Shown here: piece by piece, positions 1-64,000 of the stretch
Layout of the letters: each line of letters opens with the position of its first letter
Position numbering within the stretch: position 1 is the first letter of the stretch
Made by a program: the position numbers and the translations under genes
NCBI RefSeq assembly: GCF_004168035.1
Contig: NZ_SDPU01000020.1
Location: forward strand, 486,999 to 550,998
Direction: 5' to 3'
DNA length: 64,000 nucleotides
Source: Nocardioides iriomotensis
GTDB lineage: Bacteria > Actinomycetota > Actinomycetes > Propionibacteriales > Nocardioidaceae
Notes under the pieces: model-generated
Told to the model about the DNA's origin: nothing
Databases searched by the model: none
The model's input: the letters and a program-made list of their open reading frames with translations, nothing else

Positions 1-935
1 ATCGCCTGCTGCTCGGCGATGGGCAGGCCGAACTGCACCCGCTGCTGGGCATAGACGAGCGCGTCCTCGAGGGCACCGCGGGAGAGGCCGACCGCGCGGG
101 CGGCGGTCTGGGCGCGGGCGACGTTGAGCCAGCCGAGGCTGTGCTTGAACCCCTGCCCCTCCTCCTCGCCGGTGTCCTGCAGGGCGTCGGCGGACAGCCG
201 GAGCCCGTCGAGGTCGAGCTGCCACGTGGTCAGGCCGAAGTAGCCGATCTTGTCGATCGGCGTGCCGGTGACGCCGGCCGGGAACGAGCCGCGCTCCTTC
301 TCGACGAGGAACAGCTCCAGGCCGTCGGAGGGGCCGCGGTCCTCGCGTGGGGGACGGGTGCGGGCGAGCAGGTGGATGAAGTCGGCCGACCGGGCGTGGC
401 CGACCCAGCGCTTGGTGCCGGTGACGACCCAGCCGGCGTCGGGGTCGTCCGGGGCGCCGTCCCGCTCGGCGGCGCAGGCGACGTTGGCGAGGTCGGAGCC
501 GGCGTCGGGCTCGGAGAAGGCGATGGCGCCGATCCGCTTCCCCTGCGCGGAGAGCCGGCGCAGCCGGGCGCGGGTGTCGGGGTCGGGGGAGTCGCAGCCG
601 GTGCCGTTGCCGCGGGCGATGATGCTGCCGACGCTGAGCCAGGCGCGGGCGAGCTCCTCGGAGACCAGGCAGTACTCCAGCACGCCGAGGCCGAGCCCGC
701 CCTCGTCCTCGGGGATGAGGATCCCGAACAGGCCGAGCTCGCCCATCCGGTCGAGGATCTCGGCGGGGATGTCCTCGTGCGCGGCGTCGAGCCGGTTGGC
801 GACCGGCAGCACCTCGTCCATCGCGAACGCGCGGACCCGCGCGACCAGGTCGGTGCGGGCCGGGGTGTCGTAGGGGCTCGCCGTCGGTGCGACGGTGTGG
901 ACGGGGTCGAGGACGTGCCGGTGCCAGGCGGTCAT
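1..935 (-). CDS. Acyl-CoA dehydrogenase (partial, C-terminus beyond left edge)
   Basis: FAD-dependent acyl-CoA dehydrogenase that would oxidise an acyl-CoA to the trans-2-enoyl-CoA. The gene starts at an ATG at 935 and runs off the left edge after 311 codons, so about 70-80 residues including the helical C-terminal end are missing. The N-terminal helical domain (about residues 25-140) is followed by the acyl-CoA dehydrogenase middle domain with the FAD-contact motif AFSEPDAGSDLANV near residue 147 and the TGTKRWVGHA beta segment, then the start of the C-terminal helical bundle (RVQFGLPIAEQQAI at the edge). It lies 81 bp downstream of marR and the thiolase gene on the same strand, which suggests one acyl-CoA degradation operon. 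The acyl chain it uses cannot be told from the sequence. Confidence 0.93.
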   Translation of the reverse strand, partial: MTAWHRHVLDPVHTVAPTASPYDTPARTDLVARVRAFAMDEVLPVANRLDAAHEDIPAEILDRMGELGLFGILIPEDEGGLGLGVLEYCLVSEELARAWLSVGSIIARGNGTGCDSPDPDTRARLRRLSAQGKRIGAIAFSEPDAGSDLANVACAAERDGAPDDPDAGWVVTGTKRWVGHARSADFIHLLARTRPPREDRGPSDGLELFLVEKERGSFPAGVTGTPIDKIGYFGLTTWQLDLDGLRLSADALQDTGEEEGQGFKHSLGWLNVARAQTAARAVGLSRGALEDALVYAQQRVQFGLPIAEQQA

Positions 936-1016
936 GACCGCGAGTCTGGCACCGCCGGGGTCCGACGAACCGACCGGAGCCGGGCCGCGGCGCGCCAGCG
1001 GTGGATCAGAGGTCGG

Positions 1017-1505
1017 TCAGCGGATGTCGAGGCCGGGCTGGGCCGAGACCAGTCGGTCGGTGACGGCGTCGAAGACGCGGCCGACCGCCGCGAAGTCGTC
1101 GTCGGTGGACAGCGCGACGAGGTACTCCCGCACGCCGCGGACGTGGGTGTGCGCCGCGGTCTCGAGGAGTGCGAAGCCCTTGTCGGTCAGGCGCGCCTCG
1201 ACGCCCCGCCCGTCGGACACGCAGGCGACCCGGTCGACCAGGCCGCCGCGCTCCATCCGCGAGACGGTGTGGGTGACCCGGCTGCGCGAGTGGCTCAGCG
1301 AGTCGGCGAGGGCGGCCATCCGGAGGCGACGTTCGGGTGCCTCGGAGAGCCGGACCAGGATCTCGTACTCCGGCAGCGACAGGTCGTGCGCCTCGCGCAG
1401 GTCCCGGTCGAGCCGGTCCATGAGCAGCGTGCTGCCCACGAGGTACGCGCGCCAGGCGCGCTGCTGCGCGGCGTCGAGCCACAGCGCGTCGTGGGTGTCG
1501 GTCAT
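1017..1505 (-). CDS. MarR family transcriptional regulator
   Basis: A 162-residue winged-helix repressor of the MarR type. The centre holds the helix-turn-helix and wing (LSLPEYEILVRLSEAP, then LADSLSHSRSRVTHTVSRME and the wing VSDGRGVEARLTDKG), flanked by the helices that form the dimer interface. The ATG at 1505 lies 24 bp from a perfect 12-bp palindrome that is a good autoregulatory operator. It sits between a thiolase and an acyl-CoA dehydrogenase on the same strand, so it probably senses an acyl-CoA or aromatic acid and controls this block; the ligand is inference. Confidence 0.93.
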   Translation of the reverse strand: MTDTHDALWLDAAQQRAWRAYLVGSTLLMDRLDRDLREAHDLSLPEYEILVRLSEAPERRLRMAALADSLSHSRSRVTHTVSRMERGGLVDRVACVSDGRGVEARLTDKGFALLETAAHTHVRGVREYLVALSTDDDFAAVGRVFDAVTDRLVSAQPGLDIR

Positions 1506-1528
1506 CCGTCCAGTCTAACCCGAGGTAT

Positions 1529-1540
1529 TTGAACGTTCAA
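1529..1540. promoter_or_regulatory. Candidate MarR operator
   Basis: Perfect palindrome TTGAACGTTCAA in the 48-bp gap between the thiolase stop and the marR start, one of the few AT-rich spots nearby. MarR proteins commonly bind palindromes of this size (TTGAA-type half sites) next to their own gene. Binding itself is inferred. Confidence 0.6.
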
Positions 1541-1553
1541 TCATCCCGGACCG

Positions 1554-2768
1554 TCAGGAGAGCCGCTCCAGCACCAGCGCCATGCCCTGGCCGCCACCGA
1601 CGCACATGGTGATCAGGCCGGTGGACTTGTCGTGGAAGTCGAGCGAGTTGAGCATCGTGGCCTGCAGCCGGGCGCCGGTCATGCCGAACGGGTGGCCGAC
1701 CGCGATGGCGCCGCCGTTGACGTTGAGCCGGTCGAGGTCGATGCCGAGGTCCTGGTATGACGGCACCACCTGCGCGGCGAACGCCTCGTTGATCTCGACG
1801 AGGTCGATGTCGTCGATCGTCATCCTGGCGCGGGCCAGCGCCTGCTTGGTGGCCTCGACCGGGCCGAGGCCCATGACCTCGGGGGAGAGGCCGGTGACGC
1901 CGGTGGAGACGATCCGGGCGAGCGGGGTGAGGCCGAGCTCCTCGGCCTTCGTGTCGGACATGACGACGACCGCGGCGGCGCCGTCGTTGAGCGGGCAGCA
2001 GTTGCCGGCGGTGACGACGCCGTCGGGACGGAAGACGGGCTTCAGGTCGGCGACCGCCTCGTAGGTGACGCCCGCGCGCGGACCGTCGTCAGTGGACACG
2101 ACCGTGCCGTCGGGCGTGGTGACCGGCGTGATCTCGCGGGCCCAGAACCCGTTGTCGATCGCCTTCTCGGCGAGGTTCTGGCTGCGCACGCCGAACTCGT
2201 CGAGCTCCTTGCGGCTCAGGCCGCGGGCGGTGGCGACGTTCTCGGCGGTCTGGCCCATGGCGATGTACGCGTCCGGGACGTTGCCGTCCTCGCGGGGGTC
2301 GCGCCAGGTGGTGCCGCCCTGCGCGGCCTCGTCGGTGCGCGCCCGGGCGTCGGCGAACAGCGGGTTCTGCGTGCCGGGCACGTCGGAGGTGCCGTTGGCG
2401 AACCGCGACACCGTCTCCACGCCGGCGCTGACGAACACGTCGCCCTCGCCGGCCTTGATCGCGTGGAAGGCCATCCGCGTGGTCTGCACGGACGAGGAGC
2501 AGTAGCGGGTGATGGTGGCGCCCGGCAGGTGGTCGTAGCCGAGCAGCACCGACACGATCCGGGCCATGTTGAAGCCGGACTCGCCGCCGGGAAGGCCGCA
2601 GCCGAGGTACAGGTCGTCGATGTCCTTCGGGTCCAGCCCCGGCACCTTGTCGAGCGCGGCGCGCACGATCGTGGCGGTGAGGTCGTCGGGCCGCAGGTCC
2701 TTCAGCGAACCCTTGTTGGCGCGGCCGATGGGGGAGCGGGCCGCGGAGACGATCACTGCTTCGGGCAT
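1554..2768 (-). CDS. Thiolase (acetyl-CoA C-acyltransferase)
   Basis: A 404-residue thiolase that would cleave 3-ketoacyl-CoA with CoA (last step of beta-oxidation) or run the reverse condensation. The nucleophile is Cys90 in RYCSSSVQ, the general-base His359 lies in the NGGAIAVGHPFGMTG signature, and the second active-site Cys389 in MCVGGGQGMAL; length is normal. The ATG at 2768 gives the standard thiolase N-terminus (MPEAVIVSAARSPIG). It is upstream of marR and the acyl-CoA dehydrogenase on the same strand and divergent from two acyl-CoA thioesterases, so the region is an acyl-CoA catabolic cluster. The degradative role (fadA-like) fits better than phaA-type synthesis but is not proven. Confidence 0.96.
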   Translation of the reverse strand: MPEAVIVSAARSPIGRANKGSLKDLRPDDLTATIVRAALDKVPGLDPKDIDDLYLGCGLPGGESGFNMARIVSVLLGYDHLPGATITRYCSSSVQTTRMAFHAIKAGEGDVFVSAGVETVSRFANGTSDVPGTQNPLFADARARTDEAAQGGTTWRDPREDGNVPDAYIAMGQTAENVATARGLSRKELDEFGVRSQNLAEKAIDNGFWAREITPVTTPDGTVVSTDDGPRAGVTYEAVADLKPVFRPDGVVTAGNCCPLNDGAAAVVVMSDTKAEELGLTPLARIVSTGVTGLSPEVMGLGPVEATKQALARARMTIDDIDLVEINEAFAAQVVPSYQDLGIDLDRLNVNGGAIAVGHPFGMTGARLQATMLNSLDFHDKSTGLITMCVGGGQGMALVLERLS

Positions 2769-2786
2769 CGGGCACTCCGCTCGTGA

Positions 2787-2816
2787 GGGGTCGGTCGGGG
2801 TCGGTCGGGGTCGATC
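2787..2816. repeat. 10-bp tandem repeat, three units
   Basis: Three head-to-tail copies of GGGGTCGGTC, the third with one G-to-A change, in the divergent promoter region between the thiolase and the thioesterase genes. Its effect, if any, is unknown. Confidence 0.75.
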
Positions 2817-2872
2817 GGATGCGTCCGTGGACGCCTTGCCACTCTAGGGCGAGGCACTGGAAGGATGAACGA

Positions 2873-3316
2873 GTGGCTCGTCACATCTACGACTGCCCGC
2901 TGCGGTGGGCCGACATGGACTCGCTCGGGCACGTGAACAACGTCGTCTACGTCGACTATCTCCAGGAGGCGCGCGTCGACATGCTCCGCGTGCACGCCCC
3001 CGCCCAGGGCGGCGAGGAGCTCGCCGAGGGGGTCGTCGTGGTCCGCCACGAGGTGGAGTACGTCCGGCCGCTGGTCTTCCGGCCCGAGCCGGTGCGGGTC
3101 GAGTCGTGGGTGACCCGGATCCGGGCGGCGACGTTCACGCTCGGCTACGAGATCCTCGACGAGCTGCCGGACGGCGAGCGGCGGGTCTACCTGCGGGCCA
3201 GCACCGTGCTGACGCCGTACGTCTTCGCCCAGGAGCGGCCGCGCCGGGTCACCGACCGGGAGCGCGAGGTCCTGAGCCGCTTCCTCGAGACCGTCGACGA
3301 GGGAGCCGCGTCGTGA
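2873..3316 (+). CDS. Acyl-CoA thioesterase (hot-dog fold, YbgC/FadM type)
   Basis: A 147-residue single hot-dog domain with the family signature WADMDSLGHVNNVVYVDY near the N-terminus, where the Asp acts in thioester hydrolysis, followed by the beta-sheet segment VRHEVEYVRPLVF. It probably hydrolyses acyl-CoA to the free acid and CoA. I chose the GTG at 2873 because the conserved domain begins at once and AAGGA lies 7-8 bp before it; an in-frame ATG further upstream would add 30 residues unlike the family. The stop overlaps the next start by 4 bp, so the two thioesterases are translationally coupled. Confidence 0.9.
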   Translation: MARHIYDCPLRWADMDSLGHVNNVVYVDYLQEARVDMLRVHAPAQGGEELAEGVVVVRHEVEYVRPLVFRPEPVRVESWVTRIRAATFTLGYEILDELPDGERRVYLRASTVLTPYVFAQERPRRVTDREREVLSRFLETVDEGAAS

Positions 3317-3723
3317 GCGCGCACGAGTACGTCTGCCACGTCCGGTTCTCCGACGTCGACGTCTACGGCCACGTGAACAACGTGAAGTACTTCGAGTACT
3401 ACCAGGAGGCGCGGATCGACTTCCTGAAGGTGATGCGTGAGGCCGACCAGCCGCACCTCGCGACGGTGGTCGCGCGGATCGACGTCGACTACAAGCGGCC
3501 GATCCTGTTCCGGCCCGAGCCGTACGTCGTGCGCACCCGCGTCGCCCGGGTCGGGACCTCGTCCTACGCCCTCGACAGCGAGATCGTCGACGGCTCGGGC
3601 GACGCCGCCGTCGTGCTGTCGCGGGCGAGCGCGGTGCTGGTGGCCTACGACCTGTCGTCGCAGCGGTCGCGTCCGCTCACGGAGCGCGAGCGCGACGTCC
3701 TGACCGGGGCCACGGGCGGTTAG
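3313..3723 (+). CDS. Acyl-CoA thioesterase (hot-dog fold), second copy
   Basis: A 136-residue hot-dog thioesterase with the signature SDVDVYGHVNNVKYFEYY and a core like the preceding protein (IDVDYKRPILFRPEPYVVRTRV). The GTG start overlaps the previous stop in a GTGA junction, typical of coupled translation. The pair look like an old tandem duplication that has diverged; two different subunits or two chain-length preferences are both possible. Confidence 0.9.
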   Translation: MSAHEYVCHVRFSDVDVYGHVNNVKYFEYYQEARIDFLKVMREADQPHLATVVARIDVDYKRPILFRPEPYVVRTRVARVGTSSYALDSEIVDGSGDAAVVLSRASAVLVAYDLSSQRSRPLTERERDVLTGATGG

Positions 3724-3735
3724 CCGGCCGGGCGC

Positions 3736-4140
3736 CTAGTCCTCGTCGAAGCTGTTGATCATGAACTGCGCGGCGTGCGTGACGTAGTCCCAGAACTGCG
3801 CGTCCTGCTCCGGTGTGAGCGCGGCGGCGTCGAGGCCGGCCCGGAAGTGCAGCAGCCAGTGGTCGCGGGCCTTCCGCGTCACCTTGAAGGGTGCGTGCCG
3901 CATCCGCAGCCGCGGGTGGCCGCGGTTGTCGGAGTACGTCGTCGGCCCGCCCCAGTACTGCGCCAGGAACAGCGTGAAGCGCTCCGCCGCCGGGCCGAGG
4001 TCCTCCTCGGGGTACAGGGGGCGGAGCACCTCGTCGGTCGCGACGCCTTCGTAGAACCGGTCGACGATCGTGGCGATGGTGTCGTAGCCACCGATCTGGT
4101 CGTAGAAGGTGTCGCCCTGCTCACCCGTCGAAGCACTCAC
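3736..4140 (-). CDS. glbO: Group II truncated haemoglobin
   Basis: A 134-residue 2-on-2 globin of the trHbO group, expected to bind O2 or handle NO and peroxides. It begins with TFYDQIGGYDTIATIVDRFYEGV, has the YPEEDLGPAAERFTLFLAQYWGGP segment with the conserved tryptophan and glycines, and LRMRHAPFKV, where the histidine is the proximal haem ligand. The GTG at 4140 was chosen; the same frame is open to an ATG at 4209, but the added residues are unlike globins and would take up the spacer to the divergent OsmC gene. Being divergent from an OsmC-like peroxidase fits an oxidative-stress role. Confidence 0.9.
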   Translation of the reverse strand: MSASTGEQGDTFYDQIGGYDTIATIVDRFYEGVATDEVLRPLYPEEDLGPAAERFTLFLAQYWGGPTTYSDNRGHPRLRMRHAPFKVTRKARDHWLLHFRAGLDAAALTPEQDAQFWDYVTHAAQFMINSFDED

Positions 4141-4211
4141 TTGTCTATTGTCCCGGACCCGGCAAGGCTCTGCGTCGTACCCCCTGACATCCACGACGTG
4201 AAGGAGCACCG

Positions 4212-4637
4212 ATGGCTGCCACTCGTACCGCCAACGCCCACTGGGAAGGTTCCCTGTTCGAGGGAGCCGGACGCGTCAGCCTGGACTCGTCGGGCCTTGG
4301 CACCTTTGACGTCTCCTGGCCGGCTCGCACCGAGGAGGCGAACGGCAAGACCAGCCCCGAGGAGCTGATCGCCGCCGCGCACTCGTCCTGCTACAACATG
4401 GCGCTGTCGAACGTCCTGGCCAAGGCGGGAACGCCGCCGCAGGCGCTCGACACCCGCGCGGACGTGACCTTCGAGCCCGGCAAGGGCATCACCGGCTCGC
4501 ACATCACCGTGGTGGGCACCGTCGAGGGCATCGACGCCGACGCGTTCGCCGAGGCCGCGGAGGACGCCAAGAAGAACTGCCCCGTGTCGCAGGCGCTCAC
4601 CGGCACGACGATCACGCTGGACGCGTCGCTGGCCTGA
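4212..4637 (+). CDS. OsmC-like peroxiredoxin
   Basis: A 141-residue OsmC/Ohr superfamily protein expected to reduce organic hydroperoxides. Both redox cysteines are visible, in AAHSSCYNMALSNVL and KKNCPVSQAL, as in OsmC. An AAGGAG sequence lies 6-7 bp before the ATG. It is divergent from the truncated haemoglobin gene with a short shared control region. The spacing of the cysteines and the SCYNMAL context favour OsmC over Ohr. Confidence 0.92.
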   Translation: MAATRTANAHWEGSLFEGAGRVSLDSSGLGTFDVSWPARTEEANGKTSPEELIAAAHSSCYNMALSNVLAKAGTPPQALDTRADVTFEPGKGITGSHITVVGTVEGIDADAFAEAAEDAKKNCPVSQALTGTTITLDASLA

Positions 4638-4649
4638 CCGGGCCTCGCG

Positions 4650-5732
4650 CTACGACGTCGAGGGAGCCCCGGACCCGCCGTCCGGGGTTCCTTCGCGTCC
4701 GGCCGCGGCGCCCGCCGGCTCGCGCAGGTCGTTGCCCGCGTTGGCCGGGTGGTCGCGGTGGATGATCACCCTGGCCGGGCGGGCGAGCTCGATGCCGAGG
4801 TGGTCGAAGCGGGCCTTGATCCGCTCGCGCAGCTCGCGGGCGACGCCCCACTGCTCCAGGGGAGCGGTCTTCAGCGTCACCCGGACGGTGATCCAGTCGG
4901 GCGTCATCTCCTGGACGCCCCAGACCTCGGGCTCCTCGATGATCACCTTGCGGAAGTCCTCGTCCTCCCAGAGCTCGTGGGCGACGTCCTTGAGGATGTC
5001 CTGCACGTGGTAGAGGTCCTGCTCGTGCGAGACGGGTACGTCGACCACGGTGCGCGCCCAGTTCTGGCTCTGGTTCCCGACCCGAAGGATCTCGCCGTTG
5101 CGGACGTACCAGACGGTGCCCTCGACGTCGCGCAGCCGGGTCACCCGCAGACCCACGGCCTCGACCGTGCCGACGGCCTCGCCGAGGTCGACGGCGTCAC
5201 CGACGCCGTACTGGTCCTCGGTGATCATGAAGATGCCGGACAGGAAGTCGCTGACCAGGCTCTGCGCGCCGAAGCCGAGCGCCACGCCGACGATCCCGGC
5301 GCTGGCGATCAGCGGGCCGACGGCGACGCCGATCTCCGCGAGGACCGTGATGCCGGCGATGGTGAAGATCACGATCGACGCGATGCTCTTGAGCAGCGAG
5401 CCCATGGTCTGCGCCCGCTGCACCCGGCGGCCCGCCACGACCGCGGCGGAGTGCTCCTTGACGACGCTCTTCCGGTGCTTGAGGACCGGCGTCGGAAGGC
5501 CCTCGGCGGCCCGGCTGGTCACCCGGTCGATCATCCGGTGCAGGAACCACCGCGCGGTGAACGCGATCAGCAGGATCACGAGCACGGCGATCGGCTTGGC
5601 GACCAGCCAGTCGGCGGCAGTCGCCAGCCACTCGTTGCCGGTCGCCTTCAGCACGGCGCGGCACCAGGCGTCGTCGGTCGCGCAGGTGGGCGCCTCGACC
5701 GTTGACAGCAGGGACGTCGTCGCGAAGCTCAT
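4650..5732 (-). CDS. Mechanosensitive ion channel, MscS family
   Basis: A 360-residue small-conductance mechanosensitive channel for osmotic downshock. Membrane segments are visible at about residues 48-62 (AVLVILLIAFTARWF), 115-135 (IASIVIFTIAGITVLAEI) and the pore helix 140-165 (LIASAGIVGVALGFGAQSLV), followed by the MscS signature SDFLSGIFMITEDQYGVGD and the cytoplasmic beta domain (VEAVGLRVTRLRDVEGTVWYVRNGEI). The ATG at 5732 gives the full protein; the open frame upstream overlaps the divergent gene and looks non-coding. The C-terminal 25 residues are low-complexity. Confidence 0.94.
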   Translation of the reverse strand: MSFATTSLLSTVEAPTCATDDAWCRAVLKATGNEWLATAADWLVAKPIAVLVILLIAFTARWFLHRMIDRVTSRAAEGLPTPVLKHRKSVVKEHSAAVVAGRRVQRAQTMGSLLKSIASIVIFTIAGITVLAEIGVAVGPLIASAGIVGVALGFGAQSLVSDFLSGIFMITEDQYGVGDAVDLGEAVGTVEAVGLRVTRLRDVEGTVWYVRNGEILRVGNQSQNWARTVVDVPVSHEQDLYHVQDILKDVAHELWEDEDFRKVIIEEPEVWGVQEMTPDWITVRVTLKTAPLEQWGVARELRERIKARFDHLGIELARPARVIIHRDHPANAGNDLREPAGAAAGREGTPDGGSGAPSTS

Positions 5733-5762
5733 GGGCCGTGACACTAGCCAGACGGCGTCGCC

Positions 5763-6173
5763 GTGCCCAAACCGAGTTCGATACCCTTGGTGACCGTGAC
5801 GACGCCTCGCCGAAAGACTCGCGCGCGCCAGCTCCGGCGCGCCCTTATCATGACCCCCGCGGCCGCCCTCGTGGCGCTCGCCGCCCCCGCTTCGGCGGCG
5901 CCCTCGCAGTGGGACCCCGTGGAGCCGGTCTCCGCGCTGGACTTCCTGCTGGTGCTGGTGATCATCCCCGGCGCACTGTTCCTCGTGATCTTTCTCCTGT
6001 CGTACCTCGGCGGGATGATGCGGTCCGAGTCGAGCTACCAGCCGGGCCTCGCGTGGCGCAACGAGCCGGAGTGGTTCGGCGGCCCCCGCGGCGGTCTGGA
6101 CAAGGTCGACGAGCAGCCCACGGTGACGGCCGGCGACGCCCCCGAGCGGGGAGGTGCCAGTGGCCGCTGGTGA
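5763..6173 (+). CDS. Small actinobacterial membrane protein, unknown function
   Basis: About 136 residues with two hydrophobic stretches: an N-terminal signal-like segment (ALIMTPAAALVALAAPASA, with an AxA cleavage-like site) and one transmembrane helix (LDFLLVLVIIPGALFLVIFLLSYLGG), then a charged cytoplasmic-looking tail. I do not recognise a named family. The start is uncertain: GTG codons occur at 5763, 5790 and 5796, and the last two would still keep the signal-like region. Its 3' end overlaps the DUF5130 gene, so the two are probably co-translated and may act together in the envelope. Confidence 0.75.
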   Translation: MPKPSSIPLVTVTTPRRKTRARQLRRALIMTPAAALVALAAPASAAPSQWDPVEPVSALDFLLVLVIIPGALFLVIFLLSYLGGMMRSESSYQPGLAWRNEPEWFGGPRGGLDKVDEQPTVTAGDAPERGGASGRW

Positions 6174-6543
6174 CGCGTTCACCGCGTCGCAGCGCCACCA
6201 GATCGACAAGGCGATCCGCGACGCCGAGCAGATGAGCCGCTACGAGTTCTCCGTGTACGTCGGAGCCTCCGACGGTGAGACGCGGCCGTTCGCGCAGCGC
6301 CTGCACGCCGCGCTGGCCGCGCCGGACCGGTCCGTGCTGGTCCTGGTCGACCCGGCCGCCCGGATCGTCGAGGTGGTGACCGGCACCGTCGCGCGGCGCG
6401 ACCTCGACGACGCCGAGGTGAAGCTCGCCACGCTGGCCATGCAGTCCGCGTTCGCGGCCGGCGACCTGGTCGGCGGCATCGTCGCCGGTGTCCACCAGCT
6501 CGCCGAGCACGCCCGCCGCCCGACGCTGCAGCACGGCGGCTGA
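6160..6543 (+). CDS. DUF5130 family protein (TPM-like domain)
   Basis: A 127-residue protein resembling the actinobacterial DUF5130 family, related to TPM-type domains: it opens with FTASQRHQIDKAIRDAEQMSRYEFSVYVG and has the strand VLVLVDPAARIVEVVTGTVARRDLDD and a C-terminal helix. Function is not known. The GTG at 6160 is preferred because GGGGAGG ends 5 bp before it; a GTG at 6154 lies inside that ribosome-binding site. It overlaps the upstream membrane-protein gene by 14 bp and is followed by a strong terminator. Confidence 0.8.
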   Translation: MAAGDAFTASQRHQIDKAIRDAEQMSRYEFSVYVGASDGETRPFAQRLHAALAAPDRSVLVLVDPAARIVEVVTGTVARRDLDDAEVKLATLAMQSAFAAGDLVGGIVAGVHQLAEHARRPTLQHGG

Positions 6544-6571
6544 CCCGCGGCCGCACGCGACCCGCGACACG

Positions 6572-6607
6572 ACGAGGGCCCCGCACCGACCGGTGCGGGG
6601 CCCTCGT
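6572..6607. terminator. Bidirectional terminator hairpin
   Basis: Perfect 16-bp stem (arm ACGAGGGCCCCGCACC, 6572-6587; partner 6592-6607) with a GACC loop between the convergent DUF5130 and pepN genes. There is no U tract, as usual in actinobacteria. Confidence 0.85.
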
Positions 6608-6632
6608 GCGTGTCAGGCGTGGACGGGGCCGC

Positions 6633-9239
6633 TCAGGCGTCGGCCGCCTGCGCCGCCAGTGCACGGACGATGTCGGCGCGGACCTCGGAGACGTACCGCT
6701 TGGCGGCCGGGTTGGCGTCCGACGACGCCAGCCAGGCGTCGACCTTGTCGAGCGTCTCCTGGCTGGTCAGCGCGCGCGGGAACATGTACTCCAGCGCGGT
6801 CGACGCGATCTGGGTGCCCTTGTCCTCCCAGATGGTGTCGGCGACCTCGAGGTACCTGTCGAGGTACGGCGCCAGCACGTCGGGCTGCCCGGCGGTGTCG
6901 AACACGTAGGCGATGTGCCGCTGCGTCTCGTTGGGCGTGCCGTCGCGCACCGCGCCGTCCGCCCAGGACTTCTCCTTGGTCTCCGGGTCCGGGAGCACGG
7001 CGAACGCCGCTGCGGCCTTCTCGTGGCCGGAGATCGTGTTGTCCGACGCGAGCTCCTGCTCGATCCGGGCCTTGTCGGCGTGGCCACCGGCCGCGAGCGC
7101 GGTGAGGATGATCCAGCGCATGTCGGTGTCGATGCGCAGGCCCTCGAGCTGCTCGCTGCCGTCGAGGAGGCCGGCCAGGAACGCCATGGCCTCGTCGCTC
7201 CGGCCGGCGCCGGTGTAGGACGACGGCGGGATCCGCTTGCCGTGGGTGCCGGCGAAGCACTTCATGAACGTCAGCTGGTTGTCGCTGCCCGGAGCGGCGT
7301 TGCGCAGCTCGGTCCAAAAGCCCTGCTCCCACTCCAGCCGCAGCGCGTCGCGCTTCGACGGGTGCGCGAACTGCTCGATGGCGACCTGGGCGTACTGCGG
7401 CAGCTGCTTGACCGCGGTGTCGTCGGTCTCGGCGCCGATGCCGCGCAGCACGAGCGCGACGAAGTCGCCGGCCGACATCTCGGCGTCGCGGGTCATGTCC
7501 CACGCGGCCGACCAGCACAGCGCCCGGGCGAGCGAGTCGTCGAGCGTGTCGATCGACTCCACGACGGTCGCCAGCGACCGCTCGTCGAGGCGGATCTTGG
7601 CGAAGGTGAGGTCGCCCTCGTTCAGCAGCAGCAGGTCGGGCTGCTTCTCGCCGACGAGCTTCGACACCTCGGTGGAGGCGCCCTCGATGTCGGTCTCGAA
7701 CGACGAGCGGCGGACCAGGCGGGCCGGCCCTCCTGAGCCTGTCGAAGGGTCGGCCCGGTCGTAGAGCGCGATGCCGATCCGGTGCGGGCGGAGCGTCGGG
7801 AACTCGGCCGCCGCGGACTGGGCGACCGCGAACGTCGCGTAGCTGCCGTCGGCGTCGAGGGTGAAGTCGGCCGCCAGCGTGTTGACGCCCGACGTCTGCA
7901 GCCAGGCGTTGGCCCAGGTGCGCAGGTCGCGGCCGGAGGTCGCCTCCAGTGCGTCGAGCAGGTCGGTGAACTCGCTGTTGCCGAACGCGTGCTTCTGGAA
8001 GTACGCGCGGAGGCCGGCGAGGAACTCCTCCTCGCCGACGTACGCCACGAGCTGCTTGAGCACCGAGGCGCCCTTGGCGTAGGTGATGCCGTCGAAGTTC
8101 ACCTCGACGGCCTCGAGGTCGTAGTTGTCGGCCGCGATCGGGTGCGTGGTCGGCAGCTGGTCCTGGCGGTAGGCCCAGTTCTTGCGGTGGTTGGTGAAGC
8201 CTGTCCAGGCCTCGTCGTACTGGGTCGCGTGCACCGCGGCGTGGTGCGCGGCCCACTCGGCGAACGACTCGTTCAGCCAGAGGTCGTCCCACCACCTCAT
8301 CGTCACGAGGTCGCCGAACCACATGTGCGCCATCTCGTGCAGGATCGTGTTGGCGCGCTGCTCGTAGAACCAGCGGGCCTGCTGGCTGCGGGGGAGGTAC
8401 TCGTCGCGCAGCGTCACGCAGCCGGCGTTCTCCATCGCGCCGTTGTTGAACTCCGGCACGTAGAGCTGGTCGTACTTGTGGAACGGGTACGGGAAGCCGA
8501 AGGCCTGCTCGAAGAACTCGAAGCCCTGCTGCGTGACCAGCACGAGCTCCTCGGTGTCGAGGTACGGCGCGACCGACTGGCGGCAGTAGTGGCCGAGCGG
8601 GATCGTGCCGTGCTTGCCCTCGTAGACGTCGAGGACCTCGTGGTACTCGCCGGCGACGACGGCGGTGACGTAGGTCGACATCCGCTCGGTCTGCGGGAAG
8701 TTCCACACCGCCGTGCCGCCGGGCTGCGCGACCGGCTCCGGGGTCGGCGCGTTGGACACGACCTTCCAGTCGGCCGGGGCGGTCACGTTGAACGTGAACA
8801 CGGACTTGAGGTCGGGCTGCTCGAACGTGGCGTAGATGCGCCGCGCGTCGGGGACCTCGCACTGGGAGTACAGGTAGACGCGGCTGTCGGCCGGGTCGAC
8901 GAAGCGGTGCAGGCCCTCGCCGGTGTGGCTGTAGAGCATGTCGGCGGTCACGCGGAGGACGTTCTCGGCCTGGAGGTCGTGCAGCGCGATCCGGCCCTGG
9001 GCGTAGAGCTCGGTCCAGTCGAGCTCGCGGCCGTTGAGGGTCAGCGCGGAGATGTCGGCGCCGACCAGGTCGACGAAGGTGCTCGCGCCGGGCTCGTGGC
9101 AGCGGAAGGTCAGCGTGGTGGTGGAGCGGAAGGTCTTGGTGCTTCCCGTCGCCAGGTCGAGGTCGACGACGTAGGAATCCACGTCCAGGAGGGCCGCGCG
9201 GGCGCGCGCCTCCTCCCGGGTCAGGTTCGTTCCAGGCAT
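6633..9239 (-). CDS. pepN: Aminopeptidase N (M1 zinc metallopeptidase)
   Basis: An 868-residue M1 aminopeptidase that removes N-terminal residues from peptides in the cytoplasm. Substrate-binding GAMEN is at residues 267-271, the zinc site HEMAH at 301-305, and the downstream zinc-ligand glutamate in WLNESFAEW about 19 residues later. The ERAP1-like C-terminal domain is complete. The ATG at 9239 (MPGTNLTREEARARAALL) matches actinobacterial PepN; the open frame continues upstream without homology. Oddity: around residues 496-505 an insert reading ADPSTGSGGPA is encoded by a short interspersed repeat (see 7732-7749) in the linker before the C-terminal domain. Confidence 0.96.
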   Translation of the reverse strand: MPGTNLTREEARARAALLDVDSYVVDLDLATGSTKTFRSTTTLTFRCHEPGASTFVDLVGADISALTLNGRELDWTELYAQGRIALHDLQAENVLRVTADMLYSHTGEGLHRFVDPADSRVYLYSQCEVPDARRIYATFEQPDLKSVFTFNVTAPADWKVVSNAPTPEPVAQPGGTAVWNFPQTERMSTYVTAVVAGEYHEVLDVYEGKHGTIPLGHYCRQSVAPYLDTEELVLVTQQGFEFFEQAFGFPYPFHKYDQLYVPEFNNGAMENAGCVTLRDEYLPRSQQARWFYEQRANTILHEMAHMWFGDLVTMRWWDDLWLNESFAEWAAHHAAVHATQYDEAWTGFTNHRKNWAYRQDQLPTTHPIAADNYDLEAVEVNFDGITYAKGASVLKQLVAYVGEEEFLAGLRAYFQKHAFGNSEFTDLLDALEATSGRDLRTWANAWLQTSGVNTLAADFTLDADGSYATFAVAQSAAAEFPTLRPHRIGIALYDRADPSTGSGGPARLVRRSSFETDIEGASTEVSKLVGEKQPDLLLLNEGDLTFAKIRLDERSLATVVESIDTLDDSLARALCWSAAWDMTRDAEMSAGDFVALVLRGIGAETDDTAVKQLPQYAQVAIEQFAHPSKRDALRLEWEQGFWTELRNAAPGSDNQLTFMKCFAGTHGKRIPPSSYTGAGRSDEAMAFLAGLLDGSEQLEGLRIDTDMRWIILTALAAGGHADKARIEQELASDNTISGHEKAAAAFAVLPDPETKEKSWADGAVRDGTPNETQRHIAYVFDTAGQPDVLAPYLDRYLEVADTIWEDKGTQIASTALEYMFPRALTSQETLDKVDAWLASSDANPAAKRYVSEVRADIVRALAAQAADA
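7732..7749. repeat. Short interspersed repeat inserted in frame in pepN
   Basis: The 18-mer CCTGAGCCTGTCGAAGGG, flanked by GC-rich near-complementary arms (GGGCCGGCCC before, GGGTCGGCCC after). From memory, sequences built on CTTCGACAGGCTCAG occur as dispersed repeats in many high-GC genomes. Here it is read in frame as DPSTGSGG inside aminopeptidase N. A shorter relative, TCGACAGGCTC, occurs at 35877-35887. Confidence 0.6.
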
Positions 9240-9256
9240 GTGCGCATCCTGACACC

Positions 9257-9279
9257 CGATTCGGGGAATAAACGAATCG
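9257..9279. repeat. Imperfect inverted repeat CGATTCG/CGAATCG
   Basis: Arms CGATTCG (9257-9263) and CGAATCG (9273-9279) 18 bp upstream of the pepN start, separated by an AT-rich spacer. The left side reads CCCGATTCG, the same nine bases that end the 58-bp repeat family at 29984-33180, though the element is not otherwise present. It could be an operator or a chance match. Confidence 0.35.
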
Positions 9280-9313
9280 AGACCGTTTGTACACATAGTC
9301 GTATGGACCGATC

Positions 9314-9332
9314 GAACCGGACAGTCCGGTTC
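9314..9332. promoter_or_regulatory. Candidate operator upstream of the DsbA-like gene
   Basis: Perfect inverted repeat GAACCGGACAGTCCGGTTC: 8-bp arms around CAG, ending 23 bp before the start of the DsbA-like gene and lying in the pepN/DsbA-like divergent region. A dimeric redox or stress regulator is plausible; none is encoded next to it. Confidence 0.45.
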
Positions 9333-9355
9333 CTGCACCGAGGAGCTCATGCACC

Positions 9356-9994
9356 ATGTCCGAGTCGCGCACCACGACCACCGGCACCGACGACCGCACC
9401 CCCGTCGACTTCTGGTTCGACCCGCTCTGCCCGTGGGCGTGGATGACGTCGCGGTGGCTGCTCGAGGTCGAGAAGGTGCGCCGGATCGCTCCGTCCTTCC
9501 ACGTGATGAGCCTGGCCTACCTCAACCAGGACAAGGACATCCCCGACGAGTACCGCCAGATGCTCGAGCCCGCCTGGGGCCCGGTTCGCGTGGCGATCGC
9601 CGCCGCCCAGGCCGAGGGCGACGGCGTCCTGCTGCCGCTGTACACCGCGATGGGCGAGCGGATCCACCTCCAGCAGCGCGAGATCAGCCGCGAGCTGGTC
9701 GAGGAGGCGCTCGCCGAGGTCGGTCTGCCGACGTCGCTGGCCGATGCGATGGACTCCACGGAGTACGACGACGACCTGAAGAAGTCGCACCACGCGGGCA
9801 TGGACCAGGTCGGGATGGACGTCGGGACGCCGGTCATCTCCGTCGACGGCACCGCGTTCTTCGGCCCGGTCGTCACGCCCGCCCCCAAGGGCGAGGCCGC
9901 CGGTCGGCTCTGGGACGGCTGCCTGCTGGTCGCGAGCACGCCGGGCTTCTTCGAGCTCAAGCGCACCCGCGACAAGAGCCCCGACTTCTCCTAG
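9356..9994 (+). CDS. DsbA-family protein, mycothiol-dependent reductase type
   Basis: A 212-residue thioredoxin-fold protein of the DsbA superfamily, close in pattern to the mycobacterial mycothiol-dependent nitroreductase Rv2466c: it opens with DFWFDPLCPWAWMTSRWLLEVE, carries an all-helical insertion, and returns to the fold with GTPVISVDGTAFFGPVV, where the cis-proline loop lies. The active site reads CPWA, so the second cysteine of a CPWC motif is missing and a monothiol mechanism with mycothiol would be needed. GAGGAG lies about 10 bp before the ATG. Cytoplasmic; no signal peptide. A perfect inverted repeat just upstream may control it. Confidence 0.85.
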   Translation: MSESRTTTTGTDDRTPVDFWFDPLCPWAWMTSRWLLEVEKVRRIAPSFHVMSLAYLNQDKDIPDEYRQMLEPAWGPVRVAIAAAQAEGDGVLLPLYTAMGERIHLQQREISRELVEEALAEVGLPTSLADAMDSTEYDDDLKKSHHAGMDQVGMDVGTPVISVDGTAFFGPVVTPAPKGEAAGRLWDGCLLVASTPGFFELKRTRDKSPDFS

Positions 9995-10027
9995 AGCCGG
10001 CCCCGGAGGCGGGTCTACGGTGGACGG

Positions 10028-10561
10028 GTGAACGCCACCCACGACGCCGTCCGAGTGCTCTCGCACGCGCTCGACCAGACGGGCGACCTGCTGGCCCTGG
10101 TGCATCCCGACGACCTGGGCCGTGCGACCCCCTGCCCCGACTGGACGGTGCAGCACCTGGTCGACCATCTCGTCGCGACGCCCGGGCGCTTCCTGCAGAT
10201 GATGAACGGCGAGCAGCCCGACTGGGCCGCGGAGCCGCCCCGCATCACCGGGGACTGGGCCGGCGCCTTCCGGGTCTCGGCGGACGACCTGATCCACGCC
10301 TGGCACGGCAGGCCCGACGCCGAGACCGCGTCGGCCGACTGGCAGTCGGCCGAGCTCGCCACCCACACGTGGGACCTGGCCCGGGCGATCGGCCGGTCGA
10401 CCGACGACCTGGACGCCGAGGTGGCCGAACGCGGCCTGGCGTTCATGCAGGCGAACCTCACCGCCGACAACCGGTCCGTCGCCTTCGGCCCGGAGCAGCC
10501 GGCGCCGGCGGACGGGTCGGCGTACGACCGGATCGCCGCGTTCGCCGGCCGCACCGTGTGA
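10028..10561 (+). CDS. DinB-like metal-binding protein (TIGR03086 type)
   Basis: A 177-residue four-helix-bundle protein of the DinB/mycothiol-dependent maleylpyruvate isomerase superfamily. Visible family features are ATPCPDWTVQHLVDHLV in the first helices, with a metal-ligand histidine, and SAELATHTWDLARAIG further on. These proteins are thought to be mycothiol-dependent or metal-binding enzymes, but the substrate is unknown. It starts with GTG and lies between the DsbA-like gene and metG on the same strand. Confidence 0.82.
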   Translation: MNATHDAVRVLSHALDQTGDLLALVHPDDLGRATPCPDWTVQHLVDHLVATPGRFLQMMNGEQPDWAAEPPRITGDWAGAFRVSADDLIHAWHGRPDAETASADWQSAELATHTWDLARAIGRSTDDLDAEVAERGLAFMQANLTADNRSVAFGPEQPAPADGSAYDRIAAFAGRTV

Positions 10562-10623
10562 CCCGCGTCCCGCCGCCCGCGACCGACGCGCAACCCGGTG
10601 GCGCTCCTCACTAGGCTCTGCGC

Positions 10624-12441
10624 ATGAGCAAAGTCCTGTCCGCCGTCGCCTGGCCGTACGCCAACGGCCCGCGCCACATCGGCCACGTGGCCGGTTTCGG
10701 CGTGCCCTCCGACGTCTTCAGCCGCTACATGCGGATGGCCGGACACGACGTGCTCATGGTCTCCGGCACCGACGAGCACGGCACCCCGATCCTCGTCGCC
10801 GCCGACAAGGAGGGCGTCAGCGCCCGCGAGCTGGCCGACAAGAACAACACCGTGATCGTGCAGGACCTGGTCGACCTCGGGCTGTCCTACGACCTGTTCA
10901 CCCGGACCACCACCGGCAACCACTACAACGTGGTGCGCGAGATGTTCCGCACGGTGCACGGCAACGGCTACATGGTCGAGCAGACCACGCTGTCGGCGAT
11001 CAGCCCGTCGACGGGCCGCACTCTGCCCGACCGCTACATCGAGGGCACCTGCCCGATCTGCGGCTACACCGAGGCTCGCGGCGACCAGTGCGACAACTGC
11101 GGCAACCAGCTCGACCCCACCGACCTCAAGGAGCCGCGCTCCAAGATCAACGGGGAGACGCCGGAGTTCGTCGAGACCCAGCACTTCTTCCTCGACCTGC
11201 CCGCGCTCGCCGAGGCGCTGGGGGAGTGGCTCGACGACCGCGAGGCCTCGGGCACCTGGCGGCCCAACGTCATCAAGTTCTCCAAGAACATCCTCGAGGA
11301 CATCCGTCCCCGCGCGATGACCCGCGACATCGACTGGGGCATCCCGGTCCCCGGCTGGGAGGACCAGCCGACCAAGCGGCTCTACGTCTGGTTCGACGCG
11401 GTCATCGGCTACCTCTCGGCCTCGATCGAGTGGGCCCGCCGGCTCGGCGACGCCGACCGCTGGCGCGAGTGGTGGAACCCGGCGCCCCACGGTGGGGAGG
11501 ATGCCCTGTCGTACTACTTCATGGGCAAGGACAACATCGTCTTCCACTCGCAGATCTGGCCCGCCGAGCTGCTGGCGTACGACGGCCGCGGCGACCGTGG
11601 CGGCGAGCCCGGGGAGTACGGCGCGCTGAACCTGCCGACCGAGGTCGTCTCCAGCGAGTTCCTGACGATGGAGGGCAAGCAGTTCTCGTCCTCGCGCGGC
11701 GTGGTGATCTTCGTCCACGACGTGCTGGCCCGTTACCAGCCCGATGCGCTGCGCTACTTCATCAGCGCCGCAGGGCCGGAGACCTCCGACAGCGACTTCA
11801 CCTGGGCGGAGTTCGTGCAGCGCACCAACTCCGAGCTGGTCGCCGGCTGGGGCAACCTGGTCAACCGCACCGCGAACATGATCGCCAAGAACTTCGGCGA
11901 GGTGCCCGCGGCGGTCGCCCTCGAGCCCGTCGACGAGGAGGTGCTCGCCGCGGTGGCCGCCGGCTTCGAGACCGTCGGCGACCTGATCGGGCGGCACCGC
12001 CAGCGTGCCGCGATCGCCGAGGCGATGCGCGTCGTCGGTGAGGTCAACCGCTACCTGACCGCGACCGAGCCCTACAAGATGAAGGGCGACGACCAGCGGG
12101 ACCGGCTCGCGACCGTGCTGCACGTCGCGGCGCAGTGCGTGCTCGACTGCAACGTGCTTCTCGCGCCGTTCCTGCCGCACTCCTCCAACAAGGTGTGGGC
12201 GACGTTCGGCGGCGAGGGCGAGTTCATGCCGATGCCGCGCATCGAGCACGTGCAGGACCTCGACCCCGACGACGGGGCGGGCATCGGCACCTACCCGATC
12301 ATCACCGGGGAGTACTCCGGCACGCCGCGCTGGGGGCGCCGCCCGGTCGAGGTCGGCACGACGGTCGAGAAGCCGACCCCGATCTTCACCAAGCTCGATC
12401 CGTCGGTGGTCGACGAGGAGCTCGAGCGGCTCGGTCGCTGA
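10624..12441 (+). CDS. metG: Methionyl-tRNA synthetase
   Basis: A 605-residue class I synthetase charging tRNA-Met. HIGH is intact at 18-21, and the zinc knuckle ligands Cys143, Cys146, Cys156 and Cys159 are all present. The KMSKS loop is the variant FSSSRG at 354-359, which is seen in this MetRS subgroup. The anticodon-binding helical domain follows; there is no C-terminal EMAP-like tRNA-binding domain, consistent with a 605-residue monomeric form. Start ATG 10624. The next gene begins one base after its stop. Confidence 0.97.
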
Positions 12442-12442
12442 C

Positions 12443-13360
12443 GTGGCGCTGCACCCGCAGGCCGAGGCGGTCCTCGCCCAGTGGGCGGCCGGCCCGCACG
12501 TGACGGACCCCCGCTTCGGTGCCGCTGAGATCGCCCGGCTGCGCGCCGAGGCGGTCGCGGTGGCGGCCGAGGAGCCCCGGGAGACGGTGGGGCAGGTCGT
12601 CGACGTCGACGCCGACGGCGTGCGCTGCCGGCTCTACGTGCCCGAGACCGGGACGCCGGCCCAGCTGGGCGGGCTGGTGTTCGTGCACGGCGGCGGCTTC
12701 GTGTTCGGCGACCTCGACACCCACGACGGCCAGTCGCGCCGGCTCGCCAACCGCACCGGGATGGCCGTGCTGGCCGTCGACTACCGCCGTCCGCCCGAGC
12801 ACCGCTTCCCGGCCGCGCCCGACGACGTCGACACGGCTGTCGCCTGGTTCGTCACCCAGGGCGCGTCGTGGGGCGTCGACCCGACCCGGCTGGCGGTGAT
12901 CGGCGACAGCGCGGGCGGCAACCTCGCGCTGGTCGCCGCGCTGCGCAACCCGCAGCTGTTCGCGGCCGCCGTGCTCGTCTACCCGTTCCTCGACCCCGAG
13001 GCGGCCGCGGCGTCGTACGCCTCCGAGTCGCTGGCGAGCCTGGCCGCCGACGAGTGCGCCTGGTACTGGCAGCAGTACGCCGCCACCCCCGACGACCTGT
13101 CCCACCCCGACCTCGCGCCACTGCGCTCCGACCGGCTCGGCACCCTGCCGCCCACCCTGGTGCAGGTGGCCGAGCACGACGTGCTGGCCGGCGAGGACGT
13201 CGAGCTGGCCCGACTGGTCGCCGAGGCGGGCGGCACCGTCAGCACGACGCTCTACCCCGGCATGGTGCACGGGTTCTGGCGGCACCCGCAGGCCTTCGAC
13301 GCCGCGGAGGAGGCGCTGGCCGAGGCCGCGAGGTTCCTACGCGCCACCCTCGAGGGCTGA
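12443..13360 (+). CDS. Alpha/beta hydrolase (hormone-sensitive lipase family)
   Basis: A 305-residue carboxylesterase of the HSL family. The oxyanion-hole motif VFVHGGGFVFGD and the nucleophile elbow GDSAGGNLAL are present, with the expected late Asp and His (VAEHDVLAGEDVELA and YPGMVHGF). It starts with GTG one base after the metG stop, so it is probably co-transcribed. Its last 24 bp overlap, tail to tail, the end of the sigma-factor gene on the other strand. Natural substrate unknown. Confidence 0.9.
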   Translation: MALHPQAEAVLAQWAAGPHVTDPRFGAAEIARLRAEAVAVAAEEPRETVGQVVDVDADGVRCRLYVPETGTPAQLGGLVFVHGGGFVFGDLDTHDGQSRRLANRTGMAVLAVDYRRPPEHRFPAAPDDVDTAVAWFVTQGASWGVDPTRLAVIGDSAGGNLALVAALRNPQLFAAAVLVYPFLDPEAAAASYASESLASLAADECAWYWQQYAATPDDLSHPDLAPLRSDRLGTLPPTLVQVAEHDVLAGEDVELARLVAEAGGTVSTTLYPGMVHGFWRHPQAFDAAEEALAEAARFLRATLEG

Positions 13361-14569
13361 CCGCCGCGCGGCCAGGTGCTGCCGCTCGACCTCGTTTCCG
13401 CACAGCGCCAGCGCCTCGTCGTACGCCGCCCGCGCCTCGTCGTCCCGGCCCGCCCGCGCCAGCAGCTCCGCCCGCACCGACGGGAGCCGGTGGCTGCCGG
13501 GCAGGCCGAGCCCGTCCAGCAGCGCCAGCCCGGCGAGCGGTCCCTCCGCCTCCGCGACGGCCACCGCGCGGTTGAGCCGGACGACCGGCGAGCCCGTGAC
13601 CGCCTCCAGCTCGGCGTACAGCTCGGCGATCCGTGGCCACGCCGTGTCCTCCGCCGTCGGCGCGACGGCGTGCTCGGCGGCGATCAGCGCCTCCAGGAGG
13701 TACGGCGTCCCGGCCGGTGCGTCCGCGACCCACGGGGTGAGCAGGGCCAGCGCCTCCGCGATCTCGTCGTGCCGCCAGCGCGAGCGGTCCTGGTCGGGCA
13801 GCAGCACGAGGCCGCCGTCGGGCCCCACCCGCGCGTCGCGGCGGGAGTGCTGGAGCAGCACGAGCGCCAGCAGCGCGTCGAGCACCGGGCCGCGGGGGAG
13901 CACCTCGCGCACGACGCGCACCAGCCGGACCGCCTCGCCCGCGAGGTCGGCCCGCAGCGGCTGGTCGCCGGAGGTCGGCGCGTAGCCCGCGGTGAAGGCG
14001 AGGTAGGCCACGTGCGCCACGACCGGGACCCGCGCGGCCAGGTCGTCGGGACCGGGCACCGCGAAGGGCACGCCCGTCGCCGCGAGCTTCTTGCGCGCCC
14101 GGGTCAGCCGCGCCGCCATCGTCGCCCGGGGCACCAGGAACAGCCGGGCGACGTCGTCGGTGGCCACGCCGAGGACCAGCCGCAGGGTGAGCGCGGCCGC
14201 CGACTCCGGTGCGAGCGAGGGGTGCGCGCACATCAGCACGAGGCGCAGGCGCTCGTCGAGCACGGGCTCGCCGGGATCGGCCATGTGCCGCTCCGCCTCC
14301 TCCTGGGTGCGCGCGTCGACGACCAGCAGCGGCTGCTTGCGCGCGGCGATCGCCTCGGCGCGCAGCCGGTCGACGGCCTTGCGCCGCGCGGTGGTGAGCA
14401 GCCACGCCGGCGGGTTGCGCGGCGGCTCGTCGCCCCACGTGCGCGCCGCCGCCTCGAACGCGTCGGCGAGGGCGTCCTCGGCCAGGTCGAGCCGCCGGTA
14501 CTGCGCGACCAGCAGGGCCAGCAGCCGGCCCCAGTGGTCGTGCCAGACCTCGTCGAGGAGCGCCGTCAC
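13337..14569 (-). CDS. ECF42-type RNA polymerase sigma factor with TPR-like C-terminus
   Basis: A 410-residue extracytoplasmic-function sigma factor. Region 2 (LVAQYRRLDLAEDALADAFEAAARTWGDEPPRNPPAWLL, given in part) is near residues 15-55, and region 4 helix-turn-helix near 115-165 (VLGVATDDVARLFLVPRATM). About 230 more residues form a helical C-terminus ending in TPR-like repeats (RAELLARAGRDDEARAAYDEAL). This layout and the DGPF gene 17 bp upstream are the marks of group ECF42, which has no anti-sigma factor and uses its C-terminal extension. GTG start at 14569 chosen because region 2 begins at once. Confidence 0.92.
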   Translation of the reverse strand: MTALLDEVWHDHWGRLLALLVAQYRRLDLAEDALADAFEAAARTWGDEPPRNPPAWLLTTARRKAVDRLRAEAIAARKQPLLVVDARTQEEAERHMADPGEPVLDERLRLVLMCAHPSLAPESAAALTLRLVLGVATDDVARLFLVPRATMAARLTRARKKLAATGVPFAVPGPDDLAARVPVVAHVAYLAFTAGYAPTSGDQPLRADLAGEAVRLVRVVREVLPRGPVLDALLALVLLQHSRRDARVGPDGGLVLLPDQDRSRWRHDEIAEALALLTPWVADAPAGTPYLLEALIAAEHAVAPTAEDTAWPRIAELYAELEAVTGSPVVRLNRAVAVAEAEGPLAGLALLDGLGLPGSHRLPSVRAELLARAGRDDEARAAYDEALALCGNEVERQHLAARRSALEGGA

Positions 14570-14586
14570 GTTCCGACCGGGTCCGC

Positions 14587-14940
14587 TCAGTAGTCCGGGA
14601 CGTCGACGACGGGACGGATCTCGATCGTGTAGCCCGTCGGCAGCAGCCTGGCCGCCGCGATCATCGCGTCGAGGTCCGGCATGTCGACCACGTAGAAGCC
14701 GCCGAGCTGCTCGGCCGACTCGGCGAACGGGCCGTCGGTGACCGTCCAGGTGCCGTCGACGGACCGGAGCGTGGTCGCGGTGTCGGACCGGTCGAGCGCG
14801 CGGCCGCCGAGGACCTCGCCGCGGCGCGCCACCTCGTCGTCGAAGGCCCGGTGCGCCACCAGCACCGCCTGCCGCTCCGCCTCGGTCGCGTGGTCCCACG
14901 CCTCCGGCTCGGTCTCGGTCAGGAGGACGACGTACCTCAC
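14587..14940 (-). CDS. DGPF-domain protein (YCII-related), ECF42 partner
   Basis: A 117-residue YCII-related protein. The name-giving motif is seen as VTDGPFAESAEQLGGFYVVD, after an N-terminal strand VRYVVLLTETEP. Such proteins are usual targets and neighbours of ECF42 sigma factors; their biochemical role is not established. The GTG at 14940 matches the family N-terminus and overlaps by 4 bp (GTGA) the stop of a 24-codon upstream reading frame, so its translation may be coupled to it. Confidence 0.88.
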   Translation of the reverse strand: MRYVVLLTETEPEAWDHATEAERQAVLVAHRAFDDEVARRGEVLGGRALDRSDTATTLRSVDGTWTVTDGPFAESAEQLGGFYVVDMPDLDAMIAAARLLPTGYTIEIRPVVDVPDY

Positions 14941-15011
14941 CGGGCCTGGCCCGGGTCGCCGGAGTGCCCGCGCTCGGCCGGCAGGGCCGCGCAGGTCGTC
15001 GACTTGGTCAT
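14937..15011 (-). CDS. Possible 24-residue leader peptide before the DGPF gene
   Basis: Short reading frame beginning ATG ACC AAG TCG (MTKSTTCAALPAERGHSGDP in its first 20 residues), preceded by a purine-rich GAGAGGAA about 8 bp upstream and ending in a GTGA overlap with the DGPF start. No homology is recognised. It could be a translational-coupling leader for the DGPF-sigma operon, or an accident; in the DGPF reading frame this same stretch does not resemble the family. Confidence 0.35.
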   Translation of the reverse strand: MTKSTTCAALPAERGHSGDPGQAR

Positions 15012-15103
15012 GGGTGGTTCCTCTCTCGGTGGGGTGAGTCTTCCACCCCGATGACGGACGGGCCCGGACGGAATCGACGACCCCGGGTGCGAGAATCCCG
15101 GCC

Positions 15104-15616
15104 ATGCGCGTTCACCTCGGCTCCGACCACGCCGGCCTCGAGCTCAAGGAGCACCTCCTCAACTGGCTCGCCGATCACGGTCACGAGGCCGTCGACCACG
15201 GGCCCTTCGTCTACGACGCCGTCGACGACTACCCGGTGTTCTGCCTCCGGGCCGCCGAGGCGGTCGCCGCCGACCAGCAGGACGGCGTGAGCGCCCTCGG
15301 GGTGGTGGTCGGCGGGTCCGGCAACGGCGAGCAGATGGCGGCCAACAAGGTGAAGGGCGTGCGCTCGGCCCTCGTCTGGAGCGAGGAGACCGCCGTGCTC
15401 GCCCGCGAGCACAACGACGCCAACGTCATCTCGGTCGGCGGCCGGATGCACACGGTCGAGGACATGACCCGGTTCGTGGAGGTCTTCCTGGGCACCGAGT
15501 TCACCGGCGAGGAGCGGCACGTCCGCCGGATCGGGATGCTCGCCGACTACGAGAAGACCGGCAACCTGCCGCCGTTGCCCGCCTCGGCGCTCGGGCACGG
15601 TCCGGACCAGGGCTGA
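15104..15616 (+). CDS. rpiB: Ribose-5-phosphate isomerase B
   Basis: A 170-residue RpiB/LacAB-family isomerase interconverting ribulose-5-phosphate and ribose-5-phosphate in the pentose phosphate pathway. It shows the N-terminal Rossmann strand MRVHLGSDHAGLELKEHL and the phosphate loop GSGNGEQMAANKVKGVR. The position of the E. coli catalytic cysteine is not a cysteine here; the glutamate in GNGEQ fills the role known for the mycobacterial enzyme. Normal length and ATG start. Confidence 0.95.
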   Translation: MRVHLGSDHAGLELKEHLLNWLADHGHEAVDHGPFVYDAVDDYPVFCLRAAEAVAADQQDGVSALGVVVGGSGNGEQMAANKVKGVRSALVWSEETAVLAREHNDANVISVGGRMHTVEDMTRFVEVFLGTEFTGEERHVRRIGMLADYEKTGNLPPLPASALGHGPDQG

Positions 15617-15626
15617 GCGGCCGCCC

Positions 15627-16466
15627 GTGCCCGAGGGCCACACCCTGCACCGCCTCGCCGGCGGCCTGCGGGACCGGTTTGGCGGCCGCCCCGTGCGCGC
15701 CTCCTCGCCCCAGGGCCGGTTCGCCGACGCCGCCCGGCTGATCGACGGCACGACGCTTCTCGACGCGCAGGCGTGGGGCAAGCAGCTGTTCGTCGAGTTC
15801 GACGCCGGCCGCTTCGTGCACGTGCACCTCGGCCTGATCGGGCAGCTCGACCTGGCCGACGGGCCCGCGCCTCCTCCGGTGGGCGCCGTACGCCTGCGGC
15901 TGGAGAGCGTCGAGCCGCCGGCGTCGTACGGCGACCTGCGCGGCGCGACGACGTGCGCCCTGCTCACCGCCGAGCAGCGCCAGGCCGTGCTCGACAGGCT
16001 CGGTCCCGATCCGCTGCGCGACGACGCCGACTGGACCGCCGCCTGGGCCAAGGTCAGCCGCAGCCGCAAGCCGATCGGCGCGCTGCTGATGGACCAGGGC
16101 GTGCTTGCCGGTGTCGGCAACGTGTACCGCGCCGAGCTGCTCTACCGGCACCGGATGCACCCGCACCGGCCGGGCAACACGCTGCGGCGCGGCCAGTTCC
16201 AGGCGATGTGGGACGACCTGGTGACGCTGATGCACGAGGGCGTCCGCACCGGGCGCATCGACACCGTCCGGCCCGAGCACACGCCCGAGGCGATGGGGCG
16301 GCCGCCGCGCGTCGACGACCACGGCGGCGAGGTCTACGTCTACCGGCGGCACGGCCTGCCCTGCCTGGTCTGCGGTGCCAAGGTCCGCACCGAGGTGCTG
16401 GAGGGGCGCAACCTGTTCTGGTGCCCGCGGTGCCAGCCGCGCTTCCGCTCCCGCGCGTCCCGCTGA
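15627..16466 (+). CDS. Fpg/Nei family DNA glycosylase (Nei2-like endonuclease VIII)
   Basis: A 279-residue bifunctional glycosylase/AP lyase for oxidised pyrimidines. After the GTG, PEGHTLHRLA presents Pro2 as the catalytic N-terminus with Glu3, as in the family; the H2TH region carries KPIGALLMDQGVLAGVGNVYRAE, and the C-terminal zinc finger is CLVCGAKVRTEV...FWCPRC. The PEGHTLH start marks the Nei/Nei2 branch, not Fpg. It follows rpiB by 10 bp on the same strand. Confidence 0.93.
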   Translation: MPEGHTLHRLAGGLRDRFGGRPVRASSPQGRFADAARLIDGTTLLDAQAWGKQLFVEFDAGRFVHVHLGLIGQLDLADGPAPPPVGAVRLRLESVEPPASYGDLRGATTCALLTAEQRQAVLDRLGPDPLRDDADWTAAWAKVSRSRKPIGALLMDQGVLAGVGNVYRAELLYRHRMHPHRPGNTLRRGQFQAMWDDLVTLMHEGVRTGRIDTVRPEHTPEAMGRPPRVDDHGGEVYVYRRHGLPCLVCGAKVRTEVLEGRNLFWCPRCQPRFRSRASR

Positions 16467-16534
16467 CCCGGACGGCTGCGGGGCCACCGGGCGAAACCAG
16501 CGTGTCGCACCCGCGTGGCCACTATGGTTCAACC

Positions 16535-17650
16535 GTGGTCGCAGCCCCCGCATCCGACCGCCTGTCGTCCGTGCCCGTACGCCAGGCGCTGTCGCGACGG
16601 TGGAGCCTGGTGCTGCGGCGCTACCGCAACGCCGAGGTCACCTGGCTGCTGTTCCTCGGGCTGGTGACCCTGCTGCTCGGGTTCGCCCTGTGGCGCAGCG
16701 ACGTCGTGCCGGTCACCTCGCTGATGATCCCGATGGTGCTCGCCAGCAGCGCCCTCAACCCGCGCACCCTCCCGTGGTTCGTGGTCTACGTGCTCGGCGT
16801 GATGGTCATCGTCGTCGCGGCCACGGCCAACGACCAGCTCGACGGCCGCCGCGTCGGCGGGGTCGTCGTCTCGTTCGCGGTGGGCCTGATCATCCTCGTG
16901 TCCTCGTTCCGCCGGTCGCAGCTCGGCGTCGCCGGCGCCCGCAGCGAGTCGATGCTGGTCGACCTCCGGGACCGGATCACCAAGCAGGGCCACATCCCGA
17001 ACCTCCCCGAGGGCTGGTACGCCGAGGCGGTCACCCGCTCGGCCGGCGCCTCGTCGTTCGCCGGCGACTTCATGGTCGCCTCGCTCTCGCGCGACGGACG
17101 GCACTTCGAGGTCGCGGTCGTCGACGTGTCCGGCAAGGGCGAGCAGGCCGGCACCCGCGCGCTGCTGCTGTCCGGCGCCTTCGGCGGGCTGCTCGGTTCG
17201 ATGCCGGCCACCAACTTCCTCCCGGCCGCCAACGACTACCTCCTCCGGCAGGACTGGAGCGAGGGCTTCGCCACCGCGGTGCACATGTCGCTCGACCTCG
17301 CCACCGGGCAGTTCGAGATCCGCTCCGCCGGCCACCCGCCGGCCGTGCAGATGAAGGCCGGCTCGGGCCGCTGGGCCGTCCACGAGGCCGAGGGACCGAT
17401 CCTCGGCCTGATGTCCGACGCCGAGTTCACCACGGTCACCGGCACGCTCAACAAGGGCGACGCTCTGCTGATGTTCACCGACGGCCTGGTCGAGACACCC
17501 ACGCGGGACATCTCGCTCGGCATCGACAAGCTGCTCGGCCAGGGAGAGCGGCTGCTGCGCAGCGGCTTCGAGGGCGGCGCCCGGCGGCTGATCGTGCAGA
17601 ACGACTCGATGAACGACGACCGCGCGCTGTTCCTGCTGCACCGCCGCTGA
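16535..17650 (+). CDS. Membrane-anchored PP2C (SpoIIE-type) serine phosphatase
   Basis: A 371-residue protein with about four N-terminal transmembrane helices in the first 125 residues (for example EVTWLLFLGLVTLLLGFALW and LPWFVVYVLGVMVIVVAAT) and a cytoplasmic SpoIIE-like phosphatase domain. The metal-binding motifs are SSFAGDFMVAS, VVDVSGKGEQAG and LLMFTDGLVET, with a late DDRALFLL. It would dephosphorylate an anti-sigma antagonist or a similar target. GTG at 16535 preferred; a GTG at 16502 in the same frame would add 11 residues. The partner is not encoded beside it. Confidence 0.88.
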   Translation: MVAAPASDRLSSVPVRQALSRRWSLVLRRYRNAEVTWLLFLGLVTLLLGFALWRSDVVPVTSLMIPMVLASSALNPRTLPWFVVYVLGVMVIVVAATANDQLDGRRVGGVVVSFAVGLIILVSSFRRSQLGVAGARSESMLVDLRDRITKQGHIPNLPEGWYAEAVTRSAGASSFAGDFMVASLSRDGRHFEVAVVDVSGKGEQAGTRALLLSGAFGGLLGSMPATNFLPAANDYLLRQDWSEGFATAVHMSLDLATGQFEIRSAGHPPAVQMKAGSGRWAVHEAEGPILGLMSDAEFTTVTGTLNKGDALLMFTDGLVETPTRDISLGIDKLLGQGERLLRSGFEGGARRLIVQNDSMNDDRALFLLHRR

Positions 17651-17701
17651 CGCCGCTCACCGGCCGGCTCGAAGGCCGGCCCGACCGGCGTACGGGGGAC
17701 G

Positions 17702-17775
17702 TGGAGCGGATGACGGGAATCGAACCCGCGTAGCTAGTTTGGAAGACTAGGGCTCTACCATTGAGCTACATCCGC
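17702..17775 (-). tRNA. tRNA-Gly(TCC)
   Basis: Complete cloverleaf on the minus strand. The acceptor GCGGATG (from 17775) pairs with CATCCGC; the anticodon stem CTAGT/ACTAG holds the loop CTTCCAA with anticodon TCC, reading GGA; the T arm has the GGTTCGATTCC loop. CCA is encoded at the 3' end (17702-17704). Confidence 0.95.
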
Positions 17776-17899
17776 GTGCGCTCCGCGGGTCTCGAGACCC
17801 GTGCGGAAGAGCGCGCCCATTCTGTCACACGGCGCACCAGCCGATGACACGCGCACCACGCGACGCGGCCCGGCCCGGCCGTCCGGCTGCGACGGCGAT

Positions 17900-17929
17900 T
17901 TCGGACGTGCACCGCGTGTCCTCTAGACT
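17900..17929 (+). promoter_or_regulatory. Candidate promoter for tRNA-Pro
   Basis: TTCGGA (17900-17905), an 18-bp spacer and TAGACT (17924-17929), with the tRNA 5' end 28 bp downstream. The -10 is close to the sigma-A consensus; the -35 is weak. Confidence 0.45.
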
Positions 17930-17956
17930 GCCCGGGGCCCCTGGAGGGGCCGACCG

Positions 17957-18029
17957 CGGGGCGTAGCGTAGTGGCTAGCGCGCCTGCTTTGGGAGCAGGA
18001 GATCGCAGGTTCGAGTCCTGTCGCCCCGA
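17957..18029 (+). tRNA. tRNA-Pro(TGG)
   Basis: Plus-strand cloverleaf: acceptor CGGGGCG pairs with CGCCCCG, D arm TAGCGTAGTGGCTAGCGC, anticodon stem CCTGC/GCAGG around TTTGGGA with anticodon TGG (reads CCA), T loop GGTTCGAGTCC. Discriminator A at 18029; CCA is not encoded. It lies just upstream of tig, the usual actinobacterial place. Confidence 0.95.
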
Positions 18030-18132
18030 CACCGCGTGCAGCACACCGCCGAGCGATCGGCGCTCGCCCGCACGTCCCAGCACGTCCGAGCACGTCAACC
18101 GAAGCTGTTCCCCCGAACGAGGAGTACCACCT

Positions 18133-19545
18133 GTGAAGAGCGCCGTCGAGACTCTGAGCCCCACGCGGGCCAAGCTCACCGTCGAGGTGCCCTTCGAGGA
18201 GCTCAAGCCGAGCCTCGACGCGGCGTACAAGAAGATCGCCCAGCAGATCAACGTCCCCGGCTTCCGCCGCGGCAAGGTGCCCCCGATGGTCATCGACCGC
18301 CAGGTCGGCCGTGGCGCGGTGCTCGACGAGGCGATCAACAGCGCGCTGCCCAAGCTGTACGTCGACGCGCTCCAGGCCAACGAGCTCGAGCCGCTCGCCC
18401 AGCCGGAGATCGACATCACCCGGCTCGAGGACAACGACACCCTCGAGTTCACGGCCGAGGTGGACGTGCGTCCCGAGGTCGAGCTGCCCGACTACCAGGG
18501 CCTCGAGGTCTCGGTCGAGGACGTCGCCGTCACCGACGAGGACGTCGACGCCCAGGTGCAGAACCTCCGCGAGCGCTTCGCGACCCTCACCGAGGTCGAG
18601 CGCGCCGCCGCCGACGGCGACTTCGTCACCCTCGACCTGGTCGCCCGCAAGGACGGCGAGGTCGTCGAGGGCGCCGAGGTCAGCGGGATGAGCTACCAGG
18701 TCGGCAAGGGCGGCATGCTCGACGGCCTCGACGAGGCGCTCACCGGTCTCGAGCCGGGCGCCGACACCACGTTCTCCTCCCAGCTGGTCGGCGGCGACGC
18801 CAAGGGCGAGGACGTCGAGGTCGAGGTCAAGGTCACCTCCGTCAAGGAGCAGGAGCTCCCCGAGCTCGACGACGACTTCGCCCAGACCGCCTCGGAGTTC
18901 GACACCGTCGACGAGCTGCGCGACGACGTTCGCACCCGCCTCGCCAACGGCAAGCGCCTCGAGCAGGCCGCCGAGGCCCGCGACGCCGTCCTCGAGAAGA
19001 TCCTCGACCTCGTCGAGGTGCCGCTTCCCGAGGCCGTCGTCGACGCCGAGCTCCAGGCCCGCCGCGACTCGGTCACCCAGCAGCTCGCGTTCGCCGGCAT
19101 GACGATGGAGCAGTACCTCGACTCCGAGGAGCAGACCGTCGACGAGTTCGAGGCCGACCTCGAGAAGCGGGTCCGCGACGCCGTCGCCGCGCAGTTCGTG
19201 CTCGACCAGGTCGCCAAGAAGGAGGAGATCGCCGTCAACGAGGGCGAGCTCCAGGAGCACCTGATGCGCCGCGCGCAGCAGTCCGGCCAGAACCCGCAGG
19301 AGTTCATCCAGCACATGCTGGAGCACAACCACATCCCGGAGATGGTGGCCGAGGTCGTCCGCGGCAAGGCGCTCGCCCTGATCGTCGAGTCCGCCACCGT
19401 GACCGACGCCTCCGGCAACCACGTCGAGCTCAAGCTGCTCCGTCCCGACGGCACCATCGGTGACCCGGCCGACGAGGCCGCCGCCGACGAGGCCGAGCAG
19501 GTCGACGAGGCCGGCGAGGCGACCGAGGAGAAGGCCGAGGCCTGA
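18133..19545 (+). CDS. tig: Trigger factor (ribosome-associated chaperone and peptidyl-prolyl isomerase)
   Basis: A 470-residue trigger factor. The ribosome-docking signature GFRRGKVPP is at residues 43-51, the FKBP-type PPIase domain covers about 150-245 (DFVTLDLVARKDGEVVEGAE, SYQVGKGGMLDGLDEAL), and the helical C-terminal chaperone domain follows. The last 20-odd residues are acidic, as often in actinobacteria. GTG start at 18133, with GAGGAG upstream; the frame is open through the tRNA, but that part is not coding. Precedes the clpP operon, the conserved order, though here four to five unrelated genes intervene. Confidence 0.97.
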   Translation: MKSAVETLSPTRAKLTVEVPFEELKPSLDAAYKKIAQQINVPGFRRGKVPPMVIDRQVGRGAVLDEAINSALPKLYVDALQANELEPLAQPEIDITRLEDNDTLEFTAEVDVRPEVELPDYQGLEVSVEDVAVTDEDVDAQVQNLRERFATLTEVERAAADGDFVTLDLVARKDGEVVEGAEVSGMSYQVGKGGMLDGLDEALTGLEPGADTTFSSQLVGGDAKGEDVEVEVKVTSVKEQELPELDDDFAQTASEFDTVDELRDDVRTRLANGKRLEQAAEARDAVLEKILDLVEVPLPEAVVDAELQARRDSVTQQLAFAGMTMEQYLDSEEQTVDEFEADLEKRVRDAVAAQFVLDQVAKKEEIAVNEGELQEHLMRRAQQSGQNPQEFIQHMLEHNHIPEMVAEVVRGKALALIVESATVTDASGNHVELKLLRPDGTIGDPADEAAADEAEQVDEAGEATEEKAEA

Positions 19546-19565
19546 TCCCCCCCGCACGACGCGCT

Positions 19566-19592
19566 GCAGCCCCCGCCCCCGGCGGGGGCTGC
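19566..19592. terminator. Terminator hairpin between tig and Nudix gene
   Basis: 12-bp perfect stem GCAGCCCCCGCC / GGCGGGGGCTGC with a 3-nt loop, between two convergent genes, so it may serve both. Confidence 0.8.
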
Positions 19593-19599
19593 CGCCGTT

Positions 19600-20004
19600 C
19601 TAGGGGTGCGCGGCGAGCACGAGCGCGAGCACGTCGCGCGTCACGTGGGTGAGGTCCAGGCCGGGCACGGCGTCGCGGTCGACGAACACCATCTGCCGGC
19701 CCTCGCCGCACACCACGTCGTCGTCGGTGGCGTCGGTGGCGACGGCGAAGACGCTCACGCGGTCCTCGCCCCCGTCGACCTCGCAGGGCAGCACCCGGGT
19801 CGCGAGCAGCGTCAGCGGCAGCCCGGTCAGCCCGGTCTCCTCGGCCAGCTCGCGGACGGCCGCCGCCGAGGGTGTCTCGCCCGGCTCGATGCCGCCCCCG
19901 GGGAGGCTCCACCGGTCGGGGTCGATCGGCGCGTGCTCGTCGCGCTCCTGCATGAGCAGCCGGCCGCGGGCGTCGACGACCCCGACGAGGACGATGTCGT
20001 GCAT
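19600..20004 (-). CDS. Nudix hydrolase
   Basis: A 134-residue Nudix protein. The Nudix box is complete: [20 protein letters not shown] followed by ETGL, with the metal-binding REXXEE glutamates. It probably hydrolyses a nucleoside diphosphate derivative; the substrate is not predictable. The ATG at 20004 gives the usual short N-terminus (MHDIVLVGVVDARGRLL). It is divergent from the lipase-like gene, with a perfect inverted repeat between them. Confidence 0.88.
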   Translation of the reverse strand: MHDIVLVGVVDARGRLLMQERDEHAPIDPDRWSLPGGGIEPGETPSAAAVRELAEETGLTGLPLTLLATRVLPCEVDGGEDRVSVFAVATDATDDDVVCGEGRQMVFVDRDAVPGLDLTHVTRDVLALVLAAHP

Positions 20005-20026
20005 GTCCGAACCGTAGCCACGGCGT

Positions 20027-20047
20027 TGACATACCGCGGGTATGTCA
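20027..20047. promoter_or_regulatory. Candidate operator between Nudix and hydrolase genes
   Basis: Perfect inverted repeat with 9-bp arms TGACATACC and GGTATGTCA around GCG. The left arm overlaps a TTGACA hexamer (20026-20031), so a bound protein would block transcription toward the hydrolase gene 15 bp away. No regulator gene is adjacent. Confidence 0.5.
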
Positions 20048-20061
20048 CCCATCATCGGCGG

Positions 20062-21213
20062 ATGCCCTCCGCGACGGGGTCACCCGGCCTGCTCGGCGCC
20101 GCGGCGCTCGCCGCCGACGTCGCCGACGAGCTCGTCGTCGGCACCGTCCGCGACGTGCACGGTGCCGTCGCCCGCCGCGTGCGCCGGCTCAGCGGACGCG
20201 CTCCCGGCGCGGGGACGGGACCCGTGTCGTGGACCGTGTACGCCGGTGTCGGCGCCGGCCTCGCGCTCACCTCCCGGGCCCTGCGCGCCGCCGACCAGCG
20301 CGGCTGGGGCGGGCGGCTCGACGCCTCGCCGCGCGGCCGCCTTCTGGTCTCCGCGGTCAACGGCCTGATCGGCGACCGGCTCGTCGACGACGCCCCGGAC
20401 CTCGCGATCACGATGTCCGTGCGCGTCGAGGGCCGCGACGTCCCGTGCGACCGCGCGTCCCTGGCGGCGGCGTACCCGAACGCGACGGACCAGGTCGTCG
20501 TCTTCCTGCACGGGCTGGGGGAGAGTGACGACTCCTGGCGGCGGGACGCCGACGAGCGGGGCGGCAGCTACGCCGACCGGATCGCCCGCGACGGCGCCTG
20601 GTCGCCGGTCGTGCTGCGCGCCAACACCGGACTGCCGATCAGCGCCAACGGCGTCGCGCTCGCGTCGCTGCTCGACGACCTGGTGGCCGCCTGGCCGGTC
20701 CGGGTGCGACGGATCGCCCTCGTCGGGCACTCGATGGGCGGGCTGATCGTCCGGGCCGCCTGCGCGGTGCGCACCGAGGCGCGCAAGCCGTGGGCGAAGC
20801 TGGTCACCGACGTCGTCACGCTCGGCACCCCGCACCTGGGCGCCCCGCTGGAGCGCACGGTCCACGCGGGCGCCCGCGCGCTCGGCGTCCTCCCGGAGTC
20901 CGCGCCGTTCGCGCGGATCCTGGAGTACCGCTCCGTCGGCATCCTCGACCTGCGCGGCGGTCTCGCACCGGACCTGCAGCACCTGCCGCACGCCCGCTAC
21001 CGCCTCGTCGCCGCCACGCTGGCCCGCTCGCCGCGACACCCCGTCAGCGCCGTCTTCGGCGACATGCTGGTGCGGTTCCCCTCGGCGACCGGCCGCCCGC
21101 GGCGTGGTCGCCCGCTGTTCCCCGAGGCCGACGTGCTGCACGTCCACGGGGACCACTTCGACCTGCTCAACCACCCGGAGGTCGACGCCGCCCTCCGCGA
21201 CTGGCTCGCCTGA
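20062..21213 (+). CDS. Alpha/beta hydrolase, lipase/PGAP1-like
   Basis: A 383-residue hydrolase. The first 130 residues are alanine- and arginine-rich helices without a recognised domain; the hydrolase core shows the oxyanion region VVFLHGLGESDDSW, the nucleophile elbow LVGHSMGGLIVRAAC, DVVTLGTPHLGAPLER, and a late His in VHGDHFDLLNHPEV. The pattern is that of lipases acting on acyl esters in membranes or stored lipids. The ATG at 20062 follows an operator-like repeat. The next gene starts 17 bp after its stop, so they form a pair. Confidence 0.85.
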   Translation: MPSATGSPGLLGAAALAADVADELVVGTVRDVHGAVARRVRRLSGRAPGAGTGPVSWTVYAGVGAGLALTSRALRAADQRGWGGRLDASPRGRLLVSAVNGLIGDRLVDDAPDLAITMSVRVEGRDVPCDRASLAAAYPNATDQVVVFLHGLGESDDSWRRDADERGGSYADRIARDGAWSPVVLRANTGLPISANGVALASLLDDLVAAWPVRVRRIALVGHSMGGLIVRAACAVRTEARKPWAKLVTDVVTLGTPHLGAPLERTVHAGARALGVLPESAPFARILEYRSVGILDLRGGLAPDLQHLPHARYRLVAATLARSPRHPVSAVFGDMLVRFPSATGRPRRGRPLFPEADVLHVHGDHFDLLNHPEVDAALRDWLA

Positions 21214-21229
21214 CCCGGAGGATCCCACT

Positions 21230-21733
21230 GTGCCCACACCGCTGCCGATCGAGTCGACCGTCGAGGTCGACGCACCGCCCCACGCCGTCTGGGCGGTCGT
21301 CGGCGACCTGCTCCGGATGCCGGAGCTCAGCCCCGAGCTCCGCCGCCTGTACGTCGTCGGCGGCGGCCGTCCCCGGGTCGGCAGCACGCTCGTCGGGCTC
21401 AACCGACGCGGGCTCGTCGCGTGGCCCACGACCTCGACGGTGACCGTGCTCGACGAGGAACGAGCCGTGGCGTGGCGCACCCGCGAGAGCGGCGCGACGT
21501 GGAGCTACCGGCTGGAGGCGCTCGACGAGGGCCGGCGCACGCGGCTGACCGGTCGCCGCGACCTGCCGGCCTTCACGGTCGGCACCACCCTGCTCGCACC
21601 GATCATCGGCGGCGCGGAGGGACACGACCGCGAGCTTGCGGCGGGGATCGCCGCCACCCTGACGCGGATCAAGCGGGTGGTGGAGGACTCTCGGCCTGCG
21701 GCGGCCGCGGCCGTGGATCCTGTGGAGCGCTAG
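21230..21733 (+). CDS. SRPBCC (START-like) family protein
   Basis: A 167-residue helix-grip protein of the polyketide cyclase/START-like superfamily: IESTVEVDAPPHAVWAVVGD at the N-terminus, WRTRESGATWSYRLEAL in the sheet, and a long C-terminal helix (GHDRELAAGIAATLTRIKRVVE). It would bind a hydrophobic ligand. GTG start with GGAGGA 7 bp upstream. It is coupled to the lipase-like gene, which suggests a shared lipid substrate (inference). Confidence 0.82.
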   Translation: MPTPLPIESTVEVDAPPHAVWAVVGDLLRMPELSPELRRLYVVGGGRPRVGSTLVGLNRRGLVAWPTTSTVTVLDEERAVAWRTRESGATWSYRLEALDEGRRTRLTGRRDLPAFTVGTTLLAPIIGGAEGHDRELAAGIAATLTRIKRVVEDSRPAAAAAVDPVER

Positions 21734-22048
21734 CCGGCGGACCCGCGGATCGTCCGGTCAGCGGACGCGGTGCCGTGCATGTTTCTGCACTGCACAAATG
21801 TGAGGTCTCTGGCGCTTCGTCCGGTCTTGCCTGGATTCGCCCCCCGGGTTTGACTCCGGTCGGCCGCAAGTCGCGGCCGCGCAACAAGGTGAGTCTCGGG
21901 TCGTCCCTGCGCGTCTCTCGGCGTGGACCCGGTCCTCCGACCCCGTGGTCCGCAACGCTTCGTCGTGGTCCACGGGTCCACGGTGCTGAGCCTCCCGACC
22001 TCTCTGGCTGCGCAGATGCGACACGATCGCTGATTCCACGGAGGAACT
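21734..22048. other. 315-bp gene-free region before the M6 protease
   Basis: No convincing coding sequence on either strand. It holds the 19-bp motif at 21781-21799, a small hairpin (CGGCCGC, 5-nt loop, GCGGCCG at 21861-21879), partly complementary GTGG/CCAC-rich stretches at about 21940-21985, and a GGAGG ribosome-binding site at 22040-22044. A long regulated leader for the secreted protease is likely. Confidence 0.6.
21781..21799. promoter_or_regulatory. Protease-associated palindromic motif, site 1
   Basis: GTTTCTGCACTGCACAAAT, matching 14 of 19 positions of the more perfect palindrome at 48884-48902 in the control region of the S1 and S8 secreted proteases. It lies about 250 bp before the M6 protease start. 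A common regulator is inferred. Confidence 0.4.
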
Positions 22049-24502
22049 GTGCGCAAGAAGTCAGCCGGGCTGTTGAGCCTGGTCCTGGCTGCGGGTCTGG
22101 GGACAACCCTCGGAGCACCCGCTGTCACGGCCAACGCCTCGCCCATCATGAAGTCTCCGGCCGTCACCGCCGACCACCCCGACGAGGTCGCCGGGCACGA
22201 GCTGCCCAACCCGCTGGAGGAGAAGCGCCGCGCCCTGCGCGAGGAGGCGCTCACCCAGGTGCTGAACGGCGAGGCCACGCCGGTGCGGCGCAACGGCAGC
22301 ACCGTCGTCAAGGTGAGCAACGTCAAGAGCCCCACGGCCGTGAACGCCGCCGGCACGACCACCGCGGCCGCGAGCACGGACTCGCAGTACGTCGAGCTCG
22401 GCCGGGAGAAGACCGACCGGATCTTCGTGGTGCTCGCCGAGTTCGGCAACGAGCGGCACCCGTCGTACCCCGACAAGGACCTCGAGCCGAGCATCCCCGG
22501 CCCGACGACCTTCAACGGTCCGGCGCGCAACGCGATCCCGCAGCCCGACCGCACCCAGGACAACTCGACGGTCTGGCAGCCGGACTACAGCCGGCAGCAC
22601 TACCAGGACCTCTACTTCGGTGAGGGCGGCGCCGAGGGCGCCGGCGCCGAGCACGAGTCGGTCAAGCAGTACTACGAGCGCCAGTCCTCGGGCCGCTACT
22701 CGATCGCCGGCACCGTGACCGACTGGGTCAAGGTCCGCTACAACGAGGCGCGCTACGGCCGCTCCAGCGACAACCCCGCCACCAATGGCAACGACCCGGC
22801 CGTGTGCTCGGGCCACGTCTGCCAAAACACGTGGAACCTCGTGCAGGATGCCGTCAACACCTGGTGGGACGCTCAGATCGCGGCGGGCAAGACACCCGAG
22901 CAGGTGAAGGCCGACCTCGCGACGTTCGACCAGTGGGACCGCTACGACTACAACGGCAACGGCAACTTCAACGAGCCCGACGGCTACATCGACCACTTCC
23001 AGATCGTGCACGCCGGCGGCGACGAGGCCGACGGCGACCCGATCCAGGGCGAGGACGCCATCTGGTCGCACCGCTGGTACACCCAGACCACCCCGATCGG
23101 CACCGGCGGCCAGCACGGCCTGGGCGGCTCCCAGATCGGTGACAGCGGCATCTGGGTCGGCGACTACACCATCCAGCCGGAGAATGGCGGGATGAGCGTG
23201 TTCGCCCACGAGTACGGCCACGACCTCGGCCTGCCGGACCTCTACGACACCGCCGGCGGCGAGAACAGCGTCAACTACTGGTCGCTGATGGCGCAGAGCC
23301 GCGTCGACGGCCCGAACGACGACGCCCTCGGCACCCGCGCCGCGGACCTCGGCGCGTGGGACAAGCTGATGCTGGGGTGGCTCGACTACGAGACCATGCT
23401 GCCGTCGCAGAACCGGTCGCTGGAGATCGGCCCGCACGAGTACAACACCGACAAGGCGCAGGCCGCCGTCGTCGTGCTGCCGAAGAAGGCGGTCACCTCG
23501 CCGCTGGTGACGCCGTACGCCGGGGCCAAGTCCTGGTGGAGCGGCACGGCCGACGACTACACCGCCTCGATGGCCCGCCAGGTGGCGCTGCCCGCCGGTC
23601 CCTCCGCGGCACTGTCCTTCCAGGCGAACTACAGCATCGAGGAGGGCTTCGACTACTACTACGTCGAGGTCGACGACGGCAGCGGCTGGAAGAGCGTCCC
23701 GGGCACGGGCACCGACCCGGCCGTGAACAACGGCGTCGACGGTGACACCGACGGCAAGTGGGTCCCCGTGACCTACGACCTGTCGGCGTACGCCGGCAAG
23801 ACGATCGGCCTGCGCCTCCGCTACGTCACCGACGGCGGCGTGCAGGGCAACGACCCGGCGCTCGTGCCGGGCCTCTTCGCCGACGACCTGAAGGTCACCT
23901 CGGGCAGCACGACGGTCCTCGCCGACGGCGCCGAGACCAGCCCGAACGGCTGGACCCTGAACGGCTTCTCGTCGGTCGGCTCGTCCGTCACGCAGCAGTA
24001 CGACAACTACTACCTCGCGTCGCACCGCGACTACGTGTCGTTCGACAAGTACCTGCAGTCCGGCCCGTACAACTTCGGCTTCCTCAACACCAAGCCGGAC
24101 TGGGTCGAGCGGTTCCCGTACCAGGACGGCCTGCTGATCTCCTACTACGACACCTCGCAGTCGGACAACAACACCAGCACCCACCCGGGTGAGGGGCTGA
24201 TCCTGCCGATCGACGCCAACCCGCGTCCGCTGGTGCGCCTGGACGGCCAGCTCTGGCGTCCGCGCGTCGCCGGCTACGACATGCCGTTCTCGCTGGAGAA
24301 GTCGGACTCGTTCACGCTGCACGTGAACGGCCAGGCCAACTACATCCGGGGCCAGGCGCCGCAGCCGACCTTCCTGGACAGCAAGTCCTACTGGGACGCC
24401 GCGCAGCCCGCGGCCAGCGTCAAGGTGCCGAACACCGGCACCGAGATCAAGATCCAGGAGCAGAACGGCACCACGATGAAGATCAGGGTGTCGAAGAAGT
24501 GA
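22049..24502 (+). CDS. Secreted M6 metalloprotease, immune inhibitor A type
   Basis: An 817-residue exported zinc protease. The signal peptide is residues 1 to about 30 (MRKKSAGLLSLVLAAGLG, then AxA-type cleavage near APAVTANAS). After a propeptide, the M6 catalytic domain has the zinc motif HEYGHDLGLPD with His387, Glu388 and His391 and the following LYDTAGG segment. The C-terminal part contains MAM/jelly-roll-like beta domains (for example SIEEGFDYYYVEVDDGSGW) typical of InhA proteins. GTG start with GGAGG 5 bp before. Probably degrades extracellular protein for nutrition. Confidence 0.94.
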   Translation: MRKKSAGLLSLVLAAGLGTTLGAPAVTANASPIMKSPAVTADHPDEVAGHELPNPLEEKRRALREEALTQVLNGEATPVRRNGSTVVKVSNVKSPTAVNAAGTTTAAASTDSQYVELGREKTDRIFVVLAEFGNERHPSYPDKDLEPSIPGPTTFNGPARNAIPQPDRTQDNSTVWQPDYSRQHYQDLYFGEGGAEGAGAEHESVKQYYERQSSGRYSIAGTVTDWVKVRYNEARYGRSSDNPATNGNDPAVCSGHVCQNTWNLVQDAVNTWWDAQIAAGKTPEQVKADLATFDQWDRYDYNGNGNFNEPDGYIDHFQIVHAGGDEADGDPIQGEDAIWSHRWYTQTTPIGTGGQHGLGGSQIGDSGIWVGDYTIQPENGGMSVFAHEYGHDLGLPDLYDTAGGENSVNYWSLMAQSRVDGPNDDALGTRAADLGAWDKLMLGWLDYETMLPSQNRSLEIGPHEYNTDKAQAAVVVLPKKAVTSPLVTPYAGAKSWWSGTADDYTASMARQVALPAGPSAALSFQANYSIEEGFDYYYVEVDDGSGWKSVPGTGTDPAVNNGVDGDTDGKWVPVTYDLSAYAGKTIGLRLRYVTDGGVQGNDPALVPGLFADDLKVTSGSTTVLADGAETSPNGWTLNGFSSVGSSVTQQYDNYYLASHRDYVSFDKYLQSGPYNFGFLNTKPDWVERFPYQDGLLISYYDTSQSDNNTSTHPGEGLILPIDANPRPLVRLDGQLWRPRVAGYDMPFSLEKSDSFTLHVNGQANYIRGQAPQPTFLDSKSYWDAAQPAASVKVPNTGTEIKIQEQNGTTMKIRVSKK

Positions 24503-24546
24503 GACCCGGCATCCGCCGTCCCCCGGCGGGTGCCTGAGAGACCGGA

Positions 24547-24577
24547 CGGCGCCGGGAGTCAGGGACTCCCGGCGCCG
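24547..24577. terminator. Bidirectional terminator hairpin
   Basis: 14-bp perfect stem CGGCGCCGGGAGTC / GACTCCCGGCGCCG with an AGG loop between the convergent M6 protease and second Nudix genes, followed on the plus strand by TTCGTCGTTCC. Confidence 0.85.
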
Positions 24578-24594
24578 TTCGTCGTTCCCGTCGC

Positions 24595-25101
24595 TCAGAA
24601 GTCGAGCTCGACGGGGGAGGCGGGGTGGCCGTCGCGGACCAGCCGCTCGGTGAAGGCGGCCGCACCGGCGCGCAGCCGCAGCGGTCCGTCGGTGGGGATC
24701 GCGTGCAGCTCGGCCGGCGTCTGCCAGCGCACCTCGACGATGCCCTCGGCGGCCAGCGCGTCGTCGTCGAGCTCGCCGCGTGGCTCGAACGCCGGCACCC
24801 GGGCCAGGTAGAACCACTCCTCCTGGCCGTCCCACGGCTCCCCGATGTCGAACACGTGCGTCCGGTGCGCGACGCACGGGCCGATCTCCGCAGGCTCCAG
24901 GTCGAGCCCGACCTCCTCGCGCAGCTCCCGCCGTACGGCGTCCACGTGGGTCTCGCCGGGTTCGATGCCGCCGCCCGGCATGCCCCACACGCTGTCCCCG
25001 TCGGCGAGCATCCAGCGCATCGACAGCACCCGCTCGTCGGGGTCCACGAGGACGACGCGAACGGCAGGCCGGAGGCGGAGCGGCGCGGGCGGGCGGGTCA
25101 C
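24595..25101 (-). CDS. Nudix hydrolase
   Basis: A Nudix protein of about 168 residues with the box [20 protein letters not shown] followed by EVGL, then a strand [22 protein letters not shown] that resembles proteins acting on bulky nucleotide substrates. GTG at 25101 chosen; an in-frame GTG at 25110 would add three residues. It is divergent from clpP1 and shares the upstream region holding the ClgR-like box. Confidence 0.87.
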
Positions 25102-25125
25102 CCGCCGCACCCTACGTGGGCGCTC

Positions 25126-25145
25126 GTCCGCTGTTGGCGAACAAG
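25126..25145. promoter_or_regulatory. Candidate ClgR box upstream of clpP1P2
   Basis: On the minus strand the core reads CGCCAACAGCG (plus strand 25129-25139), fitting the published ClgR pattern CGC-Y-N-A-N-R-GCG, preceded by GTT. ClgR activates clpP1P2 in Streptomyces, Corynebacterium and mycobacteria. The box is about 50 bp before the clpP1 start. No clgR gene is in the window. Confidence 0.55.
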
Positions 25146-25193
25146 GCCGGATACCCCGTGGCTGGGCGGAGGGTTGCGGCTAGGGTCGGGTGC

Positions 25194-25823
25194 GTGACCG
25201 ACATCGAGACGACTCCGCAGATGAACGGGGCCGGACAGTCCTACGGGCTCGACGACCACATCTACCAGCGGCTCCTCAAGGAGCGCATCGTGTTCCTCGG
25301 CTCCGAGGTACGCGACCAGAACGCCAACGCGATCTGCGCGCAGATGCTGCTGCTCAACGCCGAGGACCCGAAGGCCGACATCTTCCTGTACATCAACAGC
25401 CCGGGTGGCTCGGTCGACGCCGGTATGGCGATCTACGACACCATGAACTACATCTCCAACGACGTGGCCACCGTGGGCATGGGCCTGGCCGCGTCGATGG
25501 GCCAGTTCCTGCTCTGCGCCGGCGCGAAGGGCAAGCGCTACGCCCTGCCGCACGCGCGGATCATGATGCACCAGCCCTCGGGCGGCATGGGCGGCTCGGC
25601 CTCCGACATCAAGATCCAGGCCCAGCAGTCGCTGCACATCAAGGCGGTGCTCTTCAAGCTGATCAGCGAGCACACCGGCCAGCCGCTCGAGCAGGTCGAG
25701 CAGGACGCCGACCGCGACCGCTGGTTCACCGCCGACCAGGCGCTGGAGTACGGCTTCATCGACAAGGTCGTCGCGAACGCCGGCCAGGTCGCCGACCAGG
25801 GCCGTCCGGCCCACGAGAACTGA
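25194..25823 (+). CDS. clpP1: ATP-dependent Clp protease proteolytic subunit 1
   Basis: A 209-residue ClpP serine protease subunit. The triad is Ser101 (GLAASMGQF), His126 ([10 protein letters not shown]) and Asp175 (ADRDRW). In actinobacteria ClpP1 and ClpP2 form a mixed double-heptamer that works with ClpX or ClpC. The N-terminal 25 residues are probably processed. GTG start at 25194; upstream there is no homology. clpP2 follows after 11 bp. Confidence 0.96.
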
Positions 25824-25834
25824 GGGGACGCGCG

Positions 25835-26503
25835 ATGACTGCGACCAACATCCCCGGCCTCACGGGCCGCGCCCCGGCGCACGCGAGTGCCGACATGAAC
25901 TACTACATCCCTCAGTGGGAGGAGCGGACGTCCTACGGCTTCCGCCGCATCGACCCCTACGCCAAGCTGTTCGAGGAGCGGATCATCTTCCTCGGCACGC
26001 CGATCAGCGACGACATCGCCAACGCGGTGATGGCCCAGCTGCTCTGCCTGCAGTCGATGGACCCCGACCGGGACATCAGCATCTACATCAACTCGCCCGG
26101 TGGCTCGTTCACCGCGATGACGGCGATCTACGACACGATGCGGTTCCTCAAGCCCGACGTCGAGACCGTCTGCCTGGGCCAGGCCGCCTCCGCGGCCGCC
26201 GTGCTCCTGGCCGCCGGCACGCCCGGCAAGCGCCGGGCGCTGCCCAACAGCCGGATCCTGATCCACCAGCCCTACACCGAGGGCACCTACGGCCAGAGCT
26301 CCGACATCGAGATCCAGGCCAACGAGATCCTGCGCATGCGCGAGCTGCTCGAGTCGATGCTCGCCGAGCACAGCGGCAAGACTCCGGAGGAGGTCAGCGC
26401 GGACATCGAGCGGGACAAGATCCTCACCGCGGCCGCCGCCGTCGAGTACGGCCTGATCGACACCGTGCTGGAGTCGCTGAAGGGCCAGCCGGCCCAGATC
26501 TGA
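25835..26503 (+). CDS. clpP2: ATP-dependent Clp protease proteolytic subunit 2
   Basis: A 222-residue ClpP paralogue with Ser119 ([11 protein letters not shown]), His144 ([11 protein letters not shown]) and a late Asp in [18 protein letters not shown]. It has the ClpP2-type leader ([21 protein letters not shown]). ATG at 25835 with GAGGGGA upstream. Co-transcribed with clpP1; the two subunits are expected to be needed together. Confidence 0.96.
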
Positions 26504-26705
26504 CCCGTCCGAGCCGGTCCGGACCGCGTCCCCCGCGGGCCGGACCGGGTCGGCCCGGCGACTCGCCGTGTCCTGTCCCATTTGGGGGCGCGACGGGGTA
26601 CCTTCGAGTTCGACGTACAAACGCAACCCAGCCGGTGGGGCGCAGTTCCGCCCCCGGCCCCGCGGCAAGGCCGCGGCCCGGCTCGAGTCGTGAGGAGTCT
26701 CACCT

Positions 26706-27989
<1,284 letters not shown>

Positions 27990-28059
27990 CGCGACTTCCG
28001 GCGCGAGCCGCGTCTTCAATCGCGTTGGCTCGGGGGCGTGCCGTGACTAGGCTCGCCGC

Positions 28060-29979
28060 GTGACGGACTCGAACCTCAGCCCCCTGACCCTGCCCGAGAG
28101 CGACGCGGAGGCGTGGGTCGCCGACCGGACCGACACCGAGCTCGCCCGCGCGGCCGAGCTGGTCGCCACCATCAAGGCCGGCGGCCACGAGGGCTCGGCG
28201 CTGGAGCTGTGGAACGACGTCAACATCGCGCTCGGCAACGCCTTCGCGGTCGCGTCGCTGATGTCGAACGTGCACCCCGACGAGGCCGTCCGCAACCGCG
28301 CCGAGGCGGCGGAGCAGGCCGCGTCGAAGCTGCTCACCGAGATCGGGCTCGACCGTGAGCTGTACGAGGTGCTCGACGCCGTCGACCCGCAGGGGCTCGA
28401 CGACGCCGGCCGCCGGGTACTCACCCTGACCCTGCGCGACTTCCGCCGCGCCGGTGTCGACCAGGACGACGACGTACGAGCGCGGCTCAAGGAGCTGTCG
28501 GAGCGGCAGACCGAGGTCGGTCAGGAGTTCTCCAAGAACATCCGCAACAGCGTCCTCACGATCAGCCTCGACCCGGGCCGGCTCGACGGGCTGCCGGCCG
28601 ACTACGTCGAGGCGCACGCACCCGGTGACGACGGTCAGGTGACGATCACGACGGAGTACCCCGACTACGTCCCGTTCATGACGTTCGCGACCGACCGCGA
28701 CGCCCGGGCCGCGCTGCTCCACGAGTTCCGCAACCGCGCCTGGCCCGAGAACGACGGCGTGCTCGAGGAGCTGCTCACCCTCCGCGCCGAGCAGGCCCGG
28801 CTGCTCGGCTACGCCGACTGGCCGTCGTACGACGCCGAGGTCAAGATGATCGGGAAGGGCTCGGCGATCCCGGAGTTCATCGACCGGATCGCCGACGCGG
28901 CCGAGGCGCCCGGCCGGCGTGACGTCGCGGTGCTGCTCGCCCGGCTCCAGCAGGACCACCCCGACGCCACCGCGGTCGACGGTCGCGACGGGTCGTTCTA
29001 CGCCGAGGTGATCCGGCGCGAGAACTTCGACGTCGACGCCCAGCTCGTCCGCACCTACTTCGACTTCCAGAAGGTCCGCGCCGGCCTGCTGGACGTGACC
29101 GGCCGGCTGTTCGGCATCGAGTACGTCCCGGTCGACGTGCCCGTCTGGCACGAGGACGTGGCGACGTACGACGTGCTCCGCGACGGCGAGCGGCTCGGCC
29201 GGATCCACCTCGACCTGCACCCGCGCCCGGGGAAGTACTCCCACGCCGCGCAGTTCGACCTCGTCCCGGGCATCCGCGGCCGGCAGCTGCCGCAGGGCGT
29301 GCTGGTCTGCAACTTCTCCAAGCAGCTCATGGAGCACGACCACGTGGTCACGCTGTTCCACGAGTTCGGCCACCTCGTCCACCACGTGCTCGCCGGCGGC
29401 CACGACTGGGCCCGGTTCAGCGGCGTGGCGACCGAGTGGGACTTCGTCGAGGCGCCCAGCCAGATGCTCGAGGAGTGGGCCTGGGACCACGACGTGCTGA
29501 AGACGTTCGCCACCGACGCGTCCGGCGCGCCGATCCCCGCCGAGCTGGTCGCCAAGATGCGCGCCGCCAACGAGTTCGGCAAGGGCTACTACGCCCGCAC
29601 CCAGATGTTCTACGCCGCGACGTCGTACTACCTGCACCAGCGGGTGCCCGCCGACCTCACCGCGCTGATGGTCGAGCTGCAGGCGAAGTACGACCTCTTC
29701 GGCTACGTCCCCGACACGCACTTCCACACGTCGTTCGGCCATCTGCACGGCTACGGCTCGGGCTACTACACGTACATGTGGAGCCTGGTCATCGCCAAGG
29801 ACCTGTTCTCGGCCTTCGACCCCGACGACATGTTCGACACCACCGTCGCGCACCGCTACCGCGACCGGATCCTCGCCGCCGGCGGCAGCAAGGACGCCGC
29901 CGACCTCGTCGCCGACTTCCTCGGCCGCCCCTACCACTTCGACGCCTTCGAGGCCTGGCTGCAGCGCCCTCCGGGCTGA
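28060..29979 (+). CDS. M3 family metallopeptidase (oligopeptidase)
   Basis: A 639-residue thimet-oligopeptidase-like zinc peptidase, cytoplasmic, degrading short peptides. The zinc motif is HEFGHLVHHVL with His434, Glu435 and His438, and the third ligand glutamate lies in WDFVEAPSQMLEEW as usual for M3. A glycine/tyrosine-rich FHTSFGHLHGYGSGYYTYMWS region near the C-terminus lines the active site. GTG start. It follows clpX by 70 bp and is the first gene of a segment that separates clpX from valS. Confidence 0.93.
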   Translation: MTDSNLSPLTLPESDAEAWVADRTDTELARAAELVATIKAGGHEGSALELWNDVNIALGNAFAVASLMSNVHPDEAVRNRAEAAEQAASKLLTEIGLDRELYEVLDAVDPQGLDDAGRRVLTLTLRDFRRAGVDQDDDVRARLKELSERQTEVGQEFSKNIRNSVLTISLDPGRLDGLPADYVEAHAPGDDGQVTITTEYPDYVPFMTFATDRDARAALLHEFRNRAWPENDGVLEELLTLRAEQARLLGYADWPSYDAEVKMIGKGSAIPEFIDRIADAAEAPGRRDVAVLLARLQQDHPDATAVDGRDGSFYAEVIRRENFDVDAQLVRTYFDFQKVRAGLLDVTGRLFGIEYVPVDVPVWHEDVATYDVLRDGERLGRIHLDLHPRPGKYSHAAQFDLVPGIRGRQLPQGVLVCNFSKQLMEHDHVVTLFHEFGHLVHHVLAGGHDWARFSGVATEWDFVEAPSQMLEEWAWDHDVLKTFATDASGAPIPAELVAKMRAANEFGKGYYARTQMFYAATSYYLHQRVPADLTALMVELQAKYDLFGYVPDTHFHTSFGHLHGYGSGYYTYMWSLVIAKDLFSAFDPDDMFDTTVAHRYRDRILAAGGSKDAADLVADFLGRPYHFDAFEAWLQRPPG

Positions 29980-29983
29980 CAAC

Positions 29984-30041
29984 CCCGATTCGTCCGCGAA
30001 ACTGCGGTCGTCCTACGCGGAGCGGTTGCGGACGAATCGGG
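29984..30041. repeat. 58-bp nested inverted repeat, copy A
   Basis: Perfect 14-bp outer arms CCCGATTCGTCCGC (29984-29997) and GCGGACGAATCGGG (30028-30041) around a 30-nt centre that can form a second small hairpin. It starts 4 bp after the M3 peptidase stop and covers the last nine codons of the DUF559 gene. Its centre matches copy D (inverted) at 22 of 30 positions and copy C at 20 of 30. Confidence 0.9.
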
Positions 30042-31017
30042 TCGGTACGCCGAACTGCCGGAGGTCGTCGATGATGCCCGACGGATCGAGGCGGAGCTCC
30101 ACGCTCGCGCATCGGAGGACGGCGCGTCCGGTCAGCACGACGGCACGCTCGCGGCGCATGTCGCGCCACCAGTGGTCACTGCGCATGTGGAACGACCCGT
30201 CGATCTCCAGCACGAGCACCCGCCCGTCGGGCAGCACCCACTCGCAGTCGAGGAAGCGCCACCGGCCGGTTGCGTCGCGACGCATGCGCTGACGCGTCGG
30301 GGCCTCGAGTCCCGCGTCCTCGCACCGTCGGGCGATGTCGATCTCGGCGAACGACTCGGCCCCTCCGGCGATGTCGCCGAGTGTCAGTGCGAACGTGCGC
30401 CCGTGGCGCAGCTTGCGGATCTGGTCGATGCCGAGCAGCAGCTCGTCAGGGGTCGCCAAGCCCTGCTGGACGGTGGCGGCCAGCAGACCGATGGCGCGGC
30501 GAAGATAGCGGTCGCGTTCGGCAGTGAGCAGCGCCGCGTGCGGGACCCGCAGACGCGGCAGAGCCGAGTCGCGCTCGATCCAGTCGCGGTAGTGCCGGCG
30601 GGTCTGCCTGAAGTGGAATCCCGGCAGCTTCGACACCTCGTCGCTCTTTGCGGTGATCACGTGGATCACCGGGTCGACCGTCCACCGCAGCCCGGCCACC
30701 TCGCACGCCGTGATGTGGCTGAGCGCGGACAGCGGACCGGCGTGGAGGACCCCGAGCCACATGCGCTGCGCGCGGGTCAGCGCGGCGTTCTGCAGAGCGA
30801 CGACCGTGGGGGCGGCCGCTGTCCACCGACCTGCCATCAGCTCGGCGTCGACCCGGTGGCGGGTCCAACCGCGATCGCGCAGCTGGGCGCGTGAGAGGAC
30901 GCCGAGCTGACGAGTGGCGGCGTCACGCAGCTCTGGGTACCGATTCGTCCGCCACAGCGCGGGGTCGCCAGGCGACGCGTCCGCGGACGAATCGGGGAGG
31001 CGTCGGGACGTGGGCAT
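30013..31017 (-). CDS. Orphan AbiEi-like winged-helix protein with DUF559 (Vsr/PD-(D/E)XK-like) domain
   Basis: About 334 residues. The N-terminal part (about 30-110) is an AbiEi-antitoxin-like winged helix (ATRQLGVLSRAQLRDRGWTR, then LSHITACEVAGLRW), and the C-terminal 90 residues are a DUF559 domain of the Vsr endonuclease fold, with catalytic-looking DCEWVLPDGRVLVLEIDGSF (Glu271, Asp273), a following His, and RRERAVVLTGRAVLRC. No AbiEii toxin gene is adjacent. The ATG at 31017 would place repeat copy B inside residues 8-26, and copy A encodes the tail TRFVRNRSA. A later start is possible. Function unknown; DNA cleavage or binding is inferred. Confidence 0.8.
   Translation of the reverse strand: MPTSRRLPDSSADASPGDPALWRTNRYPELRDAATRQLGVLSRAQLRDRGWTRHRVDAELMAGRWTAAAPTVVALQNAALTRAQRMWLGVLHAGPLSALSHITACEVAGLRWTVDPVIHVITAKSDEVSKLPGFHFRQTRRHYRDWIERDSALPRLRVPHAALLTAERDRYLRRAIGLLAATVQQGLATPDELLLGIDQIRKLRHGRTFALTLGDIAGGAESFAEIDIARRCEDAGLEAPTRQRMRRDATGRWRFLDCEWVLPDGRVLVLEIDGSFHMRSDHWWRDMRRERAVVLTGRAVLRCASVELRLDPSGIIDDLRQFGVPTRFVRNRSA
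30939..30996. repeat. 58-bp nested inverted repeat, copy B
   Basis: Same geometry (14+30+14) with one mismatch at the outermost left base: CCGATTCGTCCGC at 30940-30952 and GCGGACGAATCGGG at 30983-30996. The 30-nt centre has diverged from the other copies. It lies inside the predicted N-terminal coding region of the DUF559 gene. Confidence 0.85.
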
Positions 31018-31070
31018 GACGGCATCGTCCACCGACCGGCGCAGCGGCGTCGGCCGTCGTCCACAGGTGC

Positions 31071-31143
31071 GACCCGACCCCGATTCGTCCGCAGAACGGC
31101 GTGCGTTGCACGCGAAGCGATTGCGGACGAATCGGGTCGGGTC
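31071..31143. repeat. 58-bp nested inverted repeat, copy C, with extended arms
   Basis: Core 31079-31136 with perfect 14-bp arms. Here the pairing extends outwards (GACCCGACC on the left, TCGGGTC on the right, one bulged C), so the stem is about 21 bp. The centre contains GCGTGC-GTT-GCACGC, a perfect inner hairpin. It lies upstream of the DUF559 gene and touches the stop codon of the DUF6351 gene, where it could act as a terminator. Confidence 0.9.
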
Positions 31144-33031
31144 AGCGCGTCCAGACGCCGGGCGCGGTGAACTCCAGCCAGGTGCCGTCGGGCGGTGCCT
31201 GGTCCACACCCTTCCGGCCGTAGTCGCACACCCCGCCCGCGAACACCTCGCGCAGGCGGGCCCACTGGGCGTCCGTCGTCGTCGGGTACGTCGAGCGGGT
31301 CGGCGCGGTGGTGCGACAGGTGATCACGTTGCTCGCGACCGGGCCGCCGGCGACGATGCGCGGCGAGGCGTAGGACGGGTAGAGCCGGTTGCAGCGCGTG
31401 TCGCCGCGGTAGACCTGCCGCTCGCGGACCCGCTCCCCGTCGCGCGTCCAGCACGAGTCGACGAGGTGCGCCGGCCTGCTGCGCGCGACCCGGGCGTGCG
31501 CGGAGCCGGGGCGCGTGTCCCGGCGGACGTTGGCGATCCACTCGTCCATCGCGTCGAGCGCGTAGGTCATCACCGGCGCCTCGGAGTCGAAGAGGCCCCG
31601 CGCGTCGCTCTCGGTCAGCATCACCTGGTTGCCGGCGTCGCCGTTCGCCGCGACCAGCCGCGCCCGGGTGCTGAACGACTGGTAGCGCATGTGGATGTCG
31701 CCGCCGCTCTGCTGGTCGGTGTAGGCGCGGTAGTCGATCAGGGGTACGTCGCCCAGCCCGTTGCCGCCGTACAGCATGCGGCCGGTGGCGTACGCGTTGT
31801 GCCGCGCCACCGGGTCCGCCGTGGTCCGGCTCGCGGTCGGGTTCGCGTCGACGTCGAGCCCACCGACTCCGGCGTTGAGGTCGAGGAACTGGTCGGCGGT
31901 GATCGCGCCGTCGCGCCAGGCCTGCAGGCCGTACTGCACGCCGGTGTTGTCGCTCGGGATCCGCGCGAACCCGGTCGCCGGGTCGACGCCGTAGGTGTTG
32001 CGGCCGTGGTCCCAGACGGTGCCGCGGGCGCCGGTCGGGTTGGTCGCGGCGTCGTACCGCACCTCCGGCGGCACCGAGCCGTCGAACTCGGCGTCGGGGT
32101 CGAGCCGCTTCGCGCCGTCGCTCATCGACGCCAGCGCGTTGGGCACGCCGAAGCCCGCGACGGCCTGCTGCTGCGCGCTGGTGAACGACCCGGGGTGGGC
32201 GTCGAACCAGTTCTTCAGCACCCGGCTGTCGAACAGCATCTGCGACGTCCCGAACCCGACGTCCGGGAACGAGCAGCCCGCGATCACGCCGTCGAGCAGG
32301 CCGGGGTAGTTGTCGGCGATCTGGTGGCCCTGGTAGCTGCCGCCCGAGCAGCCCCAGCCGATCGTCCAGCGCGGCGCGCCGAAGTCCTGCTCGAAGACGT
32401 GCTTGGTCTGCGCCATCACCTCGGCGGCGAGCAGGTCGTCGCAGCTGTGGCCGAAGACGTTGAGCGAGCTCGACGCCACCGCGAACCCACGCTCCAGCAT
32501 CGAGGGGACCAGCACGCCGCCGGTGCCGGGACCCTGGCGGTACCAGCCGCCGCGGCAGCCGCCGCCGAACGTGTAGACGAGCCGCTCGTTCCAGCCGGGG
32601 GAGGGCGTCGTCGCGTCCGGCTCCACGCCGTCGCTCGGGTCGTCGAGCACGGCGATCTCGTAGATGCCGCGGTCGGCCGTGCCGGTCTGCACCCGCACGA
32701 TGAACGGCACCCGCTCGCCCCCGACGTCGGTCCAGGCCAGGTCGGCCGGCCGCGGCTTGTCGGCCGGCAGGGGAGTCCAGCCACCGCCGGTGGTGCGGTA
32801 GACGTAGTCCGTCTCCGTGGGTACGGCGCACTCCGGCCCGGTCGCCGGCGGGAGCATCGACCCGTCAGCGGTGCGGAACTCGGCCGACTCGCAGAAGAAC
32901 GGTGTCTCGCGCGGACCGGCGAAGCGGGGCGGCCCGTCGCTCGCCGCGCCCGACGCCGGCAGGGGCGGCACGAGCACGAGCGTGCCGAGGAGCAGGGTCA
33001 CGGAGAGCAGGGTCGAGCGGACGCCGCGCAT
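31142..33031 (-). CDS. Secreted DUF6351 family protein (alpha/beta-hydrolase-like)
   Basis: A 629-residue exported protein. Signal peptide at residues 1 to about 28 (MRGVRSTLLSVTLLLGTLVL, then PPLPASGAAS). The body resembles the DUF6351/tannase-like alpha/beta hydrolases, with the nucleophile-elbow-like GWGCSGGSYQGHQ and ample cysteines for disulfides (for example FGGGCRGGW, GHSCDD, DSCW, RCNRLYP). Probably an extracellular esterase; substrate unknown. The ATG at 33031 is followed at once by the signal peptide; the frame upstream is not homologous. It is bracketed by repeat copies C and D, and is probably accessory. Confidence 0.85.
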   Translation of the reverse strand: MRGVRSTLLSVTLLLGTLVLVPPLPASGAASDGPPRFAGPRETPFFCESAEFRTADGSMLPPATGPECAVPTETDYVYRTTGGGWTPLPADKPRPADLAWTDVGGERVPFIVRVQTGTADRGIYEIAVLDDPSDGVEPDATTPSPGWNERLVYTFGGGCRGGWYRQGPGTGGVLVPSMLERGFAVASSSLNVFGHSCDDLLAAEVMAQTKHVFEQDFGAPRWTIGWGCSGGSYQGHQIADNYPGLLDGVIAGCSFPDVGFGTSQMLFDSRVLKNWFDAHPGSFTSAQQQAVAGFGVPNALASMSDGAKRLDPDAEFDGSVPPEVRYDAATNPTGARGTVWDHGRNTYGVDPATGFARIPSDNTGVQYGLQAWRDGAITADQFLDLNAGVGGLDVDANPTASRTTADPVARHNAYATGRMLYGGNGLGDVPLIDYRAYTDQQSGGDIHMRYQSFSTRARLVAANGDAGNQVMLTESDARGLFDSEAPVMTYALDAMDEWIANVRRDTRPGSAHARVARSRPAHLVDSCWTRDGERVRERQVYRGDTRCNRLYPSYASPRIVAGGPVASNVITCRTTAPTRSTYPTTTDAQWARLREVFAGGVCDYGRKGVDQAPPDGTWLEFTAPGVWTR

Positions 33032-33122
33032 TGGAACCTCCCGAGAAGCGGTCCAGAAACCGGTTACATCGGGTCTATCGCATGCGTGACGACCGCCACA
33101 AGGCGCCGTCTCACGCGCCAAA

Positions 33123-33180
33123 CCCGATTCGTCCGCGATGCCTCCGCGTGAGACGGACGCAGTTTCACGGACGAATCGGG
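33123..33180. repeat. 58-bp nested inverted repeat, copy D
   Basis: CCCGATTCGTCCGC (33123-33136) and CGGACGAATCGGG (33168-33180), one mismatch in the inner end of the right arm. Its reverse complement matches copy A at 22 of 30 central positions, so it is the same element inverted. It lies between the DUF6351 start and the valS stop. Confidence 0.88.
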
Positions 33181-33188
33181 GTGGGGCC

Positions 33189-35807
33189 TCAGGCCCCGGC
33201 GTCCTCCGGAGCGATCTCCGCGGCGACGGCGATCTCGGCGTCGTCGGTCGGGGTGAACGCTAGGTCGCCGACGATGTTGCCGGAGGCCTTCAGGTCCTCG
33301 GTGGCCTTCGCGGCAGCGGCGAGCTGCGCGGACGGCCCCGTGACCGTGACCGACGAGAGCGCCGTGCGCATCTTGACCTTCGCCTGCGACTTCGCGCCGC
33401 GGACGCCGGTGAGGACCGCGGCGACGGCGGCCAGCATGGACGGCTCGGCGGAGGCCGCGGAGCCGAGCTCGGTCACGGTCGGCCAGGACGCCCGGTGGAT
33501 CGAGCCCTCCTGCCACCACGACCAGACCTCCTCGGTCACGTAGGGCAGGAAGGGCGCGAGCAGCCGCAGCTGGGCGTGCAGCGCGATCGCGAGCGCGGCC
33601 TTGGCCGACGCGGCGGCGTCGTCACCGCGCGCGCCGTACGCCCGCTCCTTGACCAGCTCGAGGTAGTCGTCGCAGAACTCCCAGAAGAACTTCTCCGTGA
33701 CCTCGAGCGCCGTCGTGTAGTCGTAGGCGTCGAACGCGTCGGTCGCCTTGTCGATCACGTTCGCCAGCCCGCCGAGCATCGCGCAGTCGACGGGCTCGCT
33801 GACCAGCGACGGCTGCAGCGAGGTGGCGCCGACGCTGCCCAGGACGAACTTCGAGGCGTTGAGCACCTTCATCGCCAGCCGCCGGCCGACCTTCATCTGG
33901 GTCTCGTCGAACGGCGAGTCGAGGCCCGGCCGCGACATCGCGGCCCGCCAGCGCACGGCGTCGGAGCCGAACTTCTCGAGGATCTCGGTCGGGACGACGA
34001 CGTTGCCCTTGGACTTCGACATCTTCTTGCGGTCGGGGTCCATGACGAAGCCGGAGATCGCGGCGTGCGCCCAGGGGATGACGCCGTTCTCGTGGTGCGC
34101 GCGGACGACCGTGGCGAACAGCCAGGTGCGGATGATGTCGTGGCCCTGCGGGCGCAGGTCCATCGGGAACGTCCGCTCGAACAGGTCGGGGTCGTCCTCC
34201 CAGCCGCAGATGATCTGCGGCGACAGCGACGAGGTCGCCCAGGTGTCCATCACGTCGGGGTCGCCGATGAAGCCGCCCGGCTTGCCGCGCTGCGCCTCGT
34301 CGTAGCCGCGCGGCGCCTGCGCCGACGGGTCCACCGGCAGCTCGGCCTCGGCCGGCAGCAGCGGGTGGTCGTAGTCGGGCTCGCCCTCGTCGTCGAGCGG
34401 GTACCAGACCGGGAAGGGGATGCCGAAGAACCGCTGCCGGCTGATCAGCCAGTCGCCGTTGAGGCCCTCGACCCAGTTGGTGTAGCGGTGCCGCATGTAG
34501 TCGGGGTGCCAGTCGATCTCGCCGCCGCGGTCGATGAGCTCCTTGCGCAGCTCGGCGTCCCGGCCGCCGTTGCGGATGTACCACTGGCGCGTGGAGACGA
34601 TCTCCAGCGGCTTCTCGCCGCGCTCGTAGAAGTTCGTCATGCGCTGCGTGGGCTTCGGCTCGCCGTCGAGGTCGCCGGACTCCCGCAGGGCCGCGACCAT
34701 CGCCTCGCGGGCGCTGAACGTGGTCTTGCCCGCCAGCTCTGCGTACGCCGCCGCGGCCCGCTCGGACGACAGCCACTCGGGCGTCTCGCGGTGCAGCCGG
34801 CCGTCGCGGCCGATGACCGTGCGGACCGGCAGCTGCAGCTCGCGCCACCACATCACGTCGGTCAGGTCGCCGAACGTGCAGCACATCGCGATGCCGGCGC
34901 CCTTGTCCATCTCGGCGGCGGCGTGCGGCAGCACAGGGATCTCGACGCCGAACACCGGCGAGGTGACGGTCGAGCCGAATAGCGGCTGGTAGCGCTCGTC
35001 GTCGGGGTGCGCGATGAGCGCGACCACCGCCGGGATCAGCTCCGGGCGGGTGGTCTCGATGTGCACCGGCTGCCCGTCGGCACGATGGAACGCGACCCGG
35101 TGGTAGGCGCCGGCGTAGTCACGCGCCTCGAGCTCGGCCTGGGCGACCGCGGTCTGGAAGGTGACGTCCCACAGGGTCGGAGACTCCTGCAGGTAGGCCT
35201 CGCCGCGTGCGTAGTTGCGCAGGAACGCGCGCTGCGACGCCGTCTGCGACCGGCGGCCGATCGTCGTGTACTGCTGCGACCAGTCGACCGACAGACCGAG
35301 GGTCCGCCACAGCGACTCGAAGACCTTCTCGTCCTCCTGCACCAGCTCGTCGCACAGCTCGATGAAGTTGCGGCGGCTGACCGGCACCTGCTTCTTCGCG
35401 TCAGGCTTCTCCGGCGGGGTGAAGTCGGCGTCGTAGGGCAGCGTCGGGTCGCACCGCACGCCGTAGTAGTTCTGCACCCGGCGCTCGGTCGGCAGGCCGT
35501 TGTCGTCCCACCCGATCGGGTAGAAGACCTCCTTGCCGCGCATCCGCTGGAAGCGCGCGACGAGGTCGGTGTGCGTGTAGGAGAACACGTGGCCGACGTG
35601 CAGCGACCCCGAGACGGTCGGCGGCGGGGTGTCGATCGAGTAGACCTGGTCGCGGGTCTTGCTCCGGTCGAACGCGTAGGTCCCGTCGGTCGACCACCGC
35701 TCGACCCAGCGGGCCTCCAGCCCCTCCAGTGCGGGCTTGTCCGGTACGACGACCGCGGGAGGTGCGGTCGTCTCGGACAGGTCGCGCGGACTGGGCTGGT
35801 TCGTCAT
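33189..35807 (-). CDS. valS: Valyl-tRNA synthetase
   Basis: An 872-residue class Ia synthetase. The HIGH motif is HVGH at residues 70-73, KMSKS is intact at 595-599, the editing (CP1) domain lies between, and the C-terminal end has a coiled arm ([18 protein letters not shown] region). Charges tRNA-Val and hydrolyses Thr-tRNA. ATG start at 35807. Divergent from folC with 110 bp between; the valS-folC neighbourhood is the conserved actinobacterial one, although valS here is in the opposite orientation to folC. Confidence 0.98.
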
Positions 35808-35876
35808 AACCCGGAATCCTACGGTTCGCGCCCGCGTGGCTGCGAAGGCATTCCTCCTTCGTGCGCCGGCGTGGCC

Positions 35877-35887
35877 TCGACAGGCTC
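35877..35887. repeat. Fragment of the CGACAGGCTC dispersed repeat
   Basis: TCGACAGGCTC, the same 11-mer core as the repeat in pepN (7735-7745, opposite strand), here in the valS-folC promoter region. Short; could be chance. Confidence 0.35.
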
Positions 35888-35917
35888 GACGACGCGGACG
35901 CCCGTAGACTCGCCCCG

Positions 35918-37297
35918 ATGTCCGAGACCCCCTCTGCCGCCACCGGGGCCGCGTCCTACGCCGAGGCCGAGCAGCAGCTGCTCGCCCGCTGGCCGGAGAC
36001 CAAGCTCGACCCCACCCTCGACCGGATCGCCGCCCTGTGCGAGCTGCTCGGCGACCCGCAGCGCGCCTACCCGGTGATCCACCTGACCGGCACCAACGGC
36101 AAGACCAGCACGTCGCGGATGATCGACACGCTCGTGCGCGCGACCGGCCTGCGCACCGGCCGGTTCACCAGCCCGCACGTCGAGTCGATGACCGAGCGGA
36201 TCAGCGTCGACGGCGAGCCGCTGAGCGAGCAGCGCTTCCTCGAGACCTACAACGACATCGCGCCGTACCTCACCCTCGCCGAGGGTGACGCGGGCGTCGA
36301 CCACCCGCTGTCGTTCTTCGAGACCGTCGTCGGGATGGCGTATGCCGCGTTCGCCGACGCGCCCGTCGACGTCGCCGTGGTCGAGGTCGGCATGGGCGGC
36401 TCGTGGGACGCCACCAACGTCGCCGACGCCACCGTCGCGGTGATCACGCCGATCGCCGTCGACCACGCCAAGTACCTCGGCGACCGGCCCGAGGAGATCG
36501 CCCGCGAGAAGGCCGGGATCATCAAGCCCGGCAGCACGGTCGTCGTCGCGGAGCAGGAGCCCGAGGTCGCCGCGGTGATCGCCGAGCGCGCCGCCGAGGT
36601 CGGCGCGACGGTGCTCGCCGAGGGCCAGGACTTCGGCGTCGCCTACCGGGTCGCCGCCGTGGGTGGGCAGATGCTCACCCTGCGCGGCCTGCGCGGCGAG
36701 TACGACGAGGTCTTCCTGCCGCTGTACGGCGCCCACCAGGCGCAGAACGCCGCGCTCGCGCTGGCCGCGATGGAGGCGTTCAACGGACCCGACTCGAGCG
36801 AGCCGCTGGACGTCGAGCTGGTGCGCGAGGCGTTCGCGCAGGTGACGTCGCCGGGCCGGCTCGAGGTGATCCGGCGCAGCCCGACGATCGTGCTCGACGC
36901 CGCGCACAACCCGCACGGCGCCGAGGCGACGGCGGCGGCGCTGGAGGACTCGTTCGCGTTCAACCCGCTCGTCGGGGTGGTCGGCGTGATGGCGGACAAG
37001 GACTACGAAGGCGTGCTGGCGGCGTTCGAGAGCTCGTTCGCGCACGTCGTGGTCACCCAGAACTCCACGGACCGGGCGATGCCCGCCGAGGAGCTCGCCG
37101 AGGTCGCCGCCGGGATCTTCGGCCAGGACCGGGTGCACGTGGCGCCCCGCCTCGTCGACGCCATCGACGTCGCGGCGGGCCTCGCCGAGACCGAGGGCGT
37201 CTACGGCTCGGGCGGCGTGCTGGTCACCGGTTCGGTGGTCACCGTCGGTGAGGCGCGCACGCTGCTCAAGGGCCGTGGGCGGGACGGTGGCGAGTGA
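35918..37297 (+). CDS. folC: Bifunctional folylpolyglutamate / dihydrofolate synthase
   Basis: A 459-residue Mur-ligase-family enzyme that adds glutamate to folates. The P-loop is GTNGKTS at residues 58-64, followed by [19 protein letters not shown] and the [20 protein letters not shown] segment; the C-terminal glutamate-ligase domain has [16 protein letters not shown] at 35918 chosen, because the 19 residues upstream in frame come from the repeat-containing spacer. Its stop overlaps the DUF4233 start by 4 bp. Confidence 0.96.
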
Positions 37298-37683
37298 CCC
37301 GCTCGATCCAGCGGTCGATGTGCGCCGGCATGCTCACGCTGCAGGCGGTCGTGCTGTTCCTCGCCGGCCTGGTGATGACCGGCGTGACCGACCTCGGCTT
37401 CGCGGCGTCCTTCGGCATCGGCCTCGGGCTGGCGGTGCTGTGCCTGCTGGCGGCCGGCATGCTCGGCCGCCGCGGCGGCTACGCCCTCGGCTGGGGCGTG
37501 CAGGTCGTGTCCGTCGCGCTCGGCCTCGTGGTGCCGATGATGTTCTTCCTCGGCGCCGTGTTCGGCGCGCTCTGGGCGGCGTCGTACTTCCTCGGCGCGA
37601 GGATCGACCGCGAGAAGGCCGAGCGCGCGGTGCTGGAGGAGCGTTACCGGGCCGAGCACGGTGACGCGCCTGAGGCTGGATAG
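37294..37683 (+). CDS. DUF4233 membrane protein
   Basis: A 129-residue protein with four predicted membrane helices ([72 protein letters not shown]) and a charged tail. This is the small DUF4233 protein that lies between folC and ndk in actinobacteria; its function is unknown. The GTG start overlaps the folC stop (GTGA), so it is translationally coupled. Confidence 0.92.
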
Positions 37684-37693
37684 GCTGCGCGCC

Positions 37694-38110
37694 ATGTCGA
37701 CGCAGACCCAGCGCACGCTCGTCCTGTTCAAGCCCGACGCCGTCCGGCGCGGACTCGTGGGGGAGATCCTCTCCCGCTTCGAGGCCAAGGGCCTGTCCAT
37801 CGCTGCGCTGGAGCTGCGGCAGATCGACGCGGCGCAGGCCGACGCTCACTACGCCGAGCACGTCGAGCGCGACTTCTACCCGCCGCTGCGCGAGTTCGTC
37901 ACCAGCGGTGCGCTCGTCGCCGCCGTGCTCGAGGGCGACGAGGCGGTCGAGGTGGTCCGCGCGATCAACGGCGCGACCGACGGCCGCAAGGCCGCTCCCG
38001 GCACGATCCGCGGCGACCTGTCGCTCTCCAACCGCGAGAACCTCGTGCACGGCTCGGACTCTCCCGAGTCCGCGTCGCGCGAGATCGCGCTCTGGTTCCC
38101 GAACCTCTGA
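37694..38110 (+). CDS. ndk: Nucleoside diphosphate kinase
   Basis: A 138-residue Ndk that transfers phosphate between nucleoside di- and triphosphates. The phosphorylated histidine is His119 in [13 protein letters not shown]; the substrate-site [13 protein letters not shown] and [16 protein letters not shown] are intact. ATG at 37694. It follows folC and DUF4233 in the conserved order. Confidence 0.97.
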
Positions 38111-38124
38111 GCAGCCTGGCCCGG

Positions 38125-39132
38125 TCAGGCCGACCGCGGCGCCACGTCGGGCCAGTGGTCCCCGACCATGGTCGCAGCGCGTGGGTACTCCCGCATCGCG
38201 TGCACGAGCGCGTCCCGGACGGCCGCGTCGGGGTCGTCGAAGCCGCGCGCCCGGAGCACGTCGGACACCCAGCCGGCGGTGTCGCCCAGCAACCGCGGGT
38301 CGTCGGTGAGCACCGCGCCCGCGACCGAGTGGACGGCCTGGTCGAGGGACTCGCGCATCGGGTCCTCGCCGTCGACGGCGGCGGGCGCGACGCCGGTCCG
38401 GCGTAGCGCCTCGTCGACGACCGCGTCGTGGGCGGTGCGCAGCGCGGCGACCTCGCGGGTGAGGTCGCCCGGCAGCGGCGGTACCGCGGGTACGACGAGC
38501 GGCAGGCCCTCGATCGCGGCGGCGGCGCCGCGGGCGTCGGCCGCCCAGGCGGTGGCGCCGAGCCGGTCGGCGCGCAGCGAGTCGGGACCGAACGCGGCGC
38601 CGCCGGCGAGGACCGGGATGCCGGCGGTGGTGCTGGCCTCGATGAAGCCGCGCGCGTTGGGCAGCCCGGCGGCGACCGAGCAGCTCACGGCGGTCACGTC
38701 GGGACCGAGGTCCTGGAGGTAGCGGCTCAGCCGCGCGGTCGGCGTGGAGGCGCCGAGCAGCATGGTCTGCCAGCCCTGGGTGCGCAGCGCGCCGGCGACG
38801 ATCATCGCGGGCACGGCGTGCCACTCCCGCTCCGCGCAGGCGATCACGACGCGTCCGCGGGCGCGGCCCTGCGGCTGGGTGGCGCGGGCGACCGCCTCGA
38901 GCGCGGAGACCGCGACCGAGGTGGCGGCGTGCTCCTGGGCGACCGACCAGGCCCCGCTCTGCCAGCGCCGGCCGACCCGGGTCTGCACCGGGGCGATCAC
39001 GTCCACCATCACGCCCACCGGGTCGAGCCCGCCGTCGAGGAGGTCCTGCACCACCGAGAGGGCGGCGTCGACGTCGGCACGGGCGACCGCCGCGTCGAAG
39101 CGCTCGACGTCATCGAGTGTCGTGGCGGTCAT
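38125..39132 (-). CDS. Cobalamin-binding (B12-binding) sensor-like protein
   Basis: A 335-residue protein. Residues 1-90 form the helical cap of B12-binding proteins, with WQSGAWSVAQEHAATSVAVSA, the motif that caps the upper face of cobalamin in CarH-type photoreceptors. Residues 92-210 are the Rossmann B12 domain; the lower ligand is probably the His in CAEREWHAVPAMI, in place of the classical DxHxxG. The last 110 residues are a helical domain I do not recognise; there is no DNA-binding domain. It lies 7 bp after the PP2C gene on the same strand, so it probably tunes that phosphatase. A light or B12 signal is inference. Confidence 0.85.
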   Translation of the reverse strand: MTATTLDDVERFDAAVARADVDAALSVVQDLLDGGLDPVGVMVDVIAPVQTRVGRRWQSGAWSVAQEHAATSVAVSALEAVARATQPQGRARGRVVIACAEREWHAVPAMIVAGALRTQGWQTMLLGASTPTARLSRYLQDLGPDVTAVSCSVAAGLPNARGFIEASTTAGIPVLAGGAAFGPDSLRADRLGATAWAADARGAAAAIEGLPLVVPAVPPLPGDLTREVAALRTAHDAVVDEALRRTGVAPAAVDGEDPMRESLDQAVHSVAGAVLTDDPRLLGDTAGWVSDVLRARGFDDPDAAVRDALVHAMREYPRAATMVGDHWPDVAPRSA

Positions 39133-39139
39133 CGGCCGG

Positions 39140-40462
39140 TCACCCCTGTCCGGCGCCCGTCCGTCGGGGCGCGACGACGAGCGCCGTCATGTCGTCGTGC
39201 CCGTGGCCGCCGAGGTGCTCGACGACGTCCTGCTCGACGGCCTCGCACATCGCGACGGCGCCGCTGCCGGCGTAGCGCTCCAGCACCGTGCGCAGCCGGT
39301 CCATGCCGTAGAGGCCGCGCGGCCCCTTGGCTTCGTAGATGCCGTCGCTGAACAGCACCATCGAATCGCCGGGGAGCAGGTCGAAACCGACCTCCTGGTA
39401 GCGGTCGTCGTGGCGGATCACGCCCGCCAGTCGCCCGGAGATCGCGGGCTGCTCGACCTCGCCACCGGCGCGGACGACCAGCGGAGCCGGGTGCCCGGCG
39501 ACCGCGACCTGGACCAGCACCGAGCCGTCGTCGCGCGGGGTGAGCAGCGCGCACACGACAGTGACGAACTTGTCGGAGGCGTCGTCGTAGAGCACGTCGT
39601 TGAGGGTGCTGAGGATCCGGCCGGGAGAGCGGTCGTAGCGGGCCGCGGTGCGGATGCTCTGGCGGGCGCGGCTGTTGAGCACGGCCGCGTCGACGCCCTT
39701 GCCGCAGACGTCGCCGAGCACGACCAGCCAGGAGTCGTCGTCGCCGTGGACGTCGTAGAAGTCGCCGCCGATCTCGAGGTGCTCGGCGGCGGAGCGGAAG
39801 CTGGTGGCGAGCTCGACGCCCGGGATGACGGGCAGGCCCGGTGGGCGGAGGTTCTCCTCGAGGACGCGGGTGACCCGGGCGTGGTCCTCGTAGATGCGGG
39901 CCGAGTCGAGCGCGAGCGCGGCGCGGGCGGCGAACTGGCCGAGCAGCGCGACGTCGGTCTCGTCGAAGCCGCGGCCGGAGCGGCGGACCAGGATGAGCGC
40001 GCCGAGCGGGGCGCCCCGGGCGGCCATCGGCAGCGCGAGCACGTCGGCCGGGCGCAGCCGGGCGGCCTCGTCGCGCAACGGCTCGTGCGGGATCAGCGCG
40101 GTGAGCGCGTCGAACGGCACCGCGTCGGAGTCGACGGAGAGCAGCTCGTGCTGGCCGCTCTCGATCACCTGCTGCAGCAGGTCGGCGGAGGCCGCGCGAC
40201 GGACCGTCGTCGTCGCCCGCGGGTCCTCACCGCCGTACAGGGTCAGCGAGTCGGAGCGGGGGTCGGCCACGACCACCAGGGCCCAGTCGGCGAACCGGGA
40301 CCGGGTCACCTCGAGCGTCCGCATCACGGTGCGGCGGAGGTTGAGGGAGCCGCTGAGCTCGATGTCGAGGATCTGGCCGACGTCCTGGCGGGGTGCGTCG
40401 AGCACGACCTCCCACGTCGTGTCGCCCACAGGGGGCTCGACCGGCAGCACAACATCCTCCAC
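39140..40462 (-). CDS. GAF-domain PP2C (SpoIIE-type) phosphatase
   Basis: A 440-residue cytoplasmic protein. A GAF domain (about 30-210, with PMAARGAPLGALILVRRSGR) is followed by a SpoIIE phosphatase domain with the metal motifs IGGDFYDVHGDDDS, LGDVCGKGVDAAVL, MVLFSDGIYEAKG and HDDMTALVV. Expected to dephosphorylate a STAS anti-anti-sigma protein; one is encoded divergently 131 bp away. GTG at 40462 chosen; 14 more in-frame codons upstream are not homologous. First gene of a two-gene operon with the B12-binding protein. Confidence 0.9.
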   Translation of the reverse strand: MEDVVLPVEPPVGDTTWEVVLDAPRQDVGQILDIELSGSLNLRRTVMRTLEVTRSRFADWALVVVADPRSDSLTLYGGEDPRATTTVRRAASADLLQQVIESGQHELLSVDSDAVPFDALTALIPHEPLRDEAARLRPADVLALPMAARGAPLGALILVRRSGRGFDETDVALLGQFAARAALALDSARIYEDHARVTRVLEENLRPPGLPVIPGVELATSFRSAAEHLEIGGDFYDVHGDDDSWLVVLGDVCGKGVDAAVLNSRARQSIRTAARYDRSPGRILSTLNDVLYDDASDKFVTVVCALLTPRDDGSVLVQVAVAGHPAPLVVRAGGEVEQPAISGRLAGVIRHDDRYQEVGFDLLPGDSMVLFSDGIYEAKGPRGLYGMDRLRTVLERYAGSGAVAMCEAVEQDVVEHLGGHGHDDMTALVVAPRRTGAGQG

Positions 40463-40593
40463 GCGTCGACAGACCCCCTTCCGTTCCGGCGCCGAACCTA
40501 CCACCGGCCGCTGCGCCAGGGTGGGTTAGATTGGATCGGCCGGCGTACGCATGGTGCGCGCGGTTCACACGCAGGATCAAGGGGAGGACCCGG

Positions 40594-40908
40594 GTGGAGC
40601 TGTCCATCGACGTGCAGCGCGAGGGCGACGACGCCGTCGTGCACCTGGCGGGCGAGCTGGACATCAGCACGTCGCCGGACCTGCAGGACGTGCTGGCCGA
40701 CCTCACCGACGCGCCCCGTCGGGTCGCCGTGGACCTCTCGGACCTCGAGTTCATCGACTCGACCGGCCTGGCGGCCCTGCTGGGCGCCCACAAGGCGCTC
40801 GACGAGCGCGGCGGCGTCCTCGAGCTGCGCCACCCGAGCAAGATGGTGGTCGGCCTGGTCCAGATCACCGGGCTCGACGACGTGTTCGAGATCCGGCTCT
40901 CCTCCTGA
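40594..40908 (+). CDS. STAS-domain anti-anti-sigma factor
   Basis: A 104-residue SpoIIAA/RsbV-like protein. The regulatory serine is Ser56 in DLEFIDSTGLAALLGAH; the N-terminal strand VELSIDVQREGDDAVVHLAG is typical. It would bind an anti-sigma kinase when unphosphorylated and be reset by a PP2C. GTG start with AGGGGAGG 6-7 bp upstream. Divergent from the GAF-PP2C gene. No RsbW-like kinase or sigma gene is in the window, so the partner is elsewhere. Confidence 0.93.
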   Translation: MELSIDVQREGDDAVVHLAGELDISTSPDLQDVLADLTDAPRRVAVDLSDLEFIDSTGLAALLGAHKALDERGGVLELRHPSKMVVGLVQITGLDDVFEIRLSS

Positions 40909-40925
40909 GCGTCCCCGGTCCGCCC

Positions 40926-41606
40926 GTGGAGCCCGGGACACCGCTCTCGCCCACGGAGCGCAGCAGTCCGCGCCGCGAGAAGGAGCGTGCCCGATCGGGG
41001 CGCGAGAGCCTGGACGACGTCCTGGCCGCCTCCGTGATCTGCCACCTGGCCGTCGTCGTCGACGGCGTCCCGCTGGCCCTCCCGACCGTCTTCGGCGTCG
41101 ACCCCGACGGCCCGGACGAGGGGGGCACGGTCTACCTGCACGGGTCCGTGGCGTCGCGCAGCCTGGTGCAGGCCCCCGACCAGGACGTCTCGGTCACCTG
41201 GACGGTGCTCGACGGGATGGTGCTCGCGCGCTCCGGCTTCAACCACTCGATGAACTACCGCTCCGCGGTGGTGATCGGCCGTCCCCGCGTGGTCGCCGAG
41301 CCCGGTGAGCTGTCGCACGCGCTGGACCTGCTCGTCGACCACGTCGTGCCCGGCCGCGCCGCCGCCCTGCGCCGGCCGACCCGCAAGGAGCTCGCCGCGA
41401 CCACCGTGCTCGCGCTCCCGCTGCACGAGGCGTCGGTCAAGGTGCGCGAAGGCGATCCCGACGACGAGCCCGAGGACGTTGCCGCCGGCTACTGGGCGGG
41501 AGTCGTGCCGCTGCGGCTGCGGGCGGGGGACGTGGTGACCTCCGCCGACGCTCCGGGCACGGCCGTGCCCGCCCACGTGGCGGCCCGCGCCGACGAGCTG
41601 CGCTGA
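40926..41606 (+). CDS. Pyridoxamine 5'-phosphate oxidase-like (flavin-binding split-barrel) protein
   Basis: A 226-residue split-barrel FMN-binding protein of the PNPOx-like/NimA group: SVICHLAVVVDGVPLALPT at the first strands, YLHGSVASRSLVQA, and the conserved HSMNYRSAVVIGRPRVV segment. Its substrate is unknown, but similar proteins reduce flavins, haem products or nitro compounds. GTG at 40926 is the earliest plausible start, 17 bp after the STAS stop; the first 30 residues are charged and may not be part of the fold. Confidence 0.82.
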   Translation: MEPGTPLSPTERSSPRREKERARSGRESLDDVLAASVICHLAVVVDGVPLALPTVFGVDPDGPDEGGTVYLHGSVASRSLVQAPDQDVSVTWTVLDGMVLARSGFNHSMNYRSAVVIGRPRVVAEPGELSHALDLLVDHVVPGRAAALRRPTRKELAATTVLALPLHEASVKVREGDPDDEPEDVAAGYWAGVVPLRLRAGDVVTSADAPGTAVPAHVAARADELR

Positions 41607-41798
41607 CGCGCCGCGCCGACGGGCGGCTGACGACCGCGCGCCCCAATTCCGGCGCGACCCGCGGAGTGTCCTGCCGGGTCCGGCGCTGGTGCCCGCATAG
41701 CCTTCTGTGAAGGGTGGGACGCGTGTGACTCACGCGGTGCTCGCCCGACGGTTCACGGGCCGGCAGCCGCCGGCCAGGGCAGCGAGGGTCTCCAGCAC

Positions 41799-42827
41799 AT
41801 GGCGAACAGCATCATCGGCCGCGACATGGCCGTCGATCTCGGCACCGCCAACACGCTCGTGTACGTGCGTGGCAAGGGCGTGCTGCTCGACGAGCCCTCC
41901 GTCGTGGCGCTGCACGCCGGCACCGGCGAGATCGTCGCGGTCGGCCACGAGGCGAAGCGGATGATCGGCCGCACCCCCGACAGCATCACCGCGATCCGAC
42001 CGCTCAAGGACGGCGTGATCGCCGACTTCGAGTCGACCGAGCAGATGCTCCGGTTCTTCATCCAGCAGGTGCACCGCCGCCGCTACTTCACCAAGCCGCG
42101 GTTGGTGATCTGCGTGCCGAGCGGGATCACCGCCGTCGAGCAGCGCGCGGTCAAGGAGGCCGGCTACCAGGCGGGCGCCCGCCGGGTCTACATCGTCGAG
42201 GAGCCGATGGCCGCCGCGATCGGCGCCGGGCTCCCCGTGCACGAGGCGACCGGCAACATGGTCGTCGACGTCGGCGGGGGCACCACCGAGGTCGCGGTCA
42301 TCTCCCTCGGCGGCATCGTCACCAGCCTGTCGGTGCGCACCGCGGGCGACACCCTCGACCAGGCGATCATCGCGTGGATGAAGAAGGAGCACTCCCTGAT
42401 GCTCGGGGAGCGCACGGCCGAGGAGATCAAGATGACCCTCGGCTCCGCCTTCCCGCTCCCCGACGAGCCCGAGGCCGAGGTCCGTGGTCGCGACATGGTC
42501 TCCGGCCTGCCGAAGACCGTCGTCGTCTCGTCCGCCGAGGTCCGGATGGCGCTCGAGGAGCCGCTCCACGCGATCGTCGACGCGGTTCGCACCACGCTCG
42601 ACCAGACCCCGCCCGAGCTCGCCGGCGACATCATGGACCGCGGTGTGGTCCTGACCGGCGGGGGAGCGCTGCTGCGCGGGCTCGACGAGCGGATCCGTCA
42701 CGAGACCGGCATGCCCGTCCACGTCGCCGAGGACCCCCTGCACTCCGTCGCCATGGGCGCCGGCAAGTGCGTGGAGGAGTTCGAGGCGCTCCAGCAGGTG
42801 CTCGTCTCCGAGCCGCGGCGCCGGTAG
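41799..42827 (+). CDS. mreB: Rod shape-determining protein MreB
   Basis: A 342-residue actin homologue that guides lateral wall synthesis. Phosphate-1 motif AVDLGTANTLVYVRGKG, phosphate-2 VVDVGGGTTEVAVISLGG, and the adenosine motif VLTGGGALLRGLDERI are intact. ATG start. First gene of mreB-mreC-mreD-pbp2-rodA, in which later genes overlap. Presence of mreB in a Nocardioides-like organism, absent from many actinobacteria that grow only at poles, suggests MreB-dependent wall growth or a differentiation role. Confidence 0.97.
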   Translation: MANSIIGRDMAVDLGTANTLVYVRGKGVLLDEPSVVALHAGTGEIVAVGHEAKRMIGRTPDSITAIRPLKDGVIADFESTEQMLRFFIQQVHRRRYFTKPRLVICVPSGITAVEQRAVKEAGYQAGARRVYIVEEPMAAAIGAGLPVHEATGNMVVDVGGGTTEVAVISLGGIVTSLSVRTAGDTLDQAIIAWMKKEHSLMLGERTAEEIKMTLGSAFPLPDEPEAEVRGRDMVSGLPKTVVVSSAEVRMALEEPLHAIVDAVRTTLDQTPPELAGDIMDRGVVLTGGGALLRGLDERIRHETGMPVHVAEDPLHSVAMGAGKCVEEFEALQQVLVSEPRRR

Positions 42828-42847
42828 CCACGGAGACCGACCGAACC

Positions 42848-43759
42848 ATGCGACCTCCTTCCCCGGGTTCCCCGCAGCAGCGGCCGCGCCGCGCCGTCGT
42901 GGTGCTGCTCCTGCTCGCCGGCCTCACCGTGATCACCCTCGACGCCCGCGGCGGGGACGACTCGCCGGTCGACCCGCTGCGCTCGGCGGTCGGCGCGGTC
43001 GTGGGGCCGGTCGAGACCGGCACGTCCGCCGTGCTGCGTCCCGTGATCGGCGTGCCCGGCTTCTTCCGCACCACCGGCGGGCTGCGGGACGAGGTCGCCC
43101 GGCTCGAGGCCGAGAACGCCCAGCTCCGGGGCCGGCTCGCCACCTCCGAGGTCGACCGCAACCGGGCCGCCGAGCTGGACGGCCTGCTCGCCGGAGCGAA
43201 GGACACCGGGTACGCCGTCGTCCCGGCCCGCGTCGTCGCCATGGGTCCCGCCCAGTCGTTCAGCCGCGCGGTCACCATCGACGCCGGCACGTCCTCGGGC
43301 ATCAGCCCCGACATGACCGTGATCAACAACGACGGTCTCGTCGGCCGGGTGATCCGCGCCGAGCGCAGCACCGCCACCGTGCTGCTGGTGGTCGACCAGG
43401 AGTCGGTGGTCGGCGGCCGGATCGGCTCGACCATGGAGGTCGGCTTCCTGCGCGGGCGCGGTGAGCAGGGCGACGACGCCCGCCTCGACCTCGACCTGGC
43501 CGACCAGTCGGTCACGCCGGCACGTCGCGACGTCCTGGTCACCTGGGGCAGCCGCAACGGCGCGCCGTACGTCGCCGGGATCCCGATCGGCCGCGTCACC
43601 GACGTGCGCAGCAGCCCGGGCTCGCTGTCGGCGCAGGCCGTGATCAAGCCCTTCGTCGACTTCACCTCGCTGGACCTCGTCGGCGTGGTCGTCGACCCGA
43701 ACACCGAGGGCGACCGGCCGGTCCTCGGCGCCGGAGCACGGCAGGAGGAGACCCGATGA
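42848..43759 (+). CDS. mreC: Rod shape-determining protein MreC
   Basis: A 303-residue bitopic protein: one N-terminal transmembrane helix (AVVVLLLLAGLTVITL), a coiled coil at about 75-105 (LRDEVARLEAENAQLRGRLA), and two beta-barrel lobes (AVTIDAGTSSGISPDMTVIN, NDGLVGRVIRAERSTATVLL). It links MreB to the periplasmic wall enzymes. ATG start 20 bp after mreB; the 3' end overlaps mreD by 4 bp. Confidence 0.94.
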   Translation: MRPPSPGSPQQRPRRAVVVLLLLAGLTVITLDARGGDDSPVDPLRSAVGAVVGPVETGTSAVLRPVIGVPGFFRTTGGLRDEVARLEAENAQLRGRLATSEVDRNRAAELDGLLAGAKDTGYAVVPARVVAMGPAQSFSRAVTIDAGTSSGISPDMTVINNDGLVGRVIRAERSTATVLLVVDQESVVGGRIGSTMEVGFLRGRGEQGDDARLDLDLADQSVTPARRDVLVTWGSRNGAPYVAGIPIGRVTDVRSSPGSLSAQAVIKPFVDFTSLDLVGVVVDPNTEGDRPVLGAGARQEETR

Positions 43760-44268
43760 CCGCCGTCCGCGCCGCGATCCTCGCCGTCGTCGTCACGCTC
43801 GCGGTCGTGCTCCAGGTCGCCGGCTTCTCGTTGCTGTCGATCCACGGCGTGGTGCCCAACCTCGCGCTGCTCGTCGTGGTGGCGGCCGCGCTGGTGCGCG
43901 GTCCGGACTTCGCGGCCGTCCTCGGATTCCTCGCCGGCCTGGCCGTCGACCTGGCCCCGCCGGCCGACCACGTCGCCGGCCGCTGGGCGCTCGCGCTCGT
44001 CGTCGTCGGGTACGTCGCCGGCCGGGTCCGGCAGGACGCCGGGTCCTCGCCCGTCGCGGCCCTGGTGACCGTCGCGGCGTCGTCGTTCATCGGCACGTCG
44101 GTGTTCGCGCTGTCCGGGATGGTCCTGCAGGACCCGGCCGTGCCCGTCGCCGAGGCGCTGACGGTGATTCCGCTGGCCGTCGGCTACGACCTGCTGCTCA
44201 CCCCGTTCGTGCTGCCGCCGGCGATGGCCCTGCTGCGGCGGCTCCGCCCGCCCCAGGTGGCGTACTGA
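43756..44268 (+). CDS. mreD: Rod shape-determining protein MreD
   Basis: A 170-residue integral membrane protein with about five helices (AAILAVVVTLAVVLQVAGF, LALLVVVAAALVRG, FAAVLGFLAGLAVDL, WALALVVVGYVAG, ALVTVAASSFIGTSVFAL). The position between mreC and pbp2, with ATGA and TGATG overlaps on the two sides, identifies it as MreD. Confidence 0.9.
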   Translation: MTAVRAAILAVVVTLAVVLQVAGFSLLSIHGVVPNLALLVVVAAALVRGPDFAAVLGFLAGLAVDLAPPADHVAGRWALALVVVGYVAGRVRQDAGSSPVAALVTVAASSFIGTSVFALSGMVLQDPAVPVAEALTVIPLAVGYDLLLTPFVLPPAMALLRRLRPPQVAY

Positions 44269-46412
44269 TGGCCGCGCCCCGAGTCCGCGCGAGCTCGGCG
44301 ACCAAGGGCACCCTGCGCCTGGTCGTCGTGCAGGCGCTGGTGCTCTCGCTGTTCCTCACCCTGTTCGCCCGCCTCTGGTACCTCCAGGTGCTCGGCGGCG
44401 AGTCCTACCAGGCCCAGGCGGCCGAGCAGTCCGTGCGCGAGCTCGTCGTGCAGCCGGCGCGCGGCCTGATCGTCGACGACATGGGCCGTCCGCTGGTCGC
44501 CAGCCGTCAGTCGTGGGTGGTGAGCGTCGACCGCACCCTGCTGCACAAGATGGACGAGGCCGGCCAGGAGGCGCTGCTGCGCCGGCTGGCGCACGCCGTC
44601 GGCGGGAAGTACAAGAGGATCCACGCGCGCACGCTGCTCTGCGGCGAGCCCGACTCGGTCACCGGCACCTGCTGGAACGGCTCGCCGTACCAGCCCGTCC
44701 CGGTCGCGGACGACGTCCGGCAGCAGGTCGCGATCTCGATCATGGAGCAGGGCGAGGACTTCCCGGCCGTGCTCGTCGAGCAGCAGAACGTCCGCGCCTA
44801 CCCGTCGCCGTACGGCATCAACGCCGCGCACCTCCTCGGCTACCTCAGCCCGATCACCGAGTCCGAGCTGGACGACGCGGAGGCGAAGGACGACCAGTCC
44901 GTGCACGGCGCGTCGGTGGTCGGTCGCGCCGGCCTGGAGAAGCAGTACGACAAGTACCTCCGCGGCTACCCGGGCTACAAGAGCGTCGCGGTGGACTCGA
45001 TGGGCCGCGTGCTCGGCACCACCGGGGAGACGGCCGGCAAGGTCGGCGACACCCTCGTCACGTCGATCGACGCTCGCGTGCAGGCCGTCGTCGAGCAGCA
45101 GCTCGAGCAGACGATCCGGACCGCCCGCCAGACGCGCGACACCGTGACCAACCGCAACTACGAGGCCGACTCCGGCGCCGCGGTGGTGCTCGACGCCACC
45201 AACGGCCGCGTGGTCGCGATGGCCGGCTTCCCGACGTACGACCCCAGCGTGTGGGTCGGCGGCATCTCCTCGAAGGCGCTCAAGCGGCTGTACTCCGAGA
45301 AGGCCGGCACCCCGCTGCTGTTCCGCGCGACCCAGGGCCAGTTCGCGCCCGGCTCGACGTGGAAGCCGGTGATGACCGCCGGCGCGCTGTCGAACGGCTT
45401 CGGCACCGACACCCGGCTGAACTGCTCCTCGGCGTTCCGCGTCGGCAACCGCGACTTCAAGAACTACGAGTCCGGCGCCTACGGCTACATCGGCTTCGAC
45501 AAGGCGCTGCAGGTCTCCTGCAACACCTTCTTCTACCGGGTCGGCTACTCGTTCTGGCAGCGCTTCGGCTCCGACGTGGACGACGTGAACGCCAAGGACC
45601 CGCTGGTGAGCACGGCGAAGATGTTCGGCTTCGGCAAGGAGACCGGCATCGACGTCCCGGGCGAGGCGTCCGGGCGGATCGCCGACCGCACGTGGAAGCT
45701 CGCCTACTGGAAGTCGAACAGGAACTACTACTGCAAGCTCGGCAGGAAGCCTGGCACCGACTTCCTGCACCGCTTCGCCCGCGAGTTCTGCCTCGAGGGC
45801 TTCGCCTACCGCGCCGGTGACGCCGTGAACTTCGCCATCGGCCAGGGCGACACGATCGTCACCCCGCTCCAGCTCGCCCGCGCGTACGCCGCGCTGTCCA
45901 ACGGCGGCACGCTGTGGGAGCCGCGGGTGGCGAAGGCCGTCGTCGACCCCCAGGGCAACGTCGTCAAGCGGATCAAGCCGAAGAAGGCCTCGAAGGTGAA
46001 GGTCTCCCAGGCTGACCTGCGCTACATCGACACCGCGCTGCAGGGCACCTCGCGCACCGGCACGATGGCCTGGCGGCTGATCGACTTCCCGCTCGACCAG
46101 GTCAAGATCCGGTCCAAGACCGGCTCCGCCGAGGTCTACGGCAAGCAGAGCACGTCGTGGGTGGCGTCGTACGACAAGCGGTACGTCGTGGTGATGATGG
46201 TGTCGCAGGGCGGCACCGGCTCCGGCACGTCCGGTCCGGCGGTCCGCAAGATCTGGGAGACCCTCTACGGCATCGACGGCATGAAGGTCGACCGCCGCAA
46301 GGCCGCGATCCCCGGCGCCGTCCCGCCCGCCGCGCTCCCGACGTTCGCCAAGGACGGCGCGATCCTGCCGCCCGTCGCCCCCCGTTCACGCAGGGAGGGA
46401 CGCAAGGAATGA
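44268..46412 (+). CDS. Class B penicillin-binding protein 2 (transpeptidase)
   Basis: A 714-residue MrdA-type peptidoglycan transpeptidase. N-terminal membrane anchor (LRLVVVQALVLSLFLTLFAR), a dimerisation domain containing VQPARGLIVDDMGRPL, and the penicillin-binding domain with Ser363-Thr-Trp-Lys366, SCN at 417-419 and KTG at 617-619. It partners RodA, encoded next with a 4-bp overlap. Long cysteine-containing inserts (LLCGEPDSVTGTCWNG; YYCKLGRKPGTD...REFCLEG) are notable and may form disulfides outside the cell. Confidence 0.96.
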   Translation: MAAPRVRASSATKGTLRLVVVQALVLSLFLTLFARLWYLQVLGGESYQAQAAEQSVRELVVQPARGLIVDDMGRPLVASRQSWVVSVDRTLLHKMDEAGQEALLRRLAHAVGGKYKRIHARTLLCGEPDSVTGTCWNGSPYQPVPVADDVRQQVAISIMEQGEDFPAVLVEQQNVRAYPSPYGINAAHLLGYLSPITESELDDAEAKDDQSVHGASVVGRAGLEKQYDKYLRGYPGYKSVAVDSMGRVLGTTGETAGKVGDTLVTSIDARVQAVVEQQLEQTIRTARQTRDTVTNRNYEADSGAAVVLDATNGRVVAMAGFPTYDPSVWVGGISSKALKRLYSEKAGTPLLFRATQGQFAPGSTWKPVMTAGALSNGFGTDTRLNCSSAFRVGNRDFKNYESGAYGYIGFDKALQVSCNTFFYRVGYSFWQRFGSDVDDVNAKDPLVSTAKMFGFGKETGIDVPGEASGRIADRTWKLAYWKSNRNYYCKLGRKPGTDFLHRFAREFCLEGFAYRAGDAVNFAIGQGDTIVTPLQLARAYAALSNGGTLWEPRVAKAVVDPQGNVVKRIKPKKASKVKVSQADLRYIDTALQGTSRTGTMAWRLIDFPLDQVKIRSKTGSAEVYGKQSTSWVASYDKRYVVVMMVSQGGTGSGTSGPAVRKIWETLYGIDGMKVDRRKAAIPGAVPPAALPTFAKDGAILPPVAPRSRREGRKE

Positions 46413-47617
46413 GCCTGACGACGGCCACCCGTCCCCGCGTCCGCGTCGAGACCACCTCGCGCGTGCGCGACGGCCGCGTCGACTGGCTGCTCGTGCTCGC
46501 CGCGGCCGGCCTGCTCGTGCTCGGCGCGCTGCTGGTCTGGTCGGCGACGTCGAGCCGCGAGCTGCTGGTCGGCGACGACCCGCGCGCCTACCTCAAGAAG
46601 CAGCTGGTCAACATCGCGATCGGCGTGGTGCTCGGCCTGCTCGTGATGGCGACCGACCACCGGTGGGTGCGGATCCTCGCACCGCTGGTGTACGTCGCCA
46701 GCGTGGTCGGGCTGGTCCTCGTGCTCGTCATGGGCAGCACGATCAACGGCTCGCGGTCGTGGATCGTGCTCGCGGGGCTGTCCATCCAGCCGGCGGAGTT
46801 CGCCAAGCTGGCCGTCGTCATCGGCATGGCGCTCCTCGTGGCCGAGCGCACGGAGGGATCGCTGCGCTCGCGCGAGGTGCGCTGGCTCGACGTGGTCGGG
46901 ATGCTGACGATCGCCGGGCTGCCGGCGGTGCTGATCCTGCTGCAGCCGGACCTCGGCACCATGCTGGTGCTGTCCGCCACCGTGTTCGGGGTGATCGCCG
47001 TGTCCGGCGCACCGCGCGCCTGGCTCGGCGGGCTGTTCGCCGGGGGAGTGGTCGCGGCCGTGGTCGCGGTGCAGGTCGGGCTGCTCGAGGACTACCAGCT
47101 CGACCGGTTCCTCGCGTTCACCGACCCGTCGCTCGACCCGCGCGGCGCCGGCTACAACACCACCCAGGCCCGCATCGCCATCGGCAACGGCGGCGTCACG
47201 GGCCAGGGCCTCTTCCACGGGTCGCAGACGCATGCCGGCTTCGTGCCCGAGCAGCACACCGACTTCATCTTCACGGTGGCGGGGGAGGAGCTCGGCCTGG
47301 TCGGCTCCGGCGTGCTGATCCTCCTGCTGGGCGTCCTCATCTGGCGCGCCCTCGCGATCTCGGCGCGCGCCGACGACCTGTTCGGCCGCCTCGCCGCGGC
47401 GGGCATCGCCTGCTGGTTCGGCTTCCAGGCCTTCCAGAACATCGGCATGTGCCTGGGCATCATGCCGGTCACCGGCGTGCCCCTGCCGCTCGTCTCCTAC
47501 GGCGGCTCGTCGATGTTCGCGACGCTGATGGCGGTCGGCCTGCTGCAGAACATCGCCCGCCGCTCCGGCTCGGGGCTCGGCGCGGCGCCGTCGCGGCTGG
47601 TCCGCTCGCGCTACTGA
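46409..47617 (+). CDS. rodA: Rod shape-determining protein RodA (SEDS glycosyltransferase)
   Basis: A 402-residue SEDS protein with about ten membrane helices. Family signatures are INGSRSWIVLAGLSIQPAEFAK, the FTDPSLDPRGAGYNTTQARIAIG loop with its conserved Asp, HTDFIFTVAGEELGLVG, and the C-terminal TGVPLPLVSYGGSSM. It polymerises lipid II with the adjacent PBP2. ATG overlaps the pbp2 stop; a terminator follows. Confidence 0.96.
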   Translation: MSLTTATRPRVRVETTSRVRDGRVDWLLVLAAAGLLVLGALLVWSATSSRELLVGDDPRAYLKKQLVNIAIGVVLGLLVMATDHRWVRILAPLVYVASVVGLVLVLVMGSTINGSRSWIVLAGLSIQPAEFAKLAVVIGMALLVAERTEGSLRSREVRWLDVVGMLTIAGLPAVLILLQPDLGTMLVLSATVFGVIAVSGAPRAWLGGLFAGGVVAAVVAVQVGLLEDYQLDRFLAFTDPSLDPRGAGYNTTQARIAIGNGGVTGQGLFHGSQTHAGFVPEQHTDFIFTVAGEELGLVGSGVLILLLGVLIWRALAISARADDLFGRLAAAGIACWFGFQAFQNIGMCLGIMPVTGVPLPLVSYGGSSMFATLMAVGLLQNIARRSGSGLGAAPSRLVRSRY

Positions 47618-47640
47618 CCGGCGCCCCGTCGGGACGCCGG
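47618..47640. terminator. Terminator hairpin after rodA
   Basis: CCGGCG (47618-47623) pairs with CGCCGG (47635-47640), with an inner CCC/GGG pairing around GTC and one mismatch. Lies between rodA and the convergent S1 peptidase gene. Confidence 0.7.
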
Positions 47641-47656
47641 CCAGCGAGCGGGTGGC

Positions 47657-48778
47657 TCAGTAGACGCTGACGCCGTAGACGCCGAGCGCCTCGGTGACCG
47701 GCTGGAAGAACGTCGTACCGCCGAAGGTGCAGTTGCCGTTGCCGCCGGAGGTGAGGCCGATGGCGGTGTTGCCGGAGAACAGCGAGCCGCCGCTGTCGCC
47801 GCCCTCGGCGCAGACGTTGGTCTGGATCAGGCCACGGACCTGTCCCTCGGCGTAGTTGACCGTCGCGTTGAGCGCCTGGACCGTGCCGCTGTGCACGCCG
47901 GTCGTGCTGCCGCTGCGGGTCACCGACTGGCCGACGAACGCGTTGCCGGCGCCGGTGATGTCGCGCGTGCCGCCGCCGTACAGGTAGACGTTACCGGTGC
48001 CGGCCGACGGGGTGGAGACGATGCCGTAGTCGTTGCCCGGGAAGCTGCTGCCGGCCGTGCTGCCGACGTAGGTCGAGCCTGCCGAGTCGGCGTACCAGGT
48101 GCTGCCGATGTTCGTGCAGTGGCCGGCCGTCAGGAAGTAGTAGGACGACCCGCTGCGCACGTTGAAGCCGAGCGAGCAGCGGCCGCCGCTGGTCCAGATG
48201 GCCTGGCCACCGGACAGGCGGGTGCTGAACGTGCCGCTGACCTCCTCGACCCGGGCGGCGTCGCCGTACGACGCCACGACGTCCTTGATCCGGGCGGCGT
48301 CGGCCTCCGAGACGCTCGAGTCGAGCGTCACGACGACCTGGTTGGCGGCGGTGTCGACGGCCCAGCCGCTGCCGGGCGTGGCGACCTCCTGCTCGAGGTC
48401 GCTCGTGACGGCGGCGAGGTCGGCCTTGCTGTGCTTCACCACCCTGACGACGGTTTCGCCACCGGCGGCGCGGCGGGCCTTGTCGGCGGCGGCGCGGTTC
48501 GAGACGGCCACGACCATCGCGTCGGCCGCCTTGTCGTAGTAGACGCCGGCGGCGTCGGCGCCGAGGTCACGGGCGACGGCCCGGGCGTCCTGGGCGGCCT
48601 CGACCGTGCGCTGCTGCTCGGCGACCGCGGCCTGGCCGGGCGCGGCCGCCGTACGGGCCTCGGGCCCGCCGGAGGGTGCGGCGGAGCCGGGAGCGGCGAC
48701 GAAGCCGGTCATGACCGTGGCGAGCGCCGCGGCACCGAGCACGACCGCCGATCGGCGGTGCGGACGGATCTTCTTCAT
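47657..48778 (-). CDS. Secreted S1 serine protease (streptogrisin/alpha-lytic type)
   Basis: A 373-residue preproprotease. Signal peptide 1 to about 38 ([20 protein letters not shown], ending near APGSAAP), a propeptide of about 150 residues (acts as folding chaperone in this family), and a chymotrypsin-fold domain with His in [11 protein letters not shown], Asp in FPGNDYGIV and Ser in [13 protein letters not shown]. Cysteine pairs GRC...GHC and NVC...GNC match the family. ATG at 48778 gives a clean signal peptide. Divergent from the S8 protease, with a shared palindrome between them. Confidence 0.95.
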
Positions 48779-48883
48779 AGGGGGATCTCCCTGTTCGGGA
48801 GGACGCGCCCCGATGCGCATCCTCACGAGGGTCGACCCAACCACTGTCTAGACCAGCGCCGTCAAGGCTGTCGCGGGTTGCAG

Positions 48884-48902
48884 GTTCGTGCGCTGCACGA
48901 AC
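48884..48902. promoter_or_regulatory. Protease-associated palindromic motif, site 2
   Basis: Perfect inverted repeat GTTCGTGC-GCT-GCACGAAC in the 276-bp divergent region between the S1 and S8 protease genes, 105 bp from one start and 152 bp from the other. It shares 14 of 19 positions with the motif at 21781-21799 before the M6 protease. Confidence 0.5.
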
Positions 48903-49054
48903 ATGAACGTCCGCTCTCGGTGACCGCAATCGTCTGCTGTCACTACGTTCCTCGGTCAACCGGACCCGGTCGCCACGAGTGACGCAGGACCGGCCGCAGG
49001 TACCAGGACCGGGTCTCGGCAACCGGCCGGACCCTCCACCTCTCGGGAGAACTC

Positions 49055-50773
49055 GTGACGCATCAGAGTCACTCAGCGCAGCACCGGCGGCTCCGGGCCG
49101 CCCTCCTCGGGGCGGTCGCCGCGGCGACCGTCACCGCCACCGCCCTCGGTGCGACGGCCGCCTCCGCCGTGCCCCAGGCGGGCAAGCCCGACAAGGCGCC
49201 GCTCATCGGCACCGCCAAGCCCACCGCGATCGACGGCCGCTACATCGTCGTGATGAACGACCGGGTCACCGCGGCCGACGAGAAGGACGCCCGCACAGTC
49301 GCCAAGGAGAACGGCGGCAAGATCCTCGACAACTACGGCAAGGTCCTCAACGGCTTCTCGGCCAAGCTCCCGGACCGGGCGGTGGAGCGGCTCCGGACCA
49401 GCCCGGACGTGGCCTTCATCGAGGCCGACCAGCGGTTCAGCATCGACGCCACCCAGTCGCCGGCAACCTGGGGTCTCGACCGGATCGACCAGCGCAACCT
49501 CCCGCTGAGCAACAGCTACACCTACAACGCCACCGGCTCCGGCGTGACGGCGTACATCATCGACACCGGCATCCGCGCCACCCACAGCGAGTTCGGCGGC
49601 CGGGTGACCTCGGGTTACACCGCGATCAACGACGGCAATGGCACCAACGACTGCCACGGCCACGGCACGCACGTCGCGGGCACGGTCGGCGGGTCGACGT
49701 ACGGCGTCGCCAAGCAGGTCACGCTGAAGCCCGTGCGGGTGCTCGACTGTGCCGGCAGCGGCGCCAATTCCGGCGTCATCGCCGGTGTCGACTGGGTGAC
49801 CTCGAACCACGCCGCGGGCACCCCGGCAGTGGCGAACATGAGCCTCGGCGGGGGCGTCTCGTCCGCGCTCGACACGGCGGTCACCAACTCGATCAACGAC
49901 GGCGTGACGTATGCGGTCGCCGCCGGCAACGAGAACACCAACGCCTGCAACGGCTCGCCGTCGCGCGTCGGCGCCGCGCTCACCGTCGGCGCGACCACGA
50001 GCACCGACGCCCGGTCGAGCTTCTCCAACTACGGCTCCTGCCTCGACCTGTTCGCGCCCGGCTCCAGCATCACCTCGGCCTGGAACACCAGCGACACGGC
50101 GACCAACACGATCAACGGCACGTCGATGGCCACGCCGCACGTCGCCGGTGTCGCCGCGCTGTACCTCCAGGGCAACCCGACCGCGTCGGCCGCCACGGTC
50201 GGCAGCGCGGTCGTCAACGGCGCCACCTCCGGCGTGGTGACCGGTGCGGGCACCGGCTCGCCGAACCGCCTGCTCTACTCGCTGCTCTCCGGTGGCACCA
50301 CCCCGCCGCCGACCGGCGGCAACCTGCTCGCCAACCCGGGCTTCGAGTCCGGCGCGACCGGCTGGTCCGCCTCGTCCGGCGTCATCACCAACGACTCCGG
50401 CGCCGCGGCCCGCACCGGCACCTGGAAGGCGTGGCTGGACGGCTACGGCACCACGCACACCGACACGCTGTCGCAGACGGTCTCCGTCCCGGCCGCGTCG
50501 AGCGCGTCGCTGTCGTTCTACCTGTACGTCTCCAGCCAGGAGACCACCACCAGCACCGCCTACGACACCCTCCGGGTGCAGGCCACGTCCGGTGGCGTCA
50601 CCACCACGCTGGCGACGTACTCGAACCTGAACAAGGGTTCGTCCTACGTGCTGCGCACGCTGAACCTGTCGGCCTACACCGGCAAGTCGGTCACGCTCAC
50701 GTTCACCGGCACCGAGGACTCGAGCCTGGCCACCAGCTTCGTCATCGACGACACGTCGCTGACCACGAGCTGA
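49055..50773 (+). CDS. Secreted S8 subtilisin-like protease with C-terminal beta domain
   Basis: A 572-residue exported subtilase close to proteinase K/thermitase-like enzymes. Signal peptide to about residue 42 (ending ATAASAVPQA), inhibitor_I9 propeptide (GRYIVVMNDRVTAADEKD ... IEADQRFS), and catalytic domain with Asp170 (IIDTGI), His203 (HGHGTHVAG) and Ser357 (GTSMATPHVAG). A GGTTPPPTGG linker leads to a C-terminal jelly-roll-like domain (LLANPGFESGATGWSASSG) often found in secreted hydrolases. GTG start with GGGAGAA upstream. Confidence 0.95.
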   Translation: MTHQSHSAQHRRLRAALLGAVAAATVTATALGATAASAVPQAGKPDKAPLIGTAKPTAIDGRYIVVMNDRVTAADEKDARTVAKENGGKILDNYGKVLNGFSAKLPDRAVERLRTSPDVAFIEADQRFSIDATQSPATWGLDRIDQRNLPLSNSYTYNATGSGVTAYIIDTGIRATHSEFGGRVTSGYTAINDGNGTNDCHGHGTHVAGTVGGSTYGVAKQVTLKPVRVLDCAGSGANSGVIAGVDWVTSNHAAGTPAVANMSLGGGVSSALDTAVTNSINDGVTYAVAAGNENTNACNGSPSRVGAALTVGATTSTDARSSFSNYGSCLDLFAPGSSITSAWNTSDTATNTINGTSMATPHVAGVAALYLQGNPTASAATVGSAVVNGATSGVVTGAGTGSPNRLLYSLLSGGTTPPPTGGNLLANPGFESGATGWSASSGVITNDSGAAARTGTWKAWLDGYGTTHTDTLSQTVSVPAASSASLSFYLYVSSQETTTSTAYDTLRVQATSGGVTTTLATYSNLNKGSSYVLRTLNLSAYTGKSVTLTFTGTEDSSLATSFVIDDTSLTTS

Positions 50774-50794
50774 CCGCCGAACCTCTCCCCACCC

Positions 50795-50826
50795 ACCGGG
50801 GCCCGCGCGATCGCGCGGGCCCCGGT
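50795..50826. terminator. Terminator hairpin after the S8 protease
   Basis: 32-bp perfect palindrome: arm ACCGGGGCCCGCGCGA (50795-50810) and its complement 50811-50826, forming a long GC stem with a minimal loop. Confidence 0.85.
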
Positions 50827-50930
50827 GTGCTGCTCGGTCTAGTGCGTCCGGGTCTGCCGCGGCACCGCACGGGGGAGGACGCTGGTAGCGAGCCGTCGCA
50901 CCTCGCTCGACACCGGGAGGGAGCAGCCCC

Positions 50931-51512
50931 ATGGACGTCGCCACCCTGCACCGCGGGACCGTGGACCACTGGCAGCGGGCACTGGCCGCCGTCGGGCCGG
51001 ACGACTGGGGGAGGTCCACCCCGTGCGCCGGCTGGAACGTCCACGACCTCGTGAACCACGTGGTCGGCGAGGAGCTGTGGACCGTCCCGCTGCTCGAGGG
51101 CGCGACCATCGAGGACGTCGGCGACAGCTTCGAGGGCGACCTGCTCGGCGACCCGGTGACCGCCGCCCGCCGGGCCAGCGACGCGGCGCTCGCGGCGGTG
51201 GCCGCCGTGGACCGCTACGCCCCGCTCGGCGGCATGGTGCACCTGTCCTACGGGCGCGAGAACGTCGAGGAGTACGTCCTGCAGCTCAGCGCCGACCACC
51301 TGGTGCACGGCTGGGACCTCGCGGTCGCGGTCGGCGCGGACACCCACCTCGCGCCCGAGCTCGTCCTCGGCGTGTCGACGTGGTTCAAGGAGCGCGAGCA
51401 CATGTACCGCGAGGCCGGCGTGGTCGCGCCCCGCGTCGAGGTGACGGGGGACGCGCAGACCATGCTGCTCGCGGCGTTCGGCCGGGACGCGCGGTGGGCG
51501 GCGGCCGTCTGA
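50931..51512 (+). CDS. DinB-like metal-binding protein (TIGR03086 type)
   Basis: A 193-residue relative of the mycothiol-dependent maleylpyruvate isomerase N-terminal domain: RSTPCAGWNVHDLVNHVVGEE and SADHLVHGWDLAVAVG hold the expected metal-ligand histidines. The second such protein in the window (see 10028-10561). Substrate unknown; ATG start with GGAGGGAGCAG upstream. Confidence 0.83.
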   Translation: MDVATLHRGTVDHWQRALAAVGPDDWGRSTPCAGWNVHDLVNHVVGEELWTVPLLEGATIEDVGDSFEGDLLGDPVTAARRASDAALAAVAAVDRYAPLGGMVHLSYGRENVEEYVLQLSADHLVHGWDLAVAVGADTHLAPELVLGVSTWFKEREHMYREAGVVAPRVEVTGDAQTMLLAAFGRDARWAAAV

Positions 51513-51574
51513 CGACGTACCCTTGGAGGTCGTTCCCTCACCCCAGCACCCCCAATGTTCTGCGAGGTTGCACC

Positions 51575-53569
51575 GTGCCCACCGCCACCGCGGCCGCCCA
51601 GGCCCCGTCGGCCGAGTCGCTGTTCCCACGCCTGGAGCCGCTGCTGCCGTCCGTGCAGAAGCCGATCCAGTACGTCGGCGGCGAGCTGAACTCCACCCCG
51701 AAGGAGTGGGGTGACGACGACGCCACCGTCCGCTGGGCGCTGATGTACCCCGACGCCTACGAGGTGGGGCTGCCCAACCAGGGCGTGCAGATCCTCTACG
51801 AGGTGCTCAACGAGCGCGACTGGATCGTCGCCGAGCGCACCTACTCCGTGTGGCCCGACATGGAGAAGGTGATGCGGGCCGGTGACGAGCAGGGGGCGAT
51901 CCCGCAGTTCACCGTCGACAACCACCGACCGGTCCGTGCCTTCGACGTCTTCGGCATCTCGTTCTCGACCGAGCTCGGCTACACCAACCTGCTGACCGCC
52001 CTCGACCTCGCCGGCATCCCGCTGCCCGCGCGTGACCGAGGCGAGGACGACCCGATCGTGCTCGCCGGCGGTCACGCGGCGTTCAACCCCGAGCCGATCG
52101 CCGACTTCCTCGACGCCGCCGTGCTCGGCGACGGCGAGGAGATCGTGCTGAAGATCTCCGAGGTCGTCCGCGAGTGGAAGGCCGAGGGGCGGCCCGGCCT
52201 CGGGGGCCGCACCCCGCGCGAGGAGCTGCTCTACCGCCTCGCGGTGTCCGGCGCGGTCTACGTGCCGGCGTTCTACGACGTCGACTACCTCCCCGACGGC
52301 CGGATCAAGCGCGTCGCGCCCAACACCTCCGGCGTCCCGTGGCGCGTGCACAAGCACACGCTGATGGACCTCGACGCGTGGCCGTACCCCAAGCAGCCGC
52401 TCGTGCCGCTCGCCGAGACCGTGCACGAGCGGTACTCCGTCGAGATCTTCCGCGGCTGCACCCGCGGCTGCCGGTTCTGCCAGGCCGGCATGATCACGCG
52501 GCCGGTGCGCGAGCGCTCGATCACCACGATCGGCGACATGGTCGACAACGGGATCAAGAAGTCCGGCTTCGAGGAGGTCGGCCTGCTCTCGCTGTCGAGT
52601 GCCGACCACACCGAGATCGGCGACGTCGCGAAGGGCCTCGCCGACCGCTACGAGGGCAGCAACGTCTCGCTGTCGCTGCCCTCCACCCGCGTCGACGCCT
52701 TCAACATCACCCTCGCCAACGAGTTCTCCCGCAACGGCCGCCGCTCCGGCCTGACGTTCGCCCCCGAGGGCGGCTCGGAGCGGATGCGCAAGGTGATCAA
52801 CAAGATGGTCACCGAGGAGGACCTCATCCGGACCGTCGCGACGGCGTACTCCCACGGCTGGCGGCAGGTGAAGCTCTACTTCATGTGCGGCCTCCCGACC
52901 GAGACCGACGAGGACGTCCTCGAGATCGCCGACCTGGCCAAGAAGGTCATCGCCAAGGGCCGCGAGGTCTCCGGCCGCAACGACATCCGTTGCACGGTGT
53001 CGATCGGCGGGTTCGTGCCGAAGCCGCACACGCCGTTCCAGTGGGCCGCGCAGCTCGACCACGAGACCACCGACGCGCGCCTGCAGAAGCTGCGCGACGA
53101 CGTGCGCTCCGACAAGCGCTACGGGCGCGCGATCGGCTTCCGCTACCACGACGGCCGCCCCGGCATCATCGAGGGACTGCTCTCGCGCGGCGACCGCCGC
53201 GTCGGCCGCGTCATCGAGGCCGTCTGGCGCGACGGCGGCCGCTTCGACGGCTGGAGCGAGCACTTCTCTTTCGACCGCTGGGAGTCCGCCGCCGCGCGCG
53301 CCCTCGCCGACACGCCCGTCGACCTCGACTGGTACACCGTCCGCGAGCGCGAGCACGCCGAGGTGCTGCCCTGGGACCACCTCGACTCCGGTCTCGACAA
53401 GGACTGGCTGTGGGAGGACTGGCAGGACGCGGTCGACCCCGACTCCACCGTCGAGGTCGAGGACTGCCGCTGGACCCCCTGCTACGACTGCGGCGTCTGC
53501 CCCCAGATGGACACCGAGATCCAGATCGGCCCCACCGGCAAGAAGCTGCTGCCGCTCTCGGTCGTCTGA
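51575..53569 (+). CDS. Radical SAM protein, TIGR03960 family (B12-binding-like N-terminus)
   Basis: A 664-residue protein: N-terminal B12-binding-like Rossmann region (about 50-240), then a radical SAM domain with the cluster motif CTRGCRFC (Cys295, Cys299, Cys302), GLTFAPEGGSERMRKVI and the C-terminal region with a cysteine-rich end (CRWTPCYDCGVCPQMD). The reaction is not known. In other actinobacteria it is followed directly by TIGR03936, which here lies 5.5 kb away at 59110. GTG start at 51575; the long open frame upstream covers the DinB-like gene and is not part of it. Confidence 0.92.
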   Translation: MPTATAAAQAPSAESLFPRLEPLLPSVQKPIQYVGGELNSTPKEWGDDDATVRWALMYPDAYEVGLPNQGVQILYEVLNERDWIVAERTYSVWPDMEKVMRAGDEQGAIPQFTVDNHRPVRAFDVFGISFSTELGYTNLLTALDLAGIPLPARDRGEDDPIVLAGGHAAFNPEPIADFLDAAVLGDGEEIVLKISEVVREWKAEGRPGLGGRTPREELLYRLAVSGAVYVPAFYDVDYLPDGRIKRVAPNTSGVPWRVHKHTLMDLDAWPYPKQPLVPLAETVHERYSVEIFRGCTRGCRFCQAGMITRPVRERSITTIGDMVDNGIKKSGFEEVGLLSLSSADHTEIGDVAKGLADRYEGSNVSLSLPSTRVDAFNITLANEFSRNGRRSGLTFAPEGGSERMRKVINKMVTEEDLIRTVATAYSHGWRQVKLYFMCGLPTETDEDVLEIADLAKKVIAKGREVSGRNDIRCTVSIGGFVPKPHTPFQWAAQLDHETTDARLQKLRDDVRSDKRYGRAIGFRYHDGRPGIIEGLLSRGDRRVGRVIEAVWRDGGRFDGWSEHFSFDRWESAAARALADTPVDLDWYTVREREHAEVLPWDHLDSGLDKDWLWEDWQDAVDPDSTVEVEDCRWTPCYDCGVCPQMDTEIQIGPTGKKLLPLSVV

Positions 53570-53570
53570 C

Positions 53571-54050
53571 GTGCCCGACTCGTCACCGGCGCGCGTGCGC
53601 GTCGCCGCCTCGGCCGACCGCGCCGCCGTGGCGGGGCTGAGCCGCGCGTGGGCGGAGGAGAAGGCCGGCCAGGTCATCGACGACCCCGACTTCGACAGCG
53701 TCTTCGCCGGCTGGGCCGAGCGGGAGGAGTCCCGCCGGGTCACCTGGCTCGTCGACGTCGACGGTGCGGACGTGGGGATGCTGAACATGCTGGTCTTCGA
53801 GCGGATGCCGCGCCCCGGCGACGTCGCCTCCGGCCGGCCGACGCGATGGGGCTACGTGGCGAACGTGTACGTCGACGCCGGCCACCGCGACCGCGGCCTC
53901 GGCCGGCTGCTGCTCGACGCCGCGGCGTCGTACGCCGAGCGCGAGCGGTTCGCCCGGATCGTGCTGAGCCCCTCGGAGCGGTCCGTGCCGCTCTACACTC
54001 GGGCGGGTTTCGTGCCCGCCACGAGCCTGCTGGTCAAGCCGCTGGGCTGA
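53571..54050 (+). CDS. GNAT family N-acetyltransferase
   Basis: A 159-residue acetyl-CoA-dependent transferase. The GNAT motif A is seen as VANVYVDAGHRDRGLGRLLLDAAASYAER, followed by FARIVLSPSERSVPLYTRAGF. Substrate unknown. It begins with GTG one base after the radical SAM stop, so the two are co-transcribed. Confidence 0.9.
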   Translation: MPDSSPARVRVAASADRAAVAGLSRAWAEEKAGQVIDDPDFDSVFAGWAEREESRRVTWLVDVDGADVGMLNMLVFERMPRPGDVASGRPTRWGYVANVYVDAGHRDRGLGRLLLDAAASYAERERFARIVLSPSERSVPLYTRAGFVPATSLLVKPLG

Positions 54051-54078
54051 GGCCTCGTGTGGGCTCGAGCCCGAAGCA

Positions 54079-54133
54079 AATGGGTCACGAACGACAGGTC
54101 TGCCGGCGTGTCGAGTGTCGTTCGTGACCCATT
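54079..54133. repeat. 55-bp long inverted repeat beside the second DUF559 gene
   Basis: Perfect 18-bp arms AATGGGTCACGAACGACA (54079-54096) and TGTCGTTCGTGACCCATT (54116-54133) around a 19-nt centre; CGACA and an inner TGTCG (54109-54113) could also pair. It lies 21 bp after the 3' end of the DUF559 gene. The outer sequence is unrelated to the 58-bp family but the design is alike. It may also act as a terminator. Confidence 0.88.
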
Positions 54134-54154
54134 CCGGGTCGGCCGGGCCGACCC

Positions 54155-55066
54155 TCAGCGCGGCGGCTTGGCGACCCGGGCGAGAAGGCGGGCACGTCCG
54201 CGTGTCGTGAACGTCGACTCGGCGAGGAGCCAGTGCCAGCGGGCCACCCGACGAGGGTCGTGCGCGCGGCCGAGCGCCTGGTCGCAGTCGCGGATGATCG
54301 CAGTCGCCTCGTGCAGGACTTCGACGGCGGTGTAGCCGCGCCGGGTCCAGCCGGCGTTGGCGAGGCGCCGGTCGCGCGCGAGGTCCTTGCGCTGCTGGGC
54401 GGGGGAGCGGTGGTGGACGCCGTCGTACTCGTGCAGCGTCGTGGTGCCCTCGAGCCAGAGGTCACCCCGGGCGACGAACCTGCCGTGGTGGCGCACCTCG
54501 TGTTGCGGGACGACCGGCACGTCGGCGGAGACGTGCAGGACGCGGAGGAGCGACTCCCAGGCCGACTCGGACCGGCTGTCGCACCACTGCAACGCCTCCC
54601 GCAGCCGCGGCGCCCCGCGGCGGCGGGCGGTTGCGGCCTCCGCGAGCTCCTCGACGGTGGTGTGGCCGTGGTGCAGCGCCGCGTCGACGAGCACGACGAG
54701 GTCGAGCAGCCCGATGTCGTGCGCGCAGGCCAGCAGGGTCTCAGGCGGCAACGTGACCGGCAGGCCGGACTCCCGGCCGATGCGGAAGGCTTGCGGCAGC
54801 CGGGTCACCCGGAGGCCGGCCCGCCGCGGGCGTGAGCCGGCGTGCGGCACCGCCGCGAAGGTCGGGGTGCCCGCCGGGACCGGCGGCAGCCACCAGCCGT
54901 GCAGCCGCGCGGCGGTCAGGTGCGTGAACGCCGCGCGCGGCGGCAGGACGCGCTGCCAGGCCGCCAGCGACGCGTGCAGGTCGTCGAGGTCGACGACGTA
55001 CAGGCCGTGGCTGAGCCGGGTCCAGCCCTTCGACCGGACCCGTCCTCGGCGCGCGACGTCGTCCAC
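54155..55066 (-). CDS. Orphan DUF559-domain protein (Vsr/PD-(D/E)XK-like fold)
   Basis: A 303-residue relative of the protein at 30013-31017. The N-terminal part keeps the post-winged-helix region (RAAFTHLTAARLHGWWLPP), and the C-terminal DUF559 domain is well formed: ARGDLWLEGTTTLHEYDGVH with Glu213, Asp215 and His218/219, then RKDLARDRRLANAGWTRRGY. The N-terminal AbiEi winged helix looks shortened. No partner toxin is adjacent. GTG start at 55066. Function unknown; DNA cleavage inferred. Confidence 0.82.
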   Translation of the reverse strand: MDDVARRGRVRSKGWTRLSHGLYVVDLDDLHASLAAWQRVLPPRAAFTHLTAARLHGWWLPPVPAGTPTFAAVPHAGSRPRRAGLRVTRLPQAFRIGRESGLPVTLPPETLLACAHDIGLLDLVVLVDAALHHGHTTVEELAEAATARRRGAPRLREALQWCDSRSESAWESLLRVLHVSADVPVVPQHEVRHHGRFVARGDLWLEGTTTLHEYDGVHHRSPAQQRKDLARDRRLANAGWTRRGYTAVEVLHEATAIIRDCDQALGRAHDPRRVARWHWLLAESTFTTRGRARLLARVAKPPR

Positions 55067-55162
55067 GGCTCCAGGTTGGCCGGGTCCGCCGCCATCGTCA
55101 GCCGACGGCGGCGGACCCTGTGCACGACAGGAGCCGGACAGCCCTTGGGGACCGGATGTGGC

Positions 55163-56383
55163 TCAGAAGCCGTCGAGCGCGAGACCCCGCGTGCGCGTGG
55201 CGGTCGACGTCGACGAGTCGTCCGGACGCGTGTCGGCCACCCACTTCGAACGCTGCTGCCAGATGTGGTCGAAGTTCTGCCGGTAGTCCCAGAACGCGCC
55301 GCGGCGGGGGATGTGCACGGTGAGCTCGTCGCCGTTCAGCGAGCGGTCGGACCAGTTCTGCGAGCCGGTCCACACGTGCCAGCCGGAGGTGTCCTTGCCG
55401 TAGCGGCCGCCCAGAATCATGTACTTCGAGTGCGTGAACATGTCGATCTCGCCGTTGTTGTTGCGATCGTAGTCGGGGCTCTTGATCAGCACCCCGTTGC
55501 GCGCCAGGATCTGCACGACCCGGCCGCCGGCGTCGCTCTCGAGCACCTTGATGTTGCAGCCCTTGCGGGACAGGTCGGCGACCTTCTTGGCGAGGTAGAC
55601 GCCGCGGGTGCCGTTCCAGCCGTACATGTTGACCCGGATGATCGTCTTGCCGCCGCGGCCGGTCGCGCCGGTGGCGCCGTTGCAGCGCACGCGCTTGAGC
55701 CGGCTCATCACCGGGTCGTTGTCCTTGGTGTTGTTCACGCGCGGGTAGACGGTGACGTCGAAGTCGCCGACGGGCCGGTTCATGTACGGGCGCTTGACGG
55801 GTCGGTCGCGCCTCATCTCGTCGAAGACGCCGCGCAGCACGGCGTGCAGGGACTTTCGGTTCGTGGTCGTGTACAGGTCGTTCCACTGCGTCTTCGCGCC
55901 GAAGCCGGTGAGGTTGACCGAGCCGAACATCACGACGTTCTGCGCCGTACCGATGTCGGTGAACAGGAAGAACTTCGAGTGCAGGTTGCCCGTCGTGCCG
56001 CGGCAGGAGCGCTGGCAGATGTGCAGGAAGCTCTTGCGGTCGGTGTTCTTGCCGAGTGCCTTCTGCAGCCGCACCGTCTGGCGCGACGTCCAGTTGCCGT
56101 TGAGCAGGACCTGCACCTTCACGCCGCGCTTCTTGGCGCGGATGAGGGCGTCGGTGATGTCCTTGCGGTCGTTGGAGTACGCCGCGATGCGGATCGTCGA
56201 ACCCGGGACGGCGGCGTCGATCGTGCTGGCGATCTTGACCAGCAGCCGGTCCTTCTCGGGGAACGAGCCCCACGGGTTGTTGAAGACGGCGCCGTCTTCG
56301 GGCTTGTACGCCGCCGCGCCGGTGGCAGTCGCGCCGACGAGCAGGGCAGCCGCCGCGAGCGCGGCAAGGAGCTTCTTGATCAC
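55163..56383 (-). CDS. Secreted phospholipase D-like protein
   Basis: A 406-residue exported protein with two PLD-type repeats. Signal peptide 1-24 (MIKKLLAALAAAALLVGATA, cleavage at GAAAYK). Repeat 1 has His135-Ser-Lys137 and FGSVNLTG; repeat 2 His318-Ser-Lys320 and TGSQNWSD, so the catalytic His/Lys and GSxN parts are present while the Asp of HxKx4D is shifted or absent. It could be a phosphodiesterase acting on lipid or nucleic acid. GTG start. A close paralogue lies 150 bp upstream on the same strand. Confidence 0.9.
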   Translation of the reverse strand: MIKKLLAALAAAALLVGATATGAAAYKPEDGAVFNNPWGSFPEKDRLLVKIASTIDAAVPGSTIRIAAYSNDRKDITDALIRAKKRGVKVQVLLNGNWTSRQTVRLQKALGKNTDRKSFLHICQRSCRGTTGNLHSKFFLFTDIGTAQNVVMFGSVNLTGFGAKTQWNDLYTTTNRKSLHAVLRGVFDEMRRDRPVKRPYMNRPVGDFDVTVYPRVNNTKDNDPVMSRLKRVRCNGATGATGRGGKTIIRVNMYGWNGTRGVYLAKKVADLSRKGCNIKVLESDAGGRVVQILARNGVLIKSPDYDRNNNGEIDMFTHSKYMILGGRYGKDTSGWHVWTGSQNWSDRSLNGDELTVHIPRRGAFWDYRQNFDHIWQQRSKWVADTRPDDSSTSTATRTRGLALDGF

Positions 56384-56532
56384 GAGAGGGTGTCCCCGTT
56401 TCCTGGTCCCGAGTGGCCATGCGCGCGGGGCGGAGTCCCCCGTGGTGGTGCGTGCGCGCGGATTGCCCGAACGAGGTTAGGGCATCGGCGATCGGTCGTC
56501 GGCCGCGGGTCCACGACCCGGGAGGGCCGGAA

Positions 56533-57729
56533 TCAGCTGGTCTTGTCGTCGCTCGGGTCGAGCCACTTGGTCCAGTTCTTCCAGAGGTAGTCGAAGTTCG
56601 CGACGTACGACTTGTGCGTCGCGGCACCCGGGATCCGGATCGTCACCTCGTCGTTGCGGAGGCCGAGGTTGGACCAGTTCTCCGACCCGGTCCAGACCTG
56701 GTTGCTCATCTCGCCGCGGAACGAGCCGCTGAGCGTCATGTACTTCTGGTGCGTGAACACCTCGAACGGCGTGTCGTCGAACCCGGTGTCCTTGTTGTGG
56801 TCGAGGTCCAGGTCGGCGGTCTTCACGAGCACGCCGCCGGCGATCAGGTTGCGCACCACGCGGCCGCCGGGGGAGGAGAGGATCACGCGCACGTCGCAGC
56901 CGGCGCGGTCGAGGTCGGCCATCTTCTTCGCGAGGTACAGGCCGCGGCTGTCCACCCAGCCGTACATCACGACGCGGATCATCGTGTGCCCGTTGATGCC
57001 GGTGCCGCCGGACGCGGCACAGCGCACCTCGTCCAGGCGGTGCATCACGGGGTCGTTGGCCTGGTCCATCGACGGCATCGGGAAGAACTCGTTCTCGTAG
57101 TCGCCGACCACCTTGTGGACGTACGGCGAGGCGACCCGGCGGTCGCGGACGAGCTGCTCGAACAGCGTCGTGTAGAGCTCGCGCAGCTGCGGCGCCTCGC
57201 TGGTCGTGTACAGGTCGTTCCACTGCACGCGGGCGCCGTAGCCGGTGAGGTTGGCCGAGCCGACCATCACGACGTCGGAGGCCTGGCCGGCCTTGGAGAA
57301 CAGGTAGAACTTCATGTGCTGGTTGCCGAAACCGCCGCGGCACGAGCCCGCGCAGATCGACACGAAGCTGCGCCGGTCGACGTCCTGGCCGAGCACCTTG
57401 ACCAGACGGCGCGTCGCGCCCGAGGTCCAGTTGTCGTTGAGCACGACCTGCACGTCGACACCGCGCTGGTGCGCGCGGATCAGCGCCTCGGCGACGTCGG
57501 GCCGGTCGTTGGAGTAGGCCGCGATCCGGATCTCGCTGCCGCGCGGCGTGCTGTCGATCGTCTTGACGATGTGGGTGAGGATCCGGTCCTTCGACTCGAG
57601 CGGACCGCGCGGGTTGTTGAAGATCGCCCCGGGCGCCGGCGTGTAGGCGTTGGCCGCGGTGGGCGCGCCGACGACGAGGGCGAGGGCGCTGAGCAGCGCC
57701 ACCAGGGCGGACGTGACGGTGCGGTGCAT
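56533..57729 (-). CDS. Secreted phospholipase D-like protein (paralogue)
   Basis: A 398-residue tandem paralogue of the preceding protein. Signal peptide 1 to about 28 (MHRTVTSALVALLSALALVV, ending ANAYTP); repeat 1 His138-Met-Lys140 with VGSANLTG; repeat 2 His327-Gln-Lys329 with TGSENWSN. Both copies share the start of the mature protein (GAxFNNPxG) and the AAYSNDR segment. The Asp of the HKD motif is lacking in both repeats. ATG at 57729 gives the signal peptide. Confidence 0.9.
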   Translation of the reverse strand: MHRTVTSALVALLSALALVVGAPTAANAYTPAPGAIFNNPRGPLESKDRILTHIVKTIDSTPRGSEIRIAAYSNDRPDVAEALIRAHQRGVDVQVVLNDNWTSGATRRLVKVLGQDVDRRSFVSICAGSCRGGFGNQHMKFYLFSKAGQASDVVMVGSANLTGYGARVQWNDLYTTSEAPQLRELYTTLFEQLVRDRRVASPYVHKVVGDYENEFFPMPSMDQANDPVMHRLDEVRCAASGGTGINGHTMIRVVMYGWVDSRGLYLAKKMADLDRAGCDVRVILSSPGGRVVRNLIAGGVLVKTADLDLDHNKDTGFDDTPFEVFTHQKYMTLSGSFRGEMSNQVWTGSENWSNLGLRNDEVTIRIPGAATHKSYVANFDYLWKNWTKWLDPSDDKTS

Positions 57730-57814
57730 GGGCGTGCCTTCGACGATGAGGACCGGTGCGGGTCGGGGACAGCCTGCAGATTCTGGCACAGGGCGGCCCA
57801 CGCGCCGGAGCGGC

Positions 57815-59032
57815 TCACGGGCGGGCGGGCAGCTCGTCCTCGACGTACCGCTGCTTGGACACCATCCAGCCCGTGACGGCCTGGGGCAGGGCCAGGAGCG
57901 TGAGCAGCACCAGGGGGACCGTCCAGCCGTCCGTGAGGTCGTGGACGAGGCCGACGGAGAACGGCCCGGCGGTGGCCAGCAGGTAGCCGACGCCCTGGGT
58001 GAAGCCCGACAGCGCCGCCGTGCCGCCGCTGGTCCGGGCGCGCAGGCCGATCAGCGTGAGCACGACCGGGAAGACGGCCGTGGCGGTGCCGAGGGCCAGC
58101 GCCCAGAGCCACGCACCCCCGACGGGGGCGACCACGAGCCCGAGGTAGCCGACCGGGTAGAGGGCCACCAGGCTGAGGATCACCGGGGCCGGGTTGGCCA
58201 GCCGCGCCGTCAGCGTCGGCAGCCACAGCGACAGCGGGATGCTCACCATCGTGATGACCCCGAGCAGCAGGCCCGCGGTGGTCGGCGAGAAGCCGGCGTC
58301 GCGGTAGACCTGCGCGAACCAGCCGAACAGCGAGTACGCCTGCATCGACTGGAGCCCGAAGAAGACCGCCATCAGCCAGCCCAGCCTCGTGCGCGCCACC
58401 TGGCCGAGCCGCACCTCGACGGCGCCGCGCTCGAGCGCGCTGTCGTGGCGCAGCAGCACCAGCCAGGGCACGGCCGCGACCAGCGCCGTCAGCGCCCACA
58501 CGCCGAGGCCGTTGCGCCAGCTGCCGGTCGCCTCACTCAGCGGCACGGTCGTCATCGAGGCGAGGGTGAGCCCGACGGCCATCGACGTCGTGTAGATCGA
58601 CGTCAGGAGGCCGATCCGCTCCGGGAAGTGCAGCTTGACCAGCGACGGCAGCAGCACGTTGGCCGCCGCCATGCCCGCGAGCGCGAGGAGCGAGAGCAGC
58701 AGGAACGCCGGTACGTCGTCGGTGCGGGAGCGCAGTCCGAGGCCCACGACCACGAACAGGAGTGAGCCGAGCGTCACCCGGTGCAGGCCGACCCGGGCCG
58801 CCACGCCGGGGGTGAGCATGCCGAAGGTGGCGAACGCGAGCACCGGCAGCGTCGTGAGCAGGCCGGCGACGGTCGAGCTCATCCCCAGCTCGTCGGTGAC
58901 CTCCGCGAGCACCGGGCCCACCGCGACGGCGGCCGGTCGCAGGTTGAACGACACCGCGACGATGCCGACGAGGACGAGCAGTCGCTCCAGCCGGGTGTCC
59001 TGGTGCTCCCCCGGTCGTTCCACGGGCGCCAT
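57815..59032 (-). CDS. MFS transporter, CynX/NimT-like
   Basis: A 405-residue major-facilitator protein with 12 hydrophobic helices. The first two helices include VSFNLRPAAVAVGPVLAEV, the hallmark of the CynX/NimT group (cyanate or nitroimidazole-like anion transport), and LTPGVAARVGLHR fills the A-motif position. The cargo cannot be assigned. ATG at 59032; divergent from the TIGR03936 gene. Confidence 0.9.
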   Translation of the reverse strand: MAPVERPGEHQDTRLERLLVLVGIVAVSFNLRPAAVAVGPVLAEVTDELGMSSTVAGLLTTLPVLAFATFGMLTPGVAARVGLHRVTLGSLLFVVVGLGLRSRTDDVPAFLLLSLLALAGMAAANVLLPSLVKLHFPERIGLLTSIYTTSMAVGLTLASMTTVPLSEATGSWRNGLGVWALTALVAAVPWLVLLRHDSALERGAVEVRLGQVARTRLGWLMAVFFGLQSMQAYSLFGWFAQVYRDAGFSPTTAGLLLGVITMVSIPLSLWLPTLTARLANPAPVILSLVALYPVGYLGLVVAPVGGAWLWALALGTATAVFPVVLTLIGLRARTSGGTAALSGFTQGVGYLLATAGPFSVGLVHDLTDGWTVPLVLLTLLALPQAVTGWMVSKQRYVEDELPARP

Positions 59033-59109
59033 CGTCGCAGCCGCCCCGGACGCCGTACCGGCCGGGACCGGAGGTCGGGACGCGGGCGGTCGCCGCCTAC
59101 GCTTCTGGC

Positions 59110-59859
59110 GTGCGCGAACAACCCGAGCAGCAGGCCCCGCCGGTCCAGCGGCTGCGCGTGCGCTACGCGAAGCGCGGCCGGTTGCGGTTCACCAGCCACC
59201 GCGACTTCTCGCGGGCGTTCGAGCGGGCGCTCGTGCGGGCGCAGGTGCCGGTCGCGTACTCCTCGGGCTTCAACCCGCACCCGCGCATCTCCTACGCCGG
59301 CGCCTCGCCGACCGGCGCAGCCAGCGAGGCGGAGTACCTCGAGATCGGGATGGCCGCCGAGGTCGACCCCGCGGTCCTCGGTACGGCGCTCGACGAGGCG
59401 CTGCCGCCGGGCCTGGACGTGCTGGAGGTGGTGGTCTCGCCGGGCGGCTCGCTGGCGGACCGGCTGGAGGCCAGCCACTGGCGGATCACGGTCGACGTAC
59501 CCGTCGACGAGGCGTCCGCGGCGGTCGCCACGTTCCTGGCCGCAGACGAGGTCTCGGTCGAGCGGATGACCAAGAAGGGGCTGCGGACGTTCGACTGCCG
59601 CGCCGCCGTGGTGTCGCTCGCCGTGTCGCCGTCCGAGTCGGCATCCGACGGGGGATCGGGGGAGTGTGCGATACTCGACGTGGTCCTGCGGCACGGAACC
59701 CCGTCCGTGAGACCCGACGACATCCTGGCCGGACTGCGTGCGGCAGCCGGGCTCGAGGTGTCAGGGGCTCCGTTGCACGAGCGCCTGGCGCAGGGCCCCC
59801 TCGACACGGAGCTCGGCACGGTGGAAGACCCGTTCGCGCCCGACCGCGACACGGCCTGA
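59110..59859 (+). CDS. TIGR03936 family radical-SAM-linked protein
   Basis: A 249-residue DUF2344/TIGR03936 protein: RLRVRYAKRGRLRFTSHRDF at the N-terminus and SSGFNPHPRISYAGASPTGAA are the family signatures. In other genomes it is adjacent or fused to the TIGR03960 radical SAM protein and lies just before rne, as here; a role in RNA modification has been suggested by context but not shown. GTG start. Confidence 0.92.
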   Translation: MREQPEQQAPPVQRLRVRYAKRGRLRFTSHRDFSRAFERALVRAQVPVAYSSGFNPHPRISYAGASPTGAASEAEYLEIGMAAEVDPAVLGTALDEALPPGLDVLEVVVSPGGSLADRLEASHWRITVDVPVDEASAAVATFLAADEVSVERMTKKGLRTFDCRAAVVSLAVSPSESASDGGSGECAILDVVLRHGTPSVRPDDILAGLRAAAGLEVSGAPLHERLAQGPLDTELGTVEDPFAPDRDTA

Positions 59860-60050
59860 TCGAAGGTGACAGCTTCGGTCGCGCAGGCCGGTGACCGCGG
59901 ACCGCGTGAGGCGGACGACCTCCGTCGGGCGTCGCCGCCATCGCAAGCTTGCGTCCACCCGACCCGGTCGGGCTCGGGCGACTGACACGCTCCACGTGCG
60001 CACGGCCGGTGTCACCGGCCCGGCGTACCCGTCGGAGCCGAGGAGAGCAG

Positions 60051-63000
60051 ATGCTCGACAGCGACACCCCGGCCGAGAACCCGGCCACCCCCGACAGCAC
60101 TGACACCACCCAGGCTCCGGCCCCGGCGAGCGACACGCCGACCGAGGCCGCCCCCGCCGCCACGACGGCGGCGAAGAAGGCCGCCAAGAAGGCGCCCGCG
60201 AAGAAGACCGCCGCCAAGAAGACCGCGGCGAAGCGGACCACCAAGAAGGCGACCGCCCCCGCCGACGCCGCGCCGGACGCCGACCAGCCGACGCTCCCGG
60301 TCGAGGGTCCGAGCGAGGCCGCCGCGGACGCGTCTGCGCCGGCCGCGAAGAAGACCGCCAAGAAGGCCGCGGCCAAGAAGACGACCGCGAAGAAGACCGC
60401 CGCCAAGAAGACCCCGGCGAAGCGGACCACCAAGAAGGCCGCCGCACCCGACGCCCCCACCGACAGCGACGCCACCGCGGCGGACGCTGCTGAGCCGGCC
60501 GAGCAGACCGAGCAGCCAGCGGACGCGGCGCCAACGGCAGCGCCGCTGTTCCAGGCTCCCGACGTGAGCCAGGCCAAGCCGGCCCGCAAGCGCACCACCA
60601 AGAAGGCCGCGGCCGCCAAGACCGCCCCGGCCGCGGAGGCTCCCGCGGACGACTCCGCGGCGCAGGCCGACGCTCTCGCCGACGACCAGAAGGCCGACGA
60701 GGCCGAGCGGACCGACGAGTCCGACCAGTCCGAGCAGTCCGAGCAGGGGGAGGGCGCTTCCACCCGGCGGCGCCGTCGCCGGGGCGGACGCCGTCGTCGC
60801 AAGAGCAACGGCGACCAGTCCTCCGACAACGGGTCCGACGACGACTCCGACGCCGACGACTCCGCCGAGGGCAACAAGACCGACAAGGCCGACAAGGGCG
60901 ACAAGGCCGACGACAAGGGCGGCACCAGCGACCAGGGCGGCGACGACCAGTCCGGCGAGGGCGGCACGTCGTCGTCCAGCCGCCGCCGGCGGCGCCGCCG
61001 CCGGGCCGGCGACGAGGGCGACTCCACCGCCTCCGACGACCCGGAGAACACCGTCACCCGGGTCCGCAAGGCCCGCAGCCCCGAGGACGAGATCACCGCG
61101 CTGAGCGGCTCGACCCGCCTCGAGGCCAAGAAGCAGCGCCGCCGTGAGGGCCGCGAGGCCGGCCGCCGCCGCGCCCCGATCGTGAGCGAGGCGGAGTTCC
61201 TCGCCCGCCGCGAGTCCGTCGACCGGGTCATGGTGATCCGGCAGCGGGAGGACCTCACCCAGATCGCGGTGCTCGAGGACAAGGTCCTGGTGGAGCACTA
61301 CGTCGCGCGCGAGTCGCAGACGTCGCTGATCGGCAACGTGTACCTCGGCAAGGTGCAGAACGTGCTGCCCTCCATGGAGGCGGCGTTCATCGACATCGGC
61401 AAGGGCCGCAACGCGGTGCTGTACGCCGGCGAGGTCAACTGGGACGCGCTCGGCGCCGGCAACGGCCCCCGCAAGATCGAGCAGGTCCTCAAGTCCGGCC
61501 AGAACGTCCTGGTGCAGGTCACCAAGGACCCGGTCGGCCACAAGGGCGCCCGGCTCACCAGCCAGGTCAGCCTGCCCGGCCGTTTCCTCGTCTACGTGCC
61601 CGACGGCACCACCAGCGGCATCTCCCGCAAGCTGCCCGACACCGAGCGCAACCGGCTCAAGACGCTCCTGAAGGAGATCGTCCCCGACACCGCCGGAGTC
61701 ATCGTGCGCACGGCCGCCGAGGGCGCCAGCGAGGAGGAGCTGACCCGCGACGTCGAGCGGCTCACCGCTCGCTGGGACGACATCTCGGCCAAGGTGGCCG
61801 AGGGCGGCGAGAAGGGCGGCTCCGCGCAGCTGCTGTACGGCGAGCCCGACCTGACCCTCAAGGTCGTCCGGGACCTGTTCACCGAGGACTTCGGCAAGCT
61901 CGTCGTCTCCGGAGACGACGCGTGGGACATGGTCGAGAGCTACGTCGAGCACGTCGCGCCCGACCTGGCCGACCGGCTCGAGAAGTACGACGGCGACGAC
62001 GCGTTCTCGGCGTACCGCATCGACGAGCAGATCGCGAAGGCCCTCGACCGGAAGGTCTGGCTGCCCTCCGGCGGCTCGCTGATCATCGACCGCACCGAGG
62101 CGATGACGGTCGTCGACGTCAACACCGGCAAGTTCACCGGCTCCGGCGGCAACCTCGAGGAGACGGTCACCAAGAACAACCTCGAGGCCGCCGAGGAGAT
62201 CGTCCGCCAGCTCCGGCTGCGCGACATCGGCGGGATCATCGTCGTCGACTTCATCGACATGGTCCTCGAGAGCAACCGCGACCTCGTGCTGCGCCGGATG
62301 GTGGAGTGCCTGGGCCGCGACCGCACCCGCCACCAGGTCGCCGAGGTCACCTCGCTCGGCCTGGTGCAGATGACCCGCAAGCGGATCGGGACCGGCCTGC
62401 TGGAGGCGTTCAGCGAGAGCTGCGAGCACTGCCAGGGCCGCGGCCTGATCGTGCACCACGAGCCGGTCGAGCCGAGGAAGAAGGCCGACGACGACAGCAG
62501 CGGCGGTGGTACGGCGCGCCGCAGCCGGCGCTCGCGGCGGGGCAAGGGCGACGGCGACGGTGCCGCGCAGCAGGGCCAGGACTCCGGCAGTCAGAGCAAC
62601 GGCTCGGGCGGCCAGGGCGGCAACGGGTCGAGCGGCAACGGCAAGCACGGCCCGTCTCCCGCGGAGTTCGCGGCGATGGCGGGCAAGCAGGGCGGCGAGA
62701 AGCCTGTCGGCGAGGCACCCGAGACGCCCACCGACGACGCGCCCCCGACGCCCGAGACCCCGGACCAGGCGCCGGCCCCCGAGCAGCCCGAGCAGCCCGA
62801 GCAGCCGCAGCAGCCCGTTGAGGCAGAGCAGCCCGCACCGGCCGCCGCGGAACCGGAGCCGCAGCCCGAGCCCGAGCCCGAGCAGCCCCCGGCCCCGCCG
62901 GCGGCGCCCACGGTCGTGACGTCGTCGCGGCGCCGGGTCGCCCGCCGCCCCGCCGGTCCGCCCAGCACGACCGCGCCGGCGACGGCCGTGGCCGACGCCG

Positions 63001-63128
63001 GCCCGGCCGCCCAGGACGGTGCCGGCACCCCGGGCGCCGACGCGGAGACCGAGCCAGGGGAGGTCGGCCACCCCGAGCCGGCCGCCGCGCACGTGCCGGT
63101 GAAGAAGAAGGGCAGCCGCAAGCGCTGA
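60051..63128 (+). CDS. rne: Ribonuclease E/G
   Basis: A 1025-residue Rne/Rng endoribonuclease. The first 380 residues are disordered: Lys/Ala repeats (AAKKAAKKAPAKKTAAKK) in two blocks, acidic stretches and Arg-rich patches (RRRRRGGRRRR). The S1 domain starts near residue 420 (IGNVYLGKVQNVLPSMEAAF), the DNase I-like catalytic domain carries Asp689 (VDVNTGKFTG) and Asp733 (VVDFIDM), and the Zn-link cysteines are Cys791 and Cys794 (CEHC). A Pro/Glu-rich tail of about 220 residues ends in KKKGSRKR. ATG with GAGGAGAG upstream. Precedes rplU-rpmA, the conserved order. Confidence 0.97.
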   Translation: MLDSDTPAENPATPDSTDTTQAPAPASDTPTEAAPAATTAAKKAAKKAPAKKTAAKKTAAKRTTKKATAPADAAPDADQPTLPVEGPSEAAADASAPAAKKTAKKAAAKKTTAKKTAAKKTPAKRTTKKAAAPDAPTDSDATAADAAEPAEQTEQPADAAPTAAPLFQAPDVSQAKPARKRTTKKAAAAKTAPAAEAPADDSAAQADALADDQKADEAERTDESDQSEQSEQGEGASTRRRRRRGGRRRRKSNGDQSSDNGSDDDSDADDSAEGNKTDKADKGDKADDKGGTSDQGGDDQSGEGGTSSSSRRRRRRRRAGDEGDSTASDDPENTVTRVRKARSPEDEITALSGSTRLEAKKQRRREGREAGRRRAPIVSEAEFLARRESVDRVMVIRQREDLTQIAVLEDKVLVEHYVARESQTSLIGNVYLGKVQNVLPSMEAAFIDIGKGRNAVLYAGEVNWDALGAGNGPRKIEQVLKSGQNVLVQVTKDPVGHKGARLTSQVSLPGRFLVYVPDGTTSGISRKLPDTERNRLKTLLKEIVPDTAGVIVRTAAEGASEEELTRDVERLTARWDDISAKVAEGGEKGGSAQLLYGEPDLTLKVVRDLFTEDFGKLVVSGDDAWDMVESYVEHVAPDLADRLEKYDGDDAFSAYRIDEQIAKALDRKVWLPSGGSLIIDRTEAMTVVDVNTGKFTGSGGNLEETVTKNNLEAAEEIVRQLRLRDIGGIIVVDFIDMVLESNRDLVLRRMVECLGRDRTRHQVAEVTSLGLVQMTRKRIGTGLLEAFSESCEHCQGRGLIVHHEPVEPRKKADDDSSGGGTARRSRRSRRGKGDGDGAAQQGQDSGSQSNGSGGQGGNGSSGNGKHGPSPAEFAAMAGKQGGEKPVGEAPETPTDDAPPTPETPDQAPAPEQPEQPEQPQQPVEAEQPAPAAAEPEPQPEPEPEQPPAPPAAPTVVTSSRRRVARRPAGPPSTTAPATAVADAGPAAQDGAGTPGADAETEPGEVGHPEPAAAHVPVKKKGSRKR

Positions 63129-63167
63129 GCCCGCGGCCGACCCGGGTCTCGACGCCACCGGCTCGTT

Positions 63168-63196
63168 TTGACCGGGCCGGTGGCCGTCCGTAAACT
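63168..63196 (+). promoter_or_regulatory. Sigma-A promoter of rplU-rpmA
   Basis: TTGACC (63168-63173), exactly 17 bp, and TAAACT (63191-63196); both hexamers are one or two bases from consensus, and the context is AT-rich compared with the surroundings. Predicted start of RNA about 63203, giving a leader of about 107 nt before rplU. Confidence 0.75.
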
Positions 63197-63309
63197 AGAT
63201 CCTCGGCGCTTACTGCGTCCTCTTGCGTGCGCCCGGCCCCGCCGGCAGCTGCCTGGCAGGCGAGTACGCAGCCAAGTCTTGTAGTCCGACGAATGAGAGT
63301 GAGTCCGCG

Positions 63310-63618
63310 GTGTACGCGATCGTGCGCAGTGGCGGCCAGCAGCAGAAGGTTGCTGTCGGTGACGTCATCGAGATCGACAAGGTTCCGACCGAGGTCGGTG
63401 ACTCGGTGACCCTGCCCGTGGTCATGCTCGTCGACGGCGAGAAGGTCACCTCCGGCGCCGACGCGCTCGCCAAGGCGTCCGTCACCGCCGAGGTCCTCGG
63501 TGCCACGAAGGGCCCGAAGATCACGATCCTCAAGTACAAGAACAAGACCGGCTACCGCAAGCGCCAGGGCCACCGCCAGAAGTACACCCAGGTCAAGGTC
63601 ACCGAGATCAACGCCTGA
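63310..63618 (+). CDS. rplU: 50S ribosomal protein L21
   Basis: A 102-residue L21 protein: [20 protein letters not shown] at the start, [20 protein letters not shown], and the C-terminal [19 protein letters not shown] signature. GTG at 63310 was chosen over longer in-frame starts, which lie in the mRNA leader. Binds 23S rRNA beside L20. Confidence 0.97.
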
Positions 63619-63676
63619 GGCGTTGGGCTCCCACGGCTTTCCCCACTCGTCACACACCGTCTGAAGGACTGAACTC

Positions 63677-63934
63677 ATGGCACACAAGAAGGGCGCGGCC
63701 TCGACCAAGAACGGTCGCGACTCCAACGCGCAGCGTCTCGGTGTGAAGCGCTACGGCGGCCAGCTCGTCAACGCCGGCGAGATCATCGTCCGCCAGCGCG
63801 GCACCCACTTCCACCCGGGCACCGGCGTCGGCCGGGGCGGCGACGACACCCTGTTCGCGCTGGTCGGCGGCAACGTCGAGTTCGGCACGAAGCGCGGCCG
63901 TCGCGTCATCAACATCATCCCGACCGCGGAGTGA
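63677..63934 (+). CDS. rpmA: 50S ribosomal protein L27
   Basis: An 85-residue L27: [20 protein letters not shown] with the N-terminal tail reaching the peptidyl-transferase centre, then [20 protein letters not shown] and [17 protein letters not shown]. There is no cleavable extension before AHKKG of the kind processed in some Firmicutes. 58 bp after rplU in one operon. Confidence 0.98.
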
Positions 63935-63972
63935 GCTCGGCTTCCTAGAGACTCCGCAAGTCTTCCTCGAGG

Positions 63973-64000
63973 GGCGCCCTGCTGACGTCAGCAGGGCGCC
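63973..64000. terminator. Hairpin after rpmA (at window edge)
   Basis: 28-bp perfect palindrome, arms GGCGCCCTGCTGAC and GTCAGCAGGGCGCC, reaching the right edge, so its full length is not seen. Likely the terminator of rplU-rpmA or an attenuator before the next gene. Confidence 0.7.

Follow-up and report, generated by a model that had tools for sequence, protein, structure and literature searches.

Bacterial genomes commonly contain short palindromic repeats. With homing endonucleases of the Vsr-fold (EDxHD) and PD-(D/E)XK types, the nuclease gene enters a site through cutting and repair; they are not known to come with a matched palindrome pair. Several other described systems come close to the locus considered here. 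In REPtrons, a stable gene for a TnpA-REP/RAYT HUH transposase is reported to be flanked by REP palindromes, which are also dispersed, mostly extragenic and co-evolving with it (PMC6006769, PMC8266576, PMC3733652). CGTC-tagged REPs are dispersed palindromes said to have no dedicated transposase (PMC3733652). Rickettsia palindromic elements, of about 150 bp and described for Rickettsia, lie in frame within metabolic genes (PMC10969869). AbiEi antitoxins are described as binding inverted repeats located in the promoters of their own genes (PMC7319586), and the MTES_1575 domain has been called a novel Vsr-fold restriction endonuclease and is described there in fusions with domains of the HEPN, transglutaminase and helicase types (PMC3710099). 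Among the open papers listed in literature searches, none pairs fusions of DUF559, MTES_1575 or AbiEi with palindromic repeats, judging by titles and abstract openings.

The window analysed here, a stretch of 64,000 nucleotides from Nocardioides iriomotensis, contains four palindromic elements, A to D, which an earlier note, made from the letters alone, had placed between clpX and valS. The elements are indeed found there, each exactly 58 bp long (Table 1), clpX being taken from the note and the ORF translation; the interval also holds Peptidase_M3, nuclease and DUF6351 genes. The 14-bp arms that the note described as common to all four are perfect in copies A and C and carry one changed base each in B, whose arm begins with A and not C, and in D, at the inner end of the right arm. 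Matches to the arms with at most two mismatches number 8 against a shuffled mean of 2.44, and 0 of 100 shuffles reach 8. Copies A and C share one orientation, D being inverted as reported, and the centres of A and D agree at 22 of 30 positions, as checked by eye. The centre of copy B has diverged, as also claimed; copy B aligns equally poorly in both directions to another copy in the genome (22 and 23 mismatches in 64 positions). The insert-free junction in congeners leaves a gap between the aligned ends of about 48 bp (G002), 196 bp (G001) or 278 bp (G003). Searches of positions 29500-33700 with Rfam covariance models returned 0 matches at E<=1.

Table 1. Features of the clpX-valS interval (window coordinates).
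Feature	Position	Strand	Remarks
Palindrome copy A	29984..30041	-	58 bp; the nuclease ORF terminates within it; 4 bases past the Peptidase_M3 stop codon
Palindrome copy B	30939..30996		Diverged centre; in the nuclease N-terminus (PDSSAD..RTNRY) if the start is the ATG at 31017
Palindrome copy C	31079..31136	-	Upstream of the nuclease gene, 61 bases before its start; DUF6351 stop codon 5 bases away
Palindrome copy D	33123..33180	+	Opposite in orientation to A and C; valS stop codon 8 bases away; forms the right-hand boundary of the lineage-specific insert
Palindrome-bracketed nuclease-like protein, 334 aa	30013..31017	-	Lies between copies A and B
DUF6351 (tannase-like) ORF	31142..33121	-	Between copies C and D; missing from the junction in three congeners
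Lineage-specific insert, 3.2 kb	29984..33180		Separates the Peptidase_M3 gene from valS

The bracketed protein joins an AbiEi-like half (model residues 23-216) to a DUF559/MTES_1575-like half (residues 219-324), which is a predicted PD-(D/E)XK nuclease; the other ORFs listed between copies A and B overlap its reading frame in different frames. The first half matches the AbiEi fold with Z 12.7 and rmsd 4.0 over 183 aligned residues at 7% identity. The best fold match of the nuclease half is 3hrl, with Z 4.6, and when folded alone this half gives a non-significant E of 0.15. Among 16 members of the family, Pfam (E<=0.01) finds AbiEi_4, DUF559 and MTES_1575 and nothing else, hence no HUH/Y1 transposase domain, the scores for DUF559 and MTES_1575 being below the cut-off (best members 4e-4 and 8e-4, 3 of 16 in each case; window member 0.0038). 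No transposase model matches the bracketed gene. The residues D256, E270 and D272 (D..ExD) are invariant in 16 of 16 aligned members and probably form the active site. The middle domain tracks the arm sequence more closely than other parts of the protein do, with a partial correlation of 0.28 that 0 of 300 permutations reach (43 of the 50 matched loci). The winged helix was considered as the reader of the arms and is unsupported, as its tracking of the arm sequence does not exceed that of the remaining protein.

Relatives of this protein occur chiefly in Nocardioidaceae and in other families too, and their genes are bracketed by matched pairs of palindromes. The upstream and downstream palindromes match each other at 48 of 68 fully flanked loci at a local score of at least 18, and at 46 of 68 with the stricter score of at least 24 (74 loci were available, 6 of which were dropped for short flanks). 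Pseudo-genes placed at the same loci yield matched pairs in 0 of 307 cases, and when palindromes are paired across different loci only 7.4% of 3000 pairings match at such a level. The palindromes are thus alike within a locus and differ from locus to locus, sharing a GCYATRGC-like centre (in a profile that pools both orientations of 93 even-length palindromes). The remaining 20 of 68 loci have no detected matched pair; because detection requires exact arms of at least 8 bases, decayed palindromes are missed. Bracketing extends to 10 of 29 loci of distant relatives across the phylum, for which wider windows were used, the pseudo-gene control covering the 68-locus set only; in one of the ten the two palindromes are identical over 53 bp, which may stem from the assembly. 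A bracketed homologue of 28% identity is also present on an unverified phage-labelled scaffold, and a search of the plasmid database PLSDB gave no match.

The palindromes are not restricted to the flanks of the gene. The genome under study (4.71 Mb in 47 contigs) contains 15 exact GATTCGTCCG...CGGACGAATC copies, the four of the window included, every one spanning 52 bp where 40-70 bp was permitted, plus a degenerate copy on contig C16 at 207665-207722; the reversed control pattern has 0 matches. The earlier note held that its reading would fail if the arms were limited to four sites and the elements were fixed in place in all relatives, with neither mobility nor covariation in evidence; this objection lapses because the arms occur well beyond these sites. 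Exact arms are found in none of six congeners, three of which are at most 90% complete. The covariation that the note hoped for inside the family does not exceed that of shuffled sequences, the arm sequence being invariant (14 of the 15 copies, one poor copy being omitted and the first 10 bases per arm being fixed by the search). Its view of the elements as REP- or MITE-like and distinct from terminators holds in so far as the copies are dispersed, absent from the six congeners and devoid of T-tracts; the known REP enzyme and tag are unmatched, and the note overlooked the central point: a gene lies bracketed between A and B, and elsewhere this gene and a palindrome pair of differing sequence are conserved as a set.

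Dispersal is linked to the gene and is lineage-specific. With presence of the gene set at E<=1e-40 and at most 6 candidates scored per genome, it is carried by 13 of the 15 family genomes that have at least three dispersed copies of either of two arm types. For GATTCGTCCG arms the gene is present in 6 of 7 such genomes against 91 of 334 others (p 0.0025), and for GTCGTCCGCCT arms in 7 of 8 against 90 of 333 (p 0.0008). When a single copy suffices, the association remains for GATTCGTCCG (7/10, p 0.007) and is weak for GTCGTCCGCCT (9/19, p 0.057). The two exceptions that lack the gene at this threshold have 12 copies (G272) and 19 copies (G069, 77% complete).

A further side of this association is seen in protein-coding genes. 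The E2 acyltransferase and carboxyl transferase genes of our genome and of its congener G003 contain in-frame palindromes in the same loops, with arms that are genome-specific: in each genome the loop palindromes are of the type found beside its own nuclease (46/50 and 40/50 matches to the nuclease flank in G003). Further in-frame copies lie in short-chain dehydrogenase and biotin carboxylase genes, such copies being a minority (5 of 49 in one copy set). Both loops vary in length among relatives and yielded no empty site whose junction could be read to the base, and the orthologous intergenic and loop regions are too diverged for the placing of junctions or target-site duplications. For two copies of genome G075, the contig of G076 is too short for a comparison with counterparts.

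At least 15 of 59 compared loci share one chromosomal position, and the gene itself therefore seldom moves to new places. At this position, different palindrome-gene-palindrome cassettes are found in nearly identical flanks of close relatives. The loci L134 and L143 both occupy the shared site. L134 and L153 are 90% identical in upstream DNA, yet nuclease identity between them is 50% and each has palindromes unlike the other's; the nuclease of L134 is closer to that of L111 (83%), where the flank is less close (86%). Similarly, L110 and L165 have flanks of 81 and 87% identity and nucleases of 55%, in a comparison that left out L157, L168, L169 and short matches. It is this disagreement between flank and cassette at one chromosomal site that argues for cassette exchange, which could proceed by ordinary recombination in the flanks.

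What could maintain a gene and its private palindromes together? We consider it somewhat probable that we are dealing with a selfish cassette of one gene (palindrome, AbiEi/DUF559 protein, palindrome) and with its dispersed solo copies, the elements being its cognate palindromes. The best reading takes this cassette for a selfish unit that resembles REPtrons or homing elements and whose enzyme has no relation to the HUH transposase. By analogy with AbiEi antitoxins and the inverted repeats of their promoters, the AbiEi-like half would recognise the genome-specific arms. The predicted PD-(D/E)XK half would then nick or cut the palindrome, possibly close to the centre that is conserved. Through repair, a palindrome, sometimes the entire cassette, would be copied into the cut site. 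Under such recognition, cutting and repair copying, protein and arms would change together, and solo palindromes would build up where they do little harm, directly past stop codons and in in-frame surface loops. While the gene and its palindromes are associated, we infer the binding, the cutting, the route of copying and the selfish character. A more specific proposal, to which we give somewhat less than even weight, is that of an undescribed kind of Actinomycetota mobile DNA, whose AbiEi-PD-(D/E)XK protein would read a private palindrome and copy it, and on occasion itself, into cut sites, replacing older palindromes that stood there, with specificity residing in rapidly changing arms and cleavage at the centre that the palindromes share.

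The same protein might instead be a repressor of its own gene acting through flanking palindromes as operators or insulators, with the dispersed copies forming a regulon and nothing being mobile. The AbiEi-like fold and the promoter binding reported for AbiEi antitoxins (PMC7319586) suit such a role, as does an upstream palindrome in 62 of 68 loci, though some palindrome is also present there in 124 of 307 pseudo-genes. An operator is, however, not expected at the stop codon, where in 31 of 50 loci the pair's second member lies, either overlapping or adjoining it, nor among copies that in our genome lie mostly directly past stop codons or inside genes, and different cassettes occupying the same flanks also speak against this explanation, which we regard as unlikely. 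The position past stop codons points in turn to transcript-end hairpins, that is, to multiplied bidirectional terminators or stabilisers of mRNA 3' ends, two of which merely insulate the gene. For 11 of the 13 intergenic copies in our genome, the nearest stop codon is no more than 9 bp away (coordinate differences of 2-9, with genes called by a simple codon model and copy B taken as intergenic though probably translated), and the predicted hairpins have -23 to -42 kcal/mol. Yet positions 29700-33400 contain 0 terminator-like sites, and the longest T-run beside the 15 copies is 3 within 12 nt on either strand; missing T-tracts rule against intrinsic terminators. Some copies are, moreover, in frame inside genes, and private arms matched to the resident gene are left unexplained. 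We regard this explanation as slightly less likely still.

We give the least weight, though not a negligible one, to a toxin or defence cassette, in which a self-regulated nuclease would spare DNA bearing its own palindrome or attack foreign palindromes, the solo copies serving as decoys or immunity marks. AbiEi models of the PADLOC defence library match the protein (2.1e-9), and one fixed site holds varying cassettes, a pattern often seen with defence genes. The cassette nevertheless consists of a single gene, no modification or toxin partner is seen in the window, and a role as marks is difficult to square with the copies that lie in frame within metabolic genes.

The enzymes that the cited papers tie to the spread of palindromic repeats are HUH-type (TnpA-REP), with one repeat group stated to have none (PMC3733652). 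In the present case, another protein family is associated at dozens of loci with palindromes of its own; palindrome spread and recognition thereby become open to direct tests, and the loci supply a natural series of protein-target pairs for reading a recognition code. They also provide an instance in which metabolic enzymes contain translated short DNA elements. The recurrence of the same gene with private palindromes in many related bacteria suggests that mobile palindromes of an undescribed kind exist, served by an enzyme of their own, and, if this is true, nucleases of this sort might supply the enzymes that transposase-less REP families lack.

Compared with the known systems, the cassette resembles each in part. 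As in REPtrons, the gene has palindromes on both sides, and further copies are scattered through its genome. The enzyme, however, is AbiEi-like and DUF559/MTES_1575-like and not a Y1 HUH transposase, the palindromes are mostly 40-58 bp long, and whole cassettes differ in the same flanks. An unpaired GTAG or CGTC foot is missing from the consensus of our genome (ACCCCGATTCGTCCGC..), and membership among REPtrons fails on this foot and on the HUH/Y1 transposase. CGTC-tagged REPs have 8-9 bp stems and an unpaired tag, whereas CGTC, when present here, is inside the stem, being paired within the arm in our genome. The AbiEi fold is likewise insufficient for a type IV AbiE system: the protein is fused to a nuclease-like domain, and no AbiEii nucleotidyltransferase toxin gene adjoins it in the window, its neighbours being DUF6351 and Peptidase_M3. 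The C-terminal half has a weak Pfam match to the MTES_1575 domain, and the text of PMC3710099 does not contain the string 'palindrom'. With the Rickettsia palindromic elements our repeats share in-frame copies in protein-coding genes, but they are about 58 bp long, mostly intergenic and accompanied by an associated gene.

The four 58-bp elements of the earlier note are present and were correctly described, and they belong to a dispersed family: the trimmed arm pair GATTCGTCCG / CGGACGAATC, spaced by 32 bp every time, occurs 15 times in the whole 4.71-Mb genome of Nocardioides iriomotensis (G000) and has no exact match in six congeners, while the reversed control pattern returns 0 matches in the whole G000 genome. 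Many copies carry longer arms, ACCCCGATT..AATCGGGGT, and the centre is homologous and oriented in 12 of the 15, the exceptions being B and the copies at loci L008 and L013. Eleven of the 13 copies scored as intergenic (B included) sit at most 9 bp from a stop codon, a proximity compatible with harmless sites or with a 3'-end function. The arms are near-invariant within the family, which says little on decay because the search pattern itself required the first 10 bases of both arms. A covariation check yielded no excess covariation of the arms, and an RNA-structure reading of the palindromes gets no support from it. A degenerate extra copy (G000:C16:207665-207722) was overlooked by the exact-arm search.

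Features of the palindrome cluster in the window
Feature	Position	Strand	Remark
Palindrome A	29984-30041		58 bp
Nuclease ORF, 334 aa	30013-31017	minus	translation
Palindrome B	30939-30996		58 bp
Palindrome C	31079-31136		58 bp
DUF6351 (tannase-like) gene	31142-33121		between C and D, within the insert specific to this lineage
Palindrome D	33123-33180		58 bp

The stop codon of the nuclease gene lies within A, B falls in the N-terminal coding part, and C is found 61 bases further upstream. The N-terminal half of the protein is matched by PADLOC AbiEi models (2.1e-9), and in an AlphaFold2 model (mean pLDDT 85) residues 23-216 match the AbiEi antitoxin 6y8q (Z 12.7; Foldseek E 2.6e-5). The C-terminal half has weak matches, below cut-off, to DUF559 and to MTES_1575, characterised as a Vsr-fold REase domain in PMC3710099; its predicted structure is similar to 3hrl, a putative endonuclease (Z 4.6), and this half folded alone gives a non-significant E of 0.15 against 3hrl. 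Residues D256, E270 and D272, invariant in 16 of 16 aligned members, fit a PD-(D/E)XK site. At locus L026, the N-terminus encoded by the nuclease ORF apparently contains two tandem palindromes (1372-1488) translated in succession.

In most relatives within the family the gene stands between palindromes with arms that agree across that gene and differ from genome to genome. The 74 loci collected come from named genomes, mostly of Nocardioides, with others from Knoellia, Phycicoccus, Microbacterium and Microlunatus; the pair counts are based on the 68 with full flanks. An upstream palindrome is present in 62 of these (124 of 307 control pseudo-genes placed in the same loci), a downstream one in 59 (87 of 307), and a matched pair, with local score of at least 18, in 48 (0 of 307); palindromes randomly paired from different loci match at this score in 7.4% of cases (n=3000). 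Fifty matched pairs comprise 24 direct, 20 inverted and 6 tied orientations, and in 31 of 50 loci the downstream member lies directly against the stop codon or overlaps it. A phylum-wide profile search of 396 genomes found relatives in 32, own genome counted, with a matched pair at 10 of 29 loci; a 28%-identical relative on a scaffold carrying the unverified label Bacteriophage sp. also has one. Beside a distant relative at locus L208 (G543), two identical 53-bp palindromes stand about 1 kb apart at most, possibly an assembly effect.

Outer arms are private to each cassette (palindrome-gene-palindrome), and the centre leans to GCYATRGC across families with different arms (63% have A at -1 and 69% have C at -3), a motif not closely followed in G000; YATR is found no more than 5 bp from the centre of 34 out of 100 palindromes, vs 6 of 200 off-centre windows. 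With other domains accounted for, arm similarity between loci tracks the middle domain of the protein (0.28; 0 of 300 permutations), and in the same analysis the winged helix shows no such tracking. The link between middle domain and arms is suggestive only, because shared descent is incompletely removed.

Palindrome dispersal follows the gene. Among 341 family genomes, GATTCGTCCG palindromes occur in 10 (up to 38 copies) and GTCGTCCGCCT palindromes in 19 (up to 12); the gene (E<=1e-40) is held by 6 of 7 and 7 of 8 genomes, respectively, with at least three copies, and by 27% of the rest. It was not found at this threshold in G272 (12 copies) or in G069 (19 copies; 77% complete), and the GTCGTCCGCCT association at one or more copies is weaker (p 0.057). 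In the 1.2 of 4.9 Mb examined of the congener G002, four palindromes share the arms of its own cassette: two adjoin the nuclease gene, one is in-frame in a short-chain dehydrogenase gene and one has no gene placement.

The Peptidase_M3-valS junction, which holds A to D in G000, has aligned-end gaps of about 48, 196 and 278 bp in the congeners G002, G001 and G003, and lacks the nuclease and DUF6351 genes in all three; G000 therefore bears an insert of ~3.2 kb. Identity with G002 stops 24 bp before A and restarts 31 bp after D. The DUF6351 gene may have been carried along as cargo or have arrived separately; beside a homologue elsewhere (L072) no palindrome of this kind was seen. The G001 junction (L068) contains, by eye, a nearly perfect 48-bp palindrome whose sequence is unrelated, and G001 has no nuclease relative at E<=1e-10.

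Two G000 copies are in-frame, in the E2 acyltransferase linker and in a carboxyl transferase loop. At both equivalent places G003 has palindromes whose arms are those of its own cassette: they are identical to a palindrome beside its nuclease at 46 of 50 (E2) and 40 of 50 (carboxyl transferase) positions, and neither aligns with the G000 copy at a score above 9. The E2 gene of G002 holds a decayed own-type copy; in G001 the carboxyl transferase has no palindrome and E2 only an 8-bp-arm match. Because the length of both loops varies among relatives, the coincidence may equally reflect independent insertion into tolerant loops or the overwriting of an older copy. In the family member G211, the biotin carboxylase gene has an in-frame palindrome between its ATP-binding and C-terminal domains (L174 1501-1546).

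By their flanking DNA, the 59 loci compared fall into 12 multi-locus groups plus 12 singletons, with 15 loci at one common chromosomal position. There, L134 (Nocardioides abyssi) and L153 (Nocardioides sp. IC4_145) are 90% identical in upstream DNA vs 50% in the nuclease, and their palindromes are unlike. Identity is lost at L134 5859, within one of its outer palindromes (5852-5897), and regained at 6992, within the other (6963-7012); in L153 it is lost 143 bp before the first palindrome and regained 24 bp after the last. The nucleases of L134 and L111 (N. oceani) are 83% identical, and the flank of L111, at 86%, resembles that of L134 less closely; L110 and L165 are similarly discordant (flanks 81 and 87%, nuclease 55%). 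Flank and cassette thus disagree, as an exchange of cassettes would predict; homologous recombination within the flanks, unaided by the protein, could suffice for such exchange.

AbiEi antitoxins bind inverted repeats (PMC7319586), and by analogy we propose that the AbiEi/DUF559 protein would bind the palindrome arms and its predicted nuclease half would nick or cut there; repair would then copy palindromes, occasionally the whole cassette, leaving arms that match the resident gene. We found no description of this nuclease-palindrome pairing in the open literature. The layout is the same as that of REPtrons, as outlined in PMC6006769, PMC8266576 and PMC3733652, but the cassette is not classed as one because its enzyme and tag differ. 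DUF559 proteins may be a lead for the CGTC REPs, which PMC3733652 presents as having no dedicated transposase, and the in-frame palindromes are reminiscent of the Rickettsia palindromic elements portrayed in PMC10969869.
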